Source of the DNA: an uncultured SAR86 cluster bacterium
GTDB taxonomy: Bacteria > Pseudomonadota > Gammaproteobacteria > Magnimaribacterales > D2472
Length of the DNA: 38,935 nt
Reading direction: 5' to 3'
Assembly (NCBI GenBank): GCA_902509965.1
Contig: CABWZP010000011.1
Location: 1-38,935, forward strand
Made by a program: the position numbers and the translations under genes. The notes beneath the pieces were generated by a model. It was given only the letters and a program-made list of their open reading frames with translations, had not been told where the DNA came from and ran no database searches. Shown one piece after another: positions 1 to 38,935 of the stretch (its first letter is position 1; each line of letters opens with the position of its first letter).

Positions 1-1
1 T

Positions 2-175
2 GACATAGCTATCGAGCTGTATGATAATTTTCCTGATATCGATCCTCAATGGATTAGCTTCCCTGATCTTCATAGAAAAGTATGCAATTTAGAGGGTTTT
101 AAGGGAGATCCATCTAAATCAAATGAACAAATACTTGAAGCAATTCAGATGACATGGATAGAAGAATTTAAATAA
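2..175 (+). CDS. iscX: IscX (Fe-S assembly accessory protein), 5'-truncated by window edge
   Basis: The reading frame is open from base 2 to a TAA at 173-175, giving the last 57 residues of a small acidic protein; the start lies outside the window. The remaining sequence has the IscX pattern: a Y/D-rich helix, the segment DPQWISFPDLHRKVCNLEGF, then SNEQILEAI and a terminal W-x-x-E. IscX is about 66 residues in E. coli, so only a few residues are missing. In known systems it binds the cysteine desulfurase IscS and modulates iron-sulfur cluster assembly in the cytoplasm. It is normally the last gene of the isc operon, and iscX followed by ndk and rlmN is a common gammaproteobacterial order, so an isc operon probably lies just upstream. 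Identification rests on recognised sequence pattern and synteny. Confidence 0.85.
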   Translation, partial: DIAIELYDNFPDIDPQWISFPDLHRKVCNLEGFKGDPSKSNEQILEAIQMTWIEEFK

Positions 176-214
176 GTCTCCTATAATAGCGAAAATTTTT
201 TAATAAGGATTATT

Positions 215-640
215 ATGACTATACAAAGAACACTTTCAATCATTAAACCGGATGCAGTATCTAAAAATATAATTGGTAAGATTTTATCAAGATTTGAAGA
301 TAATGGATTAAAGATAATAGCAGGTAAATTAGTATCTTTATCTGATGACATGGCATCAGGTTTTTATGCAGAACATGAAGGCAGACCTTTCTTTGCAGCC
401 CTAATAGAGTTTATGACATCTGGCCCTGTATTTGTTCAGGTCCTAGAAGGTGAAGATGCAGTTATGAAGAATAGAGAATTAATGGGAAGTACTAATCCTT
501 CAGAAGCTGCTCCTGGAACAATAAGGGCAGATTTTGCTAAGAGCATTGATGCTAATGCTGTTCATGGGTCAGATTCACCAGAAAGTGCTGAACGAGAAAT
601 TAATTACTTTTTTAATACAGAAGATATTACCTCAAATTAA
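215..640 (+). CDS. ndk: Nucleoside diphosphate kinase
   Basis: The 141-residue protein transfers the gamma-phosphate between nucleoside tri- and diphosphates through a phosphohistidine intermediate, balancing cytoplasmic NTP and dNTP pools. Family marks are the N-terminal [11 protein letters not shown] with Lys11 and the active-site signature [12 protein letters not shown] with the phosphorylated His at residue 117. Length matches the bacterial family (about 143). The ATG follows an AAGGA element 5-6 nt upstream. A TATAAT at 182-187 just after the iscX stop could be a -10 box, but I see no matching -35, so ndk may also be read through from iscX. The rlmN start lies 2 nt past the ndk stop. Confidence 0.98.
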
Positions 641-642
641 TT

Positions 643-1725
643 TTGCAAGATAAAACTAATCTATTAGGCTATTCTCAAAAATCTTTAGAAGTTTTTTTTA
701 AAGATATTGGTGAGCCATCTTTTAGAGCCAAGCAACTGCTGAAATGGGTTCATCAAAAAGGTGAATTAGATTTTGGAATGATGACTGACTTTAATAAAAC
801 TTTAAGAGAAAGGTTAAAAAGCATAGCTATATTAAAGGCACCAATTGTTAAAAGCGTTTTAACATCTGAAGAAGGTACTAAAAAATATTTAGTTGAGTTA
901 GATTCAGGTTCTTCTATCGAGATGGTTAGAATTCCTGAAAAGAAAAGAATGACATTATGTATATCTTCTCAGGCTGGATGTGCGCTTCAATGCACTTTCT
1001 GCGCTACTGGAGCTCAAGGATTTGATCAAAATCTAACCTCTGATGAAATAATAGGTCAAGTTTGGCTTGCTAATTTCTATGACAGAGACGAAGCTCCAAT
1101 AACCAATGTTGTTTTTATGGGTATGGGCGAACCTCTTCTGAACTTTAATCCTGTTATGGAATCTGTAGAGATTATGCGCAATCAAATTGCTTACTGTCTT
1201 TCAAGAAAGAGAATAACTATTAGTACATCAGGAATAGTTCCTCAAATTAATAAATTAGCTGACTTAACAGATGTATCTTTAGCAATATCTCTTCATGCAG
1301 CTGAAAATGAATTAAGAGATATTATTGTCCCAATTAACAAAAAATATCCAATTAAAGAGTTACTTAATTCATGTAAAAATTATTTATCTAAGCAAACTGG
1401 TAAAAGAAATATAACTATAGAGTATATTTTAATAGATGGTATTAATGATTCCCTGAAGCACGCTGCAAGCCTTTCAAAAATCTTATCAACGCTATCGTGT
1501 AAAATTAATTTAATTCCCTTTAACCCATTTGAGGGGAGTGATTACAAAAGATCATCAAATAAAAGCATCTACGCATTTAAAAACTATATGGTCAACAAGG
1601 GATATATCACTACTTGCAGAATAACAAGGGGCGATGCAATTGATGGCGCTTGCGGTCAACTTGTAGGAAATTTAAAAAAGACAATTAAAGGAAAAGGCGT
1701 TATCCAGCATACAAGCATCCATTAG
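643..1725 (+). CDS. rlmN: Dual-specificity 23S rRNA / tRNA adenine-C2 methyltransferase RlmN
   Basis: This radical-SAM enzyme makes 2-methyladenosine at A2503 of 23S rRNA and at position 37 of some tRNAs. The cluster-binding CxxxCxxC is Cys113, Cys117 and Cys120, followed by ATGAQGF. The GMGEPLLNF motif is at about 160-168. The late cysteine that carries the methyl intermediate is Cys337 in DGACGQL. The 360-residue length is normal. The start chosen is TTG at 643, 2 nt after the ndk stop; it is the only start consistent with the conserved N-terminus (LLGYSQKSLEVFF) because no in-frame ATG precedes it, so translation is probably coupled to ndk. In pseudomonads pilF often follows; here rodZ follows directly, as in E. 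coli. Confidence 0.97.
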   Translation: MQDKTNLLGYSQKSLEVFFKDIGEPSFRAKQLLKWVHQKGELDFGMMTDFNKTLRERLKSIAILKAPIVKSVLTSEEGTKKYLVELDSGSSIEMVRIPEKKRMTLCISSQAGCALQCTFCATGAQGFDQNLTSDEIIGQVWLANFYDRDEAPITNVVFMGMGEPLLNFNPVMESVEIMRNQIAYCLSRKRITISTSGIVPQINKLADLTDVSLAISLHAAENELRDIIVPINKKYPIKELLNSCKNYLSKQTGKRNITIEYILIDGINDSLKHAASLSKILSTLSCKINLIPFNPFEGSDYKRSSNKSIYAFKNYMVNKGYITTCRITRGDAIDGACGQLVGNLKKTIKGKGVIQHTSIH

Positions 1726-1733
1726 TACTCAGG

Positions 1734-2480
1734 ATGGAGAAAGTAGTTAAATCAGGGAAAGTAGGAGCAAAGTTTAAAGAGGCTAGATTTAAACTTAATT
1801 TAAGCCTTGAAGATATATCAAAAAATATTCTTATTAATATCAAATACCTGGAAGCTATAGAAAAAGATGACTATTCAATCTTTCCTGCAAGAGCATTTGC
1901 TTTAGCTTATTATAAAAAGTACTCCAAATTCTTAGAAATTAAAGATATATTTCCACTCCAGGAGCCCGAAAGCTTAGTAAACGATAGAAAAAGATCAATT
2001 AAATCTTCTGGTATGAGATTAGCAGAATTTGAAAAATTGATAAGAGATAACTTTTTTAAAATCATAGTATTTTTAACAACGTCTTTAATACTTTTAATAA
2101 TCCTTTCGTTAAATTTAATTGATAATAAATCTCATAATTTAGATCAAAGTAAATCAGGAGCTAAAGTAACCGAAATTCTAGACATAAAAGAAATAGATAA
2201 TGTACAAGAATCCATAGCAGAACCAATGCCTCATAATAATAATTTAATATTGATATTTTCTGGACCTTGTTGGGTTGAAATATATACAGATAATAAAAAA
2301 CCTTTGATCTATAAGTTATATAATAATAACGAAGTTTTAGAAATAGAGATTAAAAAAAGCTTTACACTTATCATAGGGAATATTGATAATGTAAACGCGG
2401 ACTACGCTGGTAAAAATATTAATCTCATTGATAGCGCTAATGAACAAAAAGTGAGTATAACTACATTTAAAAATGAGTGA
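1734..2480 (+). CDS. rodZ: RodZ-like cytoskeletal membrane protein
   Basis: The 248-residue protein has the RodZ layout: a cytoplasmic helix-turn-helix of the HTH_25 type (about residues 8-70, with [12 protein letters not shown] and [26 protein letters not shown]), a basic stretch, one membrane segment (about 108-129), a short linker and a C-terminal periplasmic beta domain of the DUF4115 type (about 171-244, containing GPCWVEIY). RodZ links MreB filaments to the cell-wall elongation machinery and supports rod shape. It is shorter than the E. coli protein (337), mainly because the periplasmic linker is short. Position between rlmN and ispG is the standard gammaproteobacterial place. Its last 8 nt overlap ispG, indicating translational coupling. 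Confidence 0.88.
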
Positions 2481-3570
2481 TTGGATTAAAAGAAAAAATA
2501 CCAAAATTGTCAATGTTGGAGGAGTGCCTGTTGGTGGTAAAAATCCAATAGCAGTTCAATCAATGACAAATACTGACACATGTGACGTCATCTCAACTGT
2601 TAATCAAATTAACGACCTTCAGGCTGCTGGAGCAGACATTGTTAGAGTTTCTGTTCCAGGTTTTGAAGAAGCTTCAGCATTTAAAGAGATAAGAAAAGCA
2701 GTTAGCATTCCTTTGGTTGCAGATATCCACTTTGATTATAAAATTGCATTAGAAGTTGCAGACACTGCTGATTGCTTAAGAATTAATCCAGGCAATATTG
2801 GTAAAGAGGATAGGGTAAGAGACGTTATTCAATCTGCAATTGATAATAATGTTCCTATAAGAGTTGGTGTTAATGCAGGTTCAATGGAAAAAGACCTTCA
2901 AAAGAAATATGGAGAACCGAATGCAGATGCTCTAGTAGAATCTGCCTTACGACATGTAGATATTTTAGATAAATTTAACTTTGAAAATTATAAAATGAGT
3001 TTAAAGGCCTCAAATATTGAAATGACCGTTGATGCATATAGAAAGATATCAAAAATTATTGATCAACCTCTTCACCTAGGAATTACAGAGGCTGGAAGTT
3101 ATAGAGCTGGAACTGTTAAATCATCTATAGGAGTAGGCATGCTTCTGTCAGAAGGAATAGGCGATACAATTAGAATTTCATTAGCTTCTGATCCAGTAGA
3201 TGAAATAAAAGTCGGTTGGGACATATTAAAAAGTCTTAATATAAGAAGTAGAGGAGTTAAAATTATTGCTTGCCCAAGTTGCTCAAGACAAAATTTTAAT
3301 GTTATTGAGGTTGTAAATGCTCTTGAAGAAAGATTTGAAGATATTTCTGATGACATAGAGATTGCTATTATAGGCTGCTATGTCAATGGTCCAGGAGAAT
3401 CTAAGGCAGCTGACATTGGTCTGACGGGAGCCTCTCCAAAAAATTTACTATATATTGATGGTGTTCCTGATAAAAAAATTGCCAGTGAGCATTTAATTGA
3501 TGAACTTGAGCATCAGGTTAGAGAAAAGCTATCATCTAGAAATGATAGTAATGTTATTGTAAGGGGCTAA
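2473..3570 (+). CDS. ispG: 4-hydroxy-3-methylbut-2-enyl diphosphate synthase (flavodoxin/ferredoxin) IspG
   Basis: IspG performs the penultimate step of the MEP isoprenoid pathway, reducing cyclic MEcPP to HMBPP with a [4Fe-4S] enzyme. The 365-residue protein shows the N-terminal TIM-barrel segment ([22 protein letters not shown]) and the C-terminal cluster domain with Cys267, Cys270 and Cys302 and the catalytic Glu309 in CYVNGPGES. All positions correspond to the E. coli enzyme with a shift of about three residues. The ATG overlaps the end of rodZ by 8 nt and the stop is directly followed by the hisS ATG. The next and last MEP enzyme, ispH, lies in the same window at 31436-32392. Confidence 0.98.
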
Positions 3571-4815
3571 ATGGACAAAATTAATTCATTAAGAGGTATG
3601 CCAGATTTTTATTCTGATGCTTTAATCAGCTGGACTCCTGTTGAGAATAAGTTAGAGGAGATCTTTAGAGCTTTTTCAATTAGTGAAATAAGAACACCAA
3701 TTATGGAATACACAGATTTATTTAAAAGATCAGTTGGCGACACTTCAGATATTGTAAATAAAGAAATCTACTCATTTAATGATAGAAACGATCAAAGCAT
3801 TAGTCTTCGACCTGAAGGAACAGCCGGGGTTATTCGTTCTGTTATAGAAAAGAAATTAGATCAACAGCAATCTAAGTTTTGGTATATGGGCCCGATGTTT
3901 AGATATGAGAGACCTCAAAAAGGAAGATATAGACAGTTTCATCAAGCAGGAATTGAGTTTTTAGGTTATCAAGAGGGACAAGCAGATTTTGAGCTAATAG
4001 CATTAGTATGTTCAATTGTTAATGGTTTAGATATAAAAAATGCAAAGTTAAAAATTAATCACCTGGGTGATAAAGATTCAAAGATTAAGTTTGCGAGATC
4101 TTTAGTTAAATTTTTAGAGCCATATAAGGATCAAATGGATGAAAAAGACCTAGAAAGACTTAATAAAAACCCACTACGGATTTTAGATTCAAAAGATAAG
4201 AAGATTCAGGAGATTCTAAAAGATGCACCTTCGCTAAGTGATTTTATTTCTGATTCTGCTAATTCGCTACTTTCTACAATTCAAAAAACATTTGGTGATC
4301 AATGCATCATAGAAATTGATAACAAACTTGTAAGAGGACTTGATTACTATACTGGCTTAGTTTTTGAAGCTTGTTCTTCTGATTTAGGGGCACAAGATGC
4401 TTTTATAGGAGGAGGCAGATACGATAATCTTGCAAACGCCCTAGGAGGCAAAGACATGCCAGCAATAGGGCTTGCAATAGGTCTAGAAAGATTAATATCA
4501 ATCTCATCAGTCTCTAAATTAGATGAAAAAAAGGTAGTCTTTATAAGTTCTACTAGCAATATAGCGCCATTAGCATTTAAAATAGCGAACCAGTTAAGAA
4601 TTACCAATTCTAAAATCTCATTAGATATGGATTTAACTGATAGCAGTATTAAAGCTAAATTAAGAAGAGCTAATAAAACAGATGCTAGTCACGCATTTAT
4701 CTTTGGCGATGAGGAGATGAGCAATAAAAGAGTTATTGTTAAATCTCTTTTAGAAGATACTGAGCAGGTAAGCATGAGTATTGATGAATGTATAGATTTC
4801 TACAAAGAGATCTAA
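3571..4815 (+). CDS. hisS: Histidyl-tRNA synthetase
   Basis: This class II synthetase charges tRNA-His in the cytoplasm. The 414-residue protein contains the family elements in order: the LRGMPDFY start, LRPEGTAG (79-86), motif 2 FRYERPQKGRYRQFHQ (110-125), the histidine-specific RGLDYYTG (255-262), GGGRYD (280-285) and motif 3 ending in GLERL (304-308). A roughly 90-residue C-terminal anticodon-binding domain follows. The ATG starts at the base after the ispG stop with no spacer, so translation is probably coupled. Length and order (ispG-hisS-yfgM-bamB-der) are standard for the group. Confidence 0.99.
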   Translation: MDKINSLRGMPDFYSDALISWTPVENKLEEIFRAFSISEIRTPIMEYTDLFKRSVGDTSDIVNKEIYSFNDRNDQSISLRPEGTAGVIRSVIEKKLDQQQSKFWYMGPMFRYERPQKGRYRQFHQAGIEFLGYQEGQADFELIALVCSIVNGLDIKNAKLKINHLGDKDSKIKFARSLVKFLEPYKDQMDEKDLERLNKNPLRILDSKDKKIQEILKDAPSLSDFISDSANSLLSTIQKTFGDQCIIEIDNKLVRGLDYYTGLVFEACSSDLGAQDAFIGGGRYDNLANALGGKDMPAIGLAIGLERLISISSVSKLDEKKVVFISSTSNIAPLAFKIANQLRITNSKISLDMDLTDSSIKAKLRRANKTDASHAFIFGDEEMSNKRVIVKSLLEDTEQVSMSIDECIDFYKEI

Positions 4816-4837
4816 TCAAAATATTAAGGATATAACA

Positions 4838-5485
4838 ATGGCTGAATATAGTAATGATGAAGAAAGACTACTCGCAATAGTTGATTTTTTTAAACACTAC
4901 AGAAATCTGATACTTTCTATTGTTATATCTATTTCAGTTATAGGTATTGGAGCTTATGGCATTAAATATACACAAGATGCTCAAAATAGCTCTGCTGCAT
5001 TAGTTTATAGCACCTGGATAGAAGATATTTCTAATGAAGAAAATAGCATAATTAATGATAATGAATCATTCGATATCTTAATTAATGAATATGAATCTAC
5101 TGGTTTTGCCCAGTTAGCAATGCTTAAAAAAGCTTCAGCACTTGCTTCAAATTCTCAGTTAGGTGAGAGTAAAATATTTTTTAAGAAACTAATTGATATT
5201 TCTGGTGGTTTTTTTGGTAATCCATTAGTAAATAAAATGTCGAGAGTAAGTTTAGCGAGAATCCTAATTGCAGAATCTAATTATGATGAAGCTTTAAAAT
5301 CAATTGAAAGCTTAATGAGTGGCTCAGATCCTTTAATAAATGAGCTTGCTGGTGATGCTCTAATGGGGCAGAAAAAAAATACTTTAGCAATTGATCAATA
5401 TAATAGAGCTAAAGACTTGTATGATGACGAAGCATCAAAAAATATAATTATTATGAAACTTAATAACATCCAACAGGTCTTATAA
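4838..5485 (+). CDS. yfgM: YfgM/ancillary SecYEG translocon subunit-like TPR membrane protein
   Basis: The 215-residue protein has a short cytoplasmic N-terminus with the typical DEERLLAIVDFFKHYRN, one membrane segment at about 23-43, and a periplasmic region made of TPR-like helices (ending LAGDALMGQKKNTLAIDQYNRA and a terminal INNIQQVL-like helix). In E. coli YfgM sits at the SecYEG translocon with the chaperone PpiD and is thought to help hand over exported proteins. Sequence similarity in this family is low outside the N-terminus; the call relies on topology plus its position between hisS and bamB. The start has an AAGGA element nearby. bamB begins 6 nt after the stop. Confidence 0.88.
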   Translation: MAEYSNDEERLLAIVDFFKHYRNLILSIVISISVIGIGAYGIKYTQDAQNSSAALVYSTWIEDISNEENSIINDNESFDILINEYESTGFAQLAMLKKASALASNSQLGESKIFFKKLIDISGGFFGNPLVNKMSRVSLARILIAESNYDEALKSIESLMSGSDPLINELAGDALMGQKKNTLAIDQYNRAKDLYDDEASKNIIIMKLNNIQQVL

Positions 5486-5491
5486 ATAGTT

Positions 5492-6745
5492 ATGAAATAC
5501 TTATTACATTTTTTAATTCTTATTTTTTTAAGTTCATGTTCAAGTATGGCATTTTGGAATAATCCAGAAGAAGAAGTTGAACCTAAAGAATCTAGAAGCT
5601 TTATAGACATAATAACTTTTTGGGATAATGGAACAGAAGAGGTAGATCTGAGTGAACCAAAAGTTTTAAGTGATATTTCTAACCAAGAAGAACTTGTTCT
5701 AAATTGGGAAATTGCTCTCCCATCAGATAGAAGCGCTACAGACTTTATTCCTAATTTTTCTGGTGAAGGTGGCAATAAATTAGGATCATTTTTACCAGCA
5801 TTTATTGGGGATACTGTATTTATAGCAAATGGTGATGGAGCTGTAGGGTCTTTTAACCAAGACTCAGGCAGTGAAAATTGGATAGTAAATGTTCAGCCCC
5901 TAGCATCTGGTATTTCTGCAGGATTTGGAATACTTGTTGTTGCTGGCTCTCAAGGTGAATTAATTTGCTTGTCACAAAATGATGGTTCTATTATTTGGTC
6001 TATTGATGTCGGAAGTGAAATTCTTGCACCTGCCGCTCTTGACGCAAAATTGGTGTTGGTTAAAACAAGTTCAGGTGAGCTAAATGCTTATAATATATCT
6101 AATGGCTCAAGAGAATGGTCCTACAGATCACAGTTACCTACTCTAACTTTAAGAGGAAGCAGCCCGCCTGTTATTGAAGAGGGTATCGCTTACGCTGCTT
6201 TTGATAATGGGCGATTAGGAGCTTTTCAAGTTGATACAGGATTTTTGGTATGGGATGGAGCAATATCATATGTCGAAGGAACTTCAGAATTAGATAATAT
6301 GATAGATGCAGATGCTGCTCCAGTTCTTGAGGGTGGGTTATTATTTATTGCTAACTATCAAGGTCAAATAGCTGCTTTTGATCCAGCCCAAAGAAGAATT
6401 GTTTGGGCAGAAGAAGCTTCATCTTTTTATTCGCCTGTCATTTCAAAGGGGGTTATGGCAGTACTTGAAACTGATTCAACCTTTAAAACTTTTTCTACTA
6501 AAACATTTATGCCATCTTGGGTAAACAAAGACTATTATCTTAGAAAGCTTTCAAATGCCGATACTTACAAGGGAAGTATAGTTGTAGGAGATTTCGAGGG
6601 TTATGTGCATTTTATAAATACACTAAATGGTTCAACAACAAGCAGAATGAAGTTAACGCGAAGCCCTATTAAATCTATTATAGCCAGAGCTAACAATATA
6701 TTTATTGTCGATGAGCAATTTAATTTATATTCAGTTAGTTACTAG
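5492..6745 (+). CDS. bamB: Outer membrane assembly lipoprotein BamB
   Basis: This is a 417-residue secreted lipoprotein: hydrophobic leader, then lipobox LSSC with the lipidated Cys16. The mature part consists of repeated PQQ-type beta-propeller blades, visible as recurring patterns such as GSENWIVN, GSIIWSIDV, GSREWSYR and GFLVWDGAI. BamB is part of the BAM complex at the inner face of the outer membrane and helps feed beta-barrel precursors to BamA. Length and neighbourhood (yfgM upstream, der downstream) agree with the family. After the lipobox there is a short acidic spacer before the propeller. Confidence 0.95.
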   Translation: MKYLLHFLILIFLSSCSSMAFWNNPEEEVEPKESRSFIDIITFWDNGTEEVDLSEPKVLSDISNQEELVLNWEIALPSDRSATDFIPNFSGEGGNKLGSFLPAFIGDTVFIANGDGAVGSFNQDSGSENWIVNVQPLASGISAGFGILVVAGSQGELICLSQNDGSIIWSIDVGSEILAPAALDAKLVLVKTSSGELNAYNISNGSREWSYRSQLPTLTLRGSSPPVIEEGIAYAAFDNGRLGAFQVDTGFLVWDGAISYVEGTSELDNMIDADAAPVLEGGLLFIANYQGQIAAFDPAQRRIVWAEEASSFYSPVISKGVMAVLETDSTFKTFSTKTFMPSWVNKDYYLRKLSNADTYKGSIVVGDFEGYVHFINTLNGSTTSRMKLTRSPIKSIIARANNIFIVDEQFNLYSVSY

Positions 6746-6759
6746 AATGCTCAATAACA

Positions 6760-8139
6760 ATGTTTACTTCTATAGCAATAATTGGCCGTCCTAATGTAGG
6801 CAAATCAACACTCTTTAATAAATTAACAAAGACTCGCGAAGCAATAGTATCCGATTTTCCTGGTCTGACAAAAGATAGAAACTATGGTTATATAAAACTT
6901 GGCAGCATCAAAAGCTTTATTATTGATACAGGCGGTATAGGGAAAGATGAATCAAATCTATCTCAAAATATATCAGATCAAGCATGGATGGCGGCAAATG
7001 AATGTAATCTTATTTTATTTCTTGTTGATGGTTCTGAAAGTTTAACTTCAGAAGATCTTGATATCTTAAGCAACCTAAGAAAATTAAATAAACCATTTAT
7101 AACTTTATTAAATAAGTCTGATAAATCTTCTAAATCAGAAGCTTTAAATGATATTTCTTCCAAAGGTATAAAAGATTATCTTGATATAAGCGCTGAACAT
7201 TCAAGAGGTTTAGATGATCTAAGAAAGCTTTTAATAAAAATGCTACCTGAAAAAAATGATGAAATAGTTCCAGATGGAAAAAAGATTGCAGTTCTTGGAA
7301 GGCCAAATGCTGGTAAATCTACATTTATAAACAATTTTATTAAAGAAGATAGGTTGGTAGTTTCTGAAGTCGCAGGAACTACAATAGATGCTATAAGAAT
7401 ACCATTTACTATAGATGATAATGAGTTTGTTTTTATAGATACTGCTGGAATTAGAAAGGGATATAAACAAAACCATAAAGTTGAATATTTTTCATATGTT
7501 CGAGCTATGCATGCTGTAGAAGAAAGTGATGTTATTTTATTTTTAGTTGATTCAGATGAAAGCATTGTCGATCAAGATCTTAAGCTAATCAATATAATAG
7601 CTGAACAAGGTAAGCCACTTTTAATTGGTTTAAATAAAGTTGATCTCTTAACAAGATCAGAAAGATCTGAAATATATGAGACAAAAAGAATGCAATCTAA
7701 CTTTTTAAAAGATTTTATTAAAGTAGAAGTGTCAGGAATGAAGGGCCTAGGATTTAAAAGACTTTTTAGAATACTTAACAGCCTTATAAAAAAATCACAG
7801 ACTAACTATTCGACCGCATTACTAAATAAACATTTAAATAAATTTATAGAAAGGAGTGCGCCACCATCTGTAGGAGGCCGTCAACTAAAATTAAGGTATG
7901 TTCACTTTGGAGGCACTCAGCCTACAACTTTGATTATTCATTCTAATCAAGATAACAAGATCCCTTCTAACTATAAAAGATATTTAGTAAATTCTTTTAG
8001 AGAAGAATTGGGTTTAAAGAGTATTCAGTTAAGAATTATTTTCAGAAAATCAGACAATCCTTTCGAGGGCAAAGTTAATAAATTGACTGAGAGGCAGATC
8101 AAGAAGAAGAAAAGGTTAATGAAGCACGTAAAAAAATAG
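6760..8139 (+). CDS. der: Ribosome-assembly GTPase Der (EngA)
   Basis: Der has two tandem GTPase domains and a KH-like RNA-binding domain and is needed for maturation of the 50S subunit. Domain 1 shows GRPNVGKS (9-16), DTGG (56-59) and NKSD (118-121). Domain 2 shows GRPNAGKS (180-187), DTAG (227-230) and NKVD (292-295). The C-terminal KH-like part (about 350-440) includes RSAPPSVGGRQLKLRYV, and the protein ends in a lysine-rich tail. The 459-residue length is normal. It is the last gene of the ndk-to-der run; no clear intrinsic terminator follows. Confidence 0.98.
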   Translation: MFTSIAIIGRPNVGKSTLFNKLTKTREAIVSDFPGLTKDRNYGYIKLGSIKSFIIDTGGIGKDESNLSQNISDQAWMAANECNLILFLVDGSESLTSEDLDILSNLRKLNKPFITLLNKSDKSSKSEALNDISSKGIKDYLDISAEHSRGLDDLRKLLIKMLPEKNDEIVPDGKKIAVLGRPNAGKSTFINNFIKEDRLVVSEVAGTTIDAIRIPFTIDDNEFVFIDTAGIRKGYKQNHKVEYFSYVRAMHAVEESDVILFLVDSDESIVDQDLKLINIIAEQGKPLLIGLNKVDLLTRSERSEIYETKRMQSNFLKDFIKVEVSGMKGLGFKRLFRILNSLIKKSQTNYSTALLNKHLNKFIERSAPPSVGGRQLKLRYVHFGGTQPTTLIIHSNQDNKIPSNYKRYLVNSFREELGLKSIQLRIIFRKSDNPFEGKVNKLTERQIKKKKRLMKHVKK

Positions 8140-8175
8140 ATTAGAAATCTTGATAATATTTGCCAATAGACCAAA

Positions 8176-8194
8176 TTTGTAGCATAACTACAAA
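8176..8194. promoter_or_regulatory. 19-bp perfect dyad upstream of the sdh promoter (possible operator)
   Basis: Arms TTTGTAG (8176-8182) and CTACAAA (8188-8194) are perfect inverted repeats around a 5-nt centre. The sequence after it on either strand is not a T-run, so it does not look like an intrinsic terminator for der. It lies about 45 bp upstream of a TTGACA -35 candidate for the sdh operon, a plausible activator or repressor position. It is not a close match to the CRP, ArcA, FNR or Fur consensus. Function is inferred from position only. Confidence 0.35.
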
Positions 8195-8238
8195 AAATAA
8201 CTTATAAATATACTGTATTTAAAGGTTTTTTTATATAT

Positions 8239-8267
8239 TTGACATAATATATCTTCTCTTTAAAAAT
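8239..8267 (+). promoter_or_regulatory. Candidate sigma-70 promoter P1 for the sdh-suc operon
   Basis: A perfect TTGACA (8239-8244) is followed 16-17 nt later by an A-rich -10 candidate (TAAAAA at 8261-8266 or AAAAAT at 8262-8267, each four of six to consensus). It would give a leader of about 100 nt ahead of sdhC. The -10 is weak, so this is tentative. Confidence 0.35.
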
Positions 8268-8324
8268 CACCACTACATAAAATTACAATATTTAAATAAA
8301 TAAGATTTTGTTTAAACAATTCCG

Positions 8325-8330
8325 TATAAT
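8325..8330 (+). promoter_or_regulatory. Perfect -10 hexamer close to sdhC (candidate P2)
   Basis: TATAAT at 8325-8330 is a perfect -10 box ending 40 nt before the sdhC ATG. No good -35 is visible 16-18 nt upstream (the area is A/T-rich), so it would need an activator or be a chance match in AT-rich DNA. Confidence 0.3.
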
Positions 8331-8370
8331 TAGGATGTAATTTAGATGTATAAGGGAACATTTGTTACTA

Positions 8371-8757
8371 ATGAAAAATGACCATAGACCAGTCAATATA
8401 AATTTAATTAAGATAAAGCTTCCTATTTCAGCTTTGGCTTCAATAACGCATAGATTAGCAGGCATGTATATTTTCTTTATAACATATCCTCTTTCAGTTT
8501 TTTTGTTCTATTTATCAATATCTAGTTCAGAAAGCTTTCTAAATTTAACAAATATATTAATTAACAGTATTTATATATCAACATTTGTTGCTTTTAGTTA
8601 TTTAGTCCTTTGGTTTCATATTTTAACTGGAGTAAGACACTTAATAATGGATATGCACATAGGTGAATCATTGGAAGCTAGTAAATATTCTTCTATATTA
8701 GTTTTCTTTATATGGGGCTTATCTGTAATTGGAACTTTCATGGTGATGTATATATGA
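8371..8757 (+). CDS. sdhC: Succinate dehydrogenase cytochrome b556 subunit SdhC
   Basis: SdhC is one of the two membrane anchors of complex II and helps form the haem b and ubiquinone sites. The 128-residue product begins MKNDHRPVNINL, which aligns with the family N-terminus, then has SITHRLAG (the quinone-site Ser and Arg region) and three membrane segments, with the haem-ligand motif HILTGVRHLIMD before the third. ATG at 8371 is chosen by this alignment. A TTG at 8362 in the same frame sits closer to the AAGGGA element (8352-8357) and would add three residues, so the exact start is uncertain. The stop overlaps the sdhD ATG (ATGA). Confidence 0.95.
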   Translation: MKNDHRPVNINLIKIKLPISALASITHRLAGMYIFFITYPLSVFLFYLSISSSESFLNLTNILINSIYISTFVAFSYLVLWFHILTGVRHLIMDMHIGESLEASKYSSILVFFIWGLSVIGTFMVMYI

Positions 8758-9113
8758 AGGGTTCAACTATTTGGCATCTGCAAAGATGGAGTTCAATTTT
8801 TATACTCGCATATGTAGTTTATGTAGTTTCATTTATTATTTCTTTTTCACCTATACTTTATAGTGATTGGATGATTTTCGTTAGTTCCTATATTTTTAAA
8901 ATTGCAACTTCTATAGTTTTTATAAGTATTTTAGTTCATGCATTTTTAGGATTATGGACAATTGGAACTGATTATTTAACGCCAAGAACGTTAGGTTTTT
9001 TAAACTTAGCTTTATCTAGAATCGCTGATACTTCAAGACTTTTATATAATATTTTTTTTACAGTACTAGGTTTATTTTTATACCTATTTTTACTTTTTCT
9101 TATCTGGATATAG
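8754..9113 (+). CDS. sdhD: Succinate dehydrogenase membrane anchor subunit SdhD
   Basis: SdhD is the second membrane anchor of complex II. The product of 119 residues begins [16 protein letters not shown], with ATG overlapping the sdhC stop by 4 nt; a longer in-frame start at 8712 would lie inside sdhC and adds residues with no family resemblance, so I reject it. Three membrane segments are visible (about 13-32, 46-69, 96-118). The ubiquinone-site Asp-Tyr pair is Asp73-Tyr74 in [12 protein letters not shown], with His62 in the preceding helix. sdhA begins 4 nt downstream. Confidence 0.95.
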
Positions 9114-9117
9114 ATTT

Positions 9118-10905
9118 ATGACAAATACTATCAATGCTAATAATATCAAAACATTAGAATTTGATGCCTTGATTATAGGTGGAGGTGGCTCCGGAATGAG
9201 AACCTCATTAGAGCTTGCTAAGTCTGGATTAAAGACCGCAGTAGTTTCAAAAGTTTTTCCTACTAGGTCGCATACAGTCTCAGCTCAGGGTGGAATAACT
9301 TGTGCCATCCAAAGTGCTGATCCAAATGATGATTGGAGATGGCATATGTATGATACCGTTAAAGGTGCTGATTTTATTGGAGATCAGGATGCTATTGAAT
9401 ACATGTGTTCTGAAGGTCCTAAAGCTGTTTTTGAACTAGAGCATATGGGTTTGCCTTTTTCTAGATTCGATAACGGAAGAATTTATCAAAGACCATTTGG
9501 AGGCCAATCCAAGGATTTTGGGAATGGGGGTCAGGCTGCTAGGACTTGTGCAGCTGCAGACAGAACAGGGCATGCCCTTCTTCATACCTTATATCAAAAT
9601 AATGTGAAAGAAGGTTCAAATTTTTTAAATGAATGGTTTGCCGTAGATCTAGTAAAAAACTCAAAAAATGAGGTTACAGGTGTGATCGCTTTCTCTATTG
9701 AATCTGGAGAAGTTGCTCATTTAAAGGCACAAGCTACTGTTCTTGCTACAGGTGGAGCTGGAAGAATTTATGCATCAACTACAAACGCATTGATTAATAC
9801 TGGAGATGGTCTTGGTATGAGCTTACGTTCTGGTTTCGCTGCACAAGATATGGAAATGTGGCAGTTTCATCCAACGGGTATATATGGGGCAGGCTCACTA
9901 GTCACAGAAGGGTGCAGAGGTGAAGGTGGTTACCTTATTAATGGAGAAGGTGAAAGGTTTATGGAGAGATATGCTCCTAATGTAAAAGACTTAGCAGGTC
10001 GTGATGTTGTTGCTAGATCTATGGTCCTAGAAATTTTAGAAGGTAGAGGATGTGGAGAAGATAAAGATCATGTTTTTTTAAAATTAGATCATCTAGGCGC
10101 AGATGTTTTAAATTCTAAATTACCAGGTATATGCGAATTATCTAAAACCTTTGCCCATGTAGATCCTGTATATCACCCAATTCCTGTTGTCCCAACTTGT
10201 CACTACATGATGGGAGGAACTCCAACTAACATCCATGGCCAAGCTTTCACTAGAGTCAATTCTGAGGATGTAATTGTTCCTGGTTTATTTGCTGCTGGTG
10301 AAGCAGCATGTGTTTCAGTTCATGGAGCTAATAGGTTAGGTGGAAATTCATTGCTTGACCTAGTAGTTTTTGGAAGAGCTGCTGGAATGTACATCCAAAA
10401 GGAACTGAAATCTGGGGGCGGCGTTGATTCAGCGTCTAATTCAGATATAGATAATTCTTTAGAAAGACTTAATAGATTAAATGAATCAAACACTGGTTAT
10501 GACGTTGCTTCAGTAAAAAAAGAACTTCAAACTTGCATGCAAAATTATTTTGGAGTTTTCAGAAGAGGAGAGTTCATGGAAAAAGGAGTTTCAGAGCTGG
10601 AGGAAATTAGAAATAAAGCTGAAAATATTTACTTAAGCGATAAGAGTATTGCCTTTAATACTAGTAGAGTTGAGGCTTTAGAATTACAAAACTTAGTAGA
10701 GGTTGCAGAAGCAACAGCTATTTCTGCATTGAACAGAAATGAAAGTAGAGGTGCGCATGCTAGAGATGATTTCCCTGAAAGAGATGATGAAAACTGGTTA
10801 TGCCACTCTGTATTTGATCCAAATGATAAATCTCTCTCAAAAAGAGTCGTAAATTTTGCACCAAACACTATGGAGGCCTTTCCTCCAAAAGTTAGAGTTT
10901 ATTAG
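9118..10905 (+). CDS. sdhA: Succinate dehydrogenase flavoprotein subunit SdhA
   Basis: SdhA oxidises succinate to fumarate on a covalently bound FAD, on the cytoplasmic face of the inner membrane. Family features in the 595-residue protein: the dinucleotide-binding GGGGSGMRT (21-29), FAD-linking His52 in [14 protein letters not shown] (251-254), the substrate/proton-path Arg295 in AGRDVVARS, His362 in CHYMMGG and Arg406 in [12 protein letters not shown]. Length is normal (E. coli 588). The gene is fourfold typical in order sdhC-D-A-B with a 4-nt gap before it and a 9-nt gap after it. Confidence 0.99.
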
Positions 10906-10914
10906 GAACTATTT

Positions 10915-11655
10915 ATGTTAAAAATCAATATATACAGATATAACCCAGAGGAAGATAAGTTTCCCTACATGAAGAAATATGAGATCGAGAAACCTCAAAA
11001 AGATATCATGGTTTTAGATCTCCTTCATCTTTTAAAGGAAAGTGATTCATCTTTATCATTTAGAAGATCTTGTAGAGAAGGTGTATGCGGTTCAGACGGG
11101 ATGAATATTAATGGCAAAAATGGTTTGGCATGTATTACAGCTTTATCTGAAGTTTTAAAAGGAGATAGGATTGATATAAGACCATTACCTGGACTTCCTG
11201 TTATAAGAGATTTAGTTGTCGACATGACACAATTTTATAATCAGTATGAAAAAATTAAACCTTTTCTTCAAAATGATACTAGCCCACCCGAGCAAGAGCG
11301 TCTTCAGTCTCCAGCAGACAGAGACAAGCTGGATGGATTATATGAATGCATACTTTGTGCATGCTGCTCAACTAGTTGCCCTTCTTTTTGGTGGAACCCA
11401 GATAAATTTGTTGGACCAGCTGCTTTATTACAAGCATATAGATTTCTTGCAGATACAAGAGATTTAGAAAAAGATAGTAGGTTAGATGATTTAGCTGATC
11501 CCTTTAGTGTTTATAGATGCCATGGAATTATGAATTGTGTTGCAGCTTGTCCAAAAGGACTAAATCCGAATAAAGCTATTGGTGAAATAAAAACAATGTT
11601 ACTTAAAGGTAAAAATTCAAAAAATATAATTGCTTCAGACGGAGTAACTGCATAA
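10915..11655 (+). CDS. sdhB: Succinate dehydrogenase iron-sulfur subunit SdhB
   Basis: SdhB passes electrons from FAD to quinone through three clusters. The 246-residue protein carries the [2Fe-2S] ligands Cys53, Cys58, Asp61 and Cys73 ([11 protein letters not shown]...LAC). The [4Fe-4S] ligands are Cys145, Cys148, Cys151 and Cys212, and the [3Fe-4S] ligands are Cys155, Cys202 and Cys208. The use of Asp as a plant-type cluster ligand is as in E. coli SdhB. The sucA start follows 6 nt after the stop, so complex II and the 2-oxoglutarate dehydrogenase genes are likely co-transcribed. Confidence 0.99.
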
Positions 11656-11661
11656 AAAATA

Positions 11662-14492
11662 ATGAATTACGATATGGAAAAATTTTGGAACGATTCTCAT
11701 ATCTCTGGTGGGCACTCATCTTATCTAGAGGGCTTATATGAATCATATCTTGAAAATCCGGCCAGCGTTTCAATAGAATGGAAAAAATTTTTTGATGAAT
11801 TGCCTAACAGCAATGGCTCTCATAAAGATATTTCTCATAAGAATATTATTAATGCATATAGAAATCATAGAAGAGTTTTATCGAGCTCTTCATCGACTAA
11901 TGAGATAAGTGATAAACAAGTTAGAGTGGTTCAGCTCATTCAGGCTTATAGAAATAGAGGCCATCAAGCTGCCAAGTTAGACCCATTAGAGATGATGGAA
12001 AGAGAATTAGTTCCAGATTTAACTCTTGAATATCATGGTCTCTCAAAAGATGATCTTAAGACAGTCTTCAAAACAGATACATTAGAAATTGGAGTGGATG
12101 AAGCTAGTTTGCAAGATATAATCGATGCACTTCAGTCAATTTATTGTGGCGAGCTTGGAATCGAATACAACTATATTGTCAATACTGAAGAAAGAAAGTG
12201 GTTTCAAGCTAAATTAGAGCCAAATCTTGGACAATGTTTATTTGAGGATGATGAAAAAAAATATATATTCAATCGATTAAATTCTGCAGAAGGTTTAGCA
12301 AAGTTCCTTGCTGCAAAATATCCAGGTATGAAACGTTTTGGTATTGATGGATGTGAGTCCTTAATTCCACTTGTTGATGCCTTAATTCAAAATTGTGGAA
12401 TGCTTGGAGCTAAACAAATATGTTTTGGTATGGCTCATAGAGGCAGACTAAATTTGCTTGTAAATGTACTTGGAAAAACTCCGGCTGAGTTATTTTCTGC
12501 TTTTGAGGAAGACGTTGAACTAACTGGAGCAAACACCGGAGATGTTAAATACCATCTTGGCTTTTCTTCAAATCTACTTACACCAAAAGGTGAAGTGCAT
12601 GTTTCTCTATTTAATAATCCCTCTCATCTTGAAATAGTAGATCCAGTAGTTCTTGGTTCTGTTCGTGCTAGACAAGATAGACTATATGATGAGAATAGAG
12701 AACAGGTTATTCCAATTCTTATTCATGGAGATGCATCTTTTTCTGGCCAAGGTGTAGTAATGGAATCTCTTCAAATGTCGCAAACCAGAGGTTATGGGGT
12801 TGGTGGAACTTTACATGTAATAGTCAATAACCAAATAGGATTTACCACCAGTTATAAATATGATGCTAGGTCAACAGAATACTCAACAGACGTTGCCAAG
12901 ATGATAGAAGCACCAATCATTCATGTTAATGGTGATAATCCAGAAATGGTTGTTCATGCTGCGCAAATGGCATGTGAATATAGACATAAATTTGGTAAAG
13001 ATATAATTTTAGATTTATTTTGTTACCGAAGACGAGGTCACAATGAAGCAGATGATCCTTCTGCAACACAGCCCTTAATGTACGAAAAGATTGCTAAACA
13101 CCCTTCAGTATTAAAGATTTATGAAGAAAAATTAATATCACAAAATATTATTACTCAATTAGATTCTAAAAATTTTCAAAAAGAATATAGAGATTCTCTA
13201 GAGCAAGGAGCCTCAGTAGTTGAAAATCTTGCTTTAAAACCTAATGATGATCTTTGGTTTGACTGGTCTACTTATTTAAATCAAACATGGTGGCAAGACA
13301 TAGATACAACATTTAATAAAAATCAGTTTTTAGAATTATCTGAAGTGATCACTTCAGCTCCTGATAGTTTTAAACTAGGTAGGCAGGTTAGTAAAGTTTT
13401 TGAAGATAGAAAGCTTATGGCAGCTGGAGAAATACCGATAAACTGGGGTTTTGCTGAGTCAATGGCTTACGCAACATTATTATCTGAAGGCTATCCAATT
13501 CGTTTAACAGGTCAAGATGTAAGAAGAGGAACATTCTCACATAGGCATGCTGCTATTTATAACGCTGAAGATGGAGTTGGCCATATACCATTAGTAGATG
13601 TAGCTAGAAATAGCTCTACTAGGATGGACATCTATGATTCATTTTTAAGTGAAGAGGCTGTTTTAGGTTTTGAATACGGATACTCTGCAACATGGCCTTC
13701 GGGTCTGGTAATGTGGGAAGCTCAGTTTGGTGATTTTGTTAATGGTGCTCAAGTTGTAATTGATCAATTTATAGTCTCAGCAGAACATAAATGGGAAAGG
13801 TTATCAGGATTAGTTATGTTGCTACCTCATGGCTTTGAAGGCCAAGGTCCTGAGCATAGTAGCGCCAGATTAGAACGATTTCTTCAATTATGTGCTGATG
13901 GAAATATTGAAGTTTGTGTTCCAAGTACCCCAGCTCAGATATTCCATCTGTTAAGACGTCAGGCTATAAGAAAGATGAGAAGACCTTTAATTGTTATTTC
14001 GCCTAAAAGCTTACTAAGAAATCCTCTAGTAACATCTTCTGTAGCTGAATTAACTGAAGGAGAATTCAAGTATGTAATAGATGATAATCTGAGTAAGAAA
14101 AAAGACGTTACAAGAACTGTAATGTGTTCAGGCAAAATTTACTATGATCTGCTTCAAAAAAGAAATGAAGATAAAATTAAAAATACAGCACTTATTAGAA
14201 TTGAGCAGCTTTACTCATTTCCATATGATGACTTAGAAAATATTTTATCTAATTACCCTAACTTAAATGAATTTATTTGGTGTCAAGAGGAGCCAGCCAA
14301 CCAAGGCGCTTGGTTTAGTCATAGACATAGACTTCAAAGGGTTCTTGATAGATTTGAACAGAAAAGTGAAATAAAGCTTGTTAGCAGGCCAGCTGCAGCA
14401 GCACCTGCTGTTGGTTTAATGAAATTACACTTGAAACAACAAGAAGAAATAGTATTAAAGGCTTTAAATATTGGGCCTCAGGGAGAGAAAGA

Positions 14493-14496
<4 letters not shown>
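11662..14496 (+). CDS. sucA: 2-oxoglutarate dehydrogenase E1 component SucA
   Basis: SucA is the thiamine-diphosphate decarboxylase of the 2-oxoglutarate dehydrogenase complex. The 944-residue protein (E. coli 933) has the E1o N-terminal helix typical of the E2-docking region ([23 protein letters not shown]). It also has [10 protein letters not shown] (255-264), the diphosphate/Mg site beginning GDASFSGQG (356-364) with the later NNQIGFTT, and the transketolase-like C-terminal half with [14 protein letters not shown] and [19 protein letters not shown]. Its last 4 nt overlap the sucB ATG, which would favour balanced synthesis of E1 and E2. Confidence 0.99.
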
Positions 14497-18277
<3,781 letters not shown>

Positions 18278-18281
<4 letters not shown>

Positions 18282-19150
18282 GTATATTAGTTGATAAAGA
18301 TACAAAAGTTATAGTTCAAGGATTTACAGGCGCTCAAGCAACACTACATTCTGAGCAGTCAATTGATTATGGAACCAATATAGTTGGAGGAGTTACTCCT
18401 GGTAAAGGAGGACAAATTCACTTAGAAAGGCCAGTTTTTAATACCATGAATGAAGCTATTGATGAAGTTAATCCAAATGCAGCATTGATTTTTGTTCCTG
18501 CACCATTTTGTAAAGATTCAATACTTGAAGCTGCTGAGTCTGGAATTGAATTAGTCATTTGCATCACTGAGGGAGTTCCAACACTTGATATGTTAATGGT
18601 TAAAAAAAGAGTTGATGAACTTGGTGTTCGTCTCATAGGCCCTAATTGTCCAGGAATAATAACTCCTGGTGAGGCAAAGCTTGGAATTATGCCTGGAAGC
18701 ATTCACATGCCAGGCTCTGTTGGAATTATTTCTAGATCAGGAACTCTTACTTATGAAGCTGTTAAACAAACAACTGATCTTGGTTTAGGGCAAAGTAGTT
18801 GCGTCGGAATTGGAGGAGATCCTATCCCAGGATCTAGTTTTATAGATATCTTAAAGCTTTTTGAGGCCGACGATGAGACTAAGGCTATTGTAATGGTTGG
18901 AGAAATTGGAGGCTCAGCCGAAGAGGAAGCAGCGGAATTTATAAAATCATCAGTTACAAAACCAGTTATTTCATATATAGCAGGTCAAACTGCACCTGCA
19001 GGAAAAAGAATGGGTCATGCTGGTGCTATTATTGCTGGAGGTAAAGGAACCGCAGCAGATAAAATTCTAAAATTAAAAGAATGTGGAGTTCACGTAGCTG
19101 AAAACCTTTTGGAAATAGGGTCAAAAACCGTAGAAGTAATTAACTCATAA
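18278..19150 (+). CDS. sucD: Succinyl-CoA ligase alpha subunit SucD
   Basis: SucD binds CoA through its Rossmann domain and carries the phosphohistidine. The 290-residue protein shows [10 protein letters not shown] (15-24), GGVTPGKGG (37-45), [11 protein letters not shown] (121-131), GIGGDP (177-182) and the active-site His247 in RMGHAGAII. It is the last gene of the nine-gene sdhCDAB-sucAB-lpd-sucCD run. Its 3' end overlaps the 3' end of the opposing MATE gene by 11 nt and no intrinsic terminator is visible at the junction. Confidence 0.99.
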
Positions 19151-20531
19151 CTCTAATAAATTTCTTTGATATCCATTGGACTCTTAAGATAATTAAAACT
19201 GCAAACACAGTCAAACCACCAATCATCGATATCCACATTCCTGAGGCACCTAATGGCGTATTAATGCCATAGTAAGTCAAATAATATCCAATAGGAATTG
19301 CAATAAACCAATAAACTAAAAGTGTAATTATCATGGGTGCGAAAGTATCCTTATAACCTCTTAAAGCTCCAATAGCTCCTATCTGGGCTCCATCAGGTAT
19401 TTGGAATATTGCAGCAAATACAAGAAGGCTTGTTGCAATTAATACTACAGCATCCTCTGAAGAGAACATTGCACTTAATTGATCTTTGAAAGTAAGAATA
19501 ATAATTGTATTTATTATGGCAATCATAGTGCATAAGCAAATTGAAGATATTGAAGCAAATCTTGCATCCAACATTCTTTTAGCACCAATTAAATTTCCTA
19601 CTCTTGTAGCTGCAGCTAAACCAACCGATAAAGATATTACAAAGAAGAAGCTTGCAATATTCATAGCTATCGCATGTCCTGCGACGATTTCTTTACCCAA
19701 TGGAGATATTATTAAAGCTGCCCCTGAGAACATTGCTAACTCTATAAAAATACCTAACCCTATAGGAAATCCCAATTTAAAAATTTCAATAAGCGTGCTT
19801 TTTGAAGGAAATGGAAGTTTTTGAAAAGGTTTAGTTTTTATGTAATATTTAGATTTAGCTATATAAAGAATTAAAGCTAAAGTCATAAAAACAGAAACAA
19901 TTGATGTTGCATAACCACATCCAACACCTCCCATTTTTGGGACACCAAAATAGCCATAAACAAAGATAATATCAAGAGGAATATTTATTAGCATCCCTGC
20001 AAGAGAGATATAAAAAACTGGAAGAGTTAAAGTCATACCCTCACTGTAACAACGAAGACAAGTAAAAATTGTGATAGCAAACATACCTATTGATAAAGCC
20101 CTTAAGTATTCTCCAGAAATTCTTGCGACTTCAGAATCTAGTTGAAGAAGGTTTACCAATAGATATAAATTAGGATAAATTATTAGAAATAAACTCCCTA
20201 ATCCAACAGCAATCCAGGCTACCTCTCCAAGCTTATAACCAATTTTAGTATATTCTTTTGCTCCATAGAGTTGAGCAACTATAGGAGTGATAGCAAAAGT
20301 AATACCAGCTACAAGTAGCCAAATAGGGTGCGTAAAAGCTGATCCGATTGCTAAAGCTGCAAGATCTGTTGAACTTGCTCTTCCAGCTACAAGTGTATCT
20401 GTTGTTCCCATAAAGACATAAGATACTTGAGAACCAAATATAGGCAGACCTATTTTAAGCAGGTTTTTGAATTCATTCTTAAATTTTGCTAACAAATTAT
20501 GCACTAAAAAATATTTTCGATACTTTATCAT
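19140..20531 (-). CDS. MATE family multidrug / cation-coupled efflux protein (NorM-like)
   Basis: The 463-residue integral membrane protein has about 12 membrane segments in two pseudo-repeats. MATE signatures include the first-helix [27 protein letters not shown], the corresponding second-repeat element [24 protein letters not shown], and GNLIGA. Such proteins export cationic drugs or metabolites using Na+ or H+; the natural substrate cannot be read from sequence. The longest ATG start (20531) gives a basic N-terminal extension; a start at GTG codon 10 is possible. The gene faces sucD tail-to-tail and is divergent from the acyltransferase gene with very little space between them. Confidence 0.93.
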
Positions 20532-20625
20532 ATTAAAATACTAAATATATCAGGAGAAAAAAATCAGAAAAGACAACAGACCATACTGGTTAAAAAAAAT
20601 TAGTTCAAGAATAAATAGATACTAT

Positions 20626-21285
20626 GTGAACCATTTCTTAAAGCCTCAGTTTATGAAGTTGGGGAAGGGTGGAGCATTTTTTAAACCTCAATATATAAAT
20701 CTTTTTGGAAAAAATATTTCAATAGATAATTATCCAACTCTTATTGGAGCAAAAGATGCCAATATCCAGTTTACAACTTGGAATATAGACAAGTGGGATG
20801 GAAAATTAGATATTGGCAAGTATGTTCTTATAACACCTGGAGTTCGCATTATGGCAGCTGAACATATTACAATTGGCGATGCTTGTATGTTTGCACACGG
20901 TGCTTACATATCGGATGCCGATTGGCATGGAATTTATGATAGATCGGAGCCAGTGGGAAACACCAAACCTGTAGTTCTTAAAGACAATGTCTGGATAGGC
21001 GACAGTGCTATTGTTTGCAAAGGGGTAACAATTGGAGAAAATAGTATTATTGGTGCAGGCGCAGTGGTTACAAAAGATGTACCACCTAATTCTATTTTTG
21101 CTGGAAATCCAGCTAAGTTAGTAAAAGTTTTAGATGGAAATGAAAACTTTGTTTCGAGAAAAGATTTTTTTAGTGATCCAAAAAAACTTGCAGAAGACTT
21201 TGATGCATTAGATAAGTACTCTTTGGGAGAAAATTCATTTTTAGGCTGGATTCAAAGTATTTTTTGGCCAGATAAAACCAATTGA
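20626..21285 (+). CDS. Hexapeptide-repeat (left-handed beta-helix) acyltransferase, function unknown; true start probably upstream at 20563
   Basis: The protein has repeated hexapeptide turns (IGDACM, VWIGDSAIVCKGVTIGENSIIGAGAVV, then TKDVPPNSIFAGNPAKLVKVLD) of the LbetaH O-acyltransferase type. The segment HGAYISDADWHGIYDR holds the likely catalytic His. The acceptor is unknown; serine, sugar or lipid acetylation are all possible. GTG at 20626 is the first conventional start (219 residues) but has no Shine-Dalgarno sequence. The same frame is open upstream to 20545 and encodes RKDNRPYWLKKISSRINRYY, which looks like real protein. An AGGAG (20552-20556) lies 6 nt before an ATC codon at 20563, so initiation at ATC (240 residues) is plausible. 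The stop overlaps the pdxB start. Confidence 0.85.
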   Translation: MNHFLKPQFMKLGKGGAFFKPQYINLFGKNISIDNYPTLIGAKDANIQFTTWNIDKWDGKLDIGKYVLITPGVRIMAAEHITIGDACMFAHGAYISDADWHGIYDRSEPVGNTKPVVLKDNVWIGDSAIVCKGVTIGENSIIGAGAVVTKDVPPNSIFAGNPAKLVKVLDGNENFVSRKDFFSDPKKLAEDFDALDKYSLGENSFLGWIQSIFWPDKTN

Positions 21286-22373
21286 TTAATATTATTGCAG
21301 ATAGTGATATACCTAATTTAGATGAATATCTGAAAATCACTATTGATGAAAATTTATTTAATATTAACTTCTTAAATTTTAAAAAAATTAATCCAAAAAC
21401 TATTAAGGCTTGTGAAGTTTTATTAGTAAGATCAACAACTAAAGTTGATAAATCTCTTCTGCAGGATTCGAATATAAAGTTTGTTGGTTCTGCAACTGCA
21501 GGAATTAATCATTTAGATACAAATTACTTAAATGCAAATAATATAAAATGGAATTACTCACCTGGATGTAACTCATCATCTGTAGCTCATTATGTATTTT
21601 CAGTTATCGCAGAGCTTATAGATAAAAAAGAAATGAATTATAGCTCCAAGATCGGAATTATTGGATATGGAAATATAGGTAAAAAAGTTGCAAAATATCT
21701 TGATTCTATTGGCTTTACAGTTGTTTGTAACGATCCATTTTTGAAAAATATAAATTTAGTAAATTTTAATAAGATACTTGATTGTGATTTGATAAGTCTT
21801 CATGTTCCTTATACTGAGAACGGAAAACATCCTACCAAGAACTTAATTGATAAAGATACGCTTTCTAGATTAGATAATAAAATACTTATCAATTCTTCTA
21901 GAGGCGGAGTGGTTAACGAAGAAGATCTATTAAAAAATAGCACTATAAAATACGTAGCTGATGTATGGAATAATGAGCCTCTGCCATCAAAAGCTATAGT
22001 TAAAAAATCTTTAATTGCATCCCCTCACATTGCTGGATATAGCAAACAAGGAAAATTGAATGGATCTTTAGCAATAGCCTCTGCAGTTTCTAAATACATT
22101 GAAAGTAAAAAGGAAATGAATCCTTTTAACTTCATTGATCCATCTGAAAAAAAATTCATAGAAGTCCTACCAACACCCACCAAAATACTCCCATATCCTC
22201 TTAGTGTCTTTAAGGAAAGTTTTGATATACGATCTATATCAAATGAAATGAAAAAATTATTTAATCAAAATATTAAGGATGAAGCACTATCTGATAATTT
22301 TAATAAAATGCGTTCATTACATCCCATTAGAAACGACTATGACACTAGAGAGTTTGAAGAAAAATATAATTAG
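21282..22373 (+). CDS. pdxB: Erythronate-4-phosphate dehydrogenase PdxB
   Basis: PdxB oxidises 4-phosphoerythronate in the DXP-dependent pyridoxal phosphate pathway. The 363-residue protein (E. coli 378) belongs to the D-2-hydroxyacid dehydrogenases. It has the NAD site GIIGYGNIG (125-133) and the catalytic triad Arg207 (SSRGGVVNEEDLL), Glu232 (WNNEP) and His249 (ASPHIAGYS). The N-terminal IIADSDIPNLDEYL and the C-terminal dimerisation region resemble PdxB more than glycerate or formate dehydrogenases. The start is a TTG at 21282, overlapping the acyltransferase stop by 4 nt (TTGA), so translation is probably coupled. Confidence 0.93.
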   Translation: MINIIADSDIPNLDEYLKITIDENLFNINFLNFKKINPKTIKACEVLLVRSTTKVDKSLLQDSNIKFVGSATAGINHLDTNYLNANNIKWNYSPGCNSSSVAHYVFSVIAELIDKKEMNYSSKIGIIGYGNIGKKVAKYLDSIGFTVVCNDPFLKNINLVNFNKILDCDLISLHVPYTENGKHPTKNLIDKDTLSRLDNKILINSSRGGVVNEEDLLKNSTIKYVADVWNNEPLPSKAIVKKSLIASPHIAGYSKQGKLNGSLAIASAVSKYIESKKEMNPFNFIDPSEKKFIEVLPTPTKILPYPLSVFKESFDIRSISNEMKKLFNQNIKDEALSDNFNKMRSLHPIRNDYDTREFEEKYN

Positions 22374-22397
22374 TTATATTAATAACTTGTTTTATTA
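22372..22397 (+). terminator. Weak candidate intrinsic terminator after pdxB
   Basis: Perfect 6-bp arms AGTTAT (22372-22377) and ATAACT (22382-22387) with a 4-nt loop overlap the pdxB stop codon and are followed by a T-rich stretch (TGTTTTATT). The stem is nearly all A-T, so it would be weak and may be a chance palindrome. Confidence 0.3.
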
Positions 22398-22399
22398 AA

Positions 22400-22414
22400 T
22401 GAGAATCATTATCA
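22400..22414. promoter_or_regulatory. Near-consensus Fur box
   Basis: TGAGAATCATTATCA matches the 7-1-7 Fur consensus (TGATAATnATTATCA) at 13 of 14 defined positions; only one arm position differs (G for T). It lies 178 nt upstream of the winged-helix gene start and just after pdxB, in the only sizeable gap of this region. Whether Fur acts here, and on which transcript, is inferred. Confidence 0.55.
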
Positions 22415-22484
22415 TCTAAAAAGTTAGACTTATTTCACTCAAACTATTTCTTTGTAGAATTTATATAAATTAATTATATACATC

Positions 22485-22512
22485 TTGTTTACATTGAATA
22501 GATAGGTAAAAT
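22485..22512 (+). promoter_or_regulatory. Candidate promoter of the winged-helix gene
   Basis: TTGTTT (22485-22490) and TAAAAT (22507-22512) are spaced by 16 nt and would place the transcription start near 22519, giving a leader of about 70 nt. Each hexamer departs from consensus in an AT-rich context, so confidence is limited. Confidence 0.35.
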
Positions 22513-22518
22513 AATATT

Positions 22519-22534
22519 ATGAGAGTTATCTCAT
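22519..22534. promoter_or_regulatory. Perfect dyad at the predicted transcription start (operator candidate)
   Basis: ATGAGA (22519-22524) and TCTCAT (22529-22534) are perfect inverted repeats around GTTA. The site sits about 7 nt past the -10 candidate, where a bound dimer would block transcription. The left arm shares ATGAGA with the Fur-box copy at 22399-22404, so it could be a degenerate second Fur site or an operator for the downstream winged-helix protein itself. Confidence 0.4.
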
Positions 22535-22591
22535 TTTTACTGGCATCTAAGTTGCATTATAAATATTATTACTAATTAAAATATAAAAAAA

Positions 22592-22978
22592 ATGACTAAT
22601 AAATTAAAAAGGGCACAATCAATTATTGAAAGCATTTATTCTGCAACAATTGGCAATTCATCCAATCCTGCTTCAATGAGTTTTTATCAATCTGATACGT
22701 ATAGATTCTTTTTTTTGCTTTCGTTTATGCATGAACACTTTAAAGGTAGCGAGATCTCTCAAGAGTTTGCCATTTCATTAGTTCCAAAGAAATATGCTTC
22801 TAGAATTAAAAGACTTCAGGTATTAAAGAGCTCTGTTCAGCTTGGTTACATTAATGAAGAATCATCCTTGACTGATAAACGTAGAAGGATTTATACACCT
22901 TCAGATTCAATGATTAATGATTTTTTAAATATGACTGAGTCAGTGTCAAAGATTCAAGATTCAAAAAAAGCTTCTTAA
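22592..22978 (+). CDS. Small winged-helix (MarR-like) DNA-binding protein, family not recognised
   Basis: I do not recognise a named family. The 128-residue protein has a predicted helix YRFFFLLSFMHEHF (about 32-46), a helix-turn-helix-like stretch with a basic recognition helix (KKYASRIKRLQVLKSSVQLGYI, about 65-87), and a wing NEESSLTDKRRRIYTPSD ending in a C-terminal helix. The D-K-R-R-R-x-Y-x-P-S wing is like that of MarR-type regulators. No enzymatic or ligand domain is visible. The ATG has no Shine-Dalgarno and is preceded by an A-rich leader. It stands alone, with a Fur box and a start-site dyad upstream, and faces selO tail-to-tail 1 nt away. Likely a transcription regulator with iron-linked expression; targets unknown. 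Confidence 0.7.
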   Translation: MTNKLKRAQSIIESIYSATIGNSSNPASMSFYQSDTYRFFFLLSFMHEHFKGSEISQEFAISLVPKKYASRIKRLQVLKSSVQLGYINEESSLTDKRRRIYTPSDSMINDFLNMTESVSKIQDSKKAS

Positions 22979-22979
22979 A

Positions 22980-24413
22980 TTAGGAGGAGCAAGATAAGCC
23001 TATGCTTGTTGCCCATTCTGGTGCTTTCTGAGCATATTTTTCATATTCTAGATTCTCTTCATAGGGATTTGTAATTAATTTCATAAGAATATCTATTTCT
23101 TTATACGACCCTTCCTCAGCTTGATCTATTGCATTTTGTAACAAATAATTTCTTAATATAAATTTGGGATTTATTTGATTCATTTGTGCAATCCTTGAAT
23201 TAATATCTGTAATTTCAATGTCATGCCTTTCTTTAAATTTTTGTGACCAATTTTCAAGACCATTATCAACTTCAATACTATTATTAGCATCTAAAATATT
23301 ACTTAGACTTCTAAATGTCCGTGTAAAATCTAATTTTTGAACTTCCATGATGTTCAGTAATTCTTGAACTAAAAGCTCGTCAGTATCACAAGTCTCATTA
23401 AGGCCTAATTTATTTTTATATAAAGCAAATAATCGTTTAGTATATGTTTTTTCATACATGGACATGATACTTTTTATCTCTTCCTTACTAATTAGGTTTT
23501 CAAATGTATGAGCTAATGCGGAGCAATTCCACATCCCTATATAGGGCTGATTTTGATATGAGTATCTACCTGATGAGTCAGAAAGATTGCATATATGAGA
23601 AGGATTGAAGTTATCTATAAATCCAAAAGGCCCATAATCTAGTGTTTCTCCAAGAATAGACATATTATCTGTATTCATAACACCATGACAAAACCCAACT
23701 GATTGCCAATTAGCAATTAAAGAAGCAGTCCTAGTAACTATATTTTCAAGAAGATATGAATATTTATTATTTAATTTATTTTCATCTGGAAAATATTGAG
23801 AAATAGCATAATTGCATAATTCTTTATGCCTATCAAAAAGACCATCATGATAAAATTTTTCAAAACTTCCAAATCTGATATGAGTTTCAGCTGTCCTTGC
23901 TATCATTGCTGCAGTTTCAGATTTTTCTCTATAAACAATATCATCACTTCCAAAAATCATTAATGATCTTGATGAGGGTATTCCTAGTCCATGCATAGCT
24001 TCACCGCATAAATATTCTCTTAAGGATGATCTTAAAACAGCTCTTCCATCTCCAAATCTTGAATATGGCGTTTTTCCTGAACCTTTTACATGAATATCCA
24101 AGTATTTATCTTTTACTTTAATTTCTCCAAGTAAAACACCTCTGCCATCACCCAACTGAGGAACATATTGACCAAACTGATGTCCTGCATAATTCATTGA
24201 TATCGCTTGTACATCTGGAATTTGGATAGAGCCATTAAATAGAAGCATTAAATCTTCACAGCTTCTTTCAGAAAGACCAAATTCATTTAGTAAGATTTTA
24301 TTTACATGAATAAGAAAAGGATTATTTAATGGTTGTTGAAGTTGTTTAGAGAAAAAATCATGATTCAAACTCGCATATGAGTGCTGTTTTAAGATTTTTT
24401 TTATACTTTCCAT
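22980..24413 (-). CDS. selO: SelO / YdiU protein adenylyltransferase (AMPylase)
   Basis: SelO is a pseudokinase-fold enzyme that transfers AMP from ATP to Ser, Thr or Tyr of target proteins and is linked to oxidative stress. The 477-residue protein (E. coli 478) has the family landmarks MNYAGHQFGQYVPQLGDGR (73-91), the nucleotide-site KGSGKTPYSRFGDGRAVLR (110-128), and the catalytic Asp249 in HGVMNTDNMS. The metal-site Asp259 lies in LDYGPFGFID. The C-terminus ends SCSS with Cys475, the position of Cys or Sec in SelO proteins, and Cys275 corresponds to its disulfide partner in E. coli. Its stop is adjacent to that of the winged-helix gene; it diverges from the queuosine transporter. Confidence 0.97.
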   Translation of the reverse strand: MESIKKILKQHSYASLNHDFFSKQLQQPLNNPFLIHVNKILLNEFGLSERSCEDLMLLFNGSIQIPDVQAISMNYAGHQFGQYVPQLGDGRGVLLGEIKVKDKYLDIHVKGSGKTPYSRFGDGRAVLRSSLREYLCGEAMHGLGIPSSRSLMIFGSDDIVYREKSETAAMIARTAETHIRFGSFEKFYHDGLFDRHKELCNYAISQYFPDENKLNNKYSYLLENIVTRTASLIANWQSVGFCHGVMNTDNMSILGETLDYGPFGFIDNFNPSHICNLSDSSGRYSYQNQPYIGMWNCSALAHTFENLISKEEIKSIMSMYEKTYTKRLFALYKNKLGLNETCDTDELLVQELLNIMEVQKLDFTRTFRSLSNILDANNSIEVDNGLENWSQKFKERHDIEITDINSRIAQMNQINPKFILRNYLLQNAIDQAEEGSYKEIDILMKLITNPYEENLEYEKYAQKAPEWATSIGLSCSS

Positions 24414-24500
24414 TTAAAAGATTACATAACATTTATATATGATATGTATAATTTACATTAGTTCTAAATAAAATAATCAGAAAAAGGATAATTAAAATAG

Positions 24501-25211
24501 ATGTTAGGTTTTAGCCAAGAACTTATATGGTTTGGAGTAGTATTTTATGACTTACTTTTAGCCATTTTTTTATTTAGATACTATGGAAAGTACGGTCTTT
24601 ATTGTGCGGTCATTCTAGGTATTATTCTTGCAAATCTTCAGGGCGGTAAAATCACTGAGCTCACTATGTTTGGTTACACATTTAATGCGAGTATGGGGGC
24701 TATTTTATATTCAGGTATATATTTTTCTACAGACTTACTGAATGAGAGATATGGAAAAGACGAGGCAAATAGAGCAGTAATGCTAGGATTTATAGCAAAC
24801 ATTGCAGTTTTAATAACGCTATATATAAGTTTACAATTCTTGCCATCTAACTTAGCTGGATCAGCCTTAGAAATTCATAATGCTGTGGATACTTTAGCAA
24901 ACTATTCACCATATTTTATTATTGGGTCTCTTACAGCTTACATAATAAGTCAAAAGTTTGATGTTTGGCTTTTCCATTACCTTAAAGAAAAAACAAATGG
25001 TAAGAAGTTATGGCTCAGAAATAATGTTTCAACTATTTTATCTCAACTTCTAGATACCATTATTTATCAAGCCACTTGGGTTATAGCTACAGACGTCACC
25101 TTCATTCAAGCATTTTTCCTAGCTATTACAAAATACATTTTAAAAGTATGCATTGCATTAATTGATACTATATTTATTTATTGGGTAAGGGATTGGAAGG
25201 TTAATGAATAA
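24501..25211 (+). CDS. yhhQ: Queuosine precursor transporter (YhhQ / VUT family)
   Basis: The 236-residue inner-membrane protein has about six membrane segments and the family motif YFSTDLLNERYGKDEANRAVMLGF (its core at about 76-98), with the later FDVWLFHYLKEKTNGKKLWLRNNVST and a final IALIDTIFIY helix. In E. coli YhhQ imports preQ0 and preQ1 for queuosine synthesis in tRNA; other members may carry queuine or queuosine. A GGATAA element lies upstream of the ATG. The 87-nt gap from selO must hold both divergent promoters; a TATAAT at 24447-24452 could serve this gene. No queuosine biosynthesis genes are in the window. Confidence 0.88.
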   Translation: MLGFSQELIWFGVVFYDLLLAIFLFRYYGKYGLYCAVILGIILANLQGGKITELTMFGYTFNASMGAILYSGIYFSTDLLNERYGKDEANRAVMLGFIANIAVLITLYISLQFLPSNLAGSALEIHNAVDTLANYSPYFIIGSLTAYIISQKFDVWLFHYLKEKTNGKKLWLRNNVSTILSQLLDTIIYQATWVIATDVTFIQAFFLAITKYILKVCIALIDTIFIYWVRDWKVNE

Positions 25212-25288
25212 TATGAATATCGTAATAAGTAAATATTACTATTACAATTAAGCATTAGATTCGATTAAAAAAATACTTTATACAATCA

Positions 25289-25687
25289 ATGACTAAGATA
25301 GATAAAACAAATGAAGAATGGAAGAAAGAGCTTTCTGAGGAATCTTTTCATGTTACCAGATTAGGCGGAACGGAAAGGCCTTTTAGTGGGAAATATTGGG
25401 ATTTTGATGAGGAGGGTTCATATATATGTATTTGTTGCGATACTCCTTTGTTCAAATCAGATTCTAAATTTGATGCAGGCTGCGGCTGGCCAAGTTTCTT
25501 CGAGCCTCTAAATGATGACGCAATTGATGAGCTATCTGATTATTCGTTATTAGTTCCAAGAACTGAAGTTAGGTGTTCAAATTGTGATGCCCATTTAGGA
25601 CATGTTTTTAATGATGGTCCAAATCCAACTGGGCTAAGATATTGTATAAATTCAGTATCAATAGATTTTAAAGATAAGAAAGAATAA
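25289..25687 (+). CDS. msrB: Peptide-methionine (R)-S-oxide reductase MsrB
   Basis: MsrB repairs methionine-R-sulfoxide in oxidised proteins. The 132-residue protein has the zinc ligands Cys47/Cys50 and Cys96/Cys99, the AGCGWPSFF motif (63-71, including Cys65), the H-x-x-H-region LGHVFNDGP, and catalytic Cys119 in RYCINS. There is no signal peptide, so it acts in the cytoplasm. It opens a long run of closely packed genes; murJ begins 3 nt after its stop. No Shine-Dalgarno is evident before the ATG. Confidence 0.97.
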
Positions 25688-25690
25688 GTA

Positions 25691-27250
25691 GTGCAACAAA
25701 ATAAACCATTTCCAGAAACCAGTATGTTCAAGTCATATTTCAAAGTAGGTTCATGGACTGGATTATCTAGAGTCTTTGGTCTTGTAAGAGATATAACTAC
25801 AACAGGTTTGCTTGGAACTTCATCAGGCCTTCATGATATTTTCGTAGTAGTACTAAAGATACCTAATGTGTTTAGGAGATTTTTTGCAGAGGGAGCTTTT
25901 AGCCAAGCATTTATTCCAATTTACAGTGAATATCAAGAACATAAATCAACAGAAGAGATTAAGGATTTCATTAATAATTTAGCTGGAACTCTTTTATCAT
26001 TTCTTTTTATATTTACTATAATTGCGTTATTTTTTGCTCCAATATTTATATTCATTTTTGCCCCAGGTTTTTATTTTGATCCATTAAAAAAAGATTTAGC
26101 AGTAAATGTGCTACGAATAATGTTTCCTTATTTAGGATTAATCTCTCTTGTAGCTTTTGCTGGAGGTATTCAGAATTCACATCAAAGATTCTCATTACCA
26201 GCTGCCACACCAATTATTTTTAATCTTTGTATAATTTTATCAGCATTTTTCTTAGCTCCTTTATTCTCAATTCCAATTGTGGGACTTGCATGGGGAGTTT
26301 TACTTGCCGGAATAATACAATTGTTAATTCAGTTAGCTCCGTTATCTCAAATTGACAGATTACCTATTCCTAAAATAGGAATGAGTAATGAAGGAGTAAA
26401 AAAAGTTTTTATTTTAATGCTTCCAGCTGTTATTGCTGGAGGTGTTGCACAAATCAACCTATTAATAGATACAGTTTTTGCATCTCTTCTTATAACTGGA
26501 AGCCCAACCTGGTTGTACGTTTCAGATAGATTAATTCAGTTTCCTCTTGGCATTTTTGCAATTGCAATTGGAACCGTTCTTCTTCCATCTCTCTCTAATG
26601 CAAATCAAAGGGACGATCTAATCTTGTTTAAGGAGCAATTAAGAAAATCTCAAAGACTGGTAATGTTTCTGGCAATTCCATCAGTCATTGGACTGGCTAT
26701 TTGTTCAGAGCATCTAATTAGCACTCTTTTTCAAAGAGGCGAGTTTATGTCAACAGATGTTAGCCAGGCTTCGAAAAGTCTAATTGCTTTTTCTTTCGGA
26801 TTACCATTCTTTATGATGATGAAAGTTTTAGTTCCTGCATTCTTCTCAAGGAAAGATACTAAAACTCCTATGTATGCAGCTATAGCAGCTTTAGCTCTGA
26901 ATATTGCTTTAAACTATTATCTAGCTTTTATCTTGGGTTATGGTCATACAGGTTTAGCATTCGCCAGCTCAATCTCAGCTTTATTAAGTTGCGGTATTCT
27001 GTATACAATTTTAATAAAAGATAATTATATTCAATTTAGAAATCCAATAAATAGATTCAATTTAGCTTTAGCACTAGGCTCACTTTCAATCATTCTTTTC
27101 TTGTTATACGGACCTTTTAATGTCGACTTTAATTCTTTAAGTTTTCTGGAGCGTCTATTTAATTTAAGTTTAGAAGTTGTAATTTCTATTTTTCTATATC
27201 TGTTAATAACAAGAGCTATCATTGGCGGTAAATTAAGGGAGCTGTTTTAA
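25691..27250 (+). CDS. murJ: Lipid II flippase MurJ (MviN)
   Basis: MurJ moves lipid II across the inner membrane for peptidoglycan synthesis. The protein has about 14 membrane segments and the MviN signatures MFKSYFKVGSWTGLSRVFGLVRDI, FRRFFAEGAFSQAFIP and NSHQRFSLPA (core residues). GTG at 25691, 3 nt after msrB, gives 519 residues. An ATG at 25724 gives 508 residues, closer to E. coli (511), and removes an unconserved MQQNKPFPETS leader; the choice is unsettled. murJ-ribF-ileS-lspA is a conserved gammaproteobacterial order; rpsT, often nearby, is absent here. Confidence 0.97.
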   Translation: MQQNKPFPETSMFKSYFKVGSWTGLSRVFGLVRDITTTGLLGTSSGLHDIFVVVLKIPNVFRRFFAEGAFSQAFIPIYSEYQEHKSTEEIKDFINNLAGTLLSFLFIFTIIALFFAPIFIFIFAPGFYFDPLKKDLAVNVLRIMFPYLGLISLVAFAGGIQNSHQRFSLPAATPIIFNLCIILSAFFLAPLFSIPIVGLAWGVLLAGIIQLLIQLAPLSQIDRLPIPKIGMSNEGVKKVFILMLPAVIAGGVAQINLLIDTVFASLLITGSPTWLYVSDRLIQFPLGIFAIAIGTVLLPSLSNANQRDDLILFKEQLRKSQRLVMFLAIPSVIGLAICSEHLISTLFQRGEFMSTDVSQASKSLIAFSFGLPFFMMMKVLVPAFFSRKDTKTPMYAAIAALALNIALNYYLAFILGYGHTGLAFASSISALLSCGILYTILIKDNYIQFRNPINRFNLALALGSLSIILFLLYGPFNVDFNSLSFLERLFNLSLEVVISIFLYLLITRAIIGGKLRELF

Positions 27251-27255
27251 GAATC

Positions 27256-28203
27256 ATGTATTTGATAAGAGGACAAAACAATATCTCTTTATTTAAGAAA
27301 AGACATCCTAAAACTTTCATGTCTGCAACTATTGGCAATTTTGATGGATTACATATTGGCCATCAAGCAATTTTAGATAATTTAAAAGAAGAGGCTAAAG
27401 ATTTGGGCACATCTACTTTAGTTTTTTTTACAGAACCTCATGCAGCAGAATATTTTTCTGCAAAAGGTCTTACAAATAACCAATCGCCTCCAAGATTATG
27501 TCCATGGAGAGAAAAATATAGGTTATTAAATAATTATGGCATCGACTATGCGTGCTTCTTAAGATTTAACTCCTCCCTAAAATCCATGACCCCTGAAAAT
27601 TTTATAAAAGATATTTTAGAAGAAATGAATTTAAAATCACTCATTGTTGGTGATGATTTCAGGTTTGGAGCTGAGAGAGTTGGTGATTTTAATTTGTTAA
27701 GAGAGTGGGGTGAAAAAACAAATGTAGTTGTCTCAAATACTAAAACTGTATTATTTGATGGAAAAAGAGTTAGCAGCACAAGAATAAGAAAAGCGTTATT
27801 GGAAAGTAATTTTAATTTAGCTGAAGACTTATTAGGCAGACCTTATATTTATTCAGGAAAAGTTGTTTATGGCAATCAATTAGGAAGAACTATTAATGTT
27901 CCTACTGCAAATTTGTGGATACCAAAACAGAAGCTTTCTATTTCTGGTGTTTATGCTGTTACATGCATGCATCAGGGCTCTAATTATAAAGGTATAGCAA
28001 ATATGGGCGTGAGGCCAACTGTCGGCGGAGAGCAGCCAGTCTTAGAGGTTCATTTATTTGATTTCAATCAAGATATTTATGGTCAAAGAATAGATGTTGA
28101 GTTTAAATTCAAAATTAGAGATGAAAAAAAGTTCGAAAGTCTAGATTTTTTAAAAGAACAGATACAAAAAGACATATCTTTGGCTAAAAAACTTTTACAA
28201 TAG
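27256..28203 (+). CDS. ribF: Bifunctional riboflavin kinase / FAD synthetase RibF
   Basis: RibF phosphorylates riboflavin to FMN and adenylates FMN to FAD. The N-terminal nucleotidyltransferase domain shows IGNFDGLHIGH (26-36, the H-x-G-H motif), GDDFRFG (132-138) and SSTRIR (173-178). The C-terminal kinase domain shows GNQLGRTINVPTANL (206-220) and GVYAVT followed by GIANMGVRPT. The 315-residue length is normal. It supplies FAD for enzymes such as SdhA and Lpd encoded earlier in the window. It lies 5 nt after murJ and 8 nt before ileS. Confidence 0.97.
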   Translation: MYLIRGQNNISLFKKRHPKTFMSATIGNFDGLHIGHQAILDNLKEEAKDLGTSTLVFFTEPHAAEYFSAKGLTNNQSPPRLCPWREKYRLLNNYGIDYACFLRFNSSLKSMTPENFIKDILEEMNLKSLIVGDDFRFGAERVGDFNLLREWGEKTNVVVSNTKTVLFDGKRVSSTRIRKALLESNFNLAEDLLGRPYIYSGKVVYGNQLGRTINVPTANLWIPKQKLSISGVYAVTCMHQGSNYKGIANMGVRPTVGGEQPVLEVHLFDFNQDIYGQRIDVEFKFKIRDEKKFESLDFLKEQIQKDISLAKKLLQ

Positions 28204-28211
28204 AAATTATT

Positions 28212-30986
28212 ATGACTATTAATTATAGGGACACATTAAATCTCCCGGAAACAGATTTATCCATGAAAGCTGGTCTGGCCAATAAAGAGCCTGAAATCAT
28301 AGATTTATGGAATTCTTTAGATCTCTATAATGAGATAAGAGCAAGAGCTGCTGGAAAAGACCAATTTATACTTCATGATGGACCTCCCTATGCAAATGGT
28401 GATATTCATATTGGTCATTCAGTTAACAAGATTCTTAAAGATATAACAATTAAGATTCAAACCATGCTTGGTAAAGATGCTCCATTTATTCCAGGCTGGG
28501 ATTGTCACGGATTGCCTATTGAGCTTAATGTTGAGAAGAAGCACGGCAAGAATAGCGATTTAGTTAAAAACAAACATAATTTTATAAATGCATGTAAAGA
28601 ATATGCTTTAACTCAAGTAGAGAAACAAAAAGATGATTTCATAAGGTTAGGCGTTCTTGCTGATTGGTCTAATCCATATAAAAGTGCAGATGCTTCTTTC
28701 GAAGCAGACACTCTTAGAGCTCTTGCTACAATTGTGAAAAATAACCACTTACAAAAAGGTGAAAAACCAGTCCATTTTTGTCAAGATTGCGGTTCAGCTC
28801 TTGCTGAAGCTGAGGTTGAGTATCAAGATAAAGTTTCTAAATCCATTGATGTTTCATTTCAAGTTTCTAGCAATTCATTGAAAAAAATTAATTCGATATT
28901 TAATTTAGATATTGATAAAAACTGTTCATTTGTTATCTGGACAACAACTCCATGGACTCTTCCTTCAAATGTAGCTGTTTGCATTAATCCTAAATTAGAC
29001 TATTCGGTTGTAAAAAAAGACGATGATTATTTAATTATCGCAACTGAGTTAATTGATTCTTGTTCTGACCGCTGGAACATTGAATTAAAAAATTTATCTA
29101 ATGTGAAAGGTAGCGATCTAAAAGATATCGATCTTGAGCATCCATTTTTAGATAGACAATCAATATTATTGCAAGGTAGCCATGTGACTACTGATGCAGG
29201 AACTGGTTGTGTTCATACCGCTCCTGCGCATGGTTTAGATGACTACTTTATCTGTAAAGCTAATAATATTGAGCCTATAAAAGCTTTGAATAATAAAGGC
29301 TTTTTTAAAGATGAATATGAAAACCTTGCTGGATTACCAGCATTTAAAGCTGACCCTTCTGTTATTGAAATCTTAGTTTCCAGTCAATCACTGATTAATG
29401 TTGAAAGCTATGAGCATTCTTATCCACATTGCTGGAGACACAAAACGCCTTTGATTTTTACATCTACCCCTCAATGGTTTATTTCAATGGATAAAGCTGA
29501 TCTTTTAAATGATGCAAAGGCATCTATAGATTCTGTAAACTGGGAGCCTTCTTGGGGTCTTCAAAGAATTAAATCAATGTTAGAAGACAGACCTGATTGG
29601 TGTATTTCAAGACAAAGAAATTGGGGAGTTCCCATTGCTCTTGTAGTTCATAAAGATTCAGGTGATATTCATCCAGATCAAGATAATCTTTTTAATATTT
29701 TTGCTGATTTAATAGAAGAGTCTGGAGTTGCAGTATGGGATTCAGTAAAACTTTCTGACTACATTGATGATGCAGATAATTATATAAAAATTACAGATAC
29801 TCTTGATGTCTGGTTTGATTCCGGAGCTACTCATTTTTCAGTTCTAGAAAAAAGATTTCAAAAAGGTTTAATTGCTGACTTATATCTTGAAGGGTCTGAT
29901 CAGCATCGAGGATGGTTTCAATCATCACTTTTAACCAGTATAGCCATAAATGGCAGGCCTCCTTACAAAGAAGTTTTAACTCATGGTTTTGTTGTGGATG
30001 ATAAAGGGCGCAAACAATCTAAATCATTAGGCAATGTCGTTTCACCCCAAAAAGTCTGGAATTCACTTGGGGCAGATATATTAAGATTATGGGTCGCAGC
30101 AACTGACTTTAGAAGTGAGATGAATGCATCTGATGAAATATTAAAAAGAGTTTCAGATCAATATAGAAGAATAAGAAATACTTTTAGATTTCTACTTGGT
30201 AATCTTAATGATTTTGATATAAACAAGAATGGAGTTGATTTTGATAAGCTAATTGAGCTTGATAAATGGATACTTAATTCAACCCTCCAACTTCAAATTG
30301 AGGTTCAGGACCACTTTAAAAAGTATCAATATCACACAGCAGTTCAAAAAATACATAATTTTTGTGTTAATGAATTGGGTGGTATTTTTCTAGATATTGT
30401 AAAGGACAGGCTCTATACAACCTCGACAGACTCTCATGCCAGAAGATCATGTCAAACAAGCATGTATTATATAGTCAGCATTTTAGTCAGATTAGTTAGC
30501 CCAATATTATCGTTTACAGCTGAAGAGATTTGGCAAACCTATTCGCCTCTTAAAAAGCAACAGAAATCAGTTTTCCTTTCTCAATTTATTAATGATATAA
30601 ATTTCGCAGATCAGCTAATAACCAATAGTGAATGGAGCAAGTTATTTGAAATTAAAGATTTGGTGAATCAAGCTATAGAGAAAGCAAGAAATGATGGTCT
30701 TGTTAAAGGCTCTCTTGATACCAGTGTTGAAATAATTTGTCCTGAAGACACATATAATATCTTACAAAATTTTGGTGAAGAGCTTCATTTTGTTTTTATT
30801 TCCTCTTATTGCCAAATAAAACAAGGTGAGATCTTATCAATTAATATTTCTCAATCAAATGATGATAAATGCGCGCGATGCTGGCACAGATCAGAAACTA
30901 TTGGTAAAAGCATAAATCATCCAGAGCTTTGTTCTAGATGCGAAGATAATATTGAAAATACAGGCGAGGTTAGGAAATTTGTCTAA
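28212..30986 (+). CDS. ileS: Isoleucyl-tRNA synthetase
   Basis: This class I synthetase charges tRNA-Ile and proofreads valine. The 924-residue protein (E. coli 938) has PYANGDIHIGH with the HIGH motif at 66-69, the CP1 editing domain with TTPWTLPSN and the T-rich GTGCVHTAPAHG, the signature WFDSGATHF, and EGSDQHRGWFQSS. The second ATP motif reads KQSKS (601-605) instead of the usual KMSKS. The C-terminal zinc knuckle uses Cys887, Cys890, Cys907 and Cys910. It is the eubacterial zinc-containing IleS1-like form. Its 3' end overlaps the lspA start by 8 nt. Confidence 0.99.
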   Translation: MTINYRDTLNLPETDLSMKAGLANKEPEIIDLWNSLDLYNEIRARAAGKDQFILHDGPPYANGDIHIGHSVNKILKDITIKIQTMLGKDAPFIPGWDCHGLPIELNVEKKHGKNSDLVKNKHNFINACKEYALTQVEKQKDDFIRLGVLADWSNPYKSADASFEADTLRALATIVKNNHLQKGEKPVHFCQDCGSALAEAEVEYQDKVSKSIDVSFQVSSNSLKKINSIFNLDIDKNCSFVIWTTTPWTLPSNVAVCINPKLDYSVVKKDDDYLIIATELIDSCSDRWNIELKNLSNVKGSDLKDIDLEHPFLDRQSILLQGSHVTTDAGTGCVHTAPAHGLDDYFICKANNIEPIKALNNKGFFKDEYENLAGLPAFKADPSVIEILVSSQSLINVESYEHSYPHCWRHKTPLIFTSTPQWFISMDKADLLNDAKASIDSVNWEPSWGLQRIKSMLEDRPDWCISRQRNWGVPIALVVHKDSGDIHPDQDNLFNIFADLIEESGVAVWDSVKLSDYIDDADNYIKITDTLDVWFDSGATHFSVLEKRFQKGLIADLYLEGSDQHRGWFQSSLLTSIAINGRPPYKEVLTHGFVVDDKGRKQSKSLGNVVSPQKVWNSLGADILRLWVAATDFRSEMNASDEILKRVSDQYRRIRNTFRFLLGNLNDFDINKNGVDFDKLIELDKWILNSTLQLQIEVQDHFKKYQYHTAVQKIHNFCVNELGGIFLDIVKDRLYTTSTDSHARRSCQTSMYYIVSILVRLVSPILSFTAEEIWQTYSPLKKQQKSVFLSQFINDINFADQLITNSEWSKLFEIKDLVNQAIEKARNDGLVKGSLDTSVEIICPEDTYNILQNFGEELHFVFISSYCQIKQGEILSINISQSNDDKCARCWHRSETIGKSINHPELCSRCEDNIENTGEVRKFV

Positions 30987-31443
30987 GATCTCAATCTTCA
31001 TTTATATATTTTTGCTTGTAACTATAGACTTTTTTATTAAGCATTTTGCTTTGGCAAATCTTGCCCCTTTTGAAACCGTATATTTCTTACCTTTTCTAAA
31101 CTTCTATCTAACTTTCAATACAGGTATTGCATTTAGCATGTTTGATTTTGGAGCAGGATTATCAAGTTATATATTACTTTTTATTGGACTTTTGATTGTA
31201 ATCTTTTTAACTAAACAACTTTTAGCTGAAACAAATAGACTAAGCCAAACTGCATTGGTGTTAATAGTTGGAGGTGCTCTTGGTAATATTCTAGATAGAG
31301 CAGGTGATGGAGCTGTAACAGATTTCTTACATTTTTATATTAATAACTTTTCATTTTTTATCTTCAATCCTGCAGATGCATTCATATGTATTGGCGCTAT
31401 ATTGCTTATAGGATCTGAATTTTTAAAAACATCTAATGGATAA
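30979..31443 (+). CDS. lspA: Lipoprotein signal peptidase (signal peptidase II)
   Basis: LspA cleaves the signal peptide of lipidated prolipoproteins such as the BamB encoded in this window. The 154-residue protein has four membrane segments and the aspartyl-protease pair Asp115 (VTDFLHFY) and Asp133 (FNPADAFICIG), with the conserved GGALGNILDR between. I place the start at TTG 30979, overlapping the ileS stop by 8 nt, because GAGG (30966-30969) lies 9 nt upstream and the length suits the family. A longer in-frame TTG at 30952 would add nine residues inside ileS and is less likely. The end overlaps ispH by 8 nt. Confidence 0.94.
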   Translation: MSKISIFIYIFLLVTIDFFIKHFALANLAPFETVYFLPFLNFYLTFNTGIAFSMFDFGAGLSSYILLFIGLLIVIFLTKQLLAETNRLSQTALVLIVGGALGNILDRAGDGAVTDFLHFYINNFSFFIFNPADAFICIGAILLIGSEFLKTSNG

Positions 31444-32392
31444 AGTTGTTATAAATTTAGCAAATCCTAGAGGCTTTTGTGCTGGAGTAGATAGAGCTAT
31501 TGATATAGTAAATAGGGCGTTAGAAGTATATGGAAGGCCTGTATATGTTAAGCACGAAGTTGTGCATAATCGTTTTGTTGTGAAGGATTTGGAGGACAGG
31601 GGAGCTATTTTTGTTGAAGAGATCTATGAAATCCCTGATGATTCTATAGTAATCTTTAGTGCTCACGGAGTTTCAAGCAAGGTCGAGATTGAAACAAATT
31701 TACGAAGATTACAATTTCATGATGCAACTTGCCCTTTAGTTACAAAAGTTCACATGGAGGTTATAAAGCATGCCAGAGCTGAAAGAGATATTATTTTGAT
31801 TGGTCACGAGGGTCATCCAGAAGTAGAGGGAACTATGGGAAGACATACTGGCGGTGATGCTTCTAAGATATATCTAGTTCAGGATGAGACGGATGCAAAG
31901 TCTATAGAAATAGAACAACCAACTAATGTAGCCCTTGTAACTCAAACAACTCTTAGCGTTGATGATACCAAGGCTATCATTGCCCAATTAAAAAACAGAT
32001 TTCCTGATTTAATAACACCAAAAAATGATGACATTTGCTATGCTACTCAAAACAGACAAGATGCAGTTAAACAATTAGCTCTAGAGAATGAATTTATGAT
32101 TGTTGTAGGATCAAAAAATAGTTCTAACTCTAATAGGCTTAAAGAGCTCTCTGATCGTTGTGGATGCGAAGCAATTTTAATTGATGAATTTAATGATCTA
32201 GATTTAGAAAAAATTAAGAATATTAATAGAATAGCCATTACTGCAGGAGCATCAGCACCAGAAGATAGAGTTCAAGAAATAGCATTAGCTCTAAGAGACT
32301 TTACTGGTGGAGTTATTAATGAAATTGGAAAAGATGAAGAAAATATTGTCTTTAAGATGCCTCCTGAATTGCGAAGAGAAAGAGTGAAGTAA
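31436..32392 (+). CDS. ispH: 4-hydroxy-3-methylbut-2-enyl diphosphate reductase IspH
   Basis: IspH is the last MEP-pathway enzyme, making IPP and DMAPP. The 318-residue [4Fe-4S] protein has cluster ligands Cys15 (PRGFCAGV), Cys99 (HDATCPLV) and Cys201 (ICYATQNRQ). The active-site residues His44, His77, His127 and Glu129 correspond to the E. coli enzyme offset by about three. It starts 8 nt inside lspA. In many gammaproteobacteria fkpB sits between lspA and ispH; here it is missing. The C-terminus is about the normal length. Confidence 0.98.
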   Translation: MDKVVINLANPRGFCAGVDRAIDIVNRALEVYGRPVYVKHEVVHNRFVVKDLEDRGAIFVEEIYEIPDDSIVIFSAHGVSSKVEIETNLRRLQFHDATCPLVTKVHMEVIKHARAERDIILIGHEGHPEVEGTMGRHTGGDASKIYLVQDETDAKSIEIEQPTNVALVTQTTLSVDDTKAIIAQLKNRFPDLITPKNDDICYATQNRQDAVKQLALENEFMIVVGSKNSSNSNRLKELSDRCGCEAILIDEFNDLDLEKIKNINRIAITAGASAPEDRVQEIALALRDFTGGVINEIGKDEENIVFKMPPELRRERVK

Positions 32393-32432
32393 GCTTATTT
32401 GTCAAAATTAATCTCATATGGGATATTAAGTT

Positions 32433-32981
32433 ATGTCCATAATAAATATAAAAGATGATCTTATAGAGGGAGTCATTTTTCACCCTTCACCTAACTTTAA
32501 CAATAGGCCTAAAGATGCAGATATCTCTTTAATAGTTATACATGCAATTAGCCTGCCTCCTGGTAAGTATGGAGGAAATGAAATCAAGGATTTTTTTCTA
32601 AATAAACTAGATACTTCAAAAAATGAATATTTTGAATCTATTAAAAATATAAAAGTTTCTTCACATATAGTCATTAAAAGAACTGGAGAAATACTTCAAT
32701 TTGTTCCTTTTAACAAAAGAGCGTGGCATGCAGGCGTTTCTTCTTATCTAGGAAAAGAAAATTGTAATGATTATTCTATTGGAATAGAGCTTGAGGGTAC
32801 TGACGATAGCGCATTTACAGATGAACAGTATAATTCTTTAATGAACTTAACTGACAGTTTAATTAGATCTTATCCTCATCTATCAAAAGATAGATTGGTG
32901 GGTCATTCAGATGTAGCGCCAGGCAGAAAGACAGACCCAGGCACCATGTTTGAATGGAAAAAAATAATAAATAACTTATGA
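32433..32981 (+). CDS. ampD: 1,6-anhydro-N-acetylmuramyl-L-alanine amidase AmpD
   Basis: AmpD cleaves the peptide from anhydro-muropeptides in the cytoplasm during cell-wall recycling. The 182-residue protein (E. coli 183) has the zinc ligands His37 (VIHAISLPPG), His158 and Asp168 (GHSDVAPGRKTDPG, with catalytic Lys166), and conserved Glu119 in SIGIELEG. There is no signal peptide, which together with SLPPGKYGG points to AmpD rather than the periplasmic AmiD. Its stop overlaps the ampG-like start by 4 nt, so the recycling pair is co-translated. Confidence 0.96.
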   Translation: MSIINIKDDLIEGVIFHPSPNFNNRPKDADISLIVIHAISLPPGKYGGNEIKDFFLNKLDTSKNEYFESIKNIKVSSHIVIKRTGEILQFVPFNKRAWHAGVSSYLGKENCNDYSIGIELEGTDDSAFTDEQYNSLMNLTDSLIRSYPHLSKDRLVGHSDVAPGRKTDPGTMFEWKKIINNL

Positions 32982-34210
32982 ATTTAAAAAAAATAAGCAT
33001 CTTTTTACTAGGTTTTACATCTGGATTACCTTATATGCTCGTGTTTGTTACACTTGGAACATGGCTTGCTGTTATAGATATAGATTTAGCCACAATAGGT
33101 TTTTTTGCTTGGATTGTTCTTACTTATTCATTGAAATTCTTATGGTCACCACTAGTAGATAATTTTTCAATTCCATTTCTTAATATATTTGGTAAAAGAA
33201 AGAGTTGGATTATTTTGACGCAGGTTTTAATAATAATATTTTTATTTCTAATTTCTATTACAGATCCATTAACTAACTTAAGCCTGTTCGCTAAGTTAGC
33301 TTTTTTTGTAGCTTTTTTTGGTTCTATTCAAGATATTGCCATTGATGCATTCAGAATAGAAATGTCTGAAATAAAAGAACAAGGTAATTTAGCTGCAAGC
33401 TATCAGCTGGGATATAGAATAGCTATTCTCCTAGCTACTTCAGGCGCTCTTATTTTAGCCTCTAAAACAGACTGGTCATTTGTTTATCAGCTGATGTCCT
33501 TATTCATGCTTGTCGGTTTTGTAGGTCTATATCTTACTCCTGAAAATAAAAATACTTCCCTAAGGCAATTAAGTTTAAGTGACTCTATTTTTGTTCCTTT
33601 AAAAGATTTTTTCAACAGATTCGGACTATATGCTGCATTACTTTTGTTATCAATAATTAGCACTTACAGGCTTACCGACATAATGACAGGACAAATTATC
33701 AACCCTTTTTATATACAAATGGGCTATACACTAGAAGAGATAGGATTTGTGGTTAAAACAATAGCTCTAGGGGCTTCAATTTTAGGTTTTTTTGTGGGTG
33801 GTAAATTAATTAAATCTACTGGTGTTAACAATTCTCTGATTATTGGAGCTTTGTTGGTAATGATTACTAATTTATTTTTTGCTTACATAGCAATATCCGA
33901 AAAATCTCTCGCATCATTATCTTTAGTGGTTGCTTTGGATAGTATGGCAGCTGGTATTGTAGGAACAGTGAATATTACCTTTCTAACAAGTCTAGTTTCT
34001 AAACAATATACAGCTGTTCAATATGCTCTATTTACATCTTTTATGATGCTTCCAGGAAAGATTCTTGCAGGCTTCTCTGGCCTTATAATTATAAAGTTAG
34101 GTCTTTTATTTGGAGATGATTATGGCTGGATGTCCTTTTTTATAATAACCTCAGCGCTAACAATACCATCAATATTTTTAATAAAATTTTACAAAAAATT
34201 ATATGAGTAA
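32978..34210 (+). CDS. ampG: AmpG-like muropeptide permease (MFS transporter)
   Basis: The 410-residue protein has about 12 membrane segments and the AmpG pattern near the N-terminus: LLGFTSGLPYMLVFVTLGTW, then IDLATIGFFAW, KFLWSPLVD and RKSWIILTQ, with the later SIQDIAIDAFRIE segment. AmpG imports GlcNAc-anhydroMurNAc peptides from the periplasm, the substrates of AmpD, so pairing with ampD supports the call. It is shorter than E. coli AmpG (491), which carries two extra C-terminal membrane segments. Overlaps ampD by 4 nt and the next gene by 8 nt. Confidence 0.92.
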   Translation: MNLKKISIFLLGFTSGLPYMLVFVTLGTWLAVIDIDLATIGFFAWIVLTYSLKFLWSPLVDNFSIPFLNIFGKRKSWIILTQVLIIIFLFLISITDPLTNLSLFAKLAFFVAFFGSIQDIAIDAFRIEMSEIKEQGNLAASYQLGYRIAILLATSGALILASKTDWSFVYQLMSLFMLVGFVGLYLTPENKNTSLRQLSLSDSIFVPLKDFFNRFGLYAALLLLSIISTYRLTDIMTGQIINPFYIQMGYTLEEIGFVVKTIALGASILGFFVGGKLIKSTGVNNSLIIGALLVMITNLFFAYIAISEKSLASLSLVVALDSMAAGIVGTVNITFLTSLVSKQYTAVQYALFTSFMMLPGKILAGFSGLIIIKLGLLFGDDYGWMSFFIITSALTIPSIFLIKFYKKLYE

Positions 34211-34556
34211 AATTATTTATTTTGTAAGATTTATATTCTTCTTAACTATTTTATTCACTTCTATAATGAGTTTTATTTCTTTAGACTCATCTATTACAAA
34301 GTTTTTAATTCAGGATAAATTGCTTCATTTTCTAGCATTTGCTGTAATCACATTTTTTGCATATGCATCTAACTTTAAAATAAAAAGGATTTTCTTATTT
34401 ATAATATTAATTTTGTATGGACTTTCAATTGAAGTCATTCAGAACTCTTTGGAATATAGAACATTTGAATTATATGACTTACTTTCTGATATTATTGGCG
34501 TGTTCGTTGGTTATATGTCTTGGAAATATCTTAAAAAGTTCTATCCTGACTATTGA
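34203..34556 (+). CDS. VanZ-like family membrane protein
   Basis: The 117-residue protein has four predicted membrane segments and the VanZ-like pattern: DKLLHFLAFAVITFF in the second helix and GLSIEVIQNSLEYRTFELYDLLSDIIGVFVGY at the end, with its conserved Glu, Gln, Arg and Asp residues. VanZ-like proteins are widespread in bacteria and mostly uncharacterised; the name comes from a teicoplanin-resistance protein and does not imply resistance here. It overlaps ampG by 8 nt, so it belongs to the same transcript and may be linked to envelope recycling, which is inference. Confidence 0.85.
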   Translation: MSKIIYFVRFIFFLTILFTSIMSFISLDSSITKFLIQDKLLHFLAFAVITFFAYASNFKIKRIFLFIILILYGLSIEVIQNSLEYRTFELYDLLSDIIGVFVGYMSWKYLKKFYPDY

Positions 34557-34604
34557 TTTATTACATTTAGTCCATAACTAACGTTTAGAATAAATTTTTT
34601 ATTG

Positions 34605-34633
34605 AATTACTTAATTAAAGTAATTTTTATAAT
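34605..34633. promoter_or_regulatory. Perfect 21-bp dyad plus -10 box upstream of groES
   Basis: Arms AATTACTT (34605-34612) and AAGTAATT (34618-34625) are perfect inverted repeats with a 5-nt centre. A perfect TATAAT follows at 34628-34633, about 22 nt before the ATG. TTGAAT (34602-34607) is the nearest -35-like hexamer but is 20 nt from it, longer than usual. The dyad would occupy the promoter spacer. I see neither a CIRCE element (TTAGCACTC-type) nor a convincing sigma-32 promoter in 34557-34655. Confidence 0.4.
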
Positions 34634-34655
34634 TCAAAAAGTAGGGAGAATACTA

Positions 34656-34946
34656 ATGAAATTAAGGCCTTTACATGACAAGGTTCTTGTCGAAAGAACT
34701 GAAGAAGAAAAAACATCAGCAGGTGGAATTATCCTATCAGGCACTGCTACAGAAAAACCATCACAAGGTGTTGTTATAGCTGTTGGCCCAGGTAAGAAAA
34801 ATGATACTGGGGAAGTTATGCCAATTGGAGTTGATACTGGAGATTTAGTTATCTTTGGCCCTTACGGTGGAAGCGAAGTAAAAATTGATGGACAAGAATA
34901 TCTTATCTTAAGTGAGAGTGATATTTTTGGTGTTATTGAATCTTAA
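34656..34946 (+). CDS. groES: Co-chaperonin GroES
   Basis: The 96-residue product caps the GroEL folding chamber. It starts MKLRPLHDKVLVER, has the mobile-loop region EEKTSAGGIILSG (about 17-29), and ends with the conserved EYLILSESDIFGVIE. ATG at 34656 is supported by GGGAG (34644-34648) 7 nt upstream; a longer TTG start at 34602 would run through the promoter region and is rejected. groEL follows after 28 nt with its own Shine-Dalgarno. Confidence 0.98.
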   Translation: MKLRPLHDKVLVERTEEEKTSAGGIILSGTATEKPSQGVVIAVGPGKKNDTGEVMPIGVDTGDLVIFGPYGGSEVKIDGQEYLILSESDIFGVIES

Positions 34947-34950
34947 TTAA

Positions 34951-36618
<1,668 letters not shown>

Positions 36619-36636
36619 ATTGGATCGAATAATTAC

Positions 36637-36667
36637 AACGGGGTTTTTTTAGGCCCCGTTTTTTTTT
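36637..36667 (+). terminator. Rho-independent terminator of groESL
   Basis: Arms AACGGGG (36637-36643) and CCCCGTT (36654-36660) form a GC-rich 7-bp stem with a 10-nt loop, followed by an unbroken T run to 36667. It functions in the plus direction; on the minus strand no T run follows. The 3' end of the opposing corB-like gene (stop at 36649-36651) lies inside the hairpin. Confidence 0.9.
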
Positions 36668-37917
36668 GGCTTAAAAATTTTTACTTGAGTAATTGAGTTA
36701 TCTTCGATCTGCATAATTTCAAATCTATAACCTTGAATTTCAACACACAGATTAGCTTGGGGAATTTGATCTAAATATTCGGTAAGAAGACCATTAATAG
36801 TTTTAGAATTAAACTCCGGTATCAACCAATTTGAATACTTATTCAATTCTCTTATTCTGCAATTACCATCAGTCACAATTGATCCATCTTTTCTTTTAAT
36901 AAATTCTTTCTCAAACTCAATTTTTTCATTACCAAATCTACCGACAATCTCCGCAAAAATATCTTCCAAAGATAACAAACCTTCAATTTCACCATACTCA
37001 TCAACTACCATTCCTATATTTCTATCATGTTTTTGAAATTCACTTAGTTGCTTTATTAAAGTTGTTGATTGAGAGACAAAATAAGTGTCCATAAGAATGT
37101 CATTGAAATCTATATTTTCTTTTAACAAATTTAAAAAAGAATGTGAATCTTTTAGATGCAAAACCCCTAATATTCCATCAATAGAATCTTCATAAACCGG
37201 CAGTAAAGAATAAGAGCTGGATTCAATTATATGTTTTGCATTTTTAAAAGAATCGTTAACATTAATACCAATTACCTCAGAAGTTGGAACCATAACATCT
37301 TCAACAACTAATTCTTCCATGCCTAGAATAGACGAAAGCATTTCTTTAAACTGAAAAGGTATTAAATCACCTGACTCTTCAAGGAGCGTCCTTAACTCTT
37401 GAGTATTAAGATTATCATTTGTATGAGATTTTTTAATATCTAACTTAATAAGCCTTAATATTCTTGAACTAACAGCATTCACTGCAAGAATAATAGGACT
37501 AAAAATTAAACTAAACACTTTAAGCAAGCCAGATGATTTGATAGCAAATTCTTCAGGTTTAATTGCAGCAATTGTTTTGGGCGTTATTTCGGAAAAGATT
37601 AATACAAAAATTGTTAGCAGTATTGAACCTAACAGAACACTTCCGTTAAAAAAATCTAACATGAGAATTGTTACAATTGCTGAAGCTAATATATTTGCAA
37701 AATTATTTCCAACAAGGATTGCAGACAAAAGCTTGTCAGGTCTTGTTAACAATTTTAATGCTCTCTTGGCGCCTTTATTTTTCTTTTTTGATAAGTTTTT
37801 AAGCTTGACCTTGTTAGAGGCCATCATTCCAGTCTCCGATCCAGAGAAAAAACCAGATAATATTAATAGAAATATTAATATTATTATCAAAAATAATAAC
37901 GAGGGATCTTCTAACAT
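36649..37917 (-). CDS. CNNM / CBS-domain transporter-associated protein (CorB/YfjD-like)
   Basis: The 422-residue protein has an N-terminal CNNM domain with about four membrane segments (8-160; FFSGSETGMMASN and SEITPKTIAA are the conserved core), a CBS pair (about 205-330; VMVPTSEVIGI, VVDEYGEIEGLLSLEDI), and a C-terminal CorC_HlyC domain (about 340-420; DGSIVTDGNCRIRELN). CNNM/CorB proteins are magnesium transporters or efflux regulators. The gene starts at the base where ypjD ends (TAATG, 1-nt overlap), so the two are co-translated, as in E. coli where yfjD and ypjD are adjacent. Confidence 0.92.
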   Translation of the reverse strand: MLEDPSLLFLIIILIFLLILSGFFSGSETGMMASNKVKLKNLSKKKNKGAKRALKLLTRPDKLLSAILVGNNFANILASAIVTILMLDFFNGSVLLGSILLTIFVLIFSEITPKTIAAIKPEEFAIKSSGLLKVFSLIFSPIILAVNAVSSRILRLIKLDIKKSHTNDNLNTQELRTLLEESGDLIPFQFKEMLSSILGMEELVVEDVMVPTSEVIGINVNDSFKNAKHIIESSSYSLLPVYEDSIDGILGVLHLKDSHSFLNLLKENIDFNDILMDTYFVSQSTTLIKQLSEFQKHDRNIGMVVDEYGEIEGLLSLEDIFAEIVGRFGNEKIEFEKEFIKRKDGSIVTDGNCRIRELNKYSNWLIPEFNSKTINGLLTEYLDQIPQANLCVEIQGYRFEIMQIEDNSITQVKIFKPKKNGA

Positions 37918-38495
37918 TAAGTTATTGTACTAAAAATAAATGAATTGCCTAAATAAGCAATTAATAAGAAAGCCAAAGTAAACACCAAGCCCCTTACAGC
38001 ATATTTAGTTCGAAGACTAAAGAATTTTATTCCAATCAAAATAGCAAAATAAATTAACCAAGAGATTGTCGTAAATAGAATCTTGAGTTGAATTTCAGTT
38101 GTAAGAACATCTGTAATATAAAAACCTGTAAGTAGAGCTAAACTCAAAAAAGCTATACCCAAACCCGCTAGCTTAAAAGTAGTATTATAATTTTTCTCAA
38201 TAGAAATAGGTAGTAAGCCTACAAATTCACCACTTTTAACCTTATTTACTCTCCATTCTAGTAAAAAAACTTCGTAACAAGTAATGAACAAAAATACTAT
38301 AGACATACTGGTTACATAAAAATGTGTTGACGTTATAAAGTCATTAGATTGTGAGTTATAAAAAATGAGGTAAGCGATTAATCCTATTAAACAGGCAATT
38401 GCTGAAGATACATAAATATAATTGGATCTTTTATATAATATTTTCATAAGAAAATATGCGGTTGCTGAGCTTAATGCTATATATAAAAGGTTCAT
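37917..38495 (-). CDS. ypjD: YpjD-like CcsA-family membrane protein, shortened
   Basis: The 192-residue protein has about six membrane segments. Its second half aligns well by eye with E. coli YpjD: a helix from His76 (HFYVTSMSIVFLFITCYEVFLLEWRVNK) and LLPISIEKNYNTTFKLAGLG, then TGFY and ISWLIYFAIL and a final AYLGNSFIF. YpjD belongs to the cytochrome c assembly (CcsA) superfamily but its role is unknown, and no Trp-rich haem-handling motif is visible here. E. coli YpjD has about 263 residues; the missing 70 map to the N-terminal half, equal to about two membrane segments. It is followed by corB and diverges from rpsP; the expected ffh is absent. Confidence 0.8.
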   Translation of the reverse strand: MNLLYIALSSATAYFLMKILYKRSNYIYVSSAIACLIGLIAYLIFYNSQSNDFITSTHFYVTSMSIVFLFITCYEVFLLEWRVNKVKSGEFVGLLPISIEKNYNTTFKLAGLGIAFLSLALLTGFYITDVLTTEIQLKILFTTISWLIYFAILIGIKFFSLRTKYAVRGLVFTLAFLLIAYLGNSFIFSTIT

Positions 38496-38597
38496 TTAAA
38501 TGTTAGTTTGTAAAAACTTATATATTAATACTATCAAAATTATCAAGGTTAAACTAAAATACACGCCTTTTTAACATAAATTTTAATTTGAGACAGT

Positions 38598-38935
38598 ATG
38601 GTAATTATAAGACTAGCTAGAAGTGGGGCGAAAAAAAACCCTTACTACAATATAACAGTTGCTGATGAAAGGAAGCCAAGAGATGGCGCCTTCATAGAAA
38701 GAGTAGGATTCTTTAATCCTACAGCAAAAGGTCAAGAAGAGAGACTAAGAGTTGATCTTGAAAAAATAGATCTATGGGTTTCAAAAGGCGCTCAAATGAG
38801 TGACAGAGTTTCTAGCTTAGTTAAAGAGGCTAAATTATCACCAGAAGAACTTGAGGCAAAATTTGCAGCTAAAAAAGCTAAACAAGATGCTAAAAAAGAT
38901 GCAATTGTTAAAAGATTAGCAGAAGAAGCAGCTGC
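38598..38935 (+). CDS. rpsP: 30S ribosomal protein bS16, 3'-truncated by window edge
   Basis: The frame opens with [19 protein letters not shown], followed by [21 protein letters not shown], all typical of bS16, a component of the 30S body. The usual protein is about 82 residues; this frame is still open at 112 codons and has a Lys/Ala/Glu-rich helical tail from about residue 76 ([16 protein letters not shown]-type). The stop lies outside the window. Only a weak GAGA precedes the ATG. rimM, trmD and rplS normally follow. Confidence 0.96.

Follow-up and report, generated by a model that had tools for sequence, protein, structure and literature searches.

The regulator locus

SAR86 is an abundant, largely uncultured lineage of the surface ocean with small genomes and few regulators. 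The window analyzed here is a stretch of 38,935 nucleotides, contig C11 of a 1.08-Mb genome (G000) that is 81.66% complete. Its gene of interest is an ORF of 128 aa at 22592-22978 on the forward strand, with a start ATG at 22592. The upstream neighbor is a dehydrogenase ORF (21282-22373), and a Fur-like box begins 26 nt past its stop and ends 177 nt before the regulator ATG. The ORF following the regulator (22980-24413) lies on the opposite strand, and the regulator is thus the sole evident forward-strand target of the box. This agrees with the first-pass annotation, which named a small DNA-binding protein as the only gene downstream. The region contains the following features:

22387-22415, forward strand: candidate sigma70 promoter P1, TTGTTT (22387-22392), 17 nt, TATCAT (22410-22415), found by eye
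22400-22414, forward strand: Fur box of the 7-1-7 type, TGAGAATCATTATCA, exact match, 13/14 defined positions, strict form found 5 times versus 0 in the control; shared stretch including flanks about 22397-22419
22485-22512, forward strand: candidate sigma70 promoter P2, TTGTTT (22485-22490), 16 nt, TAAAAT (22507-22512), found by eye
22520-22533, forward strand: perfect dyad TGAGA-GTTA-TCTCA, a possible operator, from a scan of the window
22541-22556, forward strand: sigma54 -24/-12 element TGGCATCTAAGTTGCA, from a motif scan; precedes the orthologue in 40/47 genomes
22592-22978, forward strand: predicted MarR-fold winged-helix DNA-binding protein, 128 aa, of a family without a name, from ORF, alignment and model

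Three congeners were compared with the window, namely G064, G065 and G063, whose loci are L005, L006 and L017, respectively. The Fur box overlies the -10 of candidate P1, and the same layout is found in L005 and L006. The TTGTTT of candidate P2 is unchanged in all four congener sequences. A consensus scan of the region found 3 promoter-like sites versus 3.6 in shuffles, which leaves P1 and P2 without statistical support, and P1 was not among the calls of the scan. The dyad is the single match in the window, with a chance expectation of 2.25 at up to one mismatch; it is intact in L017 and differs by one arm base in L005 and L006. Across six loci viewed, genes for MatE, a hexapeptide transferase, msrB, murJ and ribF (named from Pfam and translations) recur near the regulator, with extra genes between these neighbors in some.

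The regulator protein and its paralogue

The regulator gene was detected in 47 of 107 genomes of the family, and searching 203 genomes of the order returned the same 47. Among 369 genomes across the class, only two matched, the window's own and another of the 47. Relatives of the protein were collected from 21 loci, 18 from SAR86 and three labeled as gammaproteobacteria only. Across these family, order and class genomes, all copies of the regulator fall within this SAR86 family. An alignment of 21 sequences, the window's protein and those of 20 of the 21 loci (L016 was left out because of N), has 46 invariant columns.

No Pfam or NCBIfam family matched the protein above cut-off. The best Pfam hint is SarA/Rot (E 0.016, below cut-off), seen in 5 of 21 members. 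A profile search of solved structures gave one weak match to a designed protein (E 0.14), PHROGs gave a single match of unassigned function (E 0.024), and PADLOC gave none. The predicted structure has a mean pLDDT of 77.8 and a pTM of 0.69. Foldseek with this model returned top rows that are nearly all MarR-type, the best being 3bpx_B (E 1.8e-3, probability 1.00), with no row at E <0.001. VIA-align placed MepR 4l9n_B at Z 9.1 (rmsd 4.2, 98 aligned positions), with mixed winged-helix folds ranking alike (MukBEF, Z 9.3). The model thus predicts a MarR-like fold. Likeness to the MarR/SlyA superfamily is structural, through Foldseek, with sequence families below cut-off.

The window's genome also encodes a paralogue of 123 aa (contig C36, match at 3443-3796; L171:3437-3808), which is likewise found in G064, G065 and G034. 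It sits directly after an RND-type efflux gene (named from translation) in G000 and G065, and inspection by eye showed no sigma54 element upstream of the paralogue in these two genomes.

A Fur box restricted to one lineage

The sequence at 22400-22414 is an exact match to TGAGAATCATTATCA and differs from the motif TGATAATNATTATCA only at position 4. It had been described as the only Fur-like site noticed in the window, and other window matches to TGAGAATCATTATCA do carry two or three mismatches, the best of them at 2120-2134 inside ORF 1734-2480. Whether such a site could arise by chance in AT-rich DNA depends on the stringency applied. At up to two mismatches, TGATAATNATTATCA occurs at 47 places in the genome versus 35 for the reversed control, which is near noise. 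At up to one mismatch it occurs at 7 places including 22400-22414, and the strict form TGAKAATSATTMTCA occurs at 5 places versus 0 for the reversed control. The other four strict sites adjoin genes for a peroxidase, a TonB receptor, a solute-binding protein and a proteorhodopsin. The receptor site lies between the TonB-receptor gene and a DoxX-like gene (named from translation), and the solute-binding-protein site lies at the start of that gene. All five strict sites have flanks near AAATGA...TCATCTAA, which are also kept in the congeners L005 and L006. According to a PF01475 match (E 7.3e-40), the window's genome encodes a Fur protein, whose presence rests on this match, fur not having been seen in a one-frame read of L120. 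The box thus lies near a promoter, itself a candidate found by eye, in a Fur-encoding genome. Fur likely binds at 22400-22414, given the enrichment of the strict form, the shared flanks, the uptake- and redox-type neighbor genes and the encoded Fur. We consider it unlikely that the site arose by chance as a palindrome in AT-rich DNA: the counts at up to two mismatches favor that explanation, the strict-form counts and shared flanks speak against it, and so does the retention of the box in L005 and L006.

Conservation of the box is poor. A match of at least 12/14 lies upstream of the regulator in three of the 47 genomes, the window's, G064 and G065, of which the last two count as one observation because their upstream DNA is identical. 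The box is kept at this threshold in two of the 46 other genomes and absent before the orthologue in 44, including the congener G063, in which the entire Fur segment is missing. Absence of the box before orthologues had been named in advance as evidence against iron control of the regulator, and this is largely what was found. Parts of that proposal stand, since Fur is encoded, the strict motif is enriched and the flanks are shared. As the main control, iron is further disfavored by a sigma54 element 126 nt further downstream that is much better conserved (40/47). Judged from sequence, the gene may plausibly be under iron control, but only within this lineage. Even here, and nowhere else, iron would be no more than a secondary input, because the box is missing before 44 of 46 orthologues and the sigma54 element is present in 40 of 47 genomes.

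A conserved sigma54 element

Orthologue promoters have TTGGCAYNNNNNTTGCAT in common, which is a sigma54 signature. The element of the window, TGGCATCTAAGTTGCA at 22541-22556, was overlooked by the first-pass annotation. It retains an intact TGGCAT-N5-TTGCA and agrees with what is expected of a sigma54-dependent promoter, GG at -24 and GC at -12 at a fixed spacing in a TGGCAC-N5-TTGC context. The available part of PMC3224663 gives TGGCACG-N4-TTGC as the sigma54 consensus. The element precedes the regulator in 40 of the 47 genomes, which are related and do not represent 40 independent events, and these span six genera by genus labels. The seven genomes without it are G033, G034, G064, G065, G104, G107 and G123. 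The rest of the 21 loci, 426,350 strand-bases in all, contains 21 matches to this motif, or 0.012 per 250 nt (~1%). Dinucleotide shuffles of the regulator promoters contained it in 1 of 2250 cases; the shuffles used 45 promoters, without L167 and G022, and the 40/47 count covers all 47 genomes. The 16 letters of the glnA element also recur exactly at 36288-36303 (forward strand), a sigma54-type match within ORF 34975-36618. This match is probably due to chance, and its position inside a coding ORF means that single sigma54 matches prove little.

The machinery to use such an element is encoded. PF04963 matches revealed rpoN in 20 of 22 genomes and in 86 of the 107 genomes of the family; in the G064 assembly the gene is broken by a stop. 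The RpoN of the window's genome has its activator-interacting, core-binding and DNA-binding domains. The one PF00158 match in that genome is a full-length NtrC-type protein with receiver and Fis-type domains, so that rpoN and an activator ATPase occur together. Its gene adjoins a histidine kinase gene (ntrB) and a glutamine synthetase gene (glnA). Other genomes have weak second PF00158 matches in ORFs of about 745 aa, which resemble Clp ATPases. In the window's genome, sigma54 elements also lie upstream of glnA and of Gcw_chp-glnK-amtB, and in other genomes they also precede genes for TonB-receptor-like and small secreted proteins (named from translations).

Binding sites for NtrC are less evident. 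The glnA gene of the window's genome has the NtrC-type site GCACTTTTATTGTGC. A perfect NtrC-type site (GCAC-N7-GTGC) was found upstream of the regulator in none of the 47 genomes, and the best match before the window's regulator is 4/8. Matches of 7/8 occur in five of the 47 (G022, G094, G104, G107 and G115; the window is not among them), and in G104 and G107 they overlap an apparently decayed sigma54 element. Counted by rows, which include duplicates (L029 and L055 are one site), sites of at least 7/8 accompany glnA in 4/4 rows and one receptor-like gene in two, compared with 0/18 for the regulator, 0/15 for Gcw_chp, 0/10 for the main receptor group and 0/3 for amtB. The missing site does not single out the regulator, because the Gcw_chp and amtB promoters are also without one. 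Dyads of 5 nt shared upstream of the element in 40 promoters are mainly TATAT/ATATA repeats in AT-rich DNA, as assessed against a mononucleotide-shuffle control, and yielded no usable candidate site. By eye, the glnA genes of genus g8 (L178:3896-4041 and L182:3473-3609) appear to have NtrC-like half sites and no sigma54 element upstream, unlike those of g1 and g9.

The regulator and rpoN show a weak co-occurrence that is confounded by genus. We found rpoN in 43 of 47 genomes with the regulator and in 43 of 60 without it, assuming G119 to be the one unlisted miss. The four genomes with the regulator in which rpoN was not found (G086, G113, G118 and, by subtraction, G119) are all drafts. All ten genomes of genus g3 (G023-G032) are without rpoN and without the regulator, which looks like a loss of the whole sigma54 system. 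In genera g5, g6 and g10, rpoN is present and the regulator gene absent.

Nitrogen as the probable main input

Overall, we suggest that the regulator is probably mainly a nitrogen-stress regulator of a second tier, comparable to Nac, to which iron control through a Fur-repressible promoter was added in one lineage. In most genomes, sigma54 RNA polymerase would transcribe the gene from a promoter shortly upstream of the start codon, and the protein would be made only once an activator ATPase is switched on. Nitrogen shortage would render NtrC active, and NtrC would open the sigma54 promoter and induce the regulator. The protein would then repress or activate sigma70 genes, the part that Nac plays in enteric bacteria. 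Iron shortage would also free the candidate Fur-covered sigma70 promoter P1 further upstream in the window's lineage. We favor this arrangement of a sigma54/NtrC-driven gene, with a Fur-covered sigma70 promoter in the window's lineage, at somewhat better than even chances. The assignment of NtrC is by elimination, as it is the only full-length sigma54 activator found in the genome.

The good Fur box with shared flanks and the encoded Fur would also fit an iron-responsive regulator mainly under Fur, with the sigma54 motif being vestigial or without a role in this genome. In L005 and L006, the sigma54 element is lost and the box kept, and iron-only control may exist there. Such a relationship is rather improbable for the window, given that the box is missing in 44 of the 46 other genomes with the regulator and that the window's TGGCAT-N5-TTGCA is intact though losable, as L005 and L006 demonstrate, in a genome with rpoN and ntrC. 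If the sigma54 promoter is real, its activator could still be an unrecognized protein or respond to another signal than that of NtrC, as no perfect NtrC-type site precedes the regulator in a genome whose glnA carries GCACTTTTATTGTGC. This is quite unlikely, considering that the genome has just one full-length sigma54-activator domain and that the Gcw_chp and amtB promoters likewise are without sites of at least 7/8. Small RNAs repressed by Fur are known, and in the 177-nt gap after it the box could drive a short regulatory RNA or a peptide encoded independently in the leader (22416-22591), with the regulator being incidental. We regard this as very improbable, because both the length and the sequence of the leader are poorly conserved between congeners, no Rfam family matched above threshold (one sub-threshold match), and no terminator-like site was found. 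A short ORF with its ATG at 22519, considered by eye as a leader peptide, is not kept in sequence in L005 or L017.

Relation to known regulators

Nac is a LysR-type protein. Its gene is NtrC-activated and its product both activates and represses sigma70 genes in E. coli, according to the available part of PMC6299236. The SAR86 regulator resembles Nac in that it is a DNA-binding protein whose gene has a sigma54 element, with NtrC as the only full-length activator found in the genome. Unlike Nac, it has a predicted MarR-like fold, 128 aa and no LysR-type Pfam match. By analogy, the regulator might at most work like Nac, and it is not a member of that family. Another comparable case is the MarR-family gene XF1354 of Xylella fastidiosa, the only regulatory gene before which the authors' scan placed an RpoN site, according to the available part of PMC3224663. 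The likeness is by description, and the Xylella site was predicted in one genome, whereas the SAR86 site is kept in 40 of 47; a Fur box goes unmentioned for XF1354 in the same part of that source. Fur-repressed regulator genes share the overlap of a Fur box with a candidate promoter, but the SAR86 box is lineage-restricted and paired with a sigma54 promoter. Xylella thus offers a precedent for an RpoN site predicted before a MarR-family gene, from which the SAR86 case is set apart by its protein family, its conservation and its Fur/sigma54 pairing. Literature searches, with most subscription journals outside their scope, returned nothing on SAR86 with nitrogen regulation and NtrC, and the papers on SAR86 and MarR concern other subjects by title. 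For SAR86 with sigma54 or rpoN, none of the matches listed was on SAR86.

The congeners differ in their input modules. The window has the Fur box and the sigma54 element, L005 and L006 have the Fur box only, and L017 has the sigma54 element only. G065 has an intact rpoN and has kept its glnA sigma54 element, and the loss of the element before its regulator is therefore local. The sigma54 element is found in five other genera, none of which has a good Fur box. Tentatively, and at somewhat less than even chances, a streamlined ocean lineage may have evolved its own counterpart of Nac, a family-specific MarR-fold regulator passing sigma54/NtrC nitrogen control to housekeeping promoters. Its sigma54 and Fur-sigma70 modules would have been gained and lost separately, leaving one congeneric species with nitrogen, others with iron and the window's species with both as inputs. 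If true, the congeners would show regulator inputs being swapped, and a regulator linking nitrogen limitation with iron limitation would make it possible to test how genomes such as those of SAR86 respond to the limiting nutrients of the ocean.

Another of the strict Fur sites concerns a different function. The Fur-type palindrome TGAGAATCATTCTCA lies 52 nt upstream of the proteorhodopsin gene (L004:1501-1515, corresponding to G000:C6:51022-51036). Five of the 48 rhodopsin loci examined have an upstream box of at least 12/14, the others being L213, L215, L216 and L226. These sites suggest that proteorhodopsin may be iron-controlled in some SAR86 lineages.
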